Source: Flexibacter flexilis DSM 6793
GTDB taxonomy: Bacteria; Bacteroidota; Bacteroidia; Cytophagales; Flexibacteraceae
Direction of reading: 5' to 3'
Length of the DNA: 64,000 nt
NCBI RefSeq assembly: GCF_900112255.1
Contig: NZ_FOLE01000002.1
Location: 193,854-257,853 of the forward strand
The position numbers and the translations under genes were made by a program. The notes beneath the pieces were generated by a model. The model searched no databases and was not told the DNA's origin. It worked only from the letters and a program-made list of their open reading frames with translations. Every line of letters starts with the position of its first letter. The stretch's first letter is position 1. Positions 1 through 64,000 of the stretch are shown here, piece by piece.

Positions 1-142
1 CTTTAGGCCAAGCATCCACGATTTGGGTTTCGTTGAGTTTGCCCCGCAACTTGTACACGTTGAGTAGCTCGTCTATCACGTCGCCCAAAGGCCGCGCCCC
101 ATTTTTACGAGGCGCGTGTTTGTTCCATTTGAAATATTCCAT
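1..142 (-). CDS. DUF721/DciA-like protein (N-terminal part, cut by window edge)
   Basis: Only the first 47 codons are inside the window; the ATG is at 142-140 and the frame stays open to base 1. The visible part starts MEYFKWNKHAPRKNG and runs into a stretch with LGDVIDELLNVYKLRGKLNE, which resembles the start of Bacteroidota DUF721 proteins (the DciA-related family, linked to DnaB helicase loading in other bacteria). The STAS gene upstream ends 5 bases before this start, so the two are probably cotranscribed. The family call rests on a short segment and on memory of the family pattern, so it is tentative. Confidence 0.6.
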   Translation of the reverse strand, partial: MEYFKWNKHAPRKNGARPLGDVIDELLNVYKLRGKLNETQIVDAWPK

Positions 143-147
143 AGCTA

Positions 148-534
148 TTAGAATTCCTCGCCGCCTTCGCTGCGCAATTGCTTTTCTATTTCGTGCATAA
201 ACACTAAGTCCACGCCTTCGGCAATGGTGGGCAGCATTTCCAAATTCTCGATTTGGGCGGTTTCAATGATTTGTTTCAAGCTTGGGCGTGCACCCGTAAC
301 CACCAGAATATCACCACGTTCTGCAAAGCGTTTGTGCGCAAAAGTGATTGCACCAAGCACCGACTCGTCGGCGTGCACAATGGCGTTTGTGTCCAAAATC
401 ACATTCGTAACGTCTTCCGAGTCCAGCAATTCCAACAGTTTGGTTTGCAGGATTTGGGAATCTTCGTGGTCTATGCTCTCGTTGGCAACACGAACCAGCG
501 CGTATTGCTCCGATTTTTCTATTTCCAAATTCAT
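148..534 (-). CDS. STAS-domain protein (anti-sigma factor antagonist-like)
   Basis: A 128-residue protein that is essentially one STAS domain: an N-terminal beta strand region, a hydrophobic strand around VTNVILDTNAI (about residues 40-51), then ADESVLGAI, which sits where anti-sigma antagonists such as SpoIIAA carry the phosphorylatable serine, followed by a helix and a strand ILVVTGA. Such proteins are cytoplasmic and usually bind an anti-sigma kinase; no kinase or sigma factor gene is visible here, so its partner is unknown. The C-terminus is acidic (GGEEF). It lies directly upstream of the DciA-like gene and 30 bases after purC, all on the minus strand, so a three-gene transcript is possible. 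Confidence 0.72.
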   Translation of the reverse strand: MNLEIEKSEQYALVRVANESIDHEDSQILQTKLLELLDSEDVTNVILDTNAIVHADESVLGAITFAHKRFAERGDILVVTGARPSLKQIIETAQIENLEMLPTIAEGVDLVFMHEIEKQLRSEGGEEF

Positions 535-564
535 AATTCAATCAATTTTATTTGAGCGAATAAT

Positions 565-1503
565 TTAGGCCAAAGCAGCCAAAATATTTTGTTCTATACG
601 AGCCAAAATATCGGTGTTTTCGTTGTCTTTTACAAATGCCTGACCCGTAACCAACTCATAAAGCTCTATGTATCTTTCAGATACGCTTAGCACAAACTCA
701 TCAGACATAGTAGGTACAACTTGGCCATCTTTTCCCTGAAAACCATTACTAATGAGCCATTGGCGCACAAATTCTTTAGAAAGTTGCTTTTGCGCCTCGC
801 CTTTAGCCTGTCTTTCGTCGAAGCTATCGGCGTAAAAATAGCGCGAAGAATCAGGCGTATGTATTTCGTCGATGACATAAATCGTGTCGTCCACTTTGCC
901 AAATTCGTATTTGGTATCGGCCAAAATAAGCCCGCGTTTGGCGGCCATTTCGTTGCCACGTTGGTAAAGCGCGTGGGTGTAGCGTTCCAAAACGGCGTAA
1001 TCTTCTGCCGAAACAATGCCTTGCGCCAAAATTTCTTCTTTAGAAATATCTTGGTCGTGGCCTTCGGCGGCTTTGGTAGTTGGGGTAATAATTGGGGCTG
1101 GCAATTTGTCGTTTTCGCGCAAACCTTCGGGCAGTGGCACACCGCAAAGCGTGCGTTTGCCTGCGTTGTATTCGCGCCATGCGTGACCAACCAAATACCC
1201 ACGAATCACCATTTCTACGGCAAAGGCTTGGCAACGAATCCCGACAGTAACATTTGGGTCGGGCACGGCTTGCACCCAGTTGGGCACGATGTCGGCGGTG
1301 GCCTTCAAGAAATACGCTGCAATTTGATTGAGTACCTGCCCTTTGTAGGGAATCGGGCGCGGCAACACTACATCAAAAGCCGAGATGCGGTCGGTGGCAA
1401 CCATCGCCAAACGGTCGGGGAAGGCGTACACGTCACGTACTTTGCCTTTGTAAAATCCCACTTGTTGTGGAAAAGAAAAATGGGTTTCGCGGATAGCTTC
1501 CAT
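565..1503 (-). CDS. purC: SAICAR synthase (phosphoribosylaminoimidazole-succinocarboxamide synthase)
   Basis: Purine biosynthesis enzyme that joins aspartate to CAIR with ATP, giving SAICAR. The 312-residue length fits the longer SAICAR synthase form found in Bacteroidota and yeast rather than the roughly 240-residue E. coli form. Recognisable segments are [20 protein letters not shown] near residues 20-39 (ATP-site loop), the ISAFDVVLP motif next to it, and [11 protein letters not shown] about residue 195. The ATG at 1503 is followed at once by the conserved N-terminal segment. Translation runs away from the restriction-modification pair, whose last gene ends 93 bases upstream on the same strand. 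Nothing looks damaged. Confidence 0.95.
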
Positions 1504-1595
1504 TACTTAAATTTGGGTATATTTATCTTTGATAATGAAGGAATTACACAAATAACAGAGGCTTTTCACGGCTGCTGGCAACTAATGGCCAATTT

Positions 1596-2657
1596 TTAAA
1601 TATTAATATTCCAATCCGAGTCAAAAAGTTTGTCATAACCTCTTTGACTCATAAATTTCTGAAATTCTTTATTGTCTGTGGCAGGAAATTCTACCTGTAT
1701 TTCTTCTCTAAGTTTCGTCAAAATATTATCCCCAACAGCGTATGCAAATTTACCTCTAAGAGCTTTTTCGTACCAATTCAAAAGGTCAGTTTCTGTAATA
1801 ATGCTCTGCACTCTGGACTTCCAACCGATTTGATTTAAAACAGACAGAATAATTTTCTGTTCTGAATCTTTGCAAACTATTACAATTCTGTCTGCCGAAA
1901 CAGACGAAACTATATTTTCAGCTAATTCTTCAGTAAGGGATAAATGTTTTATTTGAATTGCCAATCCAAAATTTGCCCACATATCTAACCCTCTGTCTGC
2001 GGCATTAGTTACACCAACTCTATTGATTCTTGCTTTCAACTTAATACTTTTTTGTTCTGTTGAAAGTTGTATGACACGATAAGCAAAATCCTCAAACTCG
2101 CTCAATATTGCTGCTTTGTCTGGATTAAAACTCACCTCAACAGATACTTCTAATGCTTCAACCAATGCGGAAAATAGCGCGTAAACCACTATTTCATAAA
2201 TTTTATCTATACTTCTTCTGAGTCCTGCTTCATTCCAAAACATCGCAAGAAAATCATCTAACTGAAAATCAGACTTGTCATGTGTCTGGCAATAATCTAA
2301 TCCAGCGGACATTTGAGAAAATCTTTGCGCAAATTTTTGATAGATATAGGCTTCTATAATTCCGTTTTTCTGCTTATTTTCTTTACCAAGCTCTACCAAT
2401 ATGCTTGGAGGAATTGCATTTTCATTGAAAATATCGTCCTGATAACGTGCAGACGAAGTTGATGTTCTTCCCAAAAATTGAAGGCATATAATGTCACGCC
2501 ATTTTTTAGATGTGGTGCGATAAGTTGCCAAATCTTGCAGATTTATATCCTGTTCTACCCTATCACGATATAAAATTTCGGCAATTTGAATAGGCTTATA
2601 CAAATGTACTCTTGCCTTCTCTATTACTTTATCCAATGCGTTTTTGGCCTTCATCAT
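1596..2657 (-). CDS. Type II restriction endonuclease, HaeII family (predicted RGCGCY)
   Basis: A 353-residue protein whose N-terminus (EKARVHLYKPIQIAEILY, residues about 13-30) and overall length match my recollection of R.HaeII (about 352 residues; Pfam RE_HaeII family), which cuts RGCGCY. A candidate nuclease core is GLDMWANFGLAIQIKHLSL around residues 223-241, with D, Q-x-K in the spacing of PD-(D/E)xK enzymes; that assignment is mine. The gene starts 7 bases after the stop of the adjacent cytosine-5 methylase, the normal layout of a type II pair. The block is more AT-rich than the neighbouring housekeeping genes, suggesting transfer. The near absence of RGCGCY in the whole window supports the specificity. 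Confidence 0.85.
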   Translation of the reverse strand: MMKAKNALDKVIEKARVHLYKPIQIAEILYRDRVEQDINLQDLATYRTTSKKWRDIICLQFLGRTSTSSARYQDDIFNENAIPPSILVELGKENKQKNGIIEAYIYQKFAQRFSQMSAGLDYCQTHDKSDFQLDDFLAMFWNEAGLRRSIDKIYEIVVYALFSALVEALEVSVEVSFNPDKAAILSEFEDFAYRVIQLSTEQKSIKLKARINRVGVTNAADRGLDMWANFGLAIQIKHLSLTEELAENIVSSVSADRIVIVCKDSEQKIILSVLNQIGWKSRVQSIITETDLLNWYEKALRGKFAYAVGDNILTKLREEIQVEFPATDNKEFQKFMSQRGYDKLFDSDWNINI

Positions 2658-2664
2658 ATTGGTT

Positions 2665-3624
2665 TTAGTCTAATAAAGATAATTGTAGCGTCTCTCCCGC
2701 TGCCTTTTTTTTATTACTTAATGAATGAATCATTTCTCCTGCAATAGCTTGAATTACAGGCACAGTAACTGAATTTCCTGCAACTTTACGAGTTTGAGAA
2801 TACGGAATATTAATCACAAATGAGTCTGGAAAACCTTGTAAACGAAGCATTTCACGGTCAGTAAGTCTTCTTACTCCATTCACAACCAAATAATTGTAAC
2901 TTCCCCCAGCTCTTAACGCACAAGAGTAAGGCAAGGCAGATATATTTCCTCCTATATTTTCGTGCCATATAGACGGAAACGGTGGATTTGCTTTTACGGC
3001 ACTAAAACGCTTTTCTTTGAGTTGCTCAGACAAAAAATAACTTTGGGGGATTTCTTCGTCTATCTGTAAAATTTCAGATAATGGCTTATAGTAACCAAAA
3101 GGCTTGGGGAATTTAAAATGTATTGATTCTTTGAAACCTACAATATAAATTCTCTCGCGTTTTTGAGGTACACCAAAATCAAGTGAGTTAAATATTTTAT
3201 AATAAACCGTATAACCTAAATTTTTAAGTTTTTCCAAAATAACAGCAAATGTCTGGCCATTATCGTGTGTTACAAGTCTTTTAACATTTTCAAGTAAAAA
3301 GGCTTGCGGCTTTTTGGCATCTAAAATCGCTTCTATATTAAAAAATAATGTACCTCGCGTATCCGCAAAACCTAACCCTTTACCTGCTATACTAAACGGC
3401 TGGCAAGGAAAACCCGCTAACAATATGTCGTGGTCAGGGACATCATTTGGAGCAATATCATTTATATCACCAAATGGTCTTTCTCCAAAATTCGCTTCAT
3501 ACATATCTTGGGCTGCTTTGTCCCATTCGGACGAGAAAACAGTTTCGCAACCGAATGCCTCAAAACCCAGCCGAATCCCACCAATTCCAGCAAAAAGGTC
3601 TATGATTTTATACGGTTCGTTCAT
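2665..3624 (-). CDS. DNA cytosine-5 methyltransferase, cognate of the HaeII-like nuclease
   Basis: A 319-residue m5C methylase with the motifs of the Dcm/HhaI family in order: motif I DLFAGIGGIRLGFE (residues about 9-22), motif IV GFPCQPFSIAG with the catalytic Cys near residue 73, motif VI ENVKRL near 115, motif VIII QKRERIYIVGF near 162, a short target-recognition region, and motif X (AGNSVTVPVIQAIA) near the C-terminus. It methylates host DNA to shield it from the partner nuclease; M.HaeII is of almost the same size. Methylase first, nuclease second on the same strand with a 7-base gap. The C-terminal tail SNKKKAAGETLQLSLLD is usual for these enzymes. The exact target sequence cannot be read from the protein alone. 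Confidence 0.93.
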   Translation of the reverse strand: MNEPYKIIDLFAGIGGIRLGFEAFGCETVFSSEWDKAAQDMYEANFGERPFGDINDIAPNDVPDHDILLAGFPCQPFSIAGKGLGFADTRGTLFFNIEAILDAKKPQAFLLENVKRLVTHDNGQTFAVILEKLKNLGYTVYYKIFNSLDFGVPQKRERIYIVGFKESIHFKFPKPFGYYKPLSEILQIDEEIPQSYFLSEQLKEKRFSAVKANPPFPSIWHENIGGNISALPYSCALRAGGSYNYLVVNGVRRLTDREMLRLQGFPDSFVINIPYSQTRKVAGNSVTVPVIQAIAGEMIHSLSNKKKAAGETLQLSLLD

Positions 3625-3682
3625 ACTTTTTACAATATTTTTTGAGTACGCAGATTTTTTTCACGGCAAAAAACAAAACACT

Positions 3683-4297
3683 TTATTTACGCCAACTCAG
3701 GCGCAGGGAAAGGCCGCCCGCCATCGCCATTGAGTTGGGAATAGGCATGACTTCTGGGCTCACGCGCAAGGCCAAATCATCAGAAACATTAAACCCCGCC
3801 AAATGCGCATCTACGCTCGCGTCGGCAATATTGAGCAAGTAAGTAAAAGCACTCACGATAATGAGCAAATCGCGGTTGCGGCGATAATAGTCGCGCCCCG
3901 TGCGCAATTGCGCTTCGTTGGGATAAGTGGTAGCGTATTCGTCCACAGTATTCGTATCGCCGTCGGTGCGCAGTTTGATGGCCGTTTTGAAACGCTTATA
4001 ATAACGATTATTAAACCCAATGTAATAACCTAACACTGCTCCACCAGTATAAAGAATCGGGATTTTCCAGTATTTTTTGTTGTAGGCTTGTCCCAAACCT
4101 GGCAGCACTGCCGAAAGGATGGCCGCTTTTTTGGGGGAAGGAAGATTGGAGGACGTTTTGGCGGCTGGGGTGCTGTCTGCTACCGCAACCATTTGATTTG
4201 CAGCCGAATCAGGAGCAATAAGAAAATTAGTAGCTTGTAAAGAAACACTCGTGAAGAGTGCGGCGAGCAATAGCAAATATTTCATTTTGAATAACAT
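3683..4297 (-). CDS. DUF5683 domain membrane protein
   Basis: A 204-residue exported or inner-membrane protein with an N-terminal signal (KYLLLLAALFTSVSLQA), a Ser/Pro/Lys linker, and the DUF5683 core beginning near residue 55 with KAAILSAVLPGLGQAYNKKYWKIP, then two hydrophobic segments (YTGGAVLGYYIGF and LLIIVSAFTYLLNIADASVDAHL). This domain is common and nearly confined to Bacteroidota, where it is often found beside parB/lepB genes; its role is unknown. A second in-frame ATG at 4285 (fifth codon) gives a more typical signal peptide and may be the true start. A TACCTTTG promoter element lies on the minus strand at 4334-4327. It is divergent from the RNA methylase gene. Confidence 0.85.
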   Translation of the reverse strand: MLFKMKYLLLLAALFTSVSLQATNFLIAPDSAANQMVAVADSTPAAKTSSNLPSPKKAAILSAVLPGLGQAYNKKYWKIPILYTGGAVLGYYIGFNNRYYKRFKTAIKLRTDGDTNTVDEYATTYPNEAQLRTGRDYYRRNRDLLIIVSAFTYLLNIADASVDAHLAGFNVSDDLALRVSPEVMPIPNSMAMAGGLSLRLSWRK

Positions 4298-4326
4298 AAT
4301 AAAACCGCTTGGGCTTTGCAGTGGCG

Positions 4327-4334
4327 CAAAGGTA
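4327..4334 (-). promoter_or_regulatory. Bacteroidota -7 promoter element for the DUF5683 gene
   Basis: Read on the minus strand this is TACCTTTG, a match to the Bacteroidota -7 consensus TAnnTTTG, 30 bases upstream of the DUF5683 ATG. No well-spaced -33 TTTG is obvious. Confidence 0.5.
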
Positions 4335-4440
4335 GTATTTCGCGCTCAAATTACAGGCCAAACTTGCCGCCTTTCTCCGAATTTTTATTCAATACGCTAT
4401 TTCAGCACAAAAGCATTACAAATTTAAGGTTGCTTCTGTC

Positions 4441-4448
4441 TATTTTTG
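4441..4448 (+). promoter_or_regulatory. -7 promoter element ahead of the TrmH-type gene
   Basis: TATTTTTG matches TAnnTTTG and ends 23 bases before the TTG codon at 4472. If used, transcription would start downstream of the ATG at 4316, which argues for the TTG start of the methylase. Confidence 0.45.
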
Positions 4449-4471
4449 CCCCACCAAAAACAAACAGAACT

Positions 4472-5014
4472 TTGAGAAAATTAGCAAACGAAGAATTGGG
4501 CAGACTCAGCCCCGAAGAATTTGCGCAAGCTGGCAAAAGCCCTTGCGTGTTGGTCTTGGACAATGTGCGTAGTATGAACAATGTGGGTTCTGCTTTCCGA
4601 ACCGCCGACGCTTTCGCCGTTTCCAAAATTTATTTGTGTGGCATTACGGCCACGCCACCGCACCGCGAAATTACCAAAACGGCACTTGGTGCAGACCAAA
4701 CCGTAAATTGGGAACATGCCGCCGATACGCTTACACTGGTACAACAACTTAAAAATGAAGGCTTTGTAGTCATTAGCATAGAACAAGCCGAAGGCAGCAC
4801 CATGCTACAAGATTTTAGCCCGAATCCTCAACAGTCCTACGCTTTTGTGTTTGGCAATGAAGTGGACGGCGTGGCGCAAGAGGTCGTAGCCGCCTCGAAC
4901 CTATGTCTGGAAATTCCGCAACTCGGTACAAAGCATTCGCTGAATGTGTCCGTATCGCTGGGCATTGTAGTTTGGGATTATGTGAGCAAAGCCGTTGCCT
5001 TGCCAAGCAATTAG
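4472..5014 (+). CDS. SpoU/TrmH-family RNA 2'-O-methyltransferase
   Basis: Single-domain SPOUT (trefoil-knot) methylase of about 180 residues that transfers methyl from SAM to a ribose 2'-OH, probably in tRNA. The three family motifs are present: LDNVRSMNNVGSAFRTADAF (motif 1), VFGNEVDGVAQEV (motif 2) and LEIPQLGTKHSLNVSVSLGI (motif 3). The frame is open from an ATG at 4316, but the extra 52 residues are not family-like; homologues begin at the RKLANEELGRLS segment, so I place the start at the TTG at 4472, just after a TAnnTTTG element. Which tRNA or rRNA position it modifies cannot be told. It converges on the pnkp gene across a strong hairpin. Confidence 0.88.
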   Translation: MRKLANEELGRLSPEEFAQAGKSPCVLVLDNVRSMNNVGSAFRTADAFAVSKIYLCGITATPPHREITKTALGADQTVNWEHAADTLTLVQQLKNEGFVVISIEQAEGSTMLQDFSPNPQQSYAFVFGNEVDGVAQEVVAASNLCLEIPQLGTKHSLNVSVSLGIVVWDYVSKAVALPSN

Positions 5015-5024
5015 TTTTTAGCGT

Positions 5025-5052
5025 AAAAAAGGGGCGGCCTTTAGGCCGCCCC
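5025..5052 (-). terminator. Intrinsic terminator shared between pnkp and the TrmH-type gene
   Basis: Perfect 9 bp stem GGGGCGGCC / GGCCGCCCC with loop TTTA (5031-5052), preceded by six A on the plus strand, i.e. followed by six U for minus-strand transcripts such as hen1-pnkp. The core is the same as the hairpin at 9228-9249. Confidence 0.8.
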
Positions 5053-5106
5053 TCCACATGTTTTACTTATATCAAAATGAACATAACTCGAAGATCATTT
5101 CTGACA

Positions 5107-7686
5107 TTAAAGTCTGGGGTCTATATCTTCACTTTCTAACGCCAACACCCCAAATACGCACTCATGTACTAACCGCAACGGTTCTTTCCTTACAAACCGT
5201 TCGAGTGCTTCTACACCTAAAGCAAATTCTCGGAGTGCCAATGATTGCTTTCGAGACAAGCCTCTATTTTTCAAGCGTTCAAGATGTTGCGCCTCGTCAT
5301 ATTCTGGCCCATAAATAATGCGCAAATATTCACTACCTCTACACTTAACGGCAGGTTGCAACAGTTCTTTATGGTCGTACTCAACAAAATTAAATGGCTT
5401 TACGACCATCCCCTCGCCCGATTTTTGCGTAAGCTCAAACCACCAATTCACAGCTTCCTCATAGCTTTGTTTATCGTTGAGATTGACCACCCGATAAGGT
5501 GTTTTTAATAAAATAGCGGTATCGGCTTCACAAATTTCGGCAATGTTTTCCATGTGCCATTGATGACTTTTATCCAAATGCACCTGCCCTTCAGTGGCCA
5601 AAATATGAAATGGAGCCAGTTTATAATCTTCAATCGAATGAATTGGCCAACAATAATTCTGGTAAGCTGCAATATATTTGGCAATGGCCTTTCCCTTGGT
5701 TGAAAATTTGGCCAAAGTATCTTGCGCACCCTCGGCTAAACCTCTTTGCCTAAATAATTCCAAAGCCTTTTCAACTTCGGGCAATGCTCCACTTGCAGCC
5801 GCACCCACTGCTGCATACTGGTCTTTAATGAGTGCTTGTGCTTTGGCAGACCAAGGCATAAGTTCCGCATCTAAACAAACCCAATCAGTATTAAATTTTT
5901 CCCAAAAATTAGATTTAGTTAGGCTCTGATTTATTCGTTCGATAAACTCTTTTTCCAAATCAGCATCATTAAAGAAATTTCTTCCTGTTCGAGTATAGCA
6001 CACCCCAATTCCCTCATTTTGAATACCAAAGCGATTAATGGCCGTATTTTCATCTTTACAAATAACCAAAATAGCCCTTGAACCCATATGCTTTTCTTCG
6101 CATACGACAGTCCCTACACCACGTTTTTTGTAGTAGTTTAAGGCTTGTTCGGGATGCTCCAAAATACCAGCAACCTCGCTTGTAGCACATGGCGACATGG
6201 TTGGGGGCAAATAAATCAGCCACTTTGGATTAATAGCAAATCTGCTCATTACTTCAAGGGCAGCAATCGAGTTTTCTTCTTTAATCGTAATGTTATTGCG
6301 CAATCGTGCCTGAATAATACGCTTTCCGATCACATCATCTATCACCAGCAAATCATCATACAGCTGTTGCGAGTTAAGAGAAGGTTCTTCAGGCTGATAT
6401 GCTATAGGTCTGATAGGTTCCTGATAAATCATTTTAGCATTCACAGACACCATTTCCTCCTCAGGATACCGCAATGCTGTTAGTTTACCGCCAAATACGC
6501 ACCCAGTGTCGATGTCAATGGTATTGTTGAACCATTCGGGTGTGGGCACAGGTGTATGCCCGTAAACTATTTTTGCTTTACCTCTATATTCTTTTGCCCA
6601 ATTGTAGCGAACAGGCAAGCCAAACTCATCAATTTCTCCTGTGGTTTCACCATACAAACAAAACGAACGTACCGCACCAGAACCTCGCCCTTGCATTTCT
6701 TCTCTGATTCCAGCGTGAGCAACCACCAGCCTCCCTTCATCAAAAACATAATGACTGACAAGACCATACAAAAACTGCTCTACTTTTCTTTTAAATTCGT
6801 TGGTTTCGGAAGCCAGTTGCTCTACGGTTCGCTCCAAGCCATGATTTAATTGTACTTGCTTTCCATTCAGGTACTTTTGGAGTTTAAGATCATGATTACC
6901 TGCCACACAATAAGCAGTTCCTGCATTGACCATGCTCATAACCAAGCGTAACACACTCGGCGAATCAGGACCTCTATCCACTAAATCACCCAAAAACACC
7001 GCTTTGCGGTTAGCTGGTACTACGACTTCAAAACCAAAATTTATATCGTCGGCGGCCACACGATTTACTTGGTAGCCCAAATGCGCCAAAAGTTCTATTA
7101 ATTCTTCAAAACAACCATGCACATCCCCTATAATATCGAATGCACCTTTTTCATCTTTTTTATTATTATAAAGTTTTTCGCGCTGAATACTACCAACTGC
7201 GGCAATTTCCTCTTCCGAATTCAAAACATAAATATGTCTAAAACCTTCATATTTTAAACCTTTGAGAGATTTTTTGAGGTGCTGCACTTGCTTATGAATC
7301 ACATAATTAGCCAAATTTCGGTCGGTTCTATTGGCGTTACGTTGCTCACATACTTTTTCGGGCAAATTCAGGACTATCGCCACGGGCAAACAATGATAGG
7401 TTTTAGCCAATTCAATCAGAGTACTACGGCCTTCTGGTTGCACATTTGTTGCGTCTATGACGGTTAGCAAGCCGCGTTTTAGACGCTTGGCGGCAATATA
7501 ATGCAATACTTCAAACGCATCTTTGGTCGCTTCTTGGTTATTTTCATCGTCCGACACAAGTGCTCTACAACTGTCCGAAGATATAATCTCTGTGTTTTTA
7601 AAATATTTGTTGGCAAAACTACTTTTTCCAGAACTAGTCACACCAATCAACACAACAAGTGATAACTCGGGTATTTTAATTTCCAT
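5107..7686 (-). CDS. pnkp: Bacterial Pnkp: polynucleotide 5'-kinase, 3'-phosphatase and adenylyltransferase (RNA end-healing and ligase)
   Basis: About 859 residues with the three domains of Clostridium thermocellum Pnkp in order. Kinase: P-loop GVTSSGKSS at residues 15-23. Phosphatase (binuclear metallophosphoesterase): GDVHG at 187-191, then GDLVDRGPDS, GNHDLKL, HAGIR and YGHTPV. Ligase: motif I EKHMGSR with the adenylated Lys near residue 530 and a C-terminal module. The enzyme heals 2',3'-cyclic phosphate and 5'-OH ends and, with Hen1, seals RNA. The ATG at 7686 overlaps the end of hen1 by 11 bases, so translation is probably coupled; the frame is open a little further upstream, but that part lies inside hen1. 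All key residues appear intact. Confidence 0.95.
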   Translation of the reverse strand: MEIKIPELSLVVLIGVTSSGKSSFANKYFKNTEIISSDSCRALVSDDENNQEATKDAFEVLHYIAAKRLKRGLLTVIDATNVQPEGRSTLIELAKTYHCLPVAIVLNLPEKVCEQRNANRTDRNLANYVIHKQVQHLKKSLKGLKYEGFRHIYVLNSEEEIAAVGSIQREKLYNNKKDEKGAFDIIGDVHGCFEELIELLAHLGYQVNRVAADDINFGFEVVVPANRKAVFLGDLVDRGPDSPSVLRLVMSMVNAGTAYCVAGNHDLKLQKYLNGKQVQLNHGLERTVEQLASETNEFKRKVEQFLYGLVSHYVFDEGRLVVAHAGIREEMQGRGSGAVRSFCLYGETTGEIDEFGLPVRYNWAKEYRGKAKIVYGHTPVPTPEWFNNTIDIDTGCVFGGKLTALRYPEEEMVSVNAKMIYQEPIRPIAYQPEEPSLNSQQLYDDLLVIDDVIGKRIIQARLRNNITIKEENSIAALEVMSRFAINPKWLIYLPPTMSPCATSEVAGILEHPEQALNYYKKRGVGTVVCEEKHMGSRAILVICKDENTAINRFGIQNEGIGVCYTRTGRNFFNDADLEKEFIERINQSLTKSNFWEKFNTDWVCLDAELMPWSAKAQALIKDQYAAVGAAASGALPEVEKALELFRQRGLAEGAQDTLAKFSTKGKAIAKYIAAYQNYCWPIHSIEDYKLAPFHILATEGQVHLDKSHQWHMENIAEICEADTAILLKTPYRVVNLNDKQSYEEAVNWWFELTQKSGEGMVVKPFNFVEYDHKELLQPAVKCRGSEYLRIIYGPEYDEAQHLERLKNRGLSRKQSLALREFALGVEALERFVRKEPLRLVHECVFGVLALESEDIDPRL

Positions 7687-9061
7687 ATTTAAAAATTGCC
7701 ATTTGTGTTGGAGCTCCAACATTTTCTTCTTCTTCACCAACAGGCAGAATTTCTACCTCATAATTGTAATTATTCGCAATATTTTTTGCCCAATCAGCAA
7801 ATTCTTGCCGTGTCCACTCGAAACGGTGGTCTGTGTGCCTCATATCATCCAATCCCATTTTCTCCCAAGTTACATTATATTCCTTGTTAGGGGTGGTCAG
7901 AATCACGGTTTTAGGTTTGGCAAACTCAAACAATACGCGTTCAAATGACTTTAACCTATTCAAATCCATGTGTTCGATTACTTCAACTACGGCGGCGGCC
8001 TCAAAACCTTCCAACCGTTTGTCATAGTAAGTAAGCGAGCCTTGAAATAGTCGAATTCTTTCTTTTTGTTTAGGCGACATTTCAGCCAGATGTAAATTCT
8101 CTTTAGCCTTTAATAGCTCACTATAAGCCACATCCATGCCCGCTATTTCCGTAAACTGTTTATGTTTCAGCAAACGTTTTATCAACTTACCTTCACCACA
8201 ACCCAAATCTAATACGCTGCTTGCTTCTGATTCCAGTAATTTTTCTAATACAATATTGAGGCGTTTGTCATGCAAACTTTCTCTTCTTTCGCTCTGCTCA
8301 CTGGGCATCTGTTCGCCTGCCTCGCCTTCGTTTAGGCGCGTAAGTGCCTGCCTTGACAACGACCCCAGATTAATCAGATAACGACGCGTAATTTGTTCTC
8401 GTTCAGGATGCTCTTTCAACCAATTGCCGCCTTTTTCAAGCAACTTTTCTATTTCATTTTGGCTTACAAAATAATGTTTGTCGTTGTCTAATGTCGGGAT
8501 TAGCACATACAAATGCGACAATAATTCTTTGGTTGTAAGGTAGTTGATTAATTTCAATGTAAAATACTTGCTGTCTCCCCATTCAGGAAATTTACTATCC
8601 AGTTGGTGCCTAGTCAATTCCACTTGATAGCCGAGCGGTTCAAAAAAACGTCTGATTAACGACTCTCCGCCTTTGGGTGCAGGCAAGGACGCAATCATAA
8701 CTTCAAACGGCAGCTTTGTATCCACCAATTCAGGTTTGTCTTTGCATCTGCCATTCAGAGCAGACGAAAATGCTTTGGCCAAAGCCACACTCATAAACGA
8801 AGATGCAACATAAGGCCTATCATTTACATAATGCCCTAAAGCAAAACCTTCACCACCGAAACTTTTAGCCCCACGCACCATCTCGATAGGGTCTATATCC
8901 AATAATAAACTGATTGTAGTTTTGTCTTCGCCTACTTCTGGATAAAAAATATGCGCTTTTCCTACCGACAACTCTACAGACTGAAATTTATCAGGATGTT
9001 TGTGTAACAAATATCCTAAATCAGTGGCAGGTTTATGAGTTGTTGAGATATTTAGAATCAT
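7676..9061 (-). CDS. hen1: Bacterial Hen1: RNA 3'-terminal 2'-O-methyltransferase
   Basis: A 461-residue protein of the same size and layout as C. thermocellum Hen1. The N-terminal half (about 1-240) is the domain that in known Hen1 proteins activates the Pnkp ligase; the C-terminal half is a SAM methylase with motif I LDLGCGEGKL near residue 285 and the Mg-binding E-x-x-E-H set (EVIEHMD near 362, then RHTDHRFEWTRQEF). In known systems it methylates the 2'-OH at the RNA break before sealing, so that the repaired RNA cannot be cut again by the same ribotoxin. It is the first gene of a two-gene operon with pnkp. The promoter in the AT-rich 220 bases upstream was not recognised. Confidence 0.94.
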   Translation of the reverse strand: MILNISTTHKPATDLGYLLHKHPDKFQSVELSVGKAHIFYPEVGEDKTTISLLLDIDPIEMVRGAKSFGGEGFALGHYVNDRPYVASSFMSVALAKAFSSALNGRCKDKPELVDTKLPFEVMIASLPAPKGGESLIRRFFEPLGYQVELTRHQLDSKFPEWGDSKYFTLKLINYLTTKELLSHLYVLIPTLDNDKHYFVSQNEIEKLLEKGGNWLKEHPEREQITRRYLINLGSLSRQALTRLNEGEAGEQMPSEQSERRESLHDKRLNIVLEKLLESEASSVLDLGCGEGKLIKRLLKHKQFTEIAGMDVAYSELLKAKENLHLAEMSPKQKERIRLFQGSLTYYDKRLEGFEAAAVVEVIEHMDLNRLKSFERVLFEFAKPKTVILTTPNKEYNVTWEKMGLDDMRHTDHRFEWTRQEFADWAKNIANNYNYEVEILPVGEEEENVGAPTQMAIFKYGN

Positions 9062-9221
9062 TACTTAGATCAAAAATTAATTTTAACTATAAAAAACTCA
9101 ATGTAAGCTACTATAATATAGATTTTAAAAACGTTTAATATACAAAATAAAGAATTTATAATAAAGTCAATCACTTTTACTGTTCATCTATCTCAATAAA
9201 GCCATTATTTCCATCCAAAAC

Positions 9222-9249
9222 AAAAAAGCGGCGGCCTTTAGGCCGCCGC
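9222..9249 (-). terminator. Intrinsic terminator of the response-regulator gene
   Basis: Stem GCGGCGGCC (9228-9236), loop TTTA, stem GGCCGCCGC (9241-9249), with six A before it on the plus strand (six U on the minus-strand RNA). It shares the core GCGGCCTTTAGGCCGC with the hairpin at 5031-5052. Confidence 0.8.
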
Positions 9250-9280
9250 CGCTGCGTGATTATATAATACAGGTGATTTT

Positions 9281-9979
9281 TTAACGATTTTTGAACCCAA
9301 ACCATTTTTTTTCGATGGCCATATGAATAATGGCGGCTTTCGAGTGTACGTGCAACTTTTCGTAAATATGCTGAATGTGCGTGCGTACCGTGTGCGGGCT
9401 GATAAACGTTTTTTCGGCAATTTGCTGATAAGTAAGCCCTTCTACTATCATTTCCATTATTTCCAGCTCGCGGCGCGAAAGCAAATCTTCTACGGGCGTT
9501 GTGGCCGAGCCACTCGGAACGGTTTGAGGCGCAGGAGCTTTGGCGTTGCGCAGCAGTTGCAGGGCACGACGCGCAATAGACGGCGACATCGGTGCGCCAC
9601 CTTGCGCCACGTCTTCGATGGCTTCTACTATTTTTTCGGGGTGCTCGTCTTTGAGCATATAGCCCATTGCGCCCGCCTGTATCGACTCAAATATTTTTTC
9701 GTCATTGTCAAACACGGTGAGCATAATAAACTGAATTTCAGGATATTGCTCATGTCCTTGCGCTACGGTCTGGATGCCGTCCATGCCGTCCATTTCTATA
9801 TCTGTCAGTACGATTTGAGGGCGTTCGGCCACTGGCATTTCTTGTATTTTTTTCAAAAAATCAAGGCCATTCACCGCCACCAACACTAATTTCACTTGCT
9901 CAAAATACTGTATATTTTCGATAAAAGACCGCCGCAGCGCAGCATTATCTTCTACAAGTCCGATACGAATGGTTTGCAT
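9281..9979 (-). CDS. NarL/FixJ-type response regulator (receiver + LuxR HTH)
   Basis: A 232-residue two-domain regulator. The receiver (about 1-125) has the acidic pair EDN near residue 10, phospho-acceptor Asp in VLTDIEMDGMDG near residue 60, a Thr in MLTVFD and the Lys in YMLKDE. After a Ala/Pro linker, the LuxR helix-turn-helix (about 165-230) reads LSRRELEIMEMIVEGLTYQQ and then FISPHTVRTHIQHIYEKLHV. Such proteins bind DNA on phosphorylation by a histidine kinase; none is adjacent. The only kinase in the window is at 62 kb and there is no evidence they pair. Single-gene unit ended by the 9222-9249 terminator. Confidence 0.92.
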   Translation of the reverse strand: MQTIRIGLVEDNAALRRSFIENIQYFEQVKLVLVAVNGLDFLKKIQEMPVAERPQIVLTDIEMDGMDGIQTVAQGHEQYPEIQFIMLTVFDNDEKIFESIQAGAMGYMLKDEHPEKIVEAIEDVAQGGAPMSPSIARRALQLLRNAKAPAPQTVPSGSATTPVEDLLSRRELEIMEMIVEGLTYQQIAEKTFISPHTVRTHIQHIYEKLHVHSKAAIIHMAIEKKWFGFKNR

Positions 9980-10126
9980 GGGTATATTGTTGTTTTAATG
10001 GTGTGTAACTAATTACAAAGTAAAAGAGGTAAACTTTATGCTTTGTAAAAGTACGGCAAGGTTTGGTAGCTTGCTATACACCAAATGAATGAAATTATAT
10101 TTTAAATACACAAGTTATTGAAAATC

Positions 10127-10738
10127 TTATAGTTTCGGCATGGCTGCATAGCCGCTTTGTTGCCATAAAGCACGCATATATTTGCCCACCACATCAAATT
10201 CGAGGTTTACGCGTTGGCCTTCGCGCAAGTTGGCAAACGTGGTATGTTCGTAAGTGTACGGAATAATCGTTACGCGGAAACTTCCCGCTTGGCTATTGAA
10301 CACGGTAAGACTCACGCCGTTAATGCAAATCGAGCCTTTTTCTACCGTAAAATTGCCCAGCGTGGCATCGTATTCGAAGTCAAAAAGCCAACTTCCGTCC
10401 AATTGTTGCACTTTGGTACAAACGCCCGTCTGGTCCACGTGGCCTTGCACAATGTGGCCATCAAAACGCCCATTGGCAGGCATACAGCGTTCTAAATTTA
10501 CGGAATTTCCTACCGTCAAATCTCCTAAGTTTGTTTTGGTAAGTGTCTCGGCCACCGCCGTCACCCAATGCGATTGGGCATTGCAGGCCGTTACCGTCAG
10601 GCAAACGCCATTGTGCGAAACACTTTGGTCAATTTTGAGTTCTGCCGAAATAGGCGAGCTAATTTCAAACGAAAGATTTGTACCTTCGGCCACTATGTTT
10701 TCCACACGTCCGCACGCCTCTACAATTCCTGTAAACAT
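10127..10738 (-). CDS. ribE: Riboflavin synthase alpha chain
   Basis: Catalyses the last step of riboflavin synthesis, the dismutation of two 6,7-dimethyl-8-ribityllumazines. The 203 residues form the two tandem lumazine-binding barrels: MFTGIVEACGRV at the N-terminus, the first-barrel SHNGVCLTV near residue 42, and the matching second-barrel GSICINGVSLTV near 136. The start at the conserved MFTGIVE is secure. It has a TAGCTTTG promoter element at 10782-10775 on the minus strand and is divergent from the cysteine desulfurase gene. The companion enzyme ribBA is 14 kb away, so the pathway is not clustered here. Confidence 0.96.
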   Translation of the reverse strand: MFTGIVEACGRVENIVAEGTNLSFEISSPISAELKIDQSVSHNGVCLTVTACNAQSHWVTAVAETLTKTNLGDLTVGNSVNLERCMPANGRFDGHIVQGHVDQTGVCTKVQQLDGSWLFDFEYDATLGNFTVEKGSICINGVSLTVFNSQAGSFRVTIIPYTYEHTTFANLREGQRVNLEFDVVGKYMRALWQQSGYAAMPKL

Positions 10739-10774
10739 ATTTTTATATTATTTTTTTAGTAAAATTTGATACCA

Positions 10775-10782
10775 CAAAGCTA
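10775..10782 (-). promoter_or_regulatory. -7 promoter element for ribE
   Basis: Minus-strand TAGCTTTG matches TAnnTTTG and lies 36 bases upstream of the riboflavin synthase ATG. Confidence 0.45.
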
Positions 10783-10947
10783 CAACACAAATCCGAGTGT
10801 TTGGGTTTGCAGGCCGAAAACTTATCGCGCACTGGCCTGATTATCACATAGAAAAAACATTTGCATTTGGTAGGGCATTTGCCGAACTTTGCGAAATTCT
10901 TATTTTATCATCTGTTAGAAAGCTCATTTTTTACTTTTTCATAAATT

Positions 10948-12090
10948 ATGCGTGTATATCTTGACAATGCCGCCACTACTCCGTTAGAGCCTGCTGTTTT
11001 TGAGGCTATGACTCCTTATTTGAAGGAAATTTTTGGAAATCCGTCCTCGATTCACTCGCACGGGCGAGAGGTTCGGGCGGCCATCGAAAAAGCACGCAAA
11101 ACAATCGCTACTTTACTGAACACCTCACCTGCCGAAATTTTCTTTACGTCGGGTGGAACAGAAGCCGACAACACGGCCATCGTAGGCGCGATTCGTACCT
11201 ATAACATCAAACACGCACTTACCAGCCCCGCCGAACATCATGCCGTTTTGCATACGTTGGAGGTATTGGCCAAACATGGCGAAATCGAACTTACGCTTAT
11301 TCCTTTGGACGAAAAAGGACATATTGACATGGCGTTTTTGGAGCAATGGCTCAAAGACCATCCCAAAGCCTTTGTTTCGCTCATGCACGCCAACAACGAG
11401 ATAGCCACCGTAAACGACATCGAAGAAATCGGGGTGTTGTGTCGTCAATATGGCGCGATTTACCATACGGACACGGTACAAACCATGGGGCATTTTCGCC
11501 ACAATCTTAAGGAGTTGCCAGTAGATTTTTTGGTGGGTTCGGCGCACAAATTTCATGGCCCGAAAGGTGTTGGATTTTTGTATGTAAATAATCGAATCAA
11601 AATAGAGCCGTTCATTCATGGCGGCGCACAAGAACGCAATATGCGCGGCGGAACGGAAAATGTAGCCAGTATTATTGGCCTTGCCAAAGCTCTCGAAATT
11701 GCTTACGCCGACATGACCGAACACCAACAACACATCATCGGGCTGAAGGCGCGTATGATTGCCAAATTGCGCGAAAGCATTGAAGATGTGCGCTTTAACG
11801 GCGATTCGGAGTCGTTGGAAGACAGTTTGTACACCGTCCTGAACGTGAGCCTTCCCGCACACGAAGCCAACGATATGTTGCTTTTCAATTTGGACATAAA
11901 CAAAATATCTGCTTCGGGCGGCAGCGCGTGCAGTAGTGGTTCGAATATCGGTTCGCACGTGTTGGGCGCGATTGGCGCAGCTCCCGAACGCGCCGCAGTT
12001 CGTTTTTCGTTTAGCAAATACAACACCGTAGAAGAAATTGACCGCGCCGTAGAGGTGTTGGCCAGTCTTTACAAATCAGTAGCAATATAA
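10948..12090 (+). CDS. Cysteine desulfurase (NifS/IscS type)
   Basis: PLP enzyme of 380 residues that takes sulfur from cysteine for Fe-S clusters and thio-modified tRNA. It starts with the conserved YLDNAATTP, has the substrate loop SSGGTEADN-like stretch (FTSGGTEADNTA near residue 67), the PLP His in SPAEHHAVLHT, Schiff-base Lys in GSAHKFHGPKG near residue 204, and the active-site Cys in ISASGGSACSSGS near residue 325. Whether it serves the ISC-like or a tRNA-thiolation route is not shown; no iscU, iscA or suf genes are adjacent. Preceded by a divergent ribE and followed 85 bases later by fabG with its own promoter. Confidence 0.93.
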   Translation: MRVYLDNAATTPLEPAVFEAMTPYLKEIFGNPSSIHSHGREVRAAIEKARKTIATLLNTSPAEIFFTSGGTEADNTAIVGAIRTYNIKHALTSPAEHHAVLHTLEVLAKHGEIELTLIPLDEKGHIDMAFLEQWLKDHPKAFVSLMHANNEIATVNDIEEIGVLCRQYGAIYHTDTVQTMGHFRHNLKELPVDFLVGSAHKFHGPKGVGFLYVNNRIKIEPFIHGGAQERNMRGGTENVASIIGLAKALEIAYADMTEHQQHIIGLKARMIAKLRESIEDVRFNGDSESLEDSLYTVLNVSLPAHEANDMLLFNLDINKISASGGSACSSGSNIGSHVLGAIGAAPERAAVRFSFSKYNTVEEIDRAVEVLASLYKSVAI

Positions 12091-12101
12091 GGCTGCAAGG
12101 A

Positions 12102-12134
12102 TTTGCATATCCGTTGGCCAAGAAATTATATTTG
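12102..12134 (+). promoter_or_regulatory. Bacteroidota-type promoter for fabG
   Basis: TTTG at 12102-12105 (-33) and TATATTTG at 12127-12134 (-7), separated by 21 bases, end 41 bases before the fabG ATG. This is the best-spaced match to the Bacteroidota consensus in the window. Confidence 0.65.
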
Positions 12135-12175
12135 CGGCTTCTTTTATTACAATTACATATCTCACATTTCCAAAG

Positions 12176-12922
12176 ATGAAACTTTTAGAAGGAAAAAATG
12201 CGCTGATTACGGGTGCTTCCAAAGGAATAGGCCGTGCGATGGCTTTGGCGTTTGCCAAACAAGGTGCCAACGTAGGCTTTACTTATTTGTCGAGTGTAGA
12301 AAAAGGCCAAGCCTTAGAAGCTGAATTGCAGGCTTTGGGCGTAAAAGCAAAAGGTTACCGCTCGGACGCTTCGGATTTCAAAGCCGCCGACGAACTAATG
12401 ACGCAATTTTTGGCTGATTTCGGAACAATTGACGCACTCATCAACAACGCAGGTATTACCAAAGACGGCTTGCTGATGCGCATGAGCGAAGAGCAATGGG
12501 ACGCGGTAATCAACATCAACCTAAAATCGGTGTTCAACCTTACCAAAGCGGCCACACGCCAACTAATGAAACAAAAATACGGCTCAATTATCAATATTAC
12601 GTCGGTGGTAGGTCTTCGCGGCAACGCAGGCCAAGCCAACTACTCCGCTTCTAAAGCGGGTATCGTGGGCTTTACCAAATCCGTAGCCTTAGAATTGGGT
12701 TCAAGAAATATTCGTTCTAACGCCATTGCACCAGGTTTCATCGAAACAGAAATGACTGGCGAACTTGACGAGAAAGTAGTACAAGGTTGGGCAGATTCTA
12801 TCCCAATGAAACGCGCAGGTGCTGCCGACGAAGTAGCCAACGCAGCCGTTTTCTTGGCTTCTGACCTTTCCAGCTACATGACAGGCCAAGTGTTGCAAGT
12901 AGATGGCGGTATGCTTACTTAG
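12176..12922 (+). CDS. fabG: 3-oxoacyl-[acyl-carrier-protein] reductase
   Basis: Short-chain dehydrogenase of 248 residues for the NADPH-dependent keto reduction step of fatty acid elongation. Visible motifs: cofactor loop TGASKGIGRA at residues 13-22, NNAG near 90, catalytic Ser in ITSVVGL near 142, and YSASKAG with Tyr/Lys near 155. The C-terminal VLQVDGGMLT end is typical of FabG. Other SDRs share these motifs, but the close overall match and length favour FabG. It has its own promoter and ends in a strong hairpin, so it looks monocistronic. Confidence 0.93.
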   Translation: MKLLEGKNALITGASKGIGRAMALAFAKQGANVGFTYLSSVEKGQALEAELQALGVKAKGYRSDASDFKAADELMTQFLADFGTIDALINNAGITKDGLLMRMSEEQWDAVININLKSVFNLTKAATRQLMKQKYGSIINITSVVGLRGNAGQANYSASKAGIVGFTKSVALELGSRNIRSNAIAPGFIETEMTGELDEKVVQGWADSIPMKRAGAADEVANAAVFLASDLSSYMTGQVLQVDGGMLT

Positions 12923-12946
12923 TCTTTTGGGCTAAAAAATATTGTT

Positions 12947-12982
12947 AAAGCGCGTCTTCTCTTCACAAAGACGCGCTTTTTT
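12947..12982 (+). terminator. Intrinsic terminator after fabG
   Basis: 12 bp perfect stem AAAGCGCGTCTT (12947-12958) / AAGACGCGCTTT (12968-12979) followed by T residues. Confidence 0.85.
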
Positions 12983-13033
12983 ATTGGGTTCAAATCATTT
13001 TGGGGCTATATTCACCACACTAAAAAAGAAGTG

Positions 13034-13918
13034 ATGGAGAATACCATGCCGCTGAAAATCTACAATTCCGTTCATCCAACAAACGAAAACCTCACGTTTG
13101 GTATTTCCCGAATGGAAGACATCTATGACAAACGCAACGGGCAGCCCGACGTGCCGCACCGACACAATTATTACACGCTGTTGCTCACGCGTTTTGCCAA
13201 CGGCAGGCATTTGGTTGATTTTAATGAATATCCACTACAAAGCCATTGCGCGTATTTTGTAGCACCGGGGCAGGTTCATCAGGTAATTGAGCATGAAAAA
13301 TCGTTGGGTTATGCCATTGTTTTTTCGGCTTCGTTTTTGGCTCACAACAATATCCCGATTGATTTTATAGAAAACTTAAATCTTTTTCGGGATTTTGGCG
13401 AAACGCCTCCCCTCACGCTCTCGGAAACGGACATGGCCATCACGCAACATTACGCCAACGAAATGTACCAGATACACCACCAACCGCATTTCAAATTCAG
13501 GTCGGAGGCGTTGGGAGCACTGATAAAATTGTTGTTGGTACGCTGCCACAATGCCTGCTCGCTGGACTTGCCCACGCAACAACATTCGGGCGGCAATACC
13601 ATTTTCCAAAATTTCAAAAATCTTGTAAACGAGCATTATAGCCAATGGCACACTACGCAGCAATACGCCGCGCAACTGTTCATTACGCCCGATTACCTAA
13701 ATCGCTTGGTTAAAAATCAGACAGGCAAAACTGCCAAAGACTACATTCAGAGCCGCATCATCGTGGCGGCCAAACATCTATTGTATTTCACGGAACTTTC
13801 CAACAAAGAAATTGCCTATCAACTCGGATTTTCCGAACCTGCCAACTTTAGTGCTTTCTTCAAAAATGCGACAGGCGTTGCGCCCTCAGCGTTCAAGCGC
13901 GAAAACATCGGATTTTAA
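13034..13918 (+). CDS. AraC-family transcriptional regulator
   Basis: About 294 residues. The N-terminal part (to about residue 170) is a cupin-like sensing domain with PDVPHRHNYYTLLLTRF near residue 37 and GQVHQVIEH near 79; the C-terminal 100 residues hold two AraC helix-turn-helix units, the second reading NKEIAYQLGFSEPANFSAFFKNATG. A GTG directly precedes the ATG at 13034; I use the ATG, which follows an AAAAAAGAAG tract. The effector is unknown. It precedes the pirin gene by 81 bases in the same direction and may control the redox/stress cluster that follows; that is inference from position only. Confidence 0.9.
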   Translation: MENTMPLKIYNSVHPTNENLTFGISRMEDIYDKRNGQPDVPHRHNYYTLLLTRFANGRHLVDFNEYPLQSHCAYFVAPGQVHQVIEHEKSLGYAIVFSASFLAHNNIPIDFIENLNLFRDFGETPPLTLSETDMAITQHYANEMYQIHHQPHFKFRSEALGALIKLLLVRCHNACSLDLPTQQHSGGNTIFQNFKNLVNEHYSQWHTTQQYAAQLFITPDYLNRLVKNQTGKTAKDYIQSRIIVAAKHLLYFTELSNKEIAYQLGFSEPANFSAFFKNATGVAPSAFKRENIGF

Positions 13919-13999
13919 TAAGCTATTTCCGCCTTTTTATATTCTTTTGCTGGGGTTTTGTTCGGAAATTTGTATGGATTCAAAAACACAATTACGAAC

Positions 14000-14869
14000 A
14001 TGAACAGAAAAGATTTTATAAAAAAAGGATTGTTAGGCGCAGGCATTTTTGCAAGTTCTGGCGCAGTGGCTGGCGTTATCCAAAACGACATTGACGAGTT
14101 AAAAGAACTCGAAATTTTGGGGTTCAATCATTTGCCCAACAAAGAAGAACGCACCCTCAACACCGTGTTGCACAAAGCCACCACGCGCGGCCATGCCGAC
14201 CACGGTTGGCTCAACACGCACCATTCCTTTAGCTTTGCCAACTACTACAACCCCGACCGTATGCACTTTGGCGTGTTGCGCGTACTCAACGACGATGTAG
14301 TTTCGGCAGGAATGGGATTTAGCACACACCCACACGACAATATGGAAATTGTTTCCATTCCGCTCGAAGGCGATTTGGAACACAAAGACAGCATGGGCAA
14401 CACGGCCATTATCAAAGAAGGTGACGTGCAGGTAATGAGCGCAGGAACAGGCATTTACCACAGTGAATACAACAAAAACCAAGACAAAGACGTGAAGTTT
14501 TTGCAAATTTGGGTGTTCCCCAACAAAAGCAACGTACAGCCGCGTTACGACCAAATTTCTATCCGAAGTGTAGAAAAGAAAAACGCTTTTTATCAGGTAC
14601 TTTCCCCCAGCCCCAACGACCAAGGCGTATGGATACACCAAAACGCATGGTTTCATTTGGGCAAATTTGACCAGCACATCAACACCTCCTACAAACTCAA
14701 AGACCGCAACAATGGCGTTTATTTGTTCGTGTTGGATGGCGAAATAGAAGTAAACGGCCAAAAACTCACCAAAAGAGATGGTTTCGGCCTTTGGAACACC
14801 GACAAGGTAAGTGTTAAAACCATGTCGCACAGCCGCGTTTTGCTCATGGAAGTCCCCATGACGCTCTAA
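14000..14869 (+). CDS. Pirin-family protein with Tat-like N-terminal signal
   Basis: About 289 residues. The N-terminus MNRKDFIKKGLLGAGIFASS looks like a twin-arginine-type signal (an R-K pair, then a hydrophobic stretch), followed by a pirin bicupin. Metal-site residues of pirin are visible: HPHDNMEIVSIPLEGDL (two His and a Glu) and GTGIYHSEYN. The N-terminal cupin begins ADHGWLNTHHSFSFANYY, a hallmark of this subgroup. Pirins in bacteria include quercetinases and redox regulators; the function here is unknown. The ATG at 14000 is chosen because an upstream ATG in frame (13958) adds residues not expected before the signal. A second, different pirin lies 400 bases downstream. Confidence 0.88.
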   Translation: MNRKDFIKKGLLGAGIFASSGAVAGVIQNDIDELKELEILGFNHLPNKEERTLNTVLHKATTRGHADHGWLNTHHSFSFANYYNPDRMHFGVLRVLNDDVVSAGMGFSTHPHDNMEIVSIPLEGDLEHKDSMGNTAIIKEGDVQVMSAGTGIYHSEYNKNQDKDVKFLQIWVFPNKSNVQPRYDQISIRSVEKKNAFYQVLSPSPNDQGVWIHQNAWFHLGKFDQHINTSYKLKDRNNGVYLFVLDGEIEVNGQKLTKRDGFGLWNTDKVSVKTMSHSRVLLMEVPMTL

Positions 14870-15271
14870 TTTTTGAGCAAATGAAATTTTATAGATTTGG
14901 TTAGATTTTCAGAGAAAAAAACTCTCCGTGGCTTGTGTCTTCACAAGCCACCTGCACACAGACTTACGGGCTGTGGGGAAGATGTCAAGCCTACGGCGTT
15001 TATTTTATGCAATATTCATTGGCTACAAAGATACCAAGCCTAAAGGCTTTGCGATTTCAAAATAAAGCAACTCATTACATTTTCTCCGTGGTTTGTGAAG
15101 ACACAAGCACAAGCCACCTGCACGCACACTTACGGGCTGTGAGGACACAGCCCGTGGGAAAGACACAGACCGCGAGAAAGATTTAGTTAAATTTTCAGAG
15201 AAAAAACCAACCAACTTTTGCCGCGAACCAGTAACTTTAGGCAATCAGAAACATTAAATCAGCTACCCAAA
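14870..15271. repeat. Intergenic block with paired palindromes and flanking copies of a 28-base motif
   Basis: 402 bases without a gene between the two pirin genes. GTGGCTTGTG/CACAAGCCAC (14928-14951, 4-base loop) is a perfect hairpin; a diverged copy starts CTCCGTGGTTTGTG at 15084 and ends in CACAAGCCAC at 15108-15117; ACGGGCTGTG/CACAGCCCGT (15132-15155) is a second perfect hairpin whose left half also occurs at 14965. Each palindrome group is preceded or followed by GATTTNGTTNNATTTTCAGAGAAAAAA-like sequence (from about 14895 and about 15180). The pattern resembles bacterial REP-type elements; no transposase is present in the window. Confidence 0.7.
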
Positions 15272-16150
15272 ATGTCAAATATTGACCTTATCATCGAAGA
15301 ACGCGCCGCCAACATCGGCAATTTTATGGTTGGTCGGCTGCTGCCTTTTAGACAAAAACGCGCCGTTGGGCCTTTTGTTTTTATAGACCACATGGGGCCA
15401 GCCAAGCTCAGCGACTTGCAAAATTTGGACGTGCTGCCGCATCCGCATATTGGTTTGTCCACGCTTACTTTTTTGTTTGAAGGCGCGATTATGCACCGCG
15501 ACAGCGTGGGTTCGGCCATCGAAATACAACCTGGTGCCGTCAATTGGATGACGGCGGGCAGCGGCGTTGTGCATTCCGAACGCACGCCCGAACGCTTGCG
15601 CCATTCGTCCAAAAACCTGCATGGCTTGCAAATTTGGGTGGCTTTGCCCAAGCATTTGGAAGAAATCGAACCGTCGTTTACGCACATTGCGCAAGAACAA
15701 ATCCCAGTTTGGGAAGAAAATGGCTTACAAATACGACTCATTGCGGGCGAGGCTTTCGGCAGAAAATCGCCAGTGCCTGTGCATAGCCCTTTATATTTTA
15801 TCGAAATAAAAAACAAAGCCGCTACCAAAGTGCCATTGGGCAAAGAGTTGTACGGCGAAAGTGCCTTGTACGTGTTGGAAGGCAGCATTACGGACGAAGG
15901 CAACACCTACGGCACTAAGCAAATTTTGGTGTCGCAAAATGCCAAACTTTGTGAATTTGAAATGAGCGAAAACAGCACCGTTTATATTTTTGGTGGCGAG
16001 CCATTTCCCGAAGAGCGTTTTATTTATTGGAATTTTGTATCGTCCAGCAAAGAGCGTTTGGATAAAGCCAAACAAGATTGGGCGAACCAAACTTTCCCGA
16101 AAATCGACGGTGAAACTGAGTTTACGCCGCTTCCTCAACCCAAATTCTAA
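15272..16150 (+). CDS. Pirin-family protein (cytoplasmic type)
   Basis: About 292 residues without a signal peptide. It has the classical pirin bicupin: GRLLPFRQKRAVGPFVFIDH near residue 21, metal-ligand segment LPHPHIGLSTLTFLFEGAIMHRDS near 56-80, GAVNWMTAGSGVVHSERTP near 90-108, and a C-terminal cupin ending GGEPFPEERFIYWNFVSS. The ATG at 15272 begins the conserved part; an upstream in-frame TTG at 15218 is less likely. It heads a compact run with osmC (6-base gap) and the GNAT gene (12-base gap), suggesting one transcript of oxidative-stress type genes. Quercetinase activity is possible but unproven. Confidence 0.9.
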   Translation: MSNIDLIIEERAANIGNFMVGRLLPFRQKRAVGPFVFIDHMGPAKLSDLQNLDVLPHPHIGLSTLTFLFEGAIMHRDSVGSAIEIQPGAVNWMTAGSGVVHSERTPERLRHSSKNLHGLQIWVALPKHLEEIEPSFTHIAQEQIPVWEENGLQIRLIAGEAFGRKSPVPVHSPLYFIEIKNKAATKVPLGKELYGESALYVLEGSITDEGNTYGTKQILVSQNAKLCEFEMSENSTVYIFGGEPFPEERFIYWNFVSSSKERLDKAKQDWANQTFPKIDGETEFTPLPQPKF

Positions 16151-16156
16151 TTTGTT

Positions 16157-16540
16157 ATGCCCACTGTAACCGCTCGAATAAACGAGCAAAATTATAAAAC
16201 CGTCATTAGCACCGAAACCAATACGTTGATTGCCGACGAACCCAAAGCGTTGGGCGGCGAAGATTTAGGCTTTACGCCTTACGAACTGTTGGCCAGTGCG
16301 TTAGCTTCTTGTACGGCCATCACGTTACGAATGTACGCCGAGCGCAAAAACTGGAATACTGGCGAAATTGACGTGCAAGTAAGTCTTTCGGACGAACGCA
16401 ACCCGACGATTTTTACGCGCATCATTACGTTTCAAAATCCTTTGGACGAAGCACAACATACGCGCCTTGTGGCGGTGGCCAACGCCTGCCCCACACACAA
16501 AATTTTGCAAGGAACTATCCAAATAAACACCGAAGCATAA
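16157..16540 (+). CDS. OsmC/Ohr-family peroxide-reducing protein
   Basis: A 127-residue OsmC-family protein. Both redox cysteines are present: the first in LLASALASCTAITLRMY near residue 55 and the second in VANACPTHKIL near residue 114. Proteins of this family reduce organic hydroperoxides or handle acyl peroxides in the cytoplasm. The start ATG at 16157 follows the pirin stop by 6 bases. It is more like the YhfA/OsmC branch than Ohr in the segment PYELLASALASC, but the exact substrate cannot be told. Confidence 0.9.
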   Translation: MPTVTARINEQNYKTVISTETNTLIADEPKALGGEDLGFTPYELLASALASCTAITLRMYAERKNWNTGEIDVQVSLSDERNPTIFTRIITFQNPLDEAQHTRLVAVANACPTHKILQGTIQINTEA

Positions 16541-16552
16541 AACCAAAACGCC

Positions 16553-16837
16553 ATGACCATCGAACAATTTGACCGCGAAAGCAAAGGCTTTTTCAAAGCC
16601 ACCGAAAACGACCAAACCGCAGGCCGCATGACCTACTCTTGGGCTGGTTCGGACAAATTCATTATTGACCACACGGAAGTAGAACCGCAGTTTAACGGGC
16701 AAGGCGTAGGCCGCAAACTGGTGATGGCCGCCGTGGCGTTTGCCCGCGAAAAAGGCCTCAAAATCATTCCGTTGTGTCCGTATGCCAAAAGCGTATTCGA
16801 CAAAACACCCGAAATCGCCGATGTGCTTTCTAAGTAA
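16553..16837 (+). CDS. Small GNAT-type N-acetyltransferase (YjdJ-like)
   Basis: A 94-residue protein of the Gcn5-related acetyltransferase subgroup typified by YjdJ. Acetyl-CoA binding is indicated by VEPQFNGQGVGRKLVMAAVAFA (residues about 42-63) and the C-terminal IIPLCPYAKSVFDKTPE, a signature of this short subgroup. Substrate unknown. Last gene of the pirin-osmC-GNAT run and followed 38 bases later by a hairpin terminator. Confidence 0.88.
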   Translation: MTIEQFDRESKGFFKATENDQTAGRMTYSWAGSDKFIIDHTEVEPQFNGQGVGRKLVMAAVAFAREKGLKIIPLCPYAKSVFDKTPEIADVLSK

Positions 16838-16874
16838 ACAGAAATTCACGCCAAAATTAAAAATTATCTATCTT

Positions 16875-16908
16875 AAACCTTATAGGATTTTGAAACCTAT
16901 AAGGTTTT
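16875..16908 (+). terminator. Intrinsic terminator after the pirin-osmC-GNAT run
   Basis: 12 bp perfect stem AAACCTTATAGG (16875-16886) / CCTATAAGGTTT (16896-16907) followed by T-rich sequence. Confidence 0.75.
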
Positions 16909-17073
16909 GTCTTTTCAATTCCTATCAAATTATCTCTTTAAATAGTTAAAAACTGAAATTTTATTAAACTTTAAAAGTGTTATTTTAGAATAATACAACA
17001 CTTTCGTTATTTGCTTAACGCATTACACAAATAATAATAATACTGCCTTAACATTTGCCTCTGAAAGAAAATC

Positions 17074-17081
17074 TACCTTTG
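17074..17081 (+). promoter_or_regulatory. -7 promoter element for the PiT transporter gene
   Basis: TACCTTTG matches TAnnTTTG, 25 bases before the ATG; a TTTG at 17054-17057 could serve as -33 with a 16-base spacer. Confidence 0.55.
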
Positions 17082-17106
17082 AGCCCAAAATTAAAGTAAC
17101 CTGTAT

Positions 17107-18543
17107 ATGTTTGGATTAGAAGCTGGACTTTTTATTCTGCTTATCGTTTGTCTGTTGGCCGCTTGCGCCTTCGAATTTGTAAACGGATTTCACGACACAG
17201 CCAACGCCGTAGCAACTGTAATTTATACTAATTCCCTAAAGCCTTGGCACGCAGTAGTTTGGTCAGGTTTTTGCAATTTTTTGGGTGTATTTGCAGGTGG
17301 TATTGGGGTGGCGATGGGAATCGTGAATTTGCTTCCCGTAGAATCATTGATTGACCAAAATATTTATCACAGTATCGCGATGGTGTTGGCTTTGCTGCTC
17401 AGTGCCATTATTTGGAACGTAGGAACGTGGTATTACGGCCTTCCGAGTTCAAGTTCGCACACGCTGATTGGTTCTATTTTGGGTGTAGGCTTGGCCTTTT
17501 CTTTGCTCCCCGACAACGTGTCTGGCGCGGCGGTGAATTGGAAAAAAGCTGAAGAAATTGGTTTTTCGCTATTGCTTTCGCCTATTTTCGGGTTTAGTAT
17601 GACCGTGTTTTTGATGTTTTTCTTGAAAAGAGTGGTAAGTCAGCCCGAAATTTTCAAAGAACCACACAAAACCAAAGCCCCGCCAATGTGGGTGCGAATC
17701 ATCCTGATTCTGACTTGTACGGGCGTGAGTTTCTCGCACGGCTCCAACGACGGCCAAAAAGGTGTTGGGTTGGTCATGCTCATTCTGATTGGGATTTTGC
17801 CTGTGCATTTCGCGCTTAATTCGGAAAAAGACATCAATAACATTATGCCTTCGCTCCAAAAAATTGAGTTGGTGGTCAATAAAATTGATTCGACGAAACT
17901 TTCGTATTCCGAAAAAATCCAATTGGAGCAAATCCAAGAAAAAACCGCCGATTTGAAAACCTACGTGAGTTCGGGAGCTGCCAAAACGGCCAAAGCCGAC
18001 CCGAACAACAAAGGCAATTTCAGAGTGCGCAAAGATATTTTGGTGATTAGTAAAAACATTGAAAAGCTATTGGGCAGCGAAAATTTATTGCTGACCGAAG
18101 CCGACCGCAACACGCTCAAAGAATTGGCCTTGAGCAAAGACAAAGTAGCGGACGAAAACATTCGTTCTTATACGGATTACTCGCCGCTGTGGGTATTGGG
18201 CATGATTTCGCTTTCGTTGGGCTTGGGCACGATGATTGGTTGGAAACGCATTGTTACGACTATCGGCGAGAAAATCGGCAAGCAACATCTCACCTACGCG
18301 CAAGGCGCGTCGGCGGAAATGGTGGCCGCCCTGACCGTATCTTTAGCCACGAAATTTAGCTTACCAGTAAGTACCACGCACGTACTTTCGTCGGGGATTG
18401 CGGGTAGCATGGTAGCCAGCAAAGGCATCAAAAACTTGCAGGCAGGCACTATCAAAAACATTTTGTTGGCGTGGTTGCTTACATTGCCTGTTTCGATTTT
18501 GTTGTCGGGAACGTTGTTTTTGCTTTTGCGCTGGATACTTTAA
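17107..18543 (+). CDS. PiT-family inorganic phosphate transporter
   Basis: A 478-residue inner-membrane phosphate symporter of the PiT family. Two copies of the family signature are present: EFVNGFHDTANAVATVIYT near residue 23-41 and SLPVSTTHVLSSGIAGSMV near 419-437, plus SHGSNDGQKGVGLVMLIL near 210. About ten hydrophobic segments can be followed. Between residues about 245 and 365 there is a long charged, non-membrane insert (with KIELVVNKIDSTKLSYSEK) that splits the two halves, as in other Bacteroidota PiT proteins. No phoU-like gene follows; this is a single-gene unit with promoter and terminator. Confidence 0.93.
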   Translation: MFGLEAGLFILLIVCLLAACAFEFVNGFHDTANAVATVIYTNSLKPWHAVVWSGFCNFLGVFAGGIGVAMGIVNLLPVESLIDQNIYHSIAMVLALLLSAIIWNVGTWYYGLPSSSSHTLIGSILGVGLAFSLLPDNVSGAAVNWKKAEEIGFSLLLSPIFGFSMTVFLMFFLKRVVSQPEIFKEPHKTKAPPMWVRIILILTCTGVSFSHGSNDGQKGVGLVMLILIGILPVHFALNSEKDINNIMPSLQKIELVVNKIDSTKLSYSEKIQLEQIQEKTADLKTYVSSGAAKTAKADPNNKGNFRVRKDILVISKNIEKLLGSENLLLTEADRNTLKELALSKDKVADENIRSYTDYSPLWVLGMISLSLGLGTMIGWKRIVTTIGEKIGKQHLTYAQGASAEMVAALTVSLATKFSLPVSTTHVLSSGIAGSMVASKGIKNLQAGTIKNILLAWLLTLPVSILLSGTLFLLLRWIL

Positions 18544-18565
18544 AAATTACAAATTATTCGTTTAC

Positions 18566-18596
18566 AAAGCGGCAGCCGTCAGGTTGCCGCTTTTTT
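18566..18596 (+). terminator. Intrinsic terminator after the PiT gene
   Basis: 9 bp stem AAAGCGGCA / TGCCGCTTT (18566-18574, 18585-18593) followed by six T. Confidence 0.8.
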
Positions 18597-18676
18597 ATGA
18601 AAATGTGAGAAAAAACGTTATTTTGCAGCGTTTTGATTGCTTCAACATTTTTAAAACTATAAAAAAATCAATCAGT

Positions 18677-19102
18677 ATGGAATTAGAAAAATTCAATTTC
18701 AGCCACCCAATCCAAATGCGTTGGAACGATTTGGACGCGCTGGGACACGTAAACAACGCCCTCTATGTAACGTATTTCGAGATAGGCAGAGGCCATTTTA
18801 TGCTGAAGGCTTGCCCCGAATGGAATTGGCAAAAAGATATGTTTTTGATTGCCAACGTACACGTAGATTTCCAAAAAGAAATGCTCCTGACAGCACAAGA
18901 CCCGCGCGTTAATATTCGCACGGCTAAGTTGGGCGGCAAAAGTTTTGTGTTGGAATATGCCATCACGTCCCGCAAAGGCGACCAAACCATTCTGCACGCC
19001 ACAGGCAGCACCACGCAAATTATGTTTGACATGAAAACGCGTAGTACCATCGAAATCCCTGACTGGGTGCGCGAGTCGCTTGGCAGCTTCGACAAAGTAT
19101 AA
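18677..19102 (+). CDS. Acyl-CoA thioesterase (4-hydroxybenzoyl-CoA thioesterase, hot-dog fold)
   Basis: About 141 residues with the hot-dog fold signature MRWNDLDALGHVNNALYVTYFE (the Asp after R-W-x-D-x-D-x-x-G-H-V-N-N is the usual catalytic residue). Such enzymes hydrolyse acyl-CoA thioesters; the substrate is unknown. The frame is open from 18584, but the ATG at 18677 begins at the family N-terminus, so I use it. It is 120 bases upstream of the HPPD gene in the same direction, with a hairpin and a TAGCTTTG element between them, so it is probably separately transcribed. Confidence 0.88.
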   Translation: MELEKFNFSHPIQMRWNDLDALGHVNNALYVTYFEIGRGHFMLKACPEWNWQKDMFLIANVHVDFQKEMLLTAQDPRVNIRTAKLGGKSFVLEYAITSRKGDQTILHATGSTTQIMFDMKTRSTIEIPDWVRESLGSFDKV

Positions 19103-19136
19103 TTGTTTGGAATTTTGAAGAAAATAGCCCAACATT

Positions 19137-19183
19137 CTGACTGATTTTTTATAGCTTTGCTCTAAGAAGTCAGTCTTTTTTTT
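19137..19183 (+). terminator. Possible terminator after the thioesterase gene
   Basis: Short stem CTGACT (19137-19142) / AGTCAG (19168-19173) followed by a run of eight T from 19176. The loop is long, so this is less certain than the other hairpins. Confidence 0.45.
19152..19159 (+). promoter_or_regulatory. Possible -7 element for the HPPD gene
   Basis: TAGCTTTG matches TAnnTTTG 63 bases before the HPPD ATG. It lies in the loop of the putative hairpin at 19137-19183. Confidence 0.35.
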
Positions 19184-19222
19184 GGCTGCTAAAATATTAT
19201 TTATCAACTATTTATTAAAACC

Positions 19223-20350
19223 ATGAACACCACCTTGACCTCACCAGTGGCCAGCACCGAAACGGATTTTTTGCCCATCAATGGCACTGATTATGTAGAA
19301 TTTTATGTAGGCAACGCCAAACAATCGGCCTACTATTACCAAACTGCTTTTGGTTTTGAGTTGGTGGCCTACGCAGGCCCAGAAACTGGCGTGCGCGACC
19401 GCGCCTCTTACGTGCTCAAACAAAACAAAGTGCGTTTGGTGCTCACGACTTCACTCCTCCCCGACTCTGCCATCGCCAAACACGTACAGTTGCACGGCGA
19501 CGGCGTGAAAGTATTGGCTCTGTGGGTGGACGATGCCGAAAAATCTTTTAATGAAACCGTGAAACGTGGCGCAGTGGCCGTACAAGAGCCTACCACGTAC
19601 CGCGACGAACACGGCGAAGTTAAAATCGCTTCCATTGCCACCTATGGCGAAACTGTCCATACTTTCGTTGAACGCAAAAACTACAACGGTGTATTTTTGC
19701 CAAACTTCCGCCCAGCACAAAGCCCAATGCCTGTTACGCCTGTGGGTTTCAAGCACATAGACCACTGTGTCGGCAATGTGGGTTGGGGTGAAATGAACCA
19801 ATGGGTTGATTTTTATGAAAATGTAATGGGCTTTAAATTGCTGCTTACTTTCGACGACACGGACATTTCTACGGAATACAGTGCCTTGATGTCCAAAGTA
19901 GTGTCGAACGGAAACGGCTACATCAAATTCCCAATCAATGAGCCAGCCGAAGGCAAAAAGAAATCGCAAATCGAAGAATATTTGGACTTCTATCACGGCG
20001 CAGGCGTGCAACACATCGCCATCGAAACTGATAACATTTTGCACACGGTAGCCGAACTTCGCCGCAGAGGGGTTGAGTTTTTGCACGTACCAAGCACTTA
20101 TTACGAAGACTTGTTGGAACGTGTTGGCGATATTGCCGAAGATATTGCCGCCATTCGCGACCTTAATATTTTGGTGGACAAAGACGAAGAAGGGTATTTG
20201 TTGCAGATTTTCACCAAACCCGTAGAAGACCGCCCAACACTTTTCTATGAAATAATCCAACGCAGAGGCGCACGTTCGTTCGGCAAAGGCAACTTTAAGG
20301 CTTTGTTTGAATCTATCGAACGCGAACAGGCTTTGAGAGGAAATTTATAA
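19223..20350 (+). CDS. hppD: 4-hydroxyphenylpyruvate dioxygenase
   Basis: Fe(II) enzyme of tyrosine breakdown that turns 4-hydroxyphenylpyruvate into homogentisate. The 375 residues hold two vicinal-oxygen-chelate domains. Metal ligands are recognisable in the C-terminal domain: His in GFKHIDHCVGNV near residue 174, His in AGVQHIAIETDNI near 259, and Glu/Gln region in YLLQIFTKPVEDRPTLFYEIIQRRG near 334-356, which is also the family signature. Other homogentisate-route genes (hmgA, maiA, fahA) are not in the window. Ends in a strong hairpin. Confidence 0.95.
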   Translation: MNTTLTSPVASTETDFLPINGTDYVEFYVGNAKQSAYYYQTAFGFELVAYAGPETGVRDRASYVLKQNKVRLVLTTSLLPDSAIAKHVQLHGDGVKVLALWVDDAEKSFNETVKRGAVAVQEPTTYRDEHGEVKIASIATYGETVHTFVERKNYNGVFLPNFRPAQSPMPVTPVGFKHIDHCVGNVGWGEMNQWVDFYENVMGFKLLLTFDDTDISTEYSALMSKVVSNGNGYIKFPINEPAEGKKKSQIEEYLDFYHGAGVQHIAIETDNILHTVAELRRRGVEFLHVPSTYYEDLLERVGDIAEDIAAIRDLNILVDKDEEGYLLQIFTKPVEDRPTLFYEIIQRRGARSFGKGNFKALFESIEREQALRGNL

Positions 20351-20374
20351 TTCGCTGAAACATTTGACAAAATG

Positions 20375-20412
20375 AACAAAAGAGTAGCTTTTTCGGAGGC
20401 TACTCTTTTGTT
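20375..20412 (+). terminator. Intrinsic terminator after hppD
   Basis: 14 bp perfect stem AACAAAAGAGTAGC (20375-20388) / GCTACTCTTTTGTT (20399-20412) with a 10-base loop. Confidence 0.8.
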
Positions 20413-20501
20413 TTACAGCCCAAAATTTTCTAATTGTAAATACGATATAAACACTGCATATTTGTTGGTATTTTTACAAAACAATCTAACTTTTAAACAT
20501 T

Positions 20502-22001
20502 ATGACCGTTCCCGAAAGAACAATTAACCTTTCTGATATTCTCAAAAAATATTACAAATACCTAATTTTAGCTGTACTTATCTACTTTCCCATTTTTGGC
20601 CGTTTGGGTTTTCTACCAATTCGCATTTGGGACGAAGCAAGACTTGCCGTAAATGCCTTTGAAATGTACAAAGACGGTAGTTACATTGTTACGCATTACG
20701 AAGGCCAACCCGATATGTGGAACACCAAACCACCGCTTACTATTTGGTGCGAAGTTTTGTCTATGAAACTATTTGGCGTAAGCGAAGCAGCTTTTCGCCT
20801 GCCTTCGGCTATTGCGGCATTGCTTACTTGCTGTTTGCTTTTGTATATCTGCGTGCATTATCTGAAAAGCTTTAGATTGGGTTTCATTGTGGTCATGGTT
20901 TTGGTAACCTGTAACGGCTACATCGAAGTACACGGAACGCGCACAGGAGACTACGACTCGATGCTAACACTCTTTACCACAGCCTTTTGTTTTTTATTTT
21001 ATATTTTTCTTGAAAACAATCAAACCAAATATTATTACGCTTTTTTCATTTGTGTAACGCTGGCTATTCTTACCAAAAGCGTAACGGGCTTAATGTTTGG
21101 CCCTGCGTTGGTGCTATACGCTTTGTATCAGAAAAAATTATTGGCTTTGCTGAAAAATCCACATACTTACGCAGGCTTGGCCATTGTCGCCATTTTTGCA
21201 GGCGGATATTATCTACTCCGCGAATCTCAAAATCATGGTTATTTAAAAGCTGTTTGGGTAAATGAACTTGGTGGGCGTTATGCCAATACCATAGAAGACC
21301 ATAAACAACCCGTTCAATATTATTACAACAATTTCATTGATTTTCAGCTTACAGCGTGGTACTTGCTTGTGCCTTGTGGGGCAATACTTGGGTTTTATCT
21401 CAAAAATGAGCGTTTGCGCAAAATAGCTCAATATTCTACCTTGCTGGCTGTCGTATTTTTTGCAATAATTTCCAGTGCCAGCACCAAATTAGAATGGTAT
21501 GATTTGCCACTTTATCCATTTTTGGCGATTCTGATTGGCGTGTGTATCAACTTTTTGTTTGATTTGGTAAGAGACATGAAAATTGTGGGTCAATATCTGT
21601 CGTACAATAGTGCACCATTAGCTTTACTTATTTTCTTATTCTTTACACCTTATCACAAAATTTTCAAGAAAACACAAAGCAAAGACGAACCACCTTATTA
21701 CTACGACTACACACTAAGTCACTATTTGCAAGATGCCGCCAGCGGAAAAATTGAGTGTAATAACGACTACCTTTTGTATGAAGGATATAATGCTCAAAAT
21801 TTGTTTTATGTAATGCTTTTGCAAGAAAAAGGCATCAAATTTTCGATGAAGGACTGGACTAAATTAGAAGCTGGCGATACGGTTGTAGTCTTCCAAGAGA
21901 ATTTGAGAAACTACGTTTACGGAACTTATGAACACGAATGGCTTTCGGCTCAGGGTTGGGCAACACGCATCAAAATCAAAGGCAGAAAACCAACACAATA
22001 A
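20502..22001 (+). CDS. GT39/ArnT-like membrane glycosyltransferase
   Basis: A 499-residue polytopic membrane protein of the dolichyl-phosphate-mannose mannosyltransferase/ArnT fold. The first periplasmic loop holds the acidic catalytic motif in RIWDEARLAVNAFEMYKDG near residue 42-60, and PPLTIWCEVLSMKLFGVSEAAFRLPSA follows, as in this family. About eleven hydrophobic segments, then a soluble tail of about 110 residues ending RIKIKGRKPTQ. It should move a sugar from a polyprenyl-phosphate carrier onto lipid or protein on the periplasmic side; donor and acceptor are unknown. Single gene, convergent with thrS across a 57-base perfect palindrome. Confidence 0.87.
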   Translation: MTVPERTINLSDILKKYYKYLILAVLIYFPIFGRLGFLPIRIWDEARLAVNAFEMYKDGSYIVTHYEGQPDMWNTKPPLTIWCEVLSMKLFGVSEAAFRLPSAIAALLTCCLLLYICVHYLKSFRLGFIVVMVLVTCNGYIEVHGTRTGDYDSMLTLFTTAFCFLFYIFLENNQTKYYYAFFICVTLAILTKSVTGLMFGPALVLYALYQKKLLALLKNPHTYAGLAIVAIFAGGYYLLRESQNHGYLKAVWVNELGGRYANTIEDHKQPVQYYYNNFIDFQLTAWYLLVPCGAILGFYLKNERLRKIAQYSTLLAVVFFAIISSASTKLEWYDLPLYPFLAILIGVCINFLFDLVRDMKIVGQYLSYNSAPLALLIFLFFTPYHKIFKKTQSKDEPPYYYDYTLSHYLQDAASGKIECNNDYLLYEGYNAQNLFYVMLLQEKGIKFSMKDWTKLEAGDTVVVFQENLRNYVYGTYEHEWLSAQGWATRIKIKGRKPTQ

Positions 22002-22013
22002 ACTAACAACCAT

Positions 22014-22070
22014 AAAAAAGCGAGTGGGGTTAAAAGCTGAAATTCAGCTTTTAACCCCACTCGCTTTTTT
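22014..22070. terminator. Bidirectional terminator between the GT39 gene and thrS
   Basis: Perfect inverted repeat with 28-base arms around a single central base, starting and ending in six A / six T, so it can act in both directions between two convergent genes. It is the longest perfect palindrome I saw in the window. Confidence 0.88.
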
Positions 22071-22085
22071 ATACGAAAACCCGAA

Positions 22086-24041
22086 TTAGTGCTTGGCTAC
22101 GGTATTTTGTGCCAAACTTTCGGCTGTTTCTTTTTTGAAGAAAGCCTCAAACTCGTCGATGGTCATGCTGCCCAAGTCGCCGTGTCCGTGCTTGCGAACC
22201 GAAACAAGACCTTCAGCGGCTTCTTTTTCGCCCACGATAAGCATAAACGGAATTTTGTGAACTTCCGCATCACGGATTTTACGACCGATTTTCTCGTCGC
22301 GATTGTCCATAATACCACGAATATCACTTTCCATCAGGCGAGCGTGTAGCTCATGCGCGTAGTCGGCGTATTTCTCCGAAATCGGCAATACCGCGATTTG
22401 GTCAGGCGCAAGCCACAATGGGAAGTTACCCGCACAGTGTTCTATCAACACAGCCACAAAACGTTCCAGCGAGCCGAATGGCGCACGGTGAATCATTACA
22501 GGGCGGTGTTTTTGGTTGTCTGCGCCAGTGTATTCGAGTTTAAAACGCTCAGGTAATTGGTAATCAACCTGTATCGTACCCAATTGCCACTTACGACCCA
22601 ACGCATCTTTTACCATGAAATCAAGTTTAGGGCCATAAAATGCCGCCTCGCCCAATTCCGTAACAGTACGCAAACCTTTTTCGTGTGCCGATTCGATAAT
22701 CGCCGCTTCCGCTTTTTCCCAATCTTCGTCAGCACCAATGTATTTAGCTTTGTTTTCGGGGTCGCGAAGCGAAATTTGGGCAGTATAGTCCGTAAAGCCT
22801 AACGCATTGAACACATACAACACCAAATCAATTACCTTAATAAATTCTTCTTTTACTTGGTCGTTGCGGCAGAAAATATGCGCATCGTCCTGCGTAAAGC
22901 CGCGCACGCGTGTAAGCCCATGAAGCTCACCGCTTTGCTCGTAGCGATATACCGTACCAAATTCGGCCAAACGCAAAGGCAAATCCTTGTACGAACGTGG
23001 TTTTGATTTATAAATTTCGCAGTGATGCGGGCAGTTCATTGGTTTTAACAAAAACTCCTCTGTCGCGTCGGGCGTTTTGATGGGTTGGAACGAATCCGCG
23101 CCATATTTTTCGTAATGACCAGAAGTTACATACAATTCTTTGCTACCGATGTGCGGTGTTACGACAGGCGAATAACCTGCTTTCACTTGTGCTTTACGCA
23201 AAAATTGCTCCAAGCGTTCGCGCAAAGTCGTTCCTTTCGGCAACCAAAGCGGCAAACCCATACCCACTTTTTCGGAGAACGTGAAAAGTTCCAATTCCTT
23301 GCCGAGTTTGCGATGGTCGCGTTTTTTGGCTTCTTCCAACAGCATCAAATATTCCTTCAATTCTTTGTCTTTCGGGAAAGTAATGCCGTAGATACGCGTA
23401 AGTTGTTTATTGTTTTGGTCGCCGCGCCAATACGCACCCGCCACGTTCATGAGCTTTACAGCCTTGATGAAACTCGTGTTCGGAATGTGTGGCCCACGAC
23501 ACAAATCCGTGAAGTTGCCTTGTGAGTAAAAAGTAATTTGACCATCTTCCAAACCGTCTATCAAATCCAGTTTGTACTCGTCGCCTTTTTCAGTGAAGTA
23601 AGCAATTGCCTCTTGCTTAGGCACTTCCTTGCGTACATACTCGCTTTTGGCGCGTGCCAACTCCAACATTTTGGCTTCTACGGCTTCAAAATCGTCTTGG
23701 GAGAAAGAACGTCCGCCCAAGTCCACGTCGTAGTAATAACCATTTTCGAGCGCAGGCCCAATCCCGAATTTTACATTTGGAAAAAGTGCTTCTAAGGCTT
23801 CGGCCATCAAGTGCGCCGACGAGTGCCAGAACACAGCTTTACCTTCTTGGTCGTTCCACGTAAGAAGCTGAACAGTAGCATCTTGCGTAATGGGGCGCGA
23901 AGCATCTACAACTTGGCCATTTACTTTGGCAGCCAACACGTTACGTGCCAGCCCTTCGCTGATACTGAGAGCCACATCGTAGCCCGAAATTCCCGATTCG
24001 AACTCACGTACGGAGCCGTCGGGGAGTGTAATTTTAATCAT
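22086..24041 (-). CDS. thrS: Threonyl-tRNA synthetase
   Basis: Class II synthetase of 651 residues. Domain order: N-terminal TGS domain (residues 1-62, beginning [20 protein letters not shown]), the SAD editing domain with [11 protein letters not shown] near 73 and the C-x-x-G-PH segment [14 protein letters not shown] near 178, the catalytic core with motif 2 FRxE-like [35 protein letters not shown] near 355-390 and motif 3 [19 protein letters not shown] near 523, and a C-terminal anticodon-binding domain. Editing and zinc residues look intact. A TACCTTTG element lies upstream on the minus strand. No T-box or other leader was recognised. Confidence 0.97.
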
Positions 24042-24070
24042 AACAACTTGATTTAAAATTAGTTGCTGCC

Positions 24071-24078
24071 CAAAGGTA
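24071..24078 (-). promoter_or_regulatory. -7 promoter element for thrS
   Basis: Minus-strand TACCTTTG matches TAnnTTTG, 30 bases upstream of the thrS ATG. Confidence 0.55.
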
Positions 24079-24180
24079 GCGTTTTTTTATAAAAATTTCC
24101 CTCCGCCCAACAAATAGCGGATTGAACGCAAACTTAGCAGAAAAAAGCAAAAAAGGATTTTATTTTTACCAAAAAGAACA

Positions 24181-24218
24181 AAAAAACGCCCCCAACTTCA
24201 AAAGAAGCAGAGGGGCGC
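24181..24218 (-). terminator. Probable terminator of the exported-protein gene
   Basis: On the minus strand GCGCCCC ... GGGGGCGT with an inner CTTC/GAAG pair, followed by six to seven T. It lies 28 bases beyond the stop codon at 24246. Confidence 0.65.
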
Positions 24219-24245
24219 ATCATCAATATAAGGGAAAGGATAGTT

Positions 24246-24806
24246 TTAGAACTTAACCGTGTGCATCATTTCGTTTACGGACGGCTGCCACAAAGCGCGG
24301 TCGCGTTCCGAACACGTAAAATTAAATACATACACTTTTTGTTTGCGCACCGTATATTGAATGTAGGTGTATTTTTTGATAGTCGGTTTGTCCTTTTCGG
24401 CTACCTCCGACATAAACTCAAATACCGCAAACTGCTTTTTGTTTATTTTCTCCACAGCATCTTTGCTAAACACTACATTTGTATAAAGTGCTTTGATATT
24501 GGCTCTATAAAAATCGCGCAACATCTCTACATCCTTATCACTCCAAGGCGTTGGCGTTTGAGACACGGAAAAGTCTGCTTGTGTACGTTTGTCCTGATAA
24601 GTCGCTAAATTATTGGCCGTCGGTTTTTTGATAGAAAAGCCTGAGCTTACGCCATCTGCATTTCCCGAAACCAAATTAAAAGTCTGAGGGACAGATATTT
24701 TAATTGTACTGGCAATCACCGTCGGGACTAAATTCACAGTATCAGCACTACACAAAACAGCCAATACCAACACATACAAAGGCCAAAACCAAGTTGTTTT
24801 TTTCAT
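24246..24806 (-). CDS. Exported protein of unknown function
   Basis: A 186-residue protein that I do not recognise. The N-terminus MKKTTWFWPLYVLVLAVLCSA is a clear signal peptide (no convincing lipobox position), followed by a mainly beta-strand domain with NADGVSSGFSIKKPTANNLATYQ, an amphipathic helix DKDVEMLRDFYRANIKALY, and a C-terminal pattern of alternating strands ending in ERDRALWQPSVNEMMHTVKF. The strand-helix-strand layout and the closing 'W-x-x-x-v-x-x-M-M-x-T-v' segment resemble PsbP/DUF1795-like periplasmic proteins, but this is only a fold-level guess. It follows ribBA's divergent side by 48 bases, transcribed in the same direction as ribBA. Confidence 0.6.
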   Translation of the reverse strand: MKKTTWFWPLYVLVLAVLCSADTVNLVPTVIASTIKISVPQTFNLVSGNADGVSSGFSIKKPTANNLATYQDKRTQADFSVSQTPTPWSDKDVEMLRDFYRANIKALYTNVVFSKDAVEKINKKQFAVFEFMSEVAEKDKPTIKKYTYIQYTVRKQKVYVFNFTCSERDRALWQPSVNEMMHTVKF

Positions 24807-24854
24807 GTCAAAGCAATGTTATTTTTTTTCTATTATTCAAACAAAAGTAAAATT

Positions 24855-26072
24855 TTATTTGAGAATAGTGTGCCCCATTTTATCGCGCTTGGTGAGCAAA
24901 TACTTTTCGTTATGTGGATTTGGTTTGATTTCAATAGATACATTGTCCACTATTTCAAGGCCATAGCCCATCAAGCCGACACGCTTTTTAGGGTTATTAG
25001 AAATCAAACGAATTTTAGAAATATTCAAATCGCGGAGAATTTGCGCACCTACGCCGTAGTCGCGTTCGTCCATGGCAAAGCCCAATTCGATGTTGGCTTG
25101 TACCGTGTCGCGGCCTTGCTCCTGCAATTTGTAAGCTTTTAATTTATTCAAAAGTCCGATCCCGCGTCCCTCTTGGTTCATGTAAAGGATCAGGCCTTTG
25201 CCTTCTTTCTCTACCAACTCCATGGCGGCGTGTAGCTGCTCACCACAGTCGCAACGGCACGAACCAAAAATATCGCCTGTCATGCAAGAAGAGTGCACAC
25301 GTACCAAAACAGGTTCGTCGGCCTCCCAAGTGCCTTTTACCAAAGCCAAATGCGTCTCGCCTGTATTGAGTTGTTTGTAGGCAATCAGGTCAAAATTACC
25401 CCAAGCCGTTGGCATTTGTACACCAATTTCGCGCTGGATAAGTGTCTCTTTACTAATACGATATGCAATAAGGTCGCGAATCGAAACCAATTTCAGGTTA
25501 AATTTGTCTGCCACTTGGCGCAACTCTGGCAAACGTGCCATGCTGCCATCTTCGGACATAATTTCCACCAACACGCCAGCAGGAGCCAAGCCAGCCAAAC
25601 GAGCAAAATCAATGGCAGCTTCCGTGTGTCCAGAGCGGCGCAACACGCCACCTGTACGGGCTTTGAGCGGGAAAATATGGCCAGGTCTGCCCAATTCTTC
25701 GGGATTCGTTTCAGGGTTTACAAGAGCCTGAATCGTTTTGGCGCGGTCGAAAGCCGAAATACCAGTCGTGCAGCCATGCCCCAGCAAATCCACAGAAACC
25801 GTAAAAGGTGTGGCATGCAAAGAGGTATTGTTGCCGACCATTAGATCAAGGCCAAGTTGTTCGCAACGGCTTTCGATGAGTGGCGCACACACCAACCCAC
25901 GTCCTTCTTTGGACATAAAATTGATGATTTCAGGTGTAACCGTTTCGGCAGCACAGATAAAATCGCCTTCATTTTCGCGGTCTTCGTCATCAACCACCAC
26001 AATTACTTCACCGCGTTTGATGGCCGCGATAGCCTCCTCGATAGAATCAAGTTTAATTTTTTCGGCAGACAT
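24855..26072 (-). CDS. ribBA: Bifunctional DHBP synthase / GTP cyclohydrolase II
   Basis: A 405-residue fusion of the two entry enzymes of riboflavin synthesis. DHBP synthase (about 1-205): [19 protein letters not shown] near residue 25-43 with the acidic metal-binding residues and [13 protein letters not shown] near 150. GTP cyclohydrolase II (about 210-400): [20 protein letters not shown] near 263-282 with the three zinc cysteines, [19 protein letters not shown] near 306, and a C-terminal SNNPKKR motif. Both halves keep their key residues, so both activities are expected. The downstream pathway gene ribE is at 10 kb. Confidence 0.96.
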
Positions 26073-26158
26073 ATTTGGTTAAAATTACGTTGCGTAAATC
26101 AAGTGAATCAAAAATAGGAATATAAACAGCTAACTACAAAATAAAGAGTTAAGTTCCT

Positions 26159-27004
26159 TTATGCTTTCGCTCTTGCCTGTTGAATTAAAGCAAGAATAAG
26201 CCCTAAAATCAGACCAATAGATATACCAGAAATAAGTGATTTAATCAGGCGTGGAGAAGCTTGTTTTTTGAATGGCACAAATGGCTGAAGCACAATCATT
26301 TCTCTCTGATTAAAGACTAACCCATTTTTAAGAGCCTGAATTTTAACTTTCAGTTCTAATATTTTTATACCAACGGATGTAGGCTCAATAATTTGTACAT
26401 TTTTCCCATTGCGAATTTGATTGTCCACATCCACTTTAAGTGCATTCAAATGCGCTATTTCATTTTCTATTTCTCTAATCTCGCGCCATGCAGTAGAATC
26501 ATTCATTTCTTTGAGCATTTTTGCATGAGGATTATTGGCCAAATATAAACCTATTGCATTTTGCAGCGTATCCAAAACATCGTTATTAAATACTGTCGCA
26601 GTAATTTTAAAATTGTTTCCTTTTTTTGCATCATCCTCGTCTTTATCTTTTTCAATTTCAGCATTGATAGAAACGTTAAGAGAATTAATTTTGGTGGCAG
26701 TACTAATAGGAATATTTAATGCTTTAGCAAACGATTCATAATCTGCATTTTGTTGCATTTGATTCAAATCTCCTATTATGCTTTTTACCTGAATATCTTT
26801 CAAGTGATTTGCATAAGCAGTCATGCTACTCTCATAAGAATACTTAGCTGTATTAAAATAAATAAAACCTAATAAAGCGCCTATTACGACTGAAATAATT
26901 AAGTATTTAATATTATTTCCAACAAAGCTAAATACCGCCTTTAATATCTGGGTTAAAGAAACATCATCTGTTACTAAATTAGAATAATTATTATTTTGCT
27001 CCAT
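26159..27004 (-). CDS. Wzz-like polysaccharide chain-length determinant protein
   Basis: About 281 residues with two membrane helices bracketing a periplasmic coiled region: first at YLIISVVIGALLGFIYFNT (about residues 34-52), second near the C-terminus at SLISGISIGLILGLILALI. The segment between is charged and helical, with ALNAL-type coiled-coil spacing. This is the Wzz/PCP fold without the C-terminal kinase of Wzc. The frame is open from 27064, but the ATG at 27004 fits better and overlaps the preceding gene's end by 14 bases. Last gene of the polysaccharide operon. It probably sets polymer length by acting on the polymerase. Confidence 0.8.
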   Translation of the reverse strand: MEQNNNYSNLVTDDVSLTQILKAVFSFVGNNIKYLIISVVIGALLGFIYFNTAKYSYESSMTAYANHLKDIQVKSIIGDLNQMQQNADYESFAKALNIPISTATKINSLNVSINAEIEKDKDEDDAKKGNNFKITATVFNNDVLDTLQNAIGLYLANNPHAKMLKEMNDSTAWREIREIENEIAHLNALKVDVDNQIRNGKNVQIIEPTSVGIKILELKVKIQALKNGLVFNQREMIVLQPFVPFKKQASPRLIKSLISGISIGLILGLILALIQQARAKA

Positions 27005-28226
27005 ATCTTTTTGGGATATCATTAAATAGGTAAAACATCGAGTTGAAAAAGGCGAAAAATACAACGCCTTTTTGATTAGATAATATATTTTCCGTAAAAA
27101 ATCCGAATAAAAAAATTAGTAAAAAAATCAAATATAAGTCATCTTGTTTTTTGAACGCAAAAACCAATAAATATGCAAGTATTGCAATAAAAGTAAATAA
27201 ACCAATAAATCCTGTATCCAAACACGTTTGTATGTATTGATTATGCGCATTGTACGGGTTTTTTATTGCTAAATCAAATCCGATATCATTATATTTTTGA
27301 TTAAGTACTTTTTGACTATCACCAACCCCATATCCAATAAACGGAGATTCTTCTATCGCTTGTTTGGCCCCCTTCCATATCAAATAACGAACATGAACAC
27401 CATTAGCCTCATTTACATTTTTTACATCGTCATACTGGCTTGTAATCAACACCTGCCTTATCATAAAATTGACTTTTGGAACAAATATTATAGTAGCTAC
27501 TAATGTAAATAAGGCAACTATCAATAAGGCAACTATTTTGTACGATATTTTTTTACAGTAAACCAAATAAGTGATGTAAATAAATAATATCAAAGGAATT
27601 GATATTATCGTAATTCGAGAACTAAGCATTAGTGTAAAAATTAAAAACACAGTGCCTAATATATATCTTATATAATTTTTAAATACTGGCGTGGTAAACA
27701 ATATAATGATAGTAAAAATAAAGTGATGAGCTATATAAACTCTATGTAATCCCGTTTGAAATACAAGCCCTTCACCTACATAATAATCTGGATAATAGGT
27801 ATGTAATTCTAAATTAAAATAATTTCTTGCTAAATTAAACAAACAGATTGATAGCAATAGAGATGTTCCTAAAATCCATGATTTCAATACACCTATTACT
27901 TTATCATAAGACAAGGACAAAGACGAAAAAATAATAGGGAAAAAGAATAATGATAATTTTTTTTCTATTTCAAATAAGAACAATTTCTTATCCTCAGACC
28001 ACAACCCAGATATTAAATAAATCAAGAAAATAATCAATAATATCAATACATTTTTATTCAAAAAAGGCTTAATACTTTTATTTATTATAGAAATTATAAG
28101 AACAGATATTACTAATAAGACAATAGATATACTATTAATTGCAATGGTTTTGGGCAATGGAATAGTAAAAGCAACTATTAATAGTAGCCAATATTGTATT
28201 TTATCTATTATCAATAACTGTTTCAT
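26991..28226 (-). CDS. O-antigen ligase/polymerase-like (Wzy_C) membrane protein
   Basis: A 411-residue protein with about eleven hydrophobic segments. The Wzy_C hallmark is the large periplasmic loop ending in a GVGDSQKVLNQKYNDIGF ... NPYNAHNQYIQTCLDTG stretch (about residues 318-353), where the H-N-x-Y/F-L-like NAHNQYIQ motif is typical of WaaL/Wzy ligases. The gene overlaps the glycosyltransferase upstream by 4 bases. Because a second polymerase-like protein is encoded at 30.4-31.6 kb, this one may be the ligase, but the sequence cannot settle which is which. Confidence 0.82.
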   Translation of the reverse strand: MKQLLIIDKIQYWLLLIVAFTIPLPKTIAINSISIVLLVISVLIISIINKSIKPFLNKNVLILLIIFLIYLISGLWSEDKKLFLFEIEKKLSLFFFPIIFSSLSLSYDKVIGVLKSWILGTSLLLSICLFNLARNYFNLELHTYYPDYYVGEGLVFQTGLHRVYIAHHFIFTIIILFTTPVFKNYIRYILGTVFLIFTLMLSSRITIISIPLILFIYITYLVYCKKISYKIVALLIVALFTLVATIIFVPKVNFMIRQVLITSQYDDVKNVNEANGVHVRYLIWKGAKQAIEESPFIGYGVGDSQKVLNQKYNDIGFDLAIKNPYNAHNQYIQTCLDTGFIGLFTFIAILAYLLVFAFKKQDDLYLIFLLIFLFGFFTENILSNQKGVVFFAFFNSMFYLFNDIPKRYGAK

Positions 28227-29326
28227 TCATTTAATATTTTTTGATAATACAACTCATTATAAGCACTGCATATTTTAATAATATCAAATTTTCTTTCGCA
28301 AGTCTGACGAGACATTAATCCCATATCATATAGAGAAGTTTTATTTTGAATAAAAAATTTTATCTTATCAATAGCTTGTTCCGAATCATTAAAAGAAAAT
28401 CCATTTTGGCCGTCTATTACCAAATCTTTATTTCCCATACAATTAGATAACAATAATGGCAATCCTAAATTCATAGCTTCTAATACTGAAAGAGGCAAGC
28501 CTTCCCATAAAGAAGTAGAAAGGTATAGATTTGCAGTACCCAATAAAGAATCTACTTCTTTTTTAGATTTCCAACCTGTAATTTCTATATTTTCACTAGT
28601 AAGATATTCTCTTAACTCTCCATCACCAACCCAAATAAATTTTACATTATTATTGTTTATAAAATGTTCTGCTATTTTATTAAACAGCATTGGATTTTTA
28701 GGTATAGTAATTCTTCCTGTCGTAATTATATTTAAACTATTTGTTATTTCTAATTTATTTTTTAATTCAAAATTATTCTTAATATTAGTGCCATTATAGA
28801 TACAGATTGCAGGTATTCTATATTTTTGAAATTCATGCAATTCAGAATCGGAACAACACACAGATATTCCACCTAATTTAGTAGCAAATGATTCCAAAAA
28901 AATATACATTTTACGCTTAAATTCTGAAATATCTTGCATTATAAATGCCGCACCATGTGAAGTATAAATTACTTTTTTTTCTCCAAGTATCCAAGCTACA
29001 ATACGACCCAAAAAACCAGCTTTAGAAGCATGTAAATGTAATACATCATGAGGTGTTTTTCTAATAAATTTTAACAATAAAACTAAAGCTATAATATCGT
29101 TAAATAGGCTAATTTCTCGCTGTGCATATTTCCAAATATAAAATTTAGTACTTTCTGGAAATCTTTTTTTTACATCCTCTACACTGCCATCAGGCCGTTG
29201 TTCACCATGAAATATAATATGCTGATGTTGAGAGAGATTATTTACCAAATGATTAATTACACTAATCGTTCCACCACCAAAAGGCTCTGTAATATGCAAT
29301 ACGGTTAAAGGTTTATTTTGATTCAT
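28223..29326 (-). CDS. GT4-type glycosyltransferase
   Basis: A 367-residue GT-B glycosyltransferase. The C-terminal donor-binding domain shows ITTGRITIPKNPMLFNKIAEHF near residue 207-228 and the E-x7-E motif in STSLWEGLPLSVLEAMNLGLPLLLSN near 276-301. The N-terminal half has the glycine-rich EPFGGGTISVINHLV loop that binds the acceptor. It adds a sugar to the lipid-linked repeat unit on the cytoplasmic side; which sugar is unknown. It overlaps the following glycosyltransferase gene by 14 bases and the Wzy-like gene by 4, evidence for a tight operon. Confidence 0.88.
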   Translation of the reverse strand: MNQNKPLTVLHITEPFGGGTISVINHLVNNLSQHQHIIFHGEQRPDGSVEDVKKRFPESTKFYIWKYAQREISLFNDIIALVLLLKFIRKTPHDVLHLHASKAGFLGRIVAWILGEKKVIYTSHGAAFIMQDISEFKRKMYIFLESFATKLGGISVCCSDSELHEFQKYRIPAICIYNGTNIKNNFELKNKLEITNSLNIITTGRITIPKNPMLFNKIAEHFINNNNVKFIWVGDGELREYLTSENIEITGWKSKKEVDSLLGTANLYLSTSLWEGLPLSVLEAMNLGLPLLLSNCMGNKDLVIDGQNGFSFNDSEQAIDKIKFFIQNKTSLYDMGLMSRQTCERKFDIIKICSAYNELYYQKILNE

Positions 29327-30398
29327 ATATTTCCTCTAAACGAGTAACGTATTTTTTTATATCATATTTTTCAACAAAAGTGTTTCTTGCATTTATGCTC
29401 ATTTGCTCTCTGAGCAATGGATTTTCCACAAATTCAAGAATACTTGCGGCTAATTCCTGCGGGTTTTCAGGTTCAAAAAATAGTCCATTATACCGTTCTG
29501 TTACTACTTCTTTAAGTGTGTCTAATTCGGTAGTAATAACGGGCAAACCAGCCCTAAATGCCTCCAATAAAACCAATGGTTGGCCTTCAAAAACTGACGG
29601 TAAAACCAAAACATTGGCAATATCAATATACGCATCTGGTTGATCTTGTTTTCCTAAAAAAAAGACACGATCGCTTAGTAACAGTTTTTCTACTTGAAGC
29701 TCTAATTCATTTCTCAAATTTCCATCACCAACCAATATACATTTTAGCTTATTATCAGTAATAAGAGACATTGCATCTACGAGAGTATGCACAGACTTTG
29801 GATACTGAAGCCTACCAACAAAAATGATAATAAAATCATCGTCAGCTATATTTATTGATCTTCTAATTTGTTGTTGTTCTGCTTTAGTTCTAGGAATAAT
29901 ATCTGGAACCCCGTTAGGGATAATATATATTCGAGAATCAGGTAGCCCAAAATTAGATTTAACAAAATTTGCAACAGTGCTCGACACACAAACAAGTATC
30001 GCTTTTTTAGCAATAGTATATAGAAAAATACGATAGAATAAACTAATAAGCAAATCAGTTTTATTCCATTTAAAACCAGTGCTATGAATTGTAGCTATTT
30101 TTTTTACAGGTAAGCCAATTGTCGAAACCCAGCTAAACCAATCAGCATGCCCTAAGTGAGAATGTAAGACATGGGGATTTATATTTTTAATTATTCTTCT
30201 TATTTTATAAAATGCTTTCCAATCATTTGGGATATGGTATATCCTAACATTTTTAGGAAATTTATCAACTAATCCATCATAGTTTTTTAAATAGATAATA
30301 TGAATTTCATGGCTCAGTGACTGTTCTTTCGCTAAGTATAATAATAATTTTTCAGCTCCACCAATACCCAAAGTTGTTATAATATGACAGATTTTCAT
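29313..30398 (-). CDS. GT4-type glycosyltransferase
   Basis: A 361-residue GT-B enzyme. N-terminal loop TLGIGGAEKLLLYLAKEQS near residue 9-27; donor-site segments IIFVGRLQYPKSVHTLVDAM near 196 and the E-x7-E motif in PSVFEGQPLVLLEAFRAGLPVIT near 270-292. It resembles the group of GT4 enzymes acting in exopolysaccharide repeat synthesis. The C-terminal end NARNTFVEKYDIKKYVTRLEEIY is characteristic of these proteins. It shares 4 bases with the upstream polymerase-like gene. Specific sugar unknown. Confidence 0.9.
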   Translation of the reverse strand: MKICHIITTLGIGGAEKLLLYLAKEQSLSHEIHIIYLKNYDGLVDKFPKNVRIYHIPNDWKAFYKIRRIIKNINPHVLHSHLGHADWFSWVSTIGLPVKKIATIHSTGFKWNKTDLLISLFYRIFLYTIAKKAILVCVSSTVANFVKSNFGLPDSRIYIIPNGVPDIIPRTKAEQQQIRRSINIADDDFIIIFVGRLQYPKSVHTLVDAMSLITDNKLKCILVGDGNLRNELELQVEKLLLSDRVFFLGKQDQPDAYIDIANVLVLPSVFEGQPLVLLEAFRAGLPVITTELDTLKEVVTERYNGLFFEPENPQELAASILEFVENPLLREQMSINARNTFVEKYDIKKYVTRLEEIYESK

Positions 30399-31627
30399 AT
30401 ACTTTGCTCTGTTTTTTCTCTATAATATACAATCTGAATCAATGCAATTACAATCCACAAACAAACATGATAATACGTATCTGTAATTAGCAAATGAAAT
30501 ACTCCCGCAAAAAAGCCTATTAAAGCAAAACGTCGAATAGGTTGCTTCAATTTTAAAATCCGAAGTGTAATTATAACGAAGAAACCTAAAAGTAACAAAA
30601 GAGATATAATGCCAGTCTCAGCCAACACCTGAAAATAAACACTTTGATAGCTGAAACCAAAATAAGCAACCTTTCCATAAGCAATTCCCTTTCCTAACAA
30701 AGGAGAATCTAACCAATCATAAATAGCATGACTCCAAGCAGCAGTTCTCATATCTGCCGAATCTGCATTTAGTGTTATTTTAGAGGAAATCAATTCATAA
30801 AAAGCCTCAAAAGATTTTTGTGCATCAATAGGAAGATATAAATACACAATATAAAAAATTATAGCAAATATTATAGCAATACCTAGTAATCTTATAATAG
30901 ATTTTGTATTTGCTTCAAATAATATTGTTACAGCACAAGCGATTAATAAAAAACCTATTCCTCCCGCAGAGGCTGTAAAAAACAATGCCGTTATATATAA
31001 AAAAGCATAAAGAAAAACCCATTTTTTATGCTCATTATATACATAATATAAGCCAAATGGAAACAATATATTCATATTTAAAGCCATAGTACTTGGTTCT
31101 TCACAAGTACCTCCAACCGATTTAAAAAATAAAAATGGATAATAAATCATTGTGTAAGTATTATCTGCAATTATAAAAAAGTTTCTAATAATAATATTAA
31201 ACTTATTTAGCAAAACCCACTCAACAATAATAATAACATTAGCTAAAGTTGAAGCATAAAATATCATTTTAAAAATATACATATTCGGTATTTTATACCG
31301 AATAACTGCATATTTAAAATAAATTAGATAAATTACAAAAACAAAAACAAAAGAAAGTGTATGGTTAAAATTTTGGCTATTCATTGGGCTTCGAAAAAAT
31401 GATACTATCACAAATAGTAACATTAAAATCAGCAACCAATCTTCATCGTTTTTAATGATAGATTTAGGATTATAAAGTATCGAATAAACAAGGAATGGTA
31501 TAGTAATAACAAAACTTAATAATAAGAAAATAATAGGAAACCTCAACCAACCACTAAATGCCAACCAAGTCATAAAGGTGGAAAATATAATATATAAACT
31601 AAGTATAAATTTATTAAGCTGAGTCAT
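30395..31627 (-). CDS. O-antigen polymerase-like (Wzy_C) membrane protein
   Basis: A 410-residue protein with about eleven hydrophobic segments. The conserved Wzy_C region lies near residues 290-345 (RTAAWSHAIYDWLDSPLLGKGIAYGK, then SVYFQVLAETGIISLLLLLGF). It is predicted to polymerise or transfer the repeat units in the periplasm. Base composition is clearly lower in GC than the housekeeping genes. It starts 29 bases after the acyltransferase gene and overlaps the next glycosyltransferase by 4 bases. Confidence 0.78.
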   Translation of the reverse strand: MTQLNKFILSLYIIFSTFMTWLAFSGWLRFPIIFLLLSFVITIPFLVYSILYNPKSIIKNDEDWLLILMLLFVIVSFFRSPMNSQNFNHTLSFVFVFVIYLIYFKYAVIRYKIPNMYIFKMIFYASTLANVIIIVEWVLLNKFNIIIRNFFIIADNTYTMIYYPFLFFKSVGGTCEEPSTMALNMNILFPFGLYYVYNEHKKWVFLYAFLYITALFFTASAGGIGFLLIACAVTILFEANTKSIIRLLGIAIIFAIIFYIVYLYLPIDAQKSFEAFYELISSKITLNADSADMRTAAWSHAIYDWLDSPLLGKGIAYGKVAYFGFSYQSVYFQVLAETGIISLLLLLGFFVIITLRILKLKQPIRRFALIGFFAGVFHLLITDTYYHVCLWIVIALIQIVYYREKTEQSI

Positions 31628-31656
31628 TTAATAAAATAGTAAATAATATATTTGAC

Positions 31657-32748
31657 TTACAAACGCTGTTTGAGCCTATTTATTGGCAACTCCAACAGCC
31701 AATATGAAAACAAAGAAACAACAAAGGTTGTCAGTAAACAACAAAAGGCCGCAACAAAAGCATTATCAAAGACATAAACAAACTGAAAATCAATGCCTTT
31801 TGCTTTAAACCATGTACTATTAAATCCCCATAAACCCATGATAGGCAGGTGATATAAATACATTCCGTAACTAACACGTCCAAGAAACTGTAACACTTTA
31901 TTATGCAAAAAAAGAGGCCATGTAGCATTGGATAATGCTATCAAAATCCAAATAATCGCAATGGATGCAATAAATAAATAAGACAAAACAAAACAAGCAA
32001 TACTATGATTTACAAGCATATACTCAATAATAATCAAACATAAAAACACACCACACAAAAGAAAAATCTTATTGGGCAATGTTACCACTTTTGTCCAAAT
32101 AGTAGGCTTGTAAACCCTTAACCAAGCAAACAGCGCACCAATACCAAGTAAATCGAGATTAAATGGAGTGAGAATCCAGTACAATTTCCCAGTACCTCCA
32201 TAAATAAATCCATAGTATATTTTACAAATAACTCCTACTATAATACAGCTTATTATTATATTTTTCAGCCATTTATTATTTGATAAAAGCACAAAAAATG
32301 GCCATACAATATAAAATTGTTCTTCGACTGCTAAAGACCAAAAATGACCAACTTTCCCCCAATAATTTGTCTTAAATATTATAAGATTAGTGGTATAAGT
32401 AAGATAATACCATATATTTTCCTGTACATTCAGAATAGGAAAAAACAAAATAGCAACCAAAATAGTAAGATAATAAATAGGAAATAATCGTAGAAATCGA
32501 CGAAAATAAAATTTCTTTATTTTTTCGATAAATAAACCTACTTGTTGCCTTTCTTGTAACAGTATTGTTGTAATTAAAAAGCCACTTAATGTAAAAAATA
32601 TACCAACACCTAAGCCCCCGAAAGAAAAAAAATGCCAATAGGTTGGCAATAAATTTTGAAAATAATGCTCAAAAATAACTATTAACACAGCCCATGCACG
32701 CAAGGAGTCGAGCGCGGGCGTATATTGTAATGTTATTTCTTTTTGCAT
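31657..32748 (-). CDS. Acyltransferase 3 (OafA/YrhL-type) membrane protein
   Basis: A 363-residue protein with about ten membrane segments and the acyltransferase 3 motifs: LDSLRAWAVLIVIFEHYF near residue 12-29 (with the catalytic His), FFTLSGFLITTILLQE near 51, and FYFRRFLRLFPIYYL near 80-94, and GHFWSLAVEEQFYIVWPFFVLL near 132-153. Such enzymes put O-acetyl groups on sugar chains. It ends one base before the flippase gene on the same strand. Predicted to decorate the polymer made by this operon. Confidence 0.92.
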   Translation of the reverse strand: MQKEITLQYTPALDSLRAWAVLIVIFEHYFQNLLPTYWHFFSFGGLGVGIFFTLSGFLITTILLQERQQVGLFIEKIKKFYFRRFLRLFPIYYLTILVAILFFPILNVQENIWYYLTYTTNLIIFKTNYWGKVGHFWSLAVEEQFYIVWPFFVLLSNNKWLKNIIISCIIVGVICKIYYGFIYGGTGKLYWILTPFNLDLLGIGALFAWLRVYKPTIWTKVVTLPNKIFLLCGVFLCLIIIEYMLVNHSIACFVLSYLFIASIAIIWILIALSNATWPLFLHNKVLQFLGRVSYGMYLYHLPIMGLWGFNSTWFKAKGIDFQFVYVFDNAFVAAFCCLLTTFVVSLFSYWLLELPINRLKQRL

Positions 32749-34077
32749 CTACTTAATTAAATTATGTATGTAATATCCTATAAATGACGTATCTACACCT
32801 ACTTTCTTGCGCGCGTAAACAATACTTAATAAATTCCAAAGTACAACCGTTACTAAGTTAGAGTACGCCGCGCCAATTGTCCCATAAATAGGAATAAGGA
32901 TAAAATTTAAAATCAAGTTAATAGCAATAGAAAACATGGCTATATTTCTAAACACCTTTTCATTTCCAGTCATTTGTAGCGTAATATCCGTAGAGCCAGC
33001 CAACGCATTAAAACAATAACCCATTGCAATAATAATCATCACTTCTGCACTTTGTGAGTCATTTATTCCTAATAAGCCCAATAAAAACATAGGAAAAGCA
33101 GCGATAAAAATAAAAATAGGAATAATAGTAACTGCTACTATTTTAGATGAATTTAGAAGCAATTGTTGGAGTTCTTTTATTTGATGCTGGTTATAAAAAG
33201 CTGTAATTTTAGGCGCAACAAAACCACTTACAGCAAACAAAGGAATCGTAAGAACATTTGATAATTTAGAAGCAACACTATACCCTCCTATTTCAGCTTC
33301 CGGAGAATAAAAACCAAGGATAAATACATCTAAATACCCCATTGCAACAAAAATAATATTGCTTAAAAACATGGGCATTGCAACTTCCTTAATTTGCGAA
33401 AACTTAAAATAATGAACTGCTTTTTCGCGTATTTCTATGCTCTTTAGCCATTGCCAAGCCGTTAGTAAACTAACAAGAGTTATGCCTAATACAAAAATAT
33501 TTATTGGCTGCGTTTCGTTTCCTAAAAAATAATAAAAAATAGGCAATAAAAGCAACGTAATCAGGAAATTACCAACGGTTTGGGCAAAATTATAAAACGT
33601 AACTTGGTGCAATCCGCGAAGACCTTCAGAATGAACAGTAATCAATGAAAATGGTAAAATACCCAACGAAACCCAGCGAAAATCACTGCTCATTTCAGGT
33701 TTTTTTAGCCAAAAAGCCAGCGTATCTGCACAAAAAAATAAACTCAAAGAAAGAAACAAACCTATAGGCAAAACAAAACGTAAACTTTGGATATAAATAC
33801 CTCTCAAAACACGTAAATCCTTATGCTGCCATTGCGAAGCAAAACGCATGAGAGCCATATCAAATCCTGCCTTTGTAAGCACTGTTAGCAAAAAAAGATA
33901 TGTAAACGACAAGGAAAACCGTCCCCAAGTATCTATTCCATAAACAGCAATAACAACTTTGGTAAAAATAAAACTCAAAAATATGCCTGCCATACGCAAA
34001 CTATAGCCCAAAACCGTTTGGAATATCGTATCAGAGTTCCTGAGTTTTAACCACAATTGCTTTAATTTATCTTGCAT
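32749..34077 (-). CDS. Polysaccharide flippase (Wzx/MOP family)
   Basis: A 442-residue protein with about 14 hydrophobic segments, of the polysaccharide-specific branch of the MOP (MATE-like) exporters. Opening MAGIFLSFIFTKVVIAVYG near residue 29 and WGRFSLSFTYLFLLTVLTKAGFD are typical, as is the C-terminal MTGNEKVFRNIAMFSIAINLILNFILIPIYG stretch. It should flip lipid-linked repeat units across the inner membrane. First gene of the polysaccharide run on the minus strand; a hairpin terminator lies just upstream, so it probably has its own promoter. Confidence 0.9.
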   Translation of the reverse strand: MQDKLKQLWLKLRNSDTIFQTVLGYSLRMAGIFLSFIFTKVVIAVYGIDTWGRFSLSFTYLFLLTVLTKAGFDMALMRFASQWQHKDLRVLRGIYIQSLRFVLPIGLFLSLSLFFCADTLAFWLKKPEMSSDFRWVSLGILPFSLITVHSEGLRGLHQVTFYNFAQTVGNFLITLLLLPIFYYFLGNETQPINIFVLGITLVSLLTAWQWLKSIEIREKAVHYFKFSQIKEVAMPMFLSNIIFVAMGYLDVFILGFYSPEAEIGGYSVASKLSNVLTIPLFAVSGFVAPKITAFYNQHQIKELQQLLLNSSKIVAVTIIPIFIFIAAFPMFLLGLLGINDSQSAEVMIIIAMGYCFNALAGSTDITLQMTGNEKVFRNIAMFSIAINLILNFILIPIYGTIGAAYSNLVTVVLWNLLSIVYARKKVGVDTSFIGYYIHNLIK

Positions 34078-34097
34078 TTTTATTCAAAAAAGAACAC

Positions 34098-34132
34098 ATA
34101 AAAAACGCTAACAAAACAAGATGTTAGCGTTT
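34098..34132 (-). terminator. Terminator of the YcxB-like gene
   Basis: 10 bp stem AAACGCTAAC (34103-34112) / GTTAGCGTTT (34123-34132) with A-rich sequence to its left, giving a U-run in minus-strand RNA; it lies 19 bases past the YcxB-like stop. Confidence 0.75.
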
Positions 34133-34150
34133 ATATTTATGAAAAATATT

Positions 34151-34723
34151 TTAGGCTTCAGGTAATACTTTTTTTCTACGGAAAAGCGTTTCTACCAGTT
34201 TCAAATCACGGTCAGAAAGAAAAATAGTATAAGGCAAATGTAAAAACTGAAATTTTTCCATGCGTAAAATATACGCATCTGGTGTTTTTTCTACAGCTAA
34301 AATTTGTTCCCAATTCAACACCATTGCTTCCTGCGATTCTGCACTTTTTTTAATTAGAACATGGTCATTTTTGAATTCATAAACCAACTTTTCAAACATG
34401 GGTTTACTTTGCGGCAATTGTGTTGCGCCATAAAACTGAATCCACCAGAAAAGAATGTATATAACCGTCAGTAAAACAGCGGCTGCGGCAGTCCATAAAA
34501 AGACATTTAATCCAAAAAACGCAGCAACCAACATCATGGCCAATGGCACGCCAAATGCCCACCAATATTTAGTAATGGCACTTTTCATGCCCATCGAAAT
34601 AAAAAGCTGTGTTGGTAATTGATATTTTTTTGTACGAATGCCTGGTTCTATGCGCATTGAGCCACCCAAATACTGATTGGGTTGCATATATACTTTTTTC
34701 TGTTTGGGAGTATTATTATCCAT
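34151..34723 (-). CDS. YcxB-like small membrane protein
   Basis: About 190 residues with two adjacent membrane helices (WWAFGVPLAMMLVAAFFGLNVF and WTAAAAVLLTVIYILFWWIQF, about residues 53-95), followed by a soluble C-terminal domain with EFKNDHVLIKKSAESQEAMVL, the pattern of YcxB-family proteins. Function unknown. An upstream TTG at 34738 is in frame but the ATG at 34723 is preferred. It follows the DUF4249 lipoprotein gene by 19 bases, and the pair ends at the 34098-34132 hairpin. Confidence 0.72.
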   Translation of the reverse strand: MDNNTPKQKKVYMQPNQYLGGSMRIEPGIRTKKYQLPTQLFISMGMKSAITKYWWAFGVPLAMMLVAAFFGLNVFLWTAAAAVLLTVIYILFWWIQFYGATQLPQSKPMFEKLVYEFKNDHVLIKKSAESQEAMVLNWEQILAVEKTPDAYILRMEKFQFLHLPYTIFLSDRDLKLVETLFRRKKVLPEA

Positions 34724-34742
34724 AAAAAAATTTAACAAAAAA

Positions 34743-35768
34743 CTACTGAATTTTTAAGACATTATATTGACTCGCAGGATTTCTGAGCAGCGACGAAATA
34801 GTAATTTTTGATGGCAAAATCGTGTGTATCTTCGTATAACGAGAAGAGAATATTCCTAAGCCTCCCGTTACATTAGTCATAGTCGGTTGGCTTTGAGTAA
34901 GGTCAAAAAAGTTGCCGCTCACAGACAAATAATTAGCAAACTCTTGATTGATTACCCTCACTCTATAGGTTACCCTCACATAATTACGTTTGGTAGTCGG
35001 TTGGTCGCCAGACCTATCTATATTTGCTAACAAAAAATCAAGATAATCCAGCCCCGAACTCAAACGTCCGCCTTCCTGCGCGTTATAGGCAACTTTGGCT
35101 TGCTGATAGAGTTTTGCCCCCCAGATGTTGCTAAATGGCTTTTCAACACCGTTGGTTGTTTCTATAAAATCAGAAATAATATCCACACTATAGGCATAGA
35201 TAGGTTTTACGCGAGTAAAATAAACAGCAGGTCTTTCCGTCGAAAAGGAAATCGTTTCATCCATCGAAAAATCACCTAAAACCTCGGTTTGTGCCGTAGC
35301 TTCATGACCTGTTCGCTTATTAGTTACTTTTATTTTGTAAATAGCAGGAGCATTCAAATAGCTTGTTTGTAGTGTAAATCCTTTGGAGGTTTGATAAACA
35401 ACGTTAGGCGTTGTAAAGAAATCGCCGCTGTTCTCACGCGCCTCCGACAATACCACACGATGCAAACTATCTTTCCATATTTCTTGTTTGGAATTGGGAT
35501 TCACCAAGTACAAATCCACCCTCAAAACGCCATCAGCGTAAAGGCTAGAATCTGGGTTTTTGGCCACGTCATAAGCATTTTGGCCATTGTTATTCAAATA
35601 AGTCTTCATAATCCGCACTGTTTGCACGGAATCAGCCGCATCCAAAAGGCCATAGATGACGGTTTTTTCTGTATAAGGGGCATTCACATCAAAATCTGTG
35701 GAACAAGCCGCCACCCCTAACAGCATTACAAAAGCAATAAATCCGAAAAAGCGAGTTAGTATAGTCAT
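34743..35768 (-). CDS. DUF4249 outer-membrane lipoprotein
   Basis: About 341 residues. Signal peptide with lipobox: TRFFGFIAFVMLLGVAACST near residue 5-24 (Cys near 22). The segment VIYGLLDAADSVQTVRIMKTYL near residue 38-59 is a clear match to DUF4249, a Bacteroidota family of mainly beta-rich surface lipoproteins often found beside TonB-dependent receptors, although none is present here. The frame is open from a TTG at 35801, but that codon overlaps a TACCTTTG promoter element, so the start is at 35768 or 35774. Function unknown. Confidence 0.82.
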   Translation of the reverse strand: MTILTRFFGFIAFVMLLGVAACSTDFDVNAPYTEKTVIYGLLDAADSVQTVRIMKTYLNNNGQNAYDVAKNPDSSLYADGVLRVDLYLVNPNSKQEIWKDSLHRVVLSEARENSGDFFTTPNVVYQTSKGFTLQTSYLNAPAIYKIKVTNKRTGHEATAQTEVLGDFSMDETISFSTERPAVYFTRVKPIYAYSVDIISDFIETTNGVEKPFSNIWGAKLYQQAKVAYNAQEGGRLSSGLDYLDFLLANIDRSGDQPTTKRNYVRVTYRVRVINQEFANYLSVSGNFFDLTQSQPTMTNVTGGLGIFSSRYTKIHTILPSKITISSLLRNPASQYNVLKIQ

Positions 35769-35798
35769 AAACATGAAGAAAAGGTCATAAAAGGAAAG

Positions 35799-35806
35799 CA
35801 AAGGTA
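35799..35806 (-). promoter_or_regulatory. -7 promoter element for the DUF4249 gene
   Basis: Minus-strand TACCTTTG lies 30 bases upstream of the ATG at 35768 and rules out the in-frame TTG that it overlaps. Confidence 0.55.
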
Positions 35807-35891
35807 TAAATTTTTAGAGAATCCGAAAGCTGTAAAAATCTAAATGTCTATTTGGAACAAAAGCCTTACGCATTTGTTAGCCGAAAAACGC

Positions 35892-35899
35892 TACTTTTG
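35892..35899 (+). promoter_or_regulatory. -7 promoter element for the NeuD-like gene
   Basis: TACTTTTG matches TAnnTTTG, 43 bases before the ATG; TTTG at 35873-35876 could be the -33 element with a 15-base spacer. Confidence 0.5.
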
Positions 35900-35942
35900 T
35901 GGCAAGTGTATTTCTTAAAATAAAATAAATACAATATTTAAA

Positions 35943-36575
35943 ATGGAAAATCCAGTTATTATTTTTGGTGCAAAAGGCTTAGGCGCAGTTGCTTTGGATA
36001 TTTTTGAAAGCAATGACGTGGTGGTTTATGGCTTTTTGGAAGACGACGAAAAACTACACAATCAGGAAATAGGCTCGGTGGCTGTGATGGGCAACACCGA
36101 CGACGAACGTTACCTCAAACTTATTGGCAAAAAATGCGAGGCTTTCGTAGCCACCGACGAAACGCAATTGCGCAAATCGTTGGTAGAAATGCTTCACGAA
36201 CGCCGACACATTCAGCCAGTCAATGCCGTTCACCCTGCTACTTTTGTCTCGCCAATGGCACAAATGGGACACGGCAATTTGTTGGCAGCAGGCGCGGTAC
36301 TTAACACTAACGCCAGATTGGGCAGTCATTGTGTAGTACACGCCAAAGCACTCATAGATTATGATGCCAAAGTAGGCGATTTCGTGCAAATCGGGGCAGG
36401 TAGCATCGTAGGCAGCGGCGCAACCGTCGAAGATGGCGTTTTCATCGGGGCGGGTGTCGTAATTGTGGCAGGTGTAACCGTTGGCAAAAACGCACGCGTG
36501 GGCGCAGGCTCTGTGGTGGTGGAAAGTGTGGCCGCAGGAAGCACTGTTTTTGGCTATCCTGCCAAAAAAGTTTAA
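35943..36575 (+). CDS. NeuD-type hexapeptide-repeat acyltransferase
   Basis: A 210-residue sugar O- or N-acetyltransferase of the NeuD/PglD family. The N-terminal half is a small Rossmann-like domain starting VIIFGAKGLGAVALDIFE; the C-terminal half (about 100-205) is a left-handed beta helix with hexapeptide repeats such as IGAGSIVGSGATVEDGVFIGAGVVIV. The usual catalytic His lies in the helix entry region (SHCVVHAKALIDYDAKVGDF). It could acetylate a nucleotide-sugar for surface polysaccharide, consistent with the operon 2 kb away, but it is divergent from that operon and its substrate is not known. Confidence 0.85.
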   Translation: MENPVIIFGAKGLGAVALDIFESNDVVVYGFLEDDEKLHNQEIGSVAVMGNTDDERYLKLIGKKCEAFVATDETQLRKSLVEMLHERRHIQPVNAVHPATFVSPMAQMGHGNLLAAGAVLNTNARLGSHCVVHAKALIDYDAKVGDFVQIGAGSIVGSGATVEDGVFIGAGVVIVAGVTVGKNARVGAGSVVVESVAAGSTVFGYPAKKV

Positions 36576-36647
36576 TCTGTTTTGATTTAAAAATCAGTAA
36601 CTTATAAAAATAAATTGGTTTAAAAGAAAGAAAATAAGACCTAATAC

Positions 36648-36678
36648 TTGACATTTCGGTTTTAAACCTCTACTTTTG
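36648..36678 (+). promoter_or_regulatory. Promoter of the first tRNA-Arg gene
   Basis: TTG at 36648-36650 (within TTGACA) and TACTTTTG at 36671-36678, 20 bases apart, end 14 bases before the tRNA. Confidence 0.6.
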
Positions 36679-36692
36679 CGAACCAATTTAAA

Positions 36693-36766
36693 GGACACGT
36701 AGCTCAATTGGATAGAGCATCTGACTACGGATCAGAAGGTTTGGGGTTCGACTCCCTACGCGTCCA
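36693..36766 (+). tRNA. tRNA-Arg (anticodon ACG)
   Basis: 74-base cloverleaf: acceptor GGACACG / CGCGTCC with an A5-C68 mismatch, D-arm GCTC/GAGC, anticodon stem TCTGA/TCAGA with loop CTACGGA (anticodon ACG), T-loop TTCGACT. CCA is not encoded. Identical copy at 36843-36916. Confidence 0.95.
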
Positions 36767-36772
36767 CACAAC

Positions 36773-36800
36773 AAAACTGGTCAGAAGCGGCCAGTTTTTA
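36773..36800 (+). terminator. Terminator after the first tRNA-Arg
   Basis: 8 bp stem AAAACTGG (36773-36780) / CCAGTTTT (36791-36798), followed by T and A; its presence suggests the first tRNA is a single-gene unit. Confidence 0.6.
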
Positions 36801-36842
36801 CTTTCTAATCAAAAGTAATTTTTAAAAACGGTCTTAATAAAT

Positions 36843-36916
36843 GGACACGTAGCTCAATTGGATAGAGCATCTGACTACGGATCAGAAGGTTTGGGGTTCG
36901 ACTCCCTACGCGTCCA
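36843..36916 (+). tRNA. tRNA-Arg (anticodon ACG), second identical copy
   Basis: Same 74 bases as the copy at 36693-36766, including the A5-C68 acceptor mismatch, and followed by a different flank. No matching promoter element was found directly ahead; it may be read through from the first copy. Confidence 0.95.
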
Positions 36917-36928
36917 CATAGTGTAAGT

Positions 36929-36959
36929 AAAGCCTCCGCAATTTTGTGGAGGCTTTTTT
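36929..36959 (+). terminator. Terminator after the second tRNA-Arg
   Basis: 9 bp stem AAAGCCTCC (36929-36937) / GGAGGCTTT (36948-36956) followed by T. Confidence 0.8.
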
Positions 36960-37010
36960 ATTTTTATAAAATCTTTACGGCTTTTGTAGATAGCAGAATA
37001 AGCGAAGTTG

Positions 37011-37018
37011 TACTTTTG
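37011..37018 (+). promoter_or_regulatory. -7 promoter element for the porin gene
   Basis: TACTTTTG matches TAnnTTTG, 61 bases before the ATG. Confidence 0.45.
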
Positions 37019-37079
37019 AGCCGCCACCGCAAGACGCGCGTCCGAGCAGTGCTTTCAAACGTTTTATTTCTTCTACAAA

Positions 37080-38159
37080 ATGAAAAAAATTATACTCGCT
37101 TTGGGCATATTCTGCCTTGCGCCCAAAGCCTTTGCCCAACAAGATAGTATCGTCAATCCGCTTAGTATCAGTGGCTATGCCGAGTTATATTATAACTATG
37201 ATTTCGGCAAACCCTCCGACCACACCCGCCCCAATTTCTTGTATTCCTACAATCGGCACAACGAAGTAAACCTGAATTTAGGATTCGTAAAAGCTGCTTA
37301 CCAGCAAGCCAACGTAAGAGCCAATTTGGCATTGATGGCAGGTACTTACGCGGCAGCCAATCTTGCTGCCGAACAAAGCATTATGCAGCATATTTTTGAA
37401 GCTAATGCAGGCGTGCGCCTTTCCAAAAGCAAAGATATTTGGGTAGATGCGGGCGTTTTTGGTTCGCATATCGGCTTTGAAAGTGCCATCGGGAAAGACT
37501 GCCCAACGCTTACGCGTAGCCTTTTGGCCGAAAATTCGCCATACTACGAAAGCGGCGCGAAAATCACGTACGTTTCCGATAATAAAAAATTGACCCTTAG
37601 CGGCTTATACCTGAACGGCTGGCAACGTATCCGCCGACCCGACGGCAACAATACACCCGCCTTTGGCCATCAACTCATTTACAAACCCAACGATAAAATT
37701 ACGCTCAATAGTAGTTCGTTCGTCGGCAACGACCAGCCCGACAGCCTGCGCCAAATGCGTTATTTTCATAACTTCTACGGCATTTTTGCCCTGCACAGCA
37801 AGCTAAATCTTATTACGGGTTTTGATATTGGTTGGCAACAAAAAAGCAAAGGCAGCAGCCAGTACAACAATTGGTATTCGCCAGTAGCCATTTTGCAATA
37901 CAACCCCACACCAAAACACAGCCTTGCTGCTCGCGCGGAATATTACGCCGACCCCAACCACGTAATTGTGGGTTACGCGCCTGCGCAAAAATTTCAGGTT
38001 TGGAGCTACTCGGCCAACTTTGATTACAAGTTTAGTAGTAACATTGTTTGGCGAAGCGAAGCGCGTTTGTTTTCGGCCAAAAACGCTATTTTTCAGCAAG
38101 ATAATTCTTACAAAAAAAGTAACGTAGCCCTTACAACGGCGTTGGCTGTTAGTTTTTAA
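37080..38159 (+). CDS. BBP2/OmpL-like outer-membrane beta-barrel porin
   Basis: A 359-residue outer-membrane protein: signal peptide MKKIILALGIFCLAPKAFA, then alternating amphipathic strands with aromatic girdles (SISGYAELYYNYDFGKPSDH, then RPNFLYSYNRHNEVNLNLGFVKAAY), ending in the terminal beta strand SNVALTTALAVSF, which carries the closing Phe. The segment ANLALMAGTYAAANLAAEQ and the NEVNLNLGF pattern match the Bacteroidota porin family BBP2 (Pfam-like 'OmpL-like'). Substrate is unknown. Bidirectional terminator follows. Confidence 0.85.
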   Translation: MKKIILALGIFCLAPKAFAQQDSIVNPLSISGYAELYYNYDFGKPSDHTRPNFLYSYNRHNEVNLNLGFVKAAYQQANVRANLALMAGTYAAANLAAEQSIMQHIFEANAGVRLSKSKDIWVDAGVFGSHIGFESAIGKDCPTLTRSLLAENSPYYESGAKITYVSDNKKLTLSGLYLNGWQRIRRPDGNNTPAFGHQLIYKPNDKITLNSSSFVGNDQPDSLRQMRYFHNFYGIFALHSKLNLITGFDIGWQQKSKGSSQYNNWYSPVAILQYNPTPKHSLAARAEYYADPNHVIVGYAPAQKFQVWSYSANFDYKFSSNIVWRSEARLFSAKNAIFQQDNSYKKSNVALTTALAVSF

Positions 38160-38177
38160 ACCCAAAAATTATTCCAT

Positions 38178-38216
38178 AAAAAAGCTCCTGCAAGTCGTTT
38201 TTGCAGGAGCTTTTTT
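38178..38216. terminator. Bidirectional terminator between the porin gene and the giant TPR gene
   Basis: 16 bp stem AAAAAAGCTCCTGCAA (38178-38193) / TTGCAGGAGCTTTTTT (38201-38216), with A and T tracts on both sides; it separates the convergent genes. Confidence 0.88.
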
Positions 38217-38246
38217 GTTATTAAAATTCAGAAATTGTTTGATTCA

Positions 38247-41200
38247 TTATTTACAATACTGGCGCAACATTTCTCTGGCCGAGTTGTTGCCGAGTTTCAC
38301 GGCTTTGTCCCAGTCTTGGCACGCGCCTACGAGGTCTGGCTCATCGAGTTGCAACTTCATGTTGGCGCGGCTGGTGTAGGCTTCCGCAAAGTTCGGGTTA
38401 AGCTGAATCGCTTTATCAAAATCCGCAAAAGAACTTTTCACGCCCGCGTCCGTAGTGTCTTTCAACGAGGCTTTGGCTAAAGCTCTGTAATAGTAAATAT
38501 TGGCGTTATTTGGTTCTATTTCAGCGGCTTTGTTGTAATCCGTGATTGCGCCTTCGTGGTCTTCCAAACCGATACGCGCTTGGCCGCGTTGCAAATAACC
38601 TCTGATAGATTTTGGCGAAAGTTTGATGTAATCGCTCAAATCCGCGATAGCATCATCAAATTTGTCAAGCTCAATGTAGGCCGACGCACGATAATAATAC
38701 GCTGCCGTGTCTTTGCTATCTTTCTTCAGTACCTCATCAAAATCTTTTACCGCTTCCGCGTAGCTCTGCAATCTATACAAGGCCAAGGCACTACCGAAAT
38801 AGGTTTTCTTGTCCGTGAACTTGTTCACAATAGCCAAATCAAAATTACTGATGGCTTTTTCGTAATCTTCTTGCACCAAATACGCATTGGCCAAGCCCGA
38901 ATACGCTTCGCCATTTTTAGGGTTAAAACTCAAGGCTTTGTTAAAATCTGCAACGGCATCGCGGTACTGTTTAAGGTTGGTTTTGGCCATTCCTCTAAAC
39001 GTATAAGCCTGAACATAAGCCGAATCCGCGGCAATGGCTTGGTCAAAATCGGCTACCGCACCCGCATTGTTGCCGAGCAAATACTTGGCTTTGCCGCGCC
39101 CAAACAACACCAATTTTTCTTTAGAACCCAAACCCGTAGCCTTGTCGAAATCCACGATAGCTGGTTCGTATTCTTTGAGGGCGAGTTTGGAAGTACCTCT
39201 GTGGCCGTAAGCGGCTGGCACGTCCAGAGCCAACGAAACTGATTTGCTGAAATCCTCAATCGCGTCTTTGTGGCGGCTTATCATTTGCAAAATCAAACCT
39301 TTGCGGTCGAAAAGTTGCGCATCTTCTGGCGAAAGCGTCGTCGCCTTGGTAAGGTCGGCGAGTGAACCCGTCGTGTCTTTCAACGCAAAACGAGCCTCTC
39401 CCCTGTTGGCAAATACTGGTCCCGTATTCAAGCCCATTTCGATGGCTTTGTTCAAATCTTTGGCCGAAACTTGGTATTCTTTCATGTTCAAATACGCCGT
39501 ACCACGATAGAAATACACGTTTTCGTCTTTCGTGCCTTTGTCCACTACTTTAGTCAAATACGGCACAGATTCGCGGTATTCTTTCAATTCCAAATGCGAA
39601 CGACCCGCCAAAACATTCAAGTCTTCGTCGTTTGGCGAATACTGCAAAGCTGTCGTCAGGTCTGTGAGTGCGCCTCTGTAATCGGCAGTTTTGAAACGAG
39701 ACAACGCCCTGTTGCTAAACGCTTTGATGTATTTCGGGTCAAGTTTCAGTGCCTCGTCAAAGTCGGCAATAGAAGCAGGGAACAAGTTTTGCAATTGCTT
39801 TGCCTTACCTCTGTTATTAAACAAAATAGCACTTTGATAGCCCATTTGTTGCGCCTTGTCGTAGTCGGCCACCGCACCCGTCAAGTCGTTGGTACGGAAC
39901 TTGGCGTTACCTCTATGGAAATAAATAGCATCGGTATTATTACCCAAATCAATGGCTTTGTTCAAATCCGTGAGCGAGGAGGCATAATTTTTGGTTTCGT
40001 ATTGCGCAATACCTCTGTTAGTGTAAAGTTCTACGACTTTCACGCCTGCGGCTTCGGCTTCTGTCAGGTCTGCCACCGCACCCGCGAAATCATTTTTCAC
40101 AAACTTAGACTGACCGCGCAAATGCAAAGCACGTGCGTTTTTGGGTTCTTGTGCAATCACTTTATTAAAATCCGTGATAGCCGCTTCGTAGTCTTTGAGC
40201 ATATAGCGGCTCTCGCCTCTGTTGCCTAACACTTTTACATCACTTACGCCCAACTCTACGGCTTTGGAAAGTGCCGTGTTGGCGGCGGTGTAGTCTTTCA
40301 ACTCAAAGTAAGCATTACCCAAATTCGAGAAAGAAATCTTTTCGTTTATGTTGTCGGCTGGCGTTACTTTTACCAAATCTTCGGTTGCGCCTTTGTAGTC
40401 TTTCAACTCATAGCGGGCATTACCACGCACATAATACGCCAACGGGTCTTGTGCCCCCAAATCAATAGCTTTGGTCGCATCGTCGGCAGCAGCTTTGTAA
40501 TCTTTTTGCACCCACTTAATAAAACCTCTGTTTGCGTAAGCATCTGGCAATTTGTTGTCAAGGCTTAAGGCTTTGTTAAAATCGGCCAATGCGCCCACGT
40601 TGTCGGTGGTTTTGAAACGTGCCTTACCACGCAAATTATACACTTGCGCAGTGTTTACGCCCAACGTGATGGCTTGCGAATAATCCGTAATAGAGTTTTT
40701 GTAGTCCTTTTGATTATAACGGGCGTTACCTCTGTTCAAGAAAACTAACTTGTCTTTAGAACCCAACGTAACGGCCTGATTCAGGTTTGGCAAAGCCGCC
40801 GCAAAGTCTTCTTTCTCGGCTTGCGCGTTACCCAAACTCGCATACATTCTCACCGATTGCGAGCCTTTTTCTTTGGCGGCTTTTAGGTTTTCAATGGCGG
40901 CAGTATAGTCTTTTTCTTCGTATTGCGCCAAGCCCAAATGCTCGAACAAATCGCGGTCGGTACGGCCTAATTCTTTGGCTTTCTCTAAGTTCGTGATGGT
41001 TGCTTTGTAATCTTTTTGTTGGAAATGCGAATTACCCAAAAAGAAAAACACTTCGCCGTTTTTGTCTTTCGTCTTGGCCGCAATGCTCAAATCTTCGATT
41101 GCACCTTTGTAGTCTTTGGTCAAATATTTGGCAGAACCTCTGTTGGCGTAAAACTCATCGGTTTTGTAGTCGGCTTCTGTTACTTTGTTCAAATCCACCA

Positions 41201-44200
41201 ACGCGCCTTTGTAATCTTTGGTAAAATATTTGGCCGAGCCTTTGGCAAACAAAAGTCGCTGTTCGCTTACGCCTGCTTGTTGTGCTTTGGTAAGCGTCTG
41301 GATAGCAGCCGCATACGCTTGCGTTTCAAATTCCGAAATACCGATTTTGTAGGTTGTTTCTTTGTCGGTCGCGCCTAATTTTTGGGCTTGTTTGAGGGCA
41401 GAAAGTGCCTGTTCGTATTCTTCCAACTCAAAAGCGGCATCGCCAAGCATGGCATACAAGGCCTTTGAATTTTTGCCCATTTTCTTAGCCAACTCCAAAT
41501 CCGTAACCGCATTTTTGTAGTCTTGTTGCTCATACAAAGCCAAACCACGATTGTAATGTACGGTTACGTCGCTGATACCACCCGTTACGGCTTTGTTCAA
41601 ATCCTCGATGGCTTTGGCGTATTGCTTTTGTGCTACCAACTCATTGCCGCGATGATAGAAAAGTTTGGGGTCGGTTGCGCCCAACGAAATGGCTTTGTCC
41701 AAATCTGGCAACGCTGCCGTAAACTGTTTTAACTCACAATACGACACGGCCAAACGCGTATGCAAGTCCAAATCCGAACTTCCCATACTTTTGGCTTTTT
41801 CCAAATCGGCTACCGCACCTTTGAAGTCTTTTTGCTCATAACGCGCCATACCACGATTGTAGAACGCTTCCGTGTTGCTTACGCCTTTGCCGATGGCTTT
41901 GGTAAGGTCGGCGATAGCTCCCGCATAATCTTTGGTAAAAAATTTGGCTTGGCCGCGTTGCTCATATACTTGCGCTGGCACGTCGGCGGCAGCACTGGCC
42001 GCAGGTTTCGCGCCTTTGGCTGGAACTTTAGCGGCGGCTGGAGCAGCAACAGGTTTTGGCACAGCCAAATCAAACGCCGCGATTGCGCCCGTATAATTTT
42101 TAAGTGCGTAGCGCGAATAACCCAAATGCGCGTACACTTCCGTTGATTTTTCGCCGCGTGCGATGGCTTGACTCAAATCTCTTTCGGCTTCGTCGTGTTT
42201 GTTGAGGTGATAATAACTCAAACCACGCATCAGCGAGACACTGCGCGAACTGTCGCCCAACTCGGCTGCTTTGTTCAGGTCAGCAATGGCATTGGTATAA
42301 TCTTTTTGGTCGAAAGAAGCCGTCGCACGTTGTTTGTAAATGCGTGGCTCAGTTGCACCCAACGAAATGGCTTTGGTCAATTCGGGCAGAGCCGCCGCGT
42401 ACTGTTTCAGTTCGCAATACGACAAAGCCAATTTGGTATGCAAATCCACGTCGCTACTGCCCAAGCCTTTAGCTTTCTCGAAGTCGGCGGCAGCACCTTT
42501 GTAGTCTTTCAGGGCATAACGCGCCATGCCTCTATCGTAATAAACATCAGCTTCATTAGCCCCCAATTCAATGGCTTTACTCAAATCCGCGTTGGCATCT
42601 GCGTAGTTTTTTTGTTCAAAACGCGACTTGCCTCTGCGTTCAAAAACGTGTGCCGTTTGCAAACCTGCGCCAATAGCTTGTGTATAAGCCGCTTCCGCCA
42701 ACTTGTATTTATTTTGCTCAAAACGTGCATCTGCCAAATGTTCAAACACTTTTTGGCTTTTTTCGCCCGCTTCTATGGCTTTGGCTAATTCGGTTTCGGC
42801 TTCGGCATAATTTTTCAATTCAAACAAACTCAAACCTTTAGCCAAATACACTTCTTTATCCGTTGCGCCTGCTTTTTCGGCTTCGCCCAAATCGGCAATA
42901 GCACCCGCGTAATCTTTGGTTTGGAATTTGGACAAACCGCGCGTAGCATACAACTTTTTGTTTTTGTCGGTAAGTTTATCTAAATCCGTGATAGCACCTG
43001 CATAGTCTTTTTGGTCATAACGCAAATAACCTCTGCTTTCGTAGGCTTCCGAATAATTGGCATCAAGGCCGATGGCTTTGGTGTAATCTTCCAACGCGCC
43101 TTGCGGATTGCCTGTTTGTTGTTTGGCTTTGCCTCTGTTATAAAAAACCAACGCTTCGGACACACCCAACGAAACGGCTTTGTCGTAGTCGGCAATCGCA
43201 CCCGCGTAATCTTTGAGCGAATAACGCGCCATGCCTCTGTCGTAATACACTTCTTTGTTGCTCGTGCCCAACTCGATGGCTTTGGAATAATCGGCGATGG
43301 CTTCCGTATAATTTTTTTGCTCGTAACGCGATTTGCCTCTACGTTCAAAAACGTGTGCCGTTTGCAAACCCGCGCCAATGGCTTGTGTATAAGCCGCTTC
43401 CGCCGATTTGTATTTGTTTTGCTCAAAACGTGCGTCGGCCAAATGCTCAAATACATTTTGGCTTTTCTCGCCCGCTTCTATGGCTTTAGCCAATTCTGTT
43501 TCGGCTTCCGCATAATTTTTCAATTCAAACAAACTCAAACCTTTGGCCAAATAAACTTCTTTGTCCGTTGCGCCTGCTTTTTCGGCTTCGCCCAAATCGG
43601 CAATGGCTCCATTGTAATCTTTGGTTTGGTATTTGGCCAAACCGCGCGTAACATAAAGCTTTTTGTTTTTGTCGGTAAGTTTATCCAAATCCGCGATGGC
43701 ACCTGCGTAGTCTTTTTGGTCGTAGCGCAAAAAACCTCTGTTTTCGTAGGCTTTCAGGTAGGCAGCATCGAGGGCGATGGCCTGCGTATAGTCTTCGAGT
43801 GCGCCTTGTGCGTTGGAAGTCAATTGTTTGGCTTTGCCTCTATTGTTATAAATTAAAGCCTCAGACACACCCAACGAAACGGCTTTGTCGTAGTCGGCAA
43901 TCGCACCCGCATAGTCTTCTTTGCGGAAACGCGAATTAGCACGTTGCACATATAGTTTTTTGTCAGCTACGCCCAACTGCTCAGCTTTAGTATAGTCGGC
44001 AATTGCGCCCGCGTATTCTTTGTTTTCGTAACGAACATTTCCGCGATAAAAATAAATATCCTTGTCGGCGATGTTCAGTTCTACGGCTTTATCAAAATCT
44101 TTTTCGGCTTCTTTGTATTGTTCTTGCTGATACAGAGCCAAACCGCGCCACAAATACAAGTTGGGCGGCGTGCTGTTTAGGCTAGCAGCTTTATTAAAAT

Positions 44201-45008
44201 CCGTAACCGCCGCAGGCAAATCTTTGAGTTGGTATTTGGCCGCACCGCGCAAATAGTAAGTACTTCCATTTTTGGCGTTGTTGATAAGCGATTCGTCGGC
44301 TTTGGTAACTACTTTTTGCCATTTCTGCTCCATGTACGAAGCCGCCGCACTCAAAAATGCACGGTCTTGACGGTAGTTGGTTATCCATTCCGTAACCGAC
44401 TGATTGCGTTGGGTCATGCGATTGGCCGAACGCATCGCATCCACAATGAACACATCATCCCCTACGCCCGTAATGGCAAAACCCACGAGTGTATTTTCTG
44501 CCGAAAGCACAGGACTACCGCTATGCATGGATAGTGTCGAGTTGGTTTGCATGGCATAACCGTAACCGTCTATCTGGGCAGCAAGGCTCAAAACCGCATC
44601 ATTTTTCATCATTTCCAAATAATCCGTCACATATTGCACGTTGATATTGGACTCTTGCTTGAGGCGCGTGGTCGTTACTTTAATAAACGGAAAAGGTTTG
44701 CCCGAAGGGTTACTCACCGAAAATTTTACCAACCCCGCCGATGCGTCGTCGGACAACACATTGGCTACATTGTACTTATCGCCATCGGTGTTGCGGGCTT
44801 GAATACGTGAAATATTGGGGTTTACAAACAAATCGGTTTGGGCAAGTAGCGTGCCGTTCGCATCCACAAAAACACCCGTACCATAGCCAAGCGGGGCATT
44901 GTTTTTGTCAAAAAACTGGAGCAAGACAATGGCTTTCTGCGATTTGGCTTGTGCAAAACTATTCCAGCAGATAAAAAGAGCTAATGCTACAACAAGGAGT
45001 CGTTTCAT
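38247..45008 (-). CDS. Giant TPR protein with an N-terminal trypsin-like (probably inactive) domain
   Basis: A 2,253-residue exported protein. Signal peptide KRLLVVALALFICWNSFAQA; residues about 25-215 are a trypsin/HtrA-like fold (GYGTGVFVDANGTLLAQTDLF, DDASAGLVKFSV, SMHSGSPVLS). The catalytic Ser (HSGSP) and an Asp are visible but the T-N-x-H-V His position reads AQTDLF, so it looks disabled. The remainder, about 230-2253, is close to sixty 34-residue tetratricopeptide repeats of the [Y-x-G-A-I-A-D-x-x-K-A] type. An Ala/Pro/Lys-rich linker lies near residues 983-1013, and residues about 365-599 and 600-834 are a tandem duplicate. Probably a periplasmic or surface scaffold; no function is known. 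Partners are unknown. Confidence 0.92.
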   Translation of the reverse strand: MKRLLVVALALFICWNSFAQAKSQKAIVLLQFFDKNNAPLGYGTGVFVDANGTLLAQTDLFVNPNISRIQARNTDGDKYNVANVLSDDASAGLVKFSVSNPSGKPFPFIKVTTTRLKQESNINVQYVTDYLEMMKNDAVLSLAAQIDGYGYAMQTNSTLSMHSGSPVLSAENTLVGFAITGVGDDVFIVDAMRSANRMTQRNQSVTEWITNYRQDRAFLSAAASYMEQKWQKVVTKADESLINNAKNGSTYYLRGAAKYQLKDLPAAVTDFNKAASLNSTPPNLYLWRGLALYQQEQYKEAEKDFDKAVELNIADKDIYFYRGNVRYENKEYAGAIADYTKAEQLGVADKKLYVQRANSRFRKEDYAGAIADYDKAVSLGVSEALIYNNRGKAKQLTSNAQGALEDYTQAIALDAAYLKAYENRGFLRYDQKDYAGAIADLDKLTDKNKKLYVTRGLAKYQTKDYNGAIADLGEAEKAGATDKEVYLAKGLSLFELKNYAEAETELAKAIEAGEKSQNVFEHLADARFEQNKYKSAEAAYTQAIGAGLQTAHVFERRGKSRYEQKNYTEAIADYSKAIELGTSNKEVYYDRGMARYSLKDYAGAIADYDKAVSLGVSEALVFYNRGKAKQQTGNPQGALEDYTKAIGLDANYSEAYESRGYLRYDQKDYAGAITDLDKLTDKNKKLYATRGLSKFQTKDYAGAIADLGEAEKAGATDKEVYLAKGLSLFELKNYAEAETELAKAIEAGEKSQKVFEHLADARFEQNKYKLAEAAYTQAIGAGLQTAHVFERRGKSRFEQKNYADANADLSKAIELGANEADVYYDRGMARYALKDYKGAAADFEKAKGLGSSDVDLHTKLALSYCELKQYAAALPELTKAISLGATEPRIYKQRATASFDQKDYTNAIADLNKAAELGDSSRSVSLMRGLSYYHLNKHDEAERDLSQAIARGEKSTEVYAHLGYSRYALKNYTGAIAAFDLAVPKPVAAPAAAKVPAKGAKPAASAAADVPAQVYEQRGQAKFFTKDYAGAIADLTKAIGKGVSNTEAFYNRGMARYEQKDFKGAVADLEKAKSMGSSDLDLHTRLAVSYCELKQFTAALPDLDKAISLGATDPKLFYHRGNELVAQKQYAKAIEDLNKAVTGGISDVTVHYNRGLALYEQQDYKNAVTDLELAKKMGKNSKALYAMLGDAAFELEEYEQALSALKQAQKLGATDKETTYKIGISEFETQAYAAAIQTLTKAQQAGVSEQRLLFAKGSAKYFTKDYKGALVDLNKVTEADYKTDEFYANRGSAKYLTKDYKGAIEDLSIAAKTKDKNGEVFFFLGNSHFQQKDYKATITNLEKAKELGRTDRDLFEHLGLAQYEEKDYTAAIENLKAAKEKGSQSVRMYASLGNAQAEKEDFAAALPNLNQAVTLGSKDKLVFLNRGNARYNQKDYKNSITDYSQAITLGVNTAQVYNLRGKARFKTTDNVGALADFNKALSLDNKLPDAYANRGFIKWVQKDYKAAADDATKAIDLGAQDPLAYYVRGNARYELKDYKGATEDLVKVTPADNINEKISFSNLGNAYFELKDYTAANTALSKAVELGVSDVKVLGNRGESRYMLKDYEAAITDFNKVIAQEPKNARALHLRGQSKFVKNDFAGAVADLTEAEAAGVKVVELYTNRGIAQYETKNYASSLTDLNKAIDLGNNTDAIYFHRGNAKFRTNDLTGAVADYDKAQQMGYQSAILFNNRGKAKQLQNLFPASIADFDEALKLDPKYIKAFSNRALSRFKTADYRGALTDLTTALQYSPNDEDLNVLAGRSHLELKEYRESVPYLTKVVDKGTKDENVYFYRGTAYLNMKEYQVSAKDLNKAIEMGLNTGPVFANRGEARFALKDTTGSLADLTKATTLSPEDAQLFDRKGLILQMISRHKDAIEDFSKSVSLALDVPAAYGHRGTSKLALKEYEPAIVDFDKATGLGSKEKLVLFGRGKAKYLLGNNAGAVADFDQAIAADSAYVQAYTFRGMAKTNLKQYRDAVADFNKALSFNPKNGEAYSGLANAYLVQEDYEKAISNFDLAIVNKFTDKKTYFGSALALYRLQSYAEAVKDFDEVLKKDSKDTAAYYYRASAYIELDKFDDAIADLSDYIKLSPKSIRGYLQRGQARIGLEDHEGAITDYNKAAEIEPNNANIYYYRALAKASLKDTTDAGVKSSFADFDKAIQLNPNFAEAYTSRANMKLQLDEPDLVGACQDWDKAVKLGNNSAREMLRQYCK
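41967..42062 (-). other. Ala/Pro/Lys-rich linker within the giant TPR gene
   Basis: Codes for a low-complexity segment (AVPKPVAAPAAAKVPAKGAK, then PAASAAADVPAQ) inserted inside a repeat that otherwise runs from ...GAIAAFDLA to YEQRGQAKFFTKDY. It looks like a flexible hinge between two TPR superhelices. Confidence 0.8.
42506..43915 (-). repeat. Two tandem copies of a 705 bp unit in the giant TPR gene
   Basis: Units about 42506-43210 and 43211-43915. The words CACACCCAACGAAACGG (43161 and 43866) and ACGTGTGCCG (42646 and 43351) recur exactly 705 bases apart, and the intervening text is over 90% identical by eye, with mainly third-base changes. The unit codes for 235 residues, about seven TPRs. 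Boundaries are approximate. Confidence 0.85.
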
Positions 45009-45119
45009 TGGAAAATAAATAGGTTAATGACGTTTTTTGGTATGAAAGCTAAGAAATATATTTGAAAATACAGCAAAACTGCTGTCAATATTACAACGAA
45101 CAAAGTAAAGTATAAAAAC

Positions 45120-45153
45120 AAAAAAGGTAGCTTATCCAAACGCTACCTTTTTT
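45120..45153 (-). terminator. Terminator of the GT9 gene
   Basis: 12 bp stem AAAAAAGGTAGC (45120-45131) / GCTACCTTTTTT (45142-45153) directly after the glycosyltransferase stop at 45157 (minus strand); the T-run reads in both directions. Confidence 0.85.
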
Positions 45154-45156
45154 GTT

Positions 45157-46128
45157 TTAGCCAATGTACGCCGACAAATCAAGGTCGTTCATACATTTGA
45201 AATGCTTTTGGGGGCAATGATTATAACCAATTTTGGAACAAGGTCGGCAACTCAATTCTTTATTTTCGATGACTACATAGTCGGTTCGGTACGGGTACAT
45301 TCCCAGCAGCGGCGTGGTATTACCCCAAATCGAATAGATTTTTTTGTGCAAAGCCGCCGCAATATGCATCAGGCCTGTGTCGTGGCTGTACACCACTTGC
45401 GCCTGTTGCAACAGCGATGCCGACTGATTCAAATTGAATTTTCCACAAGCATTAAAAACCTTGTTGGGCTGATTATTGGCCAAGAAATATTCTTCAATTT
45501 TCTGCGCCACGACAATGTCTTCTTTGCCGCCAAGCAGCGTAACAGGAGCGGGTATTCGTTGGCAAAGTTCTATGAGTTTATGCAGTGGCAGACGTTTGGT
45601 AAAATGCTGCGCACCAATGGCAATGGCGGCGTATCCGTTGCGATGCGAAGTGGGAATATCGCAAGGTTGCACCACGTCTTTTTCAGGAATAAAATAGTCC
45701 AAACCCTCTTGGTCGGTGTGTACACCCAACGGCGCGACGGTGGCCATGTATCTGTCCACGATGTGCATGGCTGGCATTCGGTTGATTTTGAAACGAACCA
45801 AAAGCCATTTTTCCATATTCAATTTATCAAAACTATACGCCTTCACGCCCAACGCCAACTTAATGCGCAAGGTGCGCAAGTTGTGGTGCAAGTCAATAAT
45901 GTAATCATATTTTTCTGATTTCCATTGCTTAAGCAATTGAGGCAAATTGTTTTTTTCGAGCAAATACAGTTTGTCAATATACGGATTGTCGGCCAACACA
46001 ACTTTGAAAGGTTGTTTGGTGGCATAATGAATTTCTATGTTGGGGATTTGCTTTTTGAGTGCACGCACAACAGGTGTAGTCAGGACAATATCTCCAATCG
46101 AAGAAAAACGAAGAACAAGAACTTTCAA
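45157..46128 (-). CDS. GT9 glycosyltransferase (heptosyltransferase-like)
   Basis: A 323-residue GT-B enzyme of family 9. N-terminus MKVLVLRFSSIGDIVLTTPVVRALK with the family S-x-G-D motif, ADNPYIDKLYLLEKN near residue 50, an ADP-sugar domain with AIAIGAQHFTKRLPL near 176, and the C-terminal SHDTGLMHIAAALHKKIYSIWG motif near 261. Relatives add heptose or a hexose to the LPS inner core. A cluster of Cys and His (CRPCSKIGYNHCPQKHFKC) sits at the C-terminus, as in other Bacteroidota GT9 proteins. Single gene with TATCTTTG upstream and terminator downstream. Confidence 0.92.
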   Translation of the reverse strand: MKVLVLRFSSIGDIVLTTPVVRALKKQIPNIEIHYATKQPFKVVLADNPYIDKLYLLEKNNLPQLLKQWKSEKYDYIIDLHHNLRTLRIKLALGVKAYSFDKLNMEKWLLVRFKINRMPAMHIVDRYMATVAPLGVHTDQEGLDYFIPEKDVVQPCDIPTSHRNGYAAIAIGAQHFTKRLPLHKLIELCQRIPAPVTLLGGKEDIVVAQKIEEYFLANNQPNKVFNACGKFNLNQSASLLQQAQVVYSHDTGLMHIAAALHKKIYSIWGNTTPLLGMYPYRTDYVVIENKELSCRPCSKIGYNHCPQKHFKCMNDLDLSAYIG

Positions 46129-46172
46129 GGCAAATTCGGTTTGTAAGTAAACTATAATTTCTGAAAACGTTG

Positions 46173-46180
46173 CAAAGATA
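46173..46180 (-). promoter_or_regulatory. -7 promoter element for the GT9 gene
   Basis: Minus-strand TATCTTTG matches TAnnTTTG, 45 bases before the ATG. Confidence 0.5.
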
Positions 46181-46200
46181 CGTTTCTGTGCATGATAACA

Positions 46201-46235
46201 AAAGCCCCGCCATTTATCTGAAATAGCAGGGCTTT
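46201..46235 (-). terminator. Terminator of the giant T9SS cargo gene
   Basis: Stem AAAGCCCCGC (46201-46210) / GCAGGGCTTT (46226-46235) with one mismatch, 25 bases beyond the stop codon at 46260. The U-run is short. Confidence 0.55.
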
Positions 46236-46259
46236 GTATGTTTTTAACGAAAGTGAAAG

Positions 46260-49200
46260 CTATTCTTTCACTAATCGTAAATGTTCCACTTGGTCGTTGA
46301 GTTGCAATTGGATAATGTACACGCCCGACGCCAAAGACGAAATTGTCTGGTTAAGCGAACGGTTCAGGTGCATAATATCGCCTTGCGCTACTGACAACTG
46401 ACGGCCTTCGGCACTAATCACTTGCATCATGATTGGGCTTTCGGAAGCCGTGCCAAGCATTTGCAAATTCACGTAACTAGTAGCAGGGTTCGGACTCAAC
46501 GCAAAGTTGGCGGTTAGCTTTCCTTTTTGTTCGAGGTAAACCGCATGACTATACGTTACTTCTCCGTCTATGTCCACTTGCGCCAAACGGTAGTATGCTT
46601 TTCCTGTAAAATATTGGTCGGCAAAACCGTAACGCTGTGAAGCAGAGCTTGTGCCTACACCCGACACGAAACCAATGCTTTCGTAGTGTTTGCCATCAGC
46701 CGAACGCTCTACGCGGAAGCCTTTATTTTGGTATTCGAAAGCCGTAATCCATTGCAATTGCGCTACGTTTCCTTGCAAATAACCCGTGAAAGAAACCAAA
46801 GTTACAGGCAAAGTATTGATGTCGTCGCTTACTGTCCAATCCGAGAAACCAGAAGTAGAAACACTCACTGTACGCATACCATTTACAACAGAAGGAGACT
46901 GTACAGTTCCTACCTGTTCCCAATCAGTAGCTCCTTCAGGAAGACGATACACTTGCGAACTAGTCGAAGCATTTGTACCATTATCATCATCGGCAGGCCA
47001 TGCCAAAGACAAGCCCAAAGCTCCAGAAGGTTGTGCCGTTGGTTTGATACGCCACAAACGCGCAATCCCTGCATTCGCTCCAAAAGTAACCGCATGAGAT
47101 GAGCCAGCGAAACGATATGCACGAACCGTTCCTAAATCGCTTGGCGACGAACTAACATTGACACCAATGTTACCAAAGTTAGAGCTACCGCCATTACCGA
47201 CCGTGCGAGTTGCTTTTACAATACCTTGTACATATCGAGTATTTACATTAGCCGTTTCGCCAGTGATAGTGCCCGTAGTACCCAAATCCAAAGTATCGTT
47301 GGTCGTATAAATACCACCAGAGGCAGGGCTTGATGAAAACGAAACTGTTCCTGCCACCGCCAATGAACCAAACAATGACATACCATTCAGGCGTTTGATG
47401 CTTACATTACCCAAACCACCCGTAGGCGTTGGCAAAATCAAACGTGCCGTAGTTCCGTCTATTTGTTCTACCGAAAGATGACTCGTTGTGCCACCCGTAA
47501 GGCCACCGTTTGTCCAGTTGATTGCACCTTTAAGGGCGAGTGTATTTCCATTACCAATATTCAAAGTTCCTTCAGGCAAATTACATTCGTCGTTAATGGT
47601 AAGGTTACTACCTAAAGTTACGCCACCAGAAGAGGTTCTGTTCAAAGTAAAATCATCAAAGCCACCTGTAGAACGAAGCGTACCCACAGCACCCGAACCA
47701 TTAATAACAAGGTCTGAGTTAGAGCCTTTAGCCTGGATAACACCACTTGCCCCTGTCATTACGCCAGACTCCAACGTTAGTGTATAGCTATTGATATTGA
47801 GCGTACCAGCAGGATAATCAAGCGCAGTACCCAACGCACCGCGCAACGTAACATCGCCTAACATAACCAACGTATTACCCGTACGATTTACGATGAGTTT
47901 GTCATAGCTACCAGTCGGCACATTGGTACCACCTGTGCCTGTATATTCGAGCGTAGAGCCATTGGCTGTACCATCTAAAATACCCGCAACAACATCTAAT
48001 GAACCATTATTGAGCGTTATTTTCTTACCGTTCATGTTTAATGTACCCGAAGTAAGCGTGAGTGCGGTGTTGGCACTAATGTCATTGTTGAGTATCACAC
48101 CACCCGAGTTAGCCACATCCAATGAACGGAAAGCCAATGTGCCTGATGCTTGTGTCAATTGTGCTAGACTACTACCTTTCATTGTTACCACGCCTGCGGT
48201 ATGTGTAAACGTACCTTGATTATTAAAATCACCATATACATTCAAGTTACCGCCACTACCACCAGTATTGGCAATGGTCAAGGATTTAGTAGAAGCAATT
48301 GTAATGTTATGACATTTAGCGGTAGCCGTGTCAATTACTATATTGTTTGGTGCAGTACTTACCATCGTAACATCTGTTGCTTCTTCAGGAATAGTTAGGC
48401 TTTGCCAGTTGCGACATTCAAACCAATTGGAATTGGTCGTCCCCTCCCAAACACCTGCTTCAAAAGCACCAGCCCCAATTGAAATCGAATAGCCGCCACG
48501 ATAGTTAGGGCCACCCGAATTATAATTGGATGCGCTCGTATAAGGAGTCCAATTGCCCGAACCTTGAATACGTTGTATCCAGCCGCGCTTAGATGTTTCC
48601 GTTACAGGGCCAGTATATTTATAATAGTTATTTACAGTTCCTGAGTTCGGATTATACGAAATGAAACAATCCATATCAGAAGGCTTACCAGAATTTTGAG
48701 TACCTCCTCCAGCACTGTTAGTACAAGTAGGTGTCCAAATATCACCTTTGGTATTAAACACATACAAAATACGACCACCTACATACAAATCATCACCATA
48801 ATTAACGTTTGTAGGGCCTGTGCCATTATCATCAAGTGTGCCACCTTGTAAGAAAAAGATTTGCTCACCGTTACTATTCAAATTGAAATTACCAGTGTTA
48901 GAAGACATACCCGTAAAAGTCCACGTGCTACCTGCTGGAGAAATACAAGACGAACCCGTATAGCTTGTAGGGCCACCACCCGAAATCACCATGGTAATGA
49001 CGGTACCAGCTGCAATAGTTGAGCCACTAGTAAAGGTCATACGTGCCCAGCCTTCAGATTCTCCAAAAGCATTCAGTATATAATTCGTACTTGAAGGAGA
49101 CGCAATACCAGGTGTACATTTGTTATAAGAATTATCAGTAATATCAATTACAGTACCTGGAATCAAATCTTTAAAACAAACAAAACTTATTTCATCATCG

Positions 49201-52200
49201 CTTCCAATATTGCTTGTATTAAAACCAAGAATAGCCAAATCGCCTTGTTCCAAGAACGTACCTTCTACAATATGCAACGTATGCGTGTGGTCAGTACTAC
49301 TAATGATTGCATTACTTGGCACAGAGGCAATACTAAAGACTACTTTGCTGTTTGTTGTTTTGGGATTTGTATTAGTTTCGTCATCATTAATGTTAATATT
49401 GAATGTTGCGGATGATTGACCAACCGTAATAGGTATAGTAACCGTGCTCCCCGCTTTGGCTGGAGAGGTCGTATAATCATCGGGAGAAGTACCACCATAA
49501 GTCAAATCTGTTTCTGAAACATTAAGTACGATATTACCCGATACCGCCGCCGCAGGCACTATATCAAGCGTTACGGTATAGCTACTGCCCACCGCTTCAC
49601 CTTTATACTCTTCGGTGCTGGCAAAACTAACAACCGAAGCCGCATCGTCATCCGTAATGGTGAAAGTAAAGACTTTAGCATTATTATCTATATAAATAGC
49701 CCCTGCGTTTGCAATCGTCAACACTACATCTTCATTTGGCTCGTCCACCGCATCGCGCGTAATGTTAATAGGCAAATTGATAGTAGCAGGCGTAGTAATT
49801 GTCCCTGTACGCAACGTAAGCACATTACCCACATACGAAACTTTAGTCAGGCCACTACCTGGCGTACCAAAATCATAATCCGTACCGTTGCCAGTAGCTG
49901 CACCCGAAAGGTTAATCACAATGTTTTCATTCGCAGGAACATTACCGAAAAAGCGCAATGCAATGTTATAAGTGGAAGTTCCCGCACCCGTTCCTTCTGC
50001 AAGACTTGCATCAGCAAGACTAAATTTCACGGAAGGTGAAACAATCGTATGTGAAGCACCCGCCGCAACAGAGATAGTACCCGAAGTTGGGCTACCCGAA
50101 AACGTCAAGTCGCTAAAGCTAGTCATACTAACACCTACCGTTTTATTAGAAGCGGCATTATCAATACGAATGTTGGCGGTTATAAAGAAATAAACAGAGT
50201 CTGAAGCACTAATCGTTTGAGACAAACCATCGAACAATAAAGAACCACCAGACGCAGCTGTTAGTGGTGTACCGATTTCGGTATCTGTTGTAGTACTGAA
50301 ACTATTATTGGCAGAAACCCACAATCTAAAGGAAGTAACATCTAATTCTGCATAAGTTCCTTGTGTTGTCAATCGAATAGACTGCAATGTAGCGGTGCTT
50401 CCATTGGCTTTCAAAGCTACACGATACAATACATTATTTTGTGAACCCAAAGTAGGTTGTGAACTCGGACTTGGATCTTTGGCATTTACCGAAACACTTG
50501 GCGGCGTGGCCTGAGTACCTGTCAGAGTAAAGTTATACGGATTTTCATCTGTATCATTAGTAGTAAACGAGAAGGTTGCACTATGCGCACCATCTACACC
50601 CGCAGGAGAAAAGCGAATAATAATGTTGGTATTTTCGCCAGCAGCAACTGTAATAGGGAATATACCCACACCTCCCACTATACTAAATTCTGAAGCATTT
50701 GCTCCGCCAAATACTGGGGAAGAAATAATCAAATCGCCTGAGCCTGTATTAGAAATAACAAATATTTTCTCTTGCTGACCGCCGATACTTGCCGTACCGA
50801 AGGCTACACTACCCGAACCATCTGGTATGTTTGTACCATTTTGTTCTACCACAATTTCAGGCAATACTTTTGCTGTAAAATTAACTACATACGGATTTTC
50901 GCTACCGCTATTATCGCTGTGCGCGATACTTACATTACCCGTAAAAGTACCTGTTACGCCCGAATTAAAACGTACCGTAAATGTTGTGCTGTCTCCAGCG
51001 TTTACACTGGCAGCAGGCGAGGACACGAGGCTATAACCTGTTCCCGTTACGGTAGTAGTTGAAATAGTCAACGCAGCAACTCCTGTATTTTTGATCGTAA
51101 AAACCACGTCTGTATTAGCACTTTGTTGTGCAAAACCAAAATTATAAGTGTTGGCAGTGTTATAATTCGTACCAAGTTGTTTTACTTGAATTTCTGGTTG
51201 GCAAGTAAGTGGTGCATCACCTGTCGCAATCACTTTGGCCGTAACTCCTGTATTGGGATTTACGGTACTTACACCGTTCCAGTTACCATCTGCATCAGTG
51301 GCGGCACAACCTACCACGTTGCCTGTCGTACGGCTTAGTGCCGCTATATAACGAACACCATTCGTGTTAGTATTGGGAATAATAGCACCCCAAGCACCAG
51401 CAACACCATCTACATTAGTATCATAATAATCTACATAATCGGCAGCGGTTACTGTATTGCCATCACTTTCGATAAATGTACAATACAACGGACGGCCAGT
51501 ACCCGCCATGTTGCTACTGAGCAGTACAAAATCCTGTGCAGTACCCAACGATGTAGAACGAATGCCCGTTACATTAGAAGCCGCAGAACCGAAAGCAACT
51601 GCTGTCATGGTTAGTTTGGTAGTAAGATATAAAGCTGGCGTGCTTCCTCCTGCCCCATCGTTAAGCGCAATACGCACATAAACATTATTGCCTGCCGTAA
51701 ACGTAGCATTCTGAGTTGGTTCTGTGATAAACCAGCCAGTATAATTACCGCGCGAGTCTGTCGTAATATTTATATAATTAGTGCTAATACTCGTAGCATT
51801 TGTATAAACAAAATTGCCTGAAGTAGGAACAAAATACGCATTGCCCGCACCTGCATTGTTATAATCATCAGTAGCCACAACGCAACCGTTAACTGCACGA
51901 TAAGTTGTATTAGCCAAAAGCCCAGACAAAGTAAGGCGATATGCCACAGGCACACGGTTATTACCTGAAGCCGTTGGGTACGCTACATATTGAGGAAAAA
52001 GTGTTTCGTCTATACCGTAAAACTGAATCGCGCTGCTGGCCGCCGAAGTCGTAAGGCTCATGCCGCTGGTTGCTGCTGCCATGAATTGCACTCCACTTTC
52101 GATGCCGTCGTAAGTAGTCGTAATCGTTACACTACTTGCGCCCGCTGCGATAATGCCCGTAATAGTAGTTAAGCTACCCGAACCATTGGCCACACTCAAA

Positions 52201-54686
52201 GTAACAGTAGTCGCAGTGCTTACTGAGCGAACATTATTGCTAGCATCTTGCGCCTGCACCGTAACACTAAAGTTTTGACCTGCTGTATAAGCAGATACAG
52301 GTGCAACAAAAGACGTACCCGTAATCGCTAATTTACTAGCGACCGTTGGGGTAGCAAATGCCGTTGGGATTGTGGCTGCCGTTCTATAATTATATGTTCC
52401 AATGTTAGACAAATTCCAGTTGAAAGGAATAAGCGAATAGTAATAAGTAGTACCTGCTGTAAGTCCCGTAATGGCTTGGGTTGTTGCTGAGCTACTTGTT
52501 ACGATAGCGGCAATCGTTCCGTCGCCGATAGTACCACCAACCGTATAAGCCGTAGCATCTGTCGGCGTACCCGTAGGAGCTGAGCCTACTTTTTGTAAAA
52601 TAATATAACCATCAGCTCCAAATGTAGTGGCAGTCTGGAACGTAAGGTCAATTTGCGAACCACTTACCGCCGAAGCCGATAACGTAGAATGTGCCGTAGG
52701 TTCTGTACTTAACGTCCAGAAATTACCCGCCAACGCTGTTGGGCTATAACAAGATGTAGCCGTTAGGTATTCGTAAAGATTCACATAATAGTGTGTTTCT
52801 GGAGAAAGACTTGTTACACCAAAAGTAGCTGCCGTACCATCATAAACGGCAAAACCACTACCCACTGCGCCCCCCGAACCAAAAGCCGTATTGGCTGCAT
52901 AAACATTACCAGAAACGGGGTTTGCGGGAGAAGAACCAGCACCCACAACACCTAATATTTTATCGCCATTACCGCGTGTATAATTGGCCGTTACGCTATT
53001 AGCTGTGATACTACCAAATGTAAGAGCGGAGGCTTGTGTGGTTGGAGAAACGCAAGGAACATAACAGGTCCAAGACATATCGTCGAATGTAATACGTGAG
53101 CCGTCCGAACGAAGTTCTATGCTCACCGAACCGCCTACATTTACCGTAATGTTAGAAACTTGCACGCCCGAAGTCGGAACAATCGCCGAGCCGTATTGTG
53201 TGCCATTTACCCAAACCGTAAACGATGGAGAAGATTCTGAAAACGGAATTTTATGCGAAACAGTAATTACACCACAACCACCCGTAACAGTAGGTGTCGT
53301 TAGTATTCCTCTTACAGTAATGGCTTTACCCGTAATGGTTTGGTCGGTACGAGAATTGGTTACAGACCAACTTGCACCATCATCACCAACCCATGTGTAA
53401 GGATTATAAGAACTTGATGCAGTAGGAATATTAGTAAACGATTCAGTATCACAATTACTTGAAGCTGAAACTGTCGTAAAACTCCATGTAGTAGAACCGC
53501 TAAATCCAGCAAAGAAATTACCAGACAAATCTTGTACGGCAGTGGCGGGTATTTCTACATAATAAGCTGTACTAGCGGCCAAATCCGAAGCAGGATTGAT
53601 CGTAAGCGTGGCAGAAGAAACCGTAACGGCAGCAGAGGTTACATCAATCGTTTGCACTACGCTATTATCCGAAACTTTTTTAATCAAAATATTGCCCGTG
53701 CCTTTGGCTATGCTTTCGCTGAATGTTACAGCCAAATCCGAATTAACCGCTACACTCGTTGCACCATTGGTTGGCGAAAAAGAACTTGCTGTCGGAGCAG
53801 TAGCATCGGCAGCAGCAGTCGTAAAGTTCCAAGCAGTAGCCCCACTAATGCCTGCATAAAAATTACCAGCCAAATCTTGTACCGCAGTAGCAGGTATTTC
53901 TACATAATAAGCTGTACCAGCCGTCAAGTCTGAAGGCGGATTAATTGTAAGTGTAGCTGACGAAATGGTTACTGCCGCAGACGTTACGTCTATGGTTTGT
54001 ACTACGCTGTTATCCGAAACTTTTTTAATCAAAATATTGCCTGTGCCTTTGGCAATGTTTTCGCTAAAAGTTACTCCCAAGTTAGTGCTAATCGCTACAT
54101 TGGTTGCATTATCAAGTGGCGAAAATGTACTGGCTGTTGGTGGCGTTACGTCGGAAGCTGCAACTGTAATTGAAAAATCATCAAGGTATAATTGGTTACT
54201 TCCTCCCGAACGTCCATCTATTACCCTAACACATATATTGCTAAATGAAGACAAATCTGCGGTAAATGTTTGATAACTAGTGGTAAATGAAGTAATTGGG
54301 TTTGCTCCTGTAGTAACATTAGCCGATGGCAAATTCGTCCAAGGACCTGCCTGAGAAGTACTTGTTTGAACCGTAAATTTAGGGCTTGTAGGAGCCGTAC
54401 CACTTCTTCTCCAATAAAATGTCAAAACATCAGGGCTGGCAACAATTGGCGTAATAATAGCATCGTTAGCAGCATCAAATGTAGCACATTTAGAACCATT
54501 TCTTGGATTATTTGTACCGTGAGCAACAGAAACATAAGACCAGCCCGCAGGAGGAGGAGTCGCACCTTCAAAGCCTTCCGTTATCTGCCCAAACACTGGT
54601 GCACCACTCATCATAACCAATAATATCAGCATCAGACTCAGTCGCTGCACACTATTTGTTATACAATTAATGTATATTTTTCTCAT
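46260..54686 (-). CDS. Giant modular surface protein with T9SS type A sorting domain
   Basis: A 2,808-residue exported protein. Order: signal peptide (residues about 10-34); a MAM/cleaved-adhesin-like jelly roll beginning ITEGFEGATPPPAGW; two near-identical Ig-like SbsA/Big_5 domains (about 180-405); FN3-like modules (about 545-775); a Big_1-like domain; two choice-of-anchor D (ASH) modules around NTGVAALTIS and ISNTGSGDLIIS; two Calx-beta modules (SLADASLAEGTG, then STEEYKGEAVGSS); a parallel beta-helix stretch with ALTLTSGTLNMNGKKITL; and a C-terminal T9SS sorting domain (NFALSPNPATSYVNLQML ... ASGVYIIQLQLNDQVEHLRLVKE). It should cross the outer membrane by type IX secretion and act as adhesin or matrix protein. 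Confidence 0.93.
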   Translation of the reverse strand: MRKIYINCITNSVQRLSLMLILLVMMSGAPVFGQITEGFEGATPPPAGWSYVSVAHGTNNPRNGSKCATFDAANDAIITPIVASPDVLTFYWRRSGTAPTSPKFTVQTSTSQAGPWTNLPSANVTTGANPITSFTTSYQTFTADLSSFSNICVRVIDGRSGGSNQLYLDDFSITVAASDVTPPTASTFSPLDNATNVAISTNLGVTFSENIAKGTGNILIKKVSDNSVVQTIDVTSAAVTISSATLTINPPSDLTAGTAYYVEIPATAVQDLAGNFYAGISGATAWNFTTAAADATAPTASSFSPTNGATSVAVNSDLAVTFSESIAKGTGNILIKKVSDNSVVQTIDVTSAAVTVSSATLTINPASDLAASTAYYVEIPATAVQDLSGNFFAGFSGSTTWSFTTVSASSNCDTESFTNIPTASSSYNPYTWVGDDGASWSVTNSRTDQTITGKAITVRGILTTPTVTGGCGVITVSHKIPFSESSPSFTVWVNGTQYGSAIVPTSGVQVSNITVNVGGSVSIELRSDGSRITFDDMSWTCYVPCVSPTTQASALTFGSITANSVTANYTRGNGDKILGVVGAGSSPANPVSGNVYAANTAFGSGGAVGSGFAVYDGTAATFGVTSLSPETHYYVNLYEYLTATSCYSPTALAGNFWTLSTEPTAHSTLSASAVSGSQIDLTFQTATTFGADGYIILQKVGSAPTGTPTDATAYTVGGTIGDGTIAAIVTSSSATTQAITGLTAGTTYYYSLIPFNWNLSNIGTYNYRTAATIPTAFATPTVASKLAITGTSFVAPVSAYTAGQNFSVTVQAQDASNNVRSVSTATTVTLSVANGSGSLTTITGIIAAGASSVTITTTYDGIESGVQFMAAATSGMSLTTSAASSAIQFYGIDETLFPQYVAYPTASGNNRVPVAYRLTLSGLLANTTYRAVNGCVVATDDYNNAGAGNAYFVPTSGNFVYTNATSISTNYINITTDSRGNYTGWFITEPTQNATFTAGNNVYVRIALNDGAGGSTPALYLTTKLTMTAVAFGSAASNVTGIRSTSLGTAQDFVLLSSNMAGTGRPLYCTFIESDGNTVTAADYVDYYDTNVDGVAGAWGAIIPNTNTNGVRYIAALSRTTGNVVGCAATDADGNWNGVSTVNPNTGVTAKVIATGDAPLTCQPEIQVKQLGTNYNTANTYNFGFAQQSANTDVVFTIKNTGVAALTISTTTVTGTGYSLVSSPAASVNAGDSTTFTVRFNSGVTGTFTGNVSIAHSDNSGSENPYVVNFTAKVLPEIVVEQNGTNIPDGSGSVAFGTASIGGQQEKIFVISNTGSGDLIISSPVFGGANASEFSIVGGVGIFPITVAAGENTNIIIRFSPAGVDGAHSATFSFTTNDTDENPYNFTLTGTQATPPSVSVNAKDPSPSSQPTLGSQNNVLYRVALKANGSTATLQSIRLTTQGTYAELDVTSFRLWVSANNSFSTTTDTEIGTPLTAASGGSLLFDGLSQTISASDSVYFFITANIRIDNAASNKTVGVSMTSFSDLTFSGSPTSGTISVAAGASHTIVSPSVKFSLADASLAEGTGAGTSTYNIALRFFGNVPANENIVINLSGAATGNGTDYDFGTPGSGLTKVSYVGNVLTLRTGTITTPATINLPINITRDAVDEPNEDVVLTIANAGAIYIDNNAKVFTFTITDDDAASVVSFASTEEYKGEAVGSSYTVTLDIVPAAAVSGNIVLNVSETDLTYGGTSPDDYTTSPAKAGSTVTIPITVGQSSATFNININDDETNTNPKTTNSKVVFSIASVPSNAIISSTDHTHTLHIVEGTFLEQGDLAILGFNTSNIGSDDEISFVCFKDLIPGTVIDITDNSYNKCTPGIASPSSTNYILNAFGESEGWARMTFTSGSTIAAGTVITMVISGGGPTSYTGSSCISPAGSTWTFTGMSSNTGNFNLNSNGEQIFFLQGGTLDDNGTGPTNVNYGDDLYVGGRILYVFNTKGDIWTPTCTNSAGGGTQNSGKPSDMDCFISYNPNSGTVNNYYKYTGPVTETSKRGWIQRIQGSGNWTPYTSASNYNSGGPNYRGGYSISIGAGAFEAGVWEGTTNSNWFECRNWQSLTIPEEATDVTMVSTAPNNIVIDTATAKCHNITIASTKSLTIANTGGSGGNLNVYGDFNNQGTFTHTAGVVTMKGSSLAQLTQASGTLAFRSLDVANSGGVILNNDISANTALTLTSGTLNMNGKKITLNNGSLDVVAGILDGTANGSTLEYTGTGGTNVPTGSYDKLIVNRTGNTLVMLGDVTLRGALGTALDYPAGTLNINSYTLTLESGVMTGASGVIQAKGSNSDLVINGSGAVGTLRSTGGFDDFTLNRTSSGGVTLGSNLTINDECNLPEGTLNIGNGNTLALKGAINWTNGGLTGGTTSHLSVEQIDGTTARLILPTPTGGLGNVSIKRLNGMSLFGSLAVAGTVSFSSSPASGGIYTTNDTLDLGTTGTITGETANVNTRYVQGIVKATRTVGNGGSSNFGNIGVNVSSSPSDLGTVRAYRFAGSSHAVTFGANAGIARLWRIKPTAQPSGALGLSLAWPADDDNGTNASTSSQVYRLPEGATDWEQVGTVQSPSVVNGMRTVSVSTSGFSDWTVSDDINTLPVTLVSFTGYLQGNVAQLQWITAFEYQNKGFRVERSADGKHYESIGFVSGVGTSSASQRYGFADQYFTGKAYYRLAQVDIDGEVTYSHAVYLEQKGKLTANFALSPNPATSYVNLQMLGTASESPIMMQVISAEGRQLSVAQGDIMHLNRSLNQTISSLASGVYIIQLQLNDQVEHLRLVKE
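53540..54150 (-). repeat. Two tandem 345 bp units coding for Big_5/SbsA-like Ig domains
   Basis: The word TATCCGAAACTTTTTTAATC recurs at 53666 and 54011, exactly 345 bases (115 residues) apart. Both units encode FSPxxxATxVAxxxxLxVTFSE, ILIKKVSDNSVVQTIDVTSA and YYVEIPATAVQDLxGNF. The units are the most alike part of this gene; borders are approximate. Confidence 0.85.
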
Positions 54687-54787
54687 AAAAATTCAAAAGA
54701 TTAACACAAAAAAATTAGAAGATAATTGAAGAATACATAAGAAATCGAATAAAAAGAAGTATTTTCAATGCGGTAGGAGTGGTTGTG

Positions 54788-54795
54788 CAAAGTTA
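54788..54795 (-). promoter_or_regulatory. Possible -7 element for the giant T9SS cargo gene
   Basis: Minus-strand TAACTTTG matches TAnnTTTG, about 100 bases upstream of the ATG, leaving a long leader. Confidence 0.4.
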
Positions 54796-54984
54796 CATAC
54801 ATTTTAAAGTATGTATGTTATGTGTGTGTTAAAAAAACAGGTAATCATTTAACATAATTACCCCTACTCTTTAAGCCATTGTTAGGCCTTCCAAATATAG
54901 AGATATTTTATTTTTAAAAAAAACAAAAAACACGCTAATTCTTTGTAAATATGAAATCAAAACAAAACATTCATACGATCAATG

Positions 54985-55027
54985 CAAAAAAATAAGGGAT
55001 AATAGATGGTTTATCTAAAATCCCTTA
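54985..55027 (-). terminator. Terminator of the small exported-protein gene
   Basis: Stem TAAGGGAT (54993-55000) / ATCCCTTA (55020-55027) with an inner AGAT/ATCT pair, and seven A at its left (U-run in minus-strand RNA). Confidence 0.75.
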
Positions 55028-55049
55028 TATAATTAGGTATATCGTCTTT

Positions 55050-55418
55050 TTATTTTTTCTCGCGCTTAAACAAATAACGTGTAATAAAAATACCTGTACT
55101 TTTTTCTGCGCCATAAACCCCCGTCGAAACGTTTTCAAGCGTCCAGTTTTCGGCGTACATTCCTTCTATCATGTTGGTAATGGTTTTATCATTTTCTTTG
55201 ATGTTTCCGAAATTGATACCTACCAAGCTAAAGAAGTTTTCGAGTTTAATCTCGTTAAGATTACCGTCTTTGTCGGTGGTAAGCAAACGCGAACGGCCCA
55301 AACCGCCTGGCACAACCGACTCAATGGCCGTTACCTGACGAAATTCATATTTGGCTTGTGCAAAAGCACCCGAAACACCAGCAAGCACAAAGGCCGCTAC
55401 AAACAATAGTTTTTTCAT
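55050..55418 (-). CDS. Small exported protein of unknown function
   Basis: About 122 residues with signal peptide MKKLLFVAAFVLAGVSGAFAQ and a short beta-rich mature part (TAIESVVPGGLGRSRLLTTDKDG, then IKLENFFSLVGINFGNIKENDKTIT, ending in ITRYLFKREKK). I do not recognise the family. The frame is open upstream to 55487, but the ATG at 55418 begins the signal peptide and is preferred. It lies between the giant T9SS gene and prfB, divergent from prfB. Confidence 0.7.
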   Translation of the reverse strand: MKKLLFVAAFVLAGVSGAFAQAKYEFRQVTAIESVVPGGLGRSRLLTTDKDGNLNEIKLENFFSLVGINFGNIKENDKTITNMIEGMYAENWTLENVSTGVYGAEKSTGIFITRYLFKREKK

Positions 55419-55515
55419 AAGTGTATTTGTGAATAATTTATTAAAAAATAAAACAAAAACATACACACAACAATCGTACCAAAACATATTAAATACGGTT
55501 TGCTTTTTTTATGCG

Positions 55516-55523
55516 TATCTTTG
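55516..55523 (+). promoter_or_regulatory. -7 promoter element for prfB
   Basis: TATCTTTG matches TAnnTTTG, 34 bases before the prfB ATG at 55558. Confidence 0.5.
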
Positions 55524-55557
55524 CGCCCAATTTATAAAAATAATCTAAGAATTGGCC

Positions 55558-56638
55558 ATGACCAACGAACAATTAAAAGATTTGAGGGAACGCGTTTCCG
55601 CCCTGAGGAGGTATCTTTGACTACGATAATAAAGTAGCCCTCATTGCCGAAAAAGAAGAAGGTACGACTGCCGCCGACTTCTGGGACGATCCCAAAGCCG
55701 CCGAAGCCGTCATGAAAGAAATAAAACTGCTCAAATCGTGGGCGACAGATTTTGAAAAAGCACAAACCGCGCTTTCGGATTTGGAAACACTCCACGAGTT
55801 TGCGGAAGCAGGCGAAATAGACGACAAAGAATTAGAAGCCGAATACCAAAAATCGCAAGGCGTAATTGAAGCGTTGGAGTTTAAGAAAATGCTCAACAGC
55901 GAAGAAGACCAACTCAGCGCGATTCTGGAAATAAACCCAGGCGCAGGCGGCACAGAAAGCCAAGATTGGGCCGATATGCTGTTGCGTATGTACATCATGT
56001 GGGGCGAAAAACACGGCTACGCCGTCCGCGAAATCAATTACCAAGCAGGCGAAGGCGCGGGCATCAAATCGGCTACCATCGAAATTGATGGCGATTTTGC
56101 TTACGGCTATCTCAAAGCCGAAATCGGCGTACATCGTTTGGTGCGTATTTCGCCGTTCGACTCCAACGCACGCCGCCACACTTCGTTTGCCTCTGTGTTC
56201 GCGTACCCAGTCGTGGACGATAACATTAATATCGAAGTCAATTTGGCCGACATCGAATGGGATACATTCCGTTCGGGCGGTGCAGGTGGCCAAAATGTAA
56301 ACAAAGTAGAAACCGCCGTGCGCCTCAAACACAAACCTTCGGGCATTATCATTGAGTGTCAGCAAGAACGCTCGCAAATCATGAACAAGGACAAGGCGAT
56401 TAAAATGCTTAAATCCAGACTCTATCAAATAGAAGTGGACAAACGCAACGAAGAACGCGCCCGCATCGAAGGTTCTAAAAAACGTATTGATTTTGGTTCG
56501 CAAATCCGCAATTATGTGATGCACCCTTACAAACTCGTGAAAGATGTGCGTACAGGCGTGGAGCGTTCGGACGTGCAAAACGTCATGGACGGCGACATCG
56601 ACGAATACATCAAGGCCTTCTTGATGCAGCAAGACTAA
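55558..56638 (+). CDS. prfB: Peptide chain release factor 2 (programmed +1 frameshift)
   Basis: RF2 releases the peptide at UGA and UAA codons. The gene starts at the ATG at 55558, runs 20 codons to an in-frame TGA at 55618-55620, and continues in the +1 frame from 55619 (GAC TAC GAT ...), giving about 359 residues. Evidence for programmed frameshifting is AGGAGG-TAT-CTT-TGA-C at 55606-55621, nearly the same as the E. coli prfB slip site. Downstream are the anticodon-like SPF-type region ([15 protein letters not shown] near residue 200) and the catalytic GGQ in [17 protein letters not shown] near 245. RF2 abundance should control its own synthesis. Normal, not a pseudogene. Confidence 0.95.
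55606..55621 (+). promoter_or_regulatory. prfB +1 frameshift site with internal Shine-Dalgarno-like AGGAGG
   Basis: AGGAGG (55606-55611), TAT, the slippery CTT (55615-55617), the UGA stop (55618-55620) and a following C, i.e. the standard RF2 autoregulatory site; skipping base 55618 restores the main frame. Confidence 0.93.
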
Positions 56639-56710
56639 AAGTTTCTTATTATCAATAATTTAATATTCAATTTTGGCGGCGCAATGGTTCGATTCGGGCA
56701 TTATTTTCCC

Positions 56711-56718
56711 TACCTTTG
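56711..56718 (+). promoter_or_regulatory. -7 promoter element for the ABC-F gene
   Basis: TACCTTTG matches TAnnTTTG, 45 bases before the ATG. Confidence 0.5.
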
Positions 56719-56742
56719 CCGCTCCCAAAACAAGCAAGCTAA

Positions 56743-58377
<1,635 letters not shown>

Positions 58378-58396
58378 TTGATTTACAATGAAATAG

Positions 58397-58442
58397 AAAC
58401 GCCTATTTGCTGCGGTACAAACTGCAACAAATAGGCGTTTTT
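58397..58442 (+). terminator. Terminator after the ABC-F gene
   Basis: 13 bp stem AAACGCCTATTTG (58397-58409) / CAAATAGGCGTTT (58428-58440), with T after it; it can also end the convergent kbl transcript. Confidence 0.8.
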
Positions 58443-58465
58443 GTTATTTAAAACAACCCAAAAAC

Positions 58466-59656
58466 TTATTGAATCACGCCTAATTCTTTGCCCACTTCCG
58501 TGAAGGCGGCGATGGCTTTATCCAAATGCTCCATTTCGTGGCCAGCCGAAATTTGCACGCGAATACGCGCTTTTCCTTGTGGCACGACAGGATAATAAAA
58601 ACCAATCACGTAAATGCCTTTGCTCAAAAGTTTTTCGGCAAACTGCTGCGCAAGCGTCGCCTCATACAACATAATCGGAACGATTGGGTGTTGGCCTTCT
58701 TTGATGTCAAAGCCTGCTTCTGTCATTTTTTGGCGGAAATACAGCGTATTACGTTCCAGTTTGTCGCGCAAAGCCGTCGTTTCGGTAAGCATATCCAACA
58801 CGGCCACTGATGCACCCGCAATCGACGGAGCTAAGGTATTAGAAAACAAATAAGGGCGTGAGCGTTGGCGCAACATATCAATAATTTCTTTGCGACCCGA
58901 CGTAAAACCACCCGAAGCACCGCCCAAAGCCTTGCCCAAAGTTCCCGTAATAATATCGACTCTGTCCATGACGTTTTTGAGCTCATGCACACCTCTACCC
59001 GTTTTGCCCATAAAGCCCGAAGAGTGCGACTCGTCGGTCATTACCAAGGCGTTATACTTGTCGGCGAGGTCACAAATTTTGTCTAATTGCGCAATCGTGC
59101 CGTCCATACTAAACACGCCGTCGGTTACGATAATGCGATGGCGGCAACCTTTGGCTTTTTCGAGTTGGGCTTCCAAATCGGCCATATCGTTGTGTTTGTA
59201 ACGCATACGTTGCGCCTTGCACAAACGCACGCCGTCGATGATAGACGCGTGATTTAATTCATCCGAAATAATGGCATCTTGTTCGTTGAAAAGTGGCTCA
59301 AATACACCGCCGTTCGCATCGAAAGCTGCCGCGTACAGAATGGTGTCTTCTGTTCTCAAAAAGGCCGAAATTTTTTGTTCTAATTCTTTGTGTACGTCTT
59401 GCGTTCCGCAAATAAAACGCACCGACGACATACCGTAGCCGTGCGAATCAATGGCTTTTTTGGCAGCCTCCACCACGCGCGGATGCGAGGAAAGTCCTAA
59501 ATAATTGTTGGCGCAAAAGTTCAGCACATGGCCGCCCTCAACTGTATCAATTTCAGCACCTTGCGGCGTGATAATGGTACGTTCGCGTTTGTAAAGCCCT
59601 GCGGCTTTGATGTCTTCTAATTCTTTGATTAAAACAGGCTGTAAGGTAGCGTACAT
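58466..59656 (-). CDS. kbl: Glycine C-acetyltransferase (2-amino-3-ketobutyrate CoA ligase)
   Basis: PLP enzyme of 396 residues in the alpha-oxoamine synthase family, which cleaves 2-amino-3-ketobutyrate with CoA to glycine and acetyl-CoA in threonine breakdown. The conserved N-terminal [18 protein letters not shown] near residue 50, [21 protein letters not shown] near 73, [17 protein letters not shown] near 205 and the PLP Lys in [18 protein letters not shown] near 243 are all present. BioF and serine palmitoyltransferase share the fold; the [10 protein letters not shown] segment and the length favour Kbl. No tdh gene is adjacent. It is divergent from the OmpA/PD40 gene. Confidence 0.92.
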
Positions 59657-59866
59657 ATTTTAAAATGACAGGATAAAAGTGAATAAAACAGTAATCTGAA
59701 AGTGCGCGAAGTTATAGAATTTTGGCCAAGAGATATTCAAAAAAATATCATCTCATCATTTGGCACAGTGCTTGCTTTTGTCGTATAGAAAAAAATGGTA
59801 GCTTGCTACGAAATTTTTCATTTCTAAGTACATTTTCTTTAGATAAATTACAAACTATTGTTTGAT

Positions 59867-61861
59867 ATGAGAAAAAATTTATTTCATGCCGTACTCTTAC
59901 TCTTTGCTAGTGCAACCTTCGCTTTAGCTCAGAAGATAGACAAAAAAGCATTGCGAGAAGGTGACTATAGTTATAGCCAAGGTGACTATAAAACGGCTTC
60001 CGAATACTATGAGCAAATCCTGCCTGCCGCGGCCAGTAATGCCGAAATTCAGTACAGAGCTGGGGTTTGTTATTTGGAAATGGGCTACGAAAAAAAGGCC
60101 ATTACACACTTGGAAAAAGCAGGCCAACTAAAGCCCGACGTACATCAAGACTATTTGTACATGATGGCTCGCGCCTACCAAATCGCGCACCGCTTCGACG
60201 ATGCCAAAGCTAAATTTAATGCGTTTATCAAAAGCTCTCAAAACACCGAAGACATTGCCGCAGCCGAAGAACGCATACGCCAATGTGATGTAGGTAAAGA
60301 ACTGGTAGATAGCCCAGTACGTGCCAAAATTGACAATATCGGGGGCGTAATCAATGGCAAATATTCGGAATACGCGCCAGTAATTGCCGCCGACGAATCG
60401 GTAATGATGTTTACTTCTACCCGCGAAGGCTCTACGGGTGGTTTGCTTGCACCAAACGGCGAATTTTACGAAGATATTTACGAAAGCCGTCACGTAAACG
60501 GCCAATGGCTTGCCCCTCGCAATATGGGCGAACCCATTAACACCCAATACCATGATGCCTGTATCGCGCTTGCCCCAAATGGCGACGAGCTTTTTATTTA
60601 TAAAGACAAAGACCAAGATATTTTTGTATCTAAAAAACGCGGCGATGGTTGGAGTAAACCCAAAAACATGGGCAGCAACATCAATACAAAATATAGCGAA
60701 TTATCTATCTCTATTACCGCCGACGAAAAAACCGTATATTTCAGTAGCAACCGACCTGGTGGCTATGGAGGTTTTGATATTTACATGAGTAAACTGGACA
60801 AAGACGGAGACTGGGGACCAGCCGTAAACTTAGGGCCACTCATTAACACAGGGCGCGATGAAGATGCCCCATTCATTTCTTCGGACGGGCAAGTTTTGTA
60901 CTTCAGTTCGCGCGGCCACGAAACAATGGGCGGTTATGATATTTTCATTTCTTTCTTTGAAGAAAACAAATGGAGCGAACCTGTAAACATTGGCTACCCA
61001 ATTAACACAGCACAAGACGATATTTACTTTGTACTTTCTGCCGACGGAAAACACGGCTACTACGCTTCGGGCAAAGAAGGCGGCAGAGGCGGCAAAGATA
61101 TTTATATCATTACCATGCCTAAAGCTGTGGACGAAGAGGCTGTAACCACCAAAGCCACTGATGAGGCAACAGCCGATCAGCAAATGAAGGTTGAAAAACA
61201 AAAAACCGAAAATTTGGCCGCAGGCAAAACCAAAAGTGCTGTAACCATTTTGCAAGGAAAAGTATTTGACGAAATTACACTCAAGCCCGTCAAAGCCATG
61301 TTTACACTCGTAGATAATGCCACTGGCGAGGTACTTTCCGAACAAAATTCTGATTCGCTGACAGGTAGTTATTTGGTTACACTTCCTTCTGGCAAAAACT
61401 ACGGGATTGCCGTTTCCAAAGACGATTATTTATTCCATTCCGAAAACTTTGATTTGCCACCAAGCGATGATTATCAAGAAATTAACAAAGATATTGGCTT
61501 GAAAAAAATTGCGGTTGGTTCTCGTATTATCCTCAAAAATATCTTTTTTGATACGGATAAAGCCACACTTCGCCCCGAATCCAACACGGAACTTGACCGC
61601 CTTTATGATTTGATGGTAGAAGTACCAACACTCAAAATTGAGATTTCGGGACATACGGATAACGTAGGCTCAGCAGCGCACAACCAAAAACTTTCCGAAA
61701 ATAGAGCTAGTGCTGTAACGGATTATTTGCTTAAGAAAGGCATTGGCGGAGGCCGCATGACATTTCAGGGTTATGGTTTTACGCGACCTATCGCACCTAA
61801 CGATACCCCCGAAAATCGTCAGTTGAACCGCCGTACAGAATTCGAGATCAAAGAAAATTAA
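59867..61861 (+). CDS. TPR - PD40 propeller - OmpA protein (PorE-like architecture)
   Basis: About 664 residues. Signal peptide MRKNLFHAVLLLFASATFAL with no lipobox Cys; TPRs (about 30-150: YSYSQGDYKTASEYYEQIL); five or so PD40/WD40-like blades (about 165-420: ADEKTVYFSSNRPGGYGGFD, SSRGHETMGGYDIF, GYYASGKEGGRGGKDIYI); a carboxypeptidase-regulatory-like Ig domain (about 460-545); and an OmpA peptidoglycan-binding domain (about 560-664: FFDTDKATLRPESNTELDRL, SGHTDNVGSAAHNQKLSENR). The start at the ATG at 59867 is preferred over an upstream in-frame TTG. The same domain order occurs in PorE, a T9SS component, but many Bacteroidota paralogues have it, so a T9SS role is only possible. Confidence 0.88.
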   Translation: MRKNLFHAVLLLFASATFALAQKIDKKALREGDYSYSQGDYKTASEYYEQILPAAASNAEIQYRAGVCYLEMGYEKKAITHLEKAGQLKPDVHQDYLYMMARAYQIAHRFDDAKAKFNAFIKSSQNTEDIAAAEERIRQCDVGKELVDSPVRAKIDNIGGVINGKYSEYAPVIAADESVMMFTSTREGSTGGLLAPNGEFYEDIYESRHVNGQWLAPRNMGEPINTQYHDACIALAPNGDELFIYKDKDQDIFVSKKRGDGWSKPKNMGSNINTKYSELSISITADEKTVYFSSNRPGGYGGFDIYMSKLDKDGDWGPAVNLGPLINTGRDEDAPFISSDGQVLYFSSRGHETMGGYDIFISFFEENKWSEPVNIGYPINTAQDDIYFVLSADGKHGYYASGKEGGRGGKDIYIITMPKAVDEEAVTTKATDEATADQQMKVEKQKTENLAAGKTKSAVTILQGKVFDEITLKPVKAMFTLVDNATGEVLSEQNSDSLTGSYLVTLPSGKNYGIAVSKDDYLFHSENFDLPPSDDYQEINKDIGLKKIAVGSRIILKNIFFDTDKATLRPESNTELDRLYDLMVEVPTLKIEISGHTDNVGSAAHNQKLSENRASAVTDYLLKKGIGGGRMTFQGYGFTRPIAPNDTPENRQLNRRTEFEIKEN

Positions 61862-61873
61862 GCATAATACCAA

Positions 61874-61917
61874 CGAAAAACCTCTGTTGTGCAACTGCGT
61901 ACATCAGAGGTTTTTCG
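61874..61917 (+). terminator. Terminator after the OmpA/PD40 gene
   Basis: 13 bp stem CGAAAAACCTCTG (61874-61886) / CAGAGGTTTTTCG (61905-61917) containing five T. Confidence 0.82.
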
Positions 61918-61987
61918 TTACTGTAATGCAAAACACTTCTTTGGATATAAACACAATGAACGCTCTTGCATATTTTAAGAAAAACCT

Positions 61988-63334
61988 ATGCTATTAAAGT
62001 CTTACAAACAATTTATTGTCAGTACATTTAGACAACACTATGGTCGCTATGCTTACAATCGTGCCGAGTTTAAACGTACTGTAGTTTCCATACAAGTCAT
62101 TTTTGTTGCCATTTTAGCTTCTTTTGGTTTTTTCGTGATAGATAGCTGGTTTGGCCTTTGGAATCATGCTATCTTGGATTTAAGTATGATAGTTATGTTT
62201 TCGGCAAGCCTTAAACTTTTTAATACGGGACGTTATGGGCTGGGCAAATTCATGGTAGCCTCCTATGGAAGCATTATTGTCTTGGTAAATGGTTCTTCAC
62301 AAGGTCGCGAAGCAGGCAATCATTTCCTCTTTTTTGCCATTATCAGCGGAATGTTTATGTTATTTTCCGTCCGAAAAGAACGCAACTACCTGCTAGCCAG
62401 CCTTTTTATAACACTTTTTTGCCTGTCTTTTTTAGAATTAACTGACTATCATTTTTCTGGTTTCATTCCTTTCAACAATCAATACACGACCACTAATTAT
62501 TACTTTTCCTTATTGGTATCTCTGTTTATGATTGCAATGTTTAGTTACAGCTATGTCAGCACACACCAATCTGCCGAATACAAACTCGAAAAACTCAATG
62601 AACGCTTACGCACACAAAATCTAAAATTACACAAAACAAATATGGAGCTAGACAGCTTCGTGTACAAAGCATCACACGATTTGCGCTCTCCACTTACATC
62701 ACTTTTGGGCTTAATTGAAGTGATGAAACTCGAACCTGATACGAGCAAACTAAGCGAATACATCGAGCTACAAACCAAAATGATAAAAAAACTGGATTCT
62801 TATATTCAGGACATACTCAATATTTCTAAGAACTCGCGCGTTCCTTTGGATATTTCGGCTATCAATTTTGAGGGAATGGTCAATGACACACTCAACCAAC
62901 TCAAATACGCCCAACATTACGAACTGATCAACAAGCATATTTACGTAAAACAAGAAACCACTTTTTATTCGGACAACAAACGCCTTAGCATTGTATTTAA
63001 CAACCTGATTTCTAACGCCATACGTTATTGCGATTTAAGCAAACAATTCCCTACACTCAACGTCAGTATAGAAGTAGATTTAAGAGAAGCCCGCATTGAA
63101 ATATACGACAATGGAATCGGAATTGGTCGCGAACACATCAATAAACTTTTTGCCATGTTCTACCGCGCCACATCTGAGCGAACAGGCTCAGGATTAGGGC
63201 TTTATATCGTAAAAGAAACAGTCGAGAAATTAGGGGGGCGCATCAAATTAACTTCAGAATTAGGCAAGTGGACAAAATTTGAAATATTTTTACCCAATCA
63301 AGAGCAAAGCAAACGCGCTATTAGCAACTATTAA
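61988..63334 (+). CDS. Membrane sensor histidine kinase
   Basis: A 448-residue kinase. The N-terminal half (about 30-200) has six hydrophobic segments (e.g. VVSIQVIFVAILASFGFFVI, LASLFITLFCLSFLELT, YFSLLVSLFMIAMFSYSYV); then a short coiled region with TNMELDSFVYKASHDLRSPLTSLLGLIEVM, holding the phospho-acceptor His near residue 230, and a HATPase_c domain with N-box NNLISNAIRYCD near 340, G1 IEIYDNGIGIG near 370 and G2 GSGLGLYIVKETV near 400. The signal it senses is unknown. No response regulator is adjacent; the 9.3 kb regulator is far off. Followed 10 bases later by the YihY gene, so the two may be cotranscribed. Confidence 0.92.
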   Translation: MLLKSYKQFIVSTFRQHYGRYAYNRAEFKRTVVSIQVIFVAILASFGFFVIDSWFGLWNHAILDLSMIVMFSASLKLFNTGRYGLGKFMVASYGSIIVLVNGSSQGREAGNHFLFFAIISGMFMLFSVRKERNYLLASLFITLFCLSFLELTDYHFSGFIPFNNQYTTTNYYFSLLVSLFMIAMFSYSYVSTHQSAEYKLEKLNERLRTQNLKLHKTNMELDSFVYKASHDLRSPLTSLLGLIEVMKLEPDTSKLSEYIELQTKMIKKLDSYIQDILNISKNSRVPLDISAINFEGMVNDTLNQLKYAQHYELINKHIYVKQETTFYSDNKRLSIVFNNLISNAIRYCDLSKQFPTLNVSIEVDLREARIEIYDNGIGIGREHINKLFAMFYRATSERTGSGLGLYIVKETVEKLGGRIKLTSELGKWTKFEIFLPNQEQSKRAISNY

Positions 63335-63344
63335 ATAAACCTTC

Positions 63345-64000
63345 ATGACACAACCTTTTTCTATCCAAAAGTGGCTATCCAACACTTGGTCTTTTACCCT
63401 CCAACTCAAAGACGCATGGGACGAAGACAATTGTTTTCGGCTGGCGGCGGCACTCTCCTATTACACCATTTTTTCATTAGCCCCCATGATCATCATTGTG
63501 ATTAGTACGGCTGGTTATTTTTTTGGGAAAGAAGCCGTTGCGGGACAAATTTTTACACAAGCCAAAGACATCATCGGCGAAGAAGGCGCACTCGGCCTTC
63601 AAAATATGGTACAAAATGCTTACTTACAACACGATAGCTTTATCACTAAAGTAATTGGCGGTGGGACGCTTATTTTTTCGGCTACGGCCACCTTCACGGT
63701 ACTGCAAGATTCCCTCAACACCATTTGGGACGTAAAAGCCAAACCTTCCAAAGGTTGGCTTAAGTTTTTGATAAACAGGGTTTTATCATTTGCTTTGGTA
63801 ATGGCTATCGGATTTTTACTGCTTGTTTCGCTAGTCATTCATACGATACTAATTGCCTTGCAAAGTTTCATCGAACAAATATTAGATAGCTTTTCGGTGT
63901 ACTTGATTAGTACGGCACAATTTGCCGTTTCGTTTGGTATTATTACGCTCATGTTCGCCATGATGTTCAAGTTCCTACCCGACGTGCGCCTGCGTTGGCG
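63345..64000 (+). CDS. YihY/UPF0761-type membrane protein (C-terminus cut by window edge)
   Basis: 218 complete codons of a larger gene. The ATG at 63345 follows the histidine kinase stop by 10 bases. The N-terminal part carries the family motif AAALSYYTIFSLAPMIIIVIS near residue 36-56, then FSATATFTVLQDSLNTIWDVK near 116 and a transmembrane pair LSFALVMAIGFLLLVSLVIHT. These are features of the YihY/BrkB-like (once called ribonuclease BN) inner-membrane family, whose function is unknown. The frame stays open to base 64000. Confidence 0.88.
   Translation, partial: MTQPFSIQKWLSNTWSFTLQLKDAWDEDNCFRLAAALSYYTIFSLAPMIIIVISTAGYFFGKEAVAGQIFTQAKDIIGEEGALGLQNMVQNAYLQHDSFITKVIGGGTLIFSATATFTVLQDSLNTIWDVKAKPSKGWLKFLINRVLSFALVMAIGFLLLVSLVIHTILIALQSFIEQILDSFSVYLISTAQFAVSFGIITLMFAMMFKFLPDVRLRW

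Follow-up and report, generated by a model that had tools for sequence, protein, structure and literature searches.

The window analyzed here, a stretch of 64,000 nucleotides from Flexibacter flexilis DSM 6793, carries on its minus strand (positions 38247 to 45008) the gene for a giant protein in which a pseudoprotease head precedes a very long TPR solenoid. We judge the chances to be about even that this protein is an exported, noncatalytic binding scaffold, with the head seated on a TPR superhelix like that of O-GlcNAc transferase (OGT). The open reading frame had been proposed in an earlier note on this DNA, which gave no strand; it is real and runs from ATG to stop over 2,253 aa. By eye, it begins with a type I signal peptide (approximately aa 1 to 20; positions 44949 to 45008, minus strand) in which no lipobox was seen, and on this basis the protein is predicted to be exported. 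A promoter scan upstream of the gene returned two sites, against 2.7 expected from shuffles.

The head domain

The head (aa 25 to 205; positions 44394 to 44936, minus strand) had been described as trypsin-like, and its assignment as a degenerate trypsin/HtrA-type domain is borne out by PF13365, by a profile comparison with the PDB, by Foldseek, and by the alignment of the triad. The Trypsin_2 profile (PF13365) matched aa 43 to 176 over positions 1 to 143 of its 144, scoring 27.9 bits when the head was scanned alone (E = 4.6e-6; Pfam cut-off, 27.6), 29.2 bits in the genome search, and 23.3 bits, below the cut-off, in the whole-protein scan. With a profile of seven related heads, the best match among PDB sequences was the S1C domain of RsgI9 (E = 9e-9), with DegP reaching E = 0.003 at best. 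Foldseek with the head model likewise placed RsgI9 S1C (7sjy) at the top (E = 1.1e-7), with DegS, DegP, and HtrA1 next; these four matches spanned E values of 1e-7 to 1e-5 at TM scores of about 0.35 to 0.42, obtained with a 288-residue model in which confidence for the head was low. The AlphaFold model of head plus TPRs had a pLDDT of 64.9 overall and of about 38 to 68 in the blocks of the head, and because of this low confidence the fold assignment rests on the sequence profiles and Foldseek together. VIA-align of the head model gave a list filled by matches to the TPR part and uninformative on the head, and a viral structure search with the head model returned generic trypsin-fold matches only. 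No PDZ domain, a usual component of HtrA proteins, was found at an E value of 0.1 in a Pfam scan of the whole protein. Anti-phage defence was rejected as a role, as the head had no PADLOC match at an E value of 0.01; a match of the short relative L040 to RT-Protease_XI was read as reflecting its trypsin-like part only.

Alignment with active relatives placed the triad sites of the window giant at D59 (His site; positions 44832 to 44834), G92 (Asp site; positions 44733 to 44735), and S163 (Ser), all on the minus strand. Two motifs stand as the earlier note quoted them, namely AQTDLF in place of TNxHV, with D59 at the His position, and HSGSPV with the Ser retained as S163. The claim that the head also keeps an Asp fails for the triad: the Asp in question is D88, invariant in seven heads and located four residues N-terminal to the triad site, where a 'DLAV'-type motif has given way to 'GLVK' (in AGLVKF) and the residue is Gly. 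In MHSGSPV (aa 161 to 167; positions 44508 to 44528, minus strand), M161 occupies what we take, from numbering by the GNSGG motif, to be the position of the oxyanion Gly. As the oxyanion Gly is gone along with two residues of the triad, the case for a dead head is stronger than originally claimed, and neither of the outcomes named in advance as refuting it, an intact triad or a head without a trypsin fold, was found. Across the 11 giants identified (see below), the His is lost in every one (D, N, S, or E instead), as is the triad Asp, which is Gly throughout; the Ser is kept in the window giant only and is absent from the other 10. These residues were read from a table of 46 trypsin-type domain rows, from which L030, L031, L055, L064, L065, L067, and L068 (short or not extractable), as well as L074, L075, and L083 to L095, were left out. 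Intact triads were present in 18 of the 43 rows that entered the tree, including L007, an HtrA of the same genome and one of its four strong Trypsin_2 proteins besides the giant. Together, the substitutions suggest that the head of the giant is catalytically inactive; the Ser kept in the window copy is a point against this reading.

The TPR solenoid

The estimate of about sixty TPRs agrees with a step-constrained decomposition, which yielded 59 repeats (aa 214 to 2243; positions 38280 to 44369, minus strand) with a single Ala/Pro-rich linker among them (aa 990 to 1011, minus strand). A simpler decomposition found 55 TPRs scoring above 10, compared to 0 in each of 20 shuffles. The protein ends in a cap, ACQDW...QYC(K), with two Cys (positions 38250 to 38324, minus strand), which is present in 11 of 11 giants. 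In a model of the last 834 residues (aa 1420 to 2253), the TPRs were continuous, with a pLDDT of 92.7; its best alignments among PDB entries were to O-GlcNAc transferase (7ntf, Z of 28.9; 6eou, 342 residues at 4.7 Å) and a consensus TPR superhelix (8chy, 272 residues at 2.5 Å). The model suggests that a right-handed superhelix of this O-GlcNAc-transferase/consensus-TPR type may extend over the whole length of the solenoid. At the 7 to 8 TPRs and about 72 Å per turn given for such a superhelix in an excerpt of PMC4191447, 59 TPRs would make about 7.4 to 8.4 turns and span 53 to 61 nm. Identities as MamA, PrsT, LcrH/SycD, or PilW were not adopted because the NCBIfam cut-offs were passed only by summing many repeats; the MamA model, for example, reached 443.8 bits against a cut-off of 200, but from 13 stretches, which we read as repeat inflation rather than membership.

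The solenoid also contains an internal duplication (positions 42562 to 43566, minus strand), whose copies, 42562 to 42861 and 43267 to 43566, lie 705 nt apart, corresponding to 235 aa or exactly seven TPRs. The copies are 88% identical over 300 nt, with 37 mismatches, and since the longest exact run is 35 nt, an assembly collapse is unlikely. A seven-repeat signal in the window giant mostly reflects this recent duplication, as its z value fell from 9.2 to 1.8 when the first 20 repeats were removed (47 of 1,000 permutations were as high as 1.8). In the five members with 40 repeats, z was 2.0 to 3.8, which, as these are close kin, amounts to about one observation, and G005, with 33 repeats, showed no seven-repeat periodicity (z of −1.4).

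A marker TPR with the motif RGKA, mostly NNRGKAK, often recurs 7 to 8 repeats apart, or about once per superhelical turn. In the window giant it is found at repeats 5, 12, 36, 44, and 51 of 59, that is, on the minus strand, at aa 384 to 417 (YNNRGKAKQ; positions 43758 to 43859), 619 to 652 (43053 to 43154), 1454 to 1487 (40548 to 40649), 1727 to 1760 (39729 to 39830), and 1965 to 1998 (39015 to 39116). The five 40-repeat members carry it at repeats 5, 18, 25, and 32, one of them with an extra copy at 8, and G005 at repeats 4, 11, and 19. Spacings of 7 or 8 were seen in 13 to 14 steps' worth of arrays, the exceptions being 24 in the window giant and 13 in the others. Conservation of the marker TPRs above the rest was weak (one-sided p of 0.005 to 0.10 in seven comparisons), and the comparison is partly circular, as the markers are defined by four residues. 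We regard the once-per-turn marker as a lead and not as a result. Following this lead, one may imagine the dead head as the anchor of a molecular ruler or holdase in the periplasm, with a solenoid that lengthens in steps of whole superhelical turns and the seven-TPR duplication as the unit. A YNNRGKAK TPR (N5/N6/K9-type groove residues) about once per turn would align groove residues in a stripe along which a single long extended ligand could lie, giving an exported bacterial protein its own version of the asparagine ladder of OGT. We consider this elaboration unlikely.

Distribution and history of the giants

In a sample of 390 genomes of the order, searched with a profile of the window head plus one relative, giants were present in seven, with open frames of 1,400 to 2,258 codons; the profile, built from two giants, recovered the other five. 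These seven belong to two families, with two in the 11 searched genomes of the window's own family and five in another. Because the gene is this rare, it is not a core part of the envelope. When named genomes were scanned with one of these five, the hits were Marivirga sericea, which proved identical to G309, and four additional records (three under the label Marivirga, the fourth a 'Bacteroidetes bacterium' MAG), so that there are 11 distinct giants of 1,361 to 2,253 aa in all. No others were seen in samples of 395 genomes each for the class and the phylum, with 6 to 8 candidates scored per genome; the longest open frames at a match there, besides the window, were 778 and 670 aa. A later search with a profile containing giants showed an E-value gap from 1.8e-58 to 4.7e-27, again among 6 to 8 scored candidates per genome and partly by construction. 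The search for the same layout of head plus TPRs, proposed in the earlier note, thus led to 11 giants in one clade, and its remark that no named family applies agrees with our scans, in which no Pfam or NCBIfam model covered the combination. Trypsin-TPR fusions and pseudoproteases are each already known; among open-licence PMC papers we found no description of the giant dead-head form, its clade, or the order of events.

By the step-constrained decomposition, repeat numbers were 33, 40, and 59, with 40 in five Marivirga-type members. Across the 15 pairs formed by six Marivirga-type coding sequences, the head had a pN of 0.08 to 0.35 compared to a pS of 0.56 to 0.81; dS was saturated in most pairs, and the single pair with dS near 1 gave dN/dS values of 0.08 (head) and 0.04 (TPR part). 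In the Marivirga-type members, to which these measurements apply, purifying selection acts on the dead head, and a pN so far below pS indicates that it is not a merely decayed domain.

The history of the head was traced in a tree of 43 domains, for which L057, L058, and L062 of the triad table had been dropped beforehand. The 11 giants formed one clade (support, 98/95), and its sister (94/93) was L040, a protein of 447 aa with six TPRs by the same scoring, which has neither His nor Asp but retains an intact Ser motif, GSSGSPV. Since this nearest relative is short and also without His and Asp, the head probably lost both residues before the solenoid grew to 30 to 59 repeats. Loss of the Ser most likely came later than that of His and Asp, and outside the window lineage. 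Another group of dead heads belongs to exported proteins of about 570 aa with few TPRs from other families of the class (L042, L043, L044, L046, L048, L049, L051, L052, and L053); here the His was lost in nine of nine, the Asp kept in nine of nine, and the Ser lost in eight of nine. The best tree has two origins of dead heads, but a single origin was not rejected (p-AU of 0.109). Other arrangements were also noted: L041 and L045 have His, Asp, and Ser all changed and end in a C-terminal stretch of about 300 aa that is not made of TPRs, and L050, beside them, has kept His and Asp but not Ser. In L020, L022, L025, and L032 (350 to 368 aa, same order), an intact trypsin triad lies behind an N-terminal region that by eye resembles a thermonuclease-type domain.

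Possible functions and gene surroundings

If the giant is a scaffold, its head would have descended from a serine protease of the HtrA/S1C type and, having lost His, Asp, and the oxyanion Gly, would be retained as a binding domain and not as an enzyme. The head may serve for anchoring or for the capture of a partner protein or extended peptide, while in the periplasm the TPR groove, given its length, may accommodate an extended polypeptide or more than one partner; a polypeptide as the ligand and the periplasm as the site are guesses. Precedents in favour of the scaffold are MamO, RsgI9 S1C, and the TPR groove of OGT, all described below. Like HtrA/Deg (S1C) proteases, the giant has a trypsin-type head fold (by profile and Foldseek) and a predicted export signal, but it lacks His, Asp, the oxyanion Gly, and a PDZ domain (Pfam scan) and has 59 TPRs instead. 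The same order of parts is seen in short exported Bacteroidota proteins with a head and then TPRs (L028, L040, L056, and L059), which differ in having 4 to 9 TPRs and, except for L040, a kept triad. The TPRs are of the same superhelix type as those of OGT by structure alignment, and the TPR groove of OGT is described as binding extended peptide in an excerpt of PMC10618255; the giant differs in having no transferase domain, in its 59 TPRs compared to about 13 in OGT (same excerpt), and in being bacterial and putatively exported.

The best PDB match of the head, in the S1C-NTF2 bidomain of RsgI9 from Clostridium thermocellum, raises the alternative of a glycan sensor or binder, in which the head would bind polysaccharide as RsgI9 S1C is reported to do and the TPRs would relay or display it. 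In an excerpt of PMC12203970, this protease-like S1C domain is reported to be capable of binding cellulose. Against this, a common fold shows no common ligand, and DegS, DegP, and HtrA1 stand close behind RsgI9 in the same lists. RsgI9 itself is an anti-sigma factor of the membrane that carries an NTF2-like domain but no TPR solenoid, whereas in the giant the Pfam scan found no RsgI N-terminal, transmembrane, or anti-sigma domain and no transmembrane helix was seen by eye. We consider a glycan role improbable, and we are similarly doubtful that the size of the protein mainly reflects neutral TPR growth, with repeat slippage adding length that has no function. The varying repeat numbers and the duplicated seven-TPR block at 88% DNA identity fit such growth; against it stand the retention of 40 repeats by five Marivirga-type members, purifying selection on the TPR part in that group, and a reading frame that stays open for 6.8 kb.

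The head might also act as a pseudoenzyme that binds an active protease of the HtrA type in its own cell and regulates it. The precedent is MamO of Magnetospirillum, a degenerate HtrA-type protease described in an excerpt of PMC4794232 as working through binding and through the activation of MamE; it resembles the giant's proposed head in the use of such a domain for binding, but differs in that it binds metal and activates MamE in magnetosomes and has no TPR array of giant size (the magnetosome TPR protein MamA, distinct from MamO, is read as only a TPR match to the giant). Candidate partners exist among the four strong Trypsin_2 proteins of the genome, L007 with an intact triad among them, but the giant showed no gene linkage to any of these, and we hold this activity to be rather unlikely. 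Finally, a residual or altered hydrolase, in which S163 would work with another residue such as the adjacent H162 as an esterase or slow protease, is very improbable: S163 is kept in an HSGSPV close to the GSSGSPV of active relatives and of L040, but the triad Asp and the oxyanion Gly are lost too, the other 10 giants have no Ser, and, according to the same excerpt of PMC4794232, the oxyanion site is strongly disfavoured from taking its active form when position 193 is not Gly.

Whereas pseudoproteases have been known one by one, in the present small family catalytic death and then giant solenoid growth can be located on a tree, and short relatives, some dead and some active, are available for comparison with the giants. 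It offers testable cases both for the passage from protease to scaffold and for the growth of very long TPR superhelices. A typical periplasm is narrower than the 53 to 61 nm that 59 TPRs would cover if straight, which raises a question of layout.

Gene neighbours gave no clue, as by eye the Marivirga-type members have other neighbours than the window giant. A divergent gene resembling (by eye) an isoaspartyl peptidase/asparaginase adjoins the giant in four of five Marivirga-type loci but is not found at G279, at G005, or in the window. Directly upstream of the giant, on the same strand, lies a glycosyltransferase family 9 (heptosyltransferase) gene (PF01075; positions 45157 to 46128, minus strand). 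Two genes upstream, also on the same strand, positions 46260 to 54686 (minus) encode a secreted protein of 2,808 aa that ends in a T9SS type A sorting domain (TIGR04183; 31.6 bits, cut-off 23), and the genome thus encodes T9SS cargo. The giant itself was rejected as such cargo, as Pfam and NCBIfam scans of the whole protein found no type A sorting domain; this result and the lack of a lipobox by eye count in favour of the scaffold reading. As to a likeness with SprE/PorW, a TPR lipoprotein of the T9SS, no SprE model was named among the NCBIfam results of the giant. On the plus strand, two tRNA-Arg(acg) genes of equal Rfam score lie 150 nt apart at positions 36693 to 36767 and 36843 to 36917.
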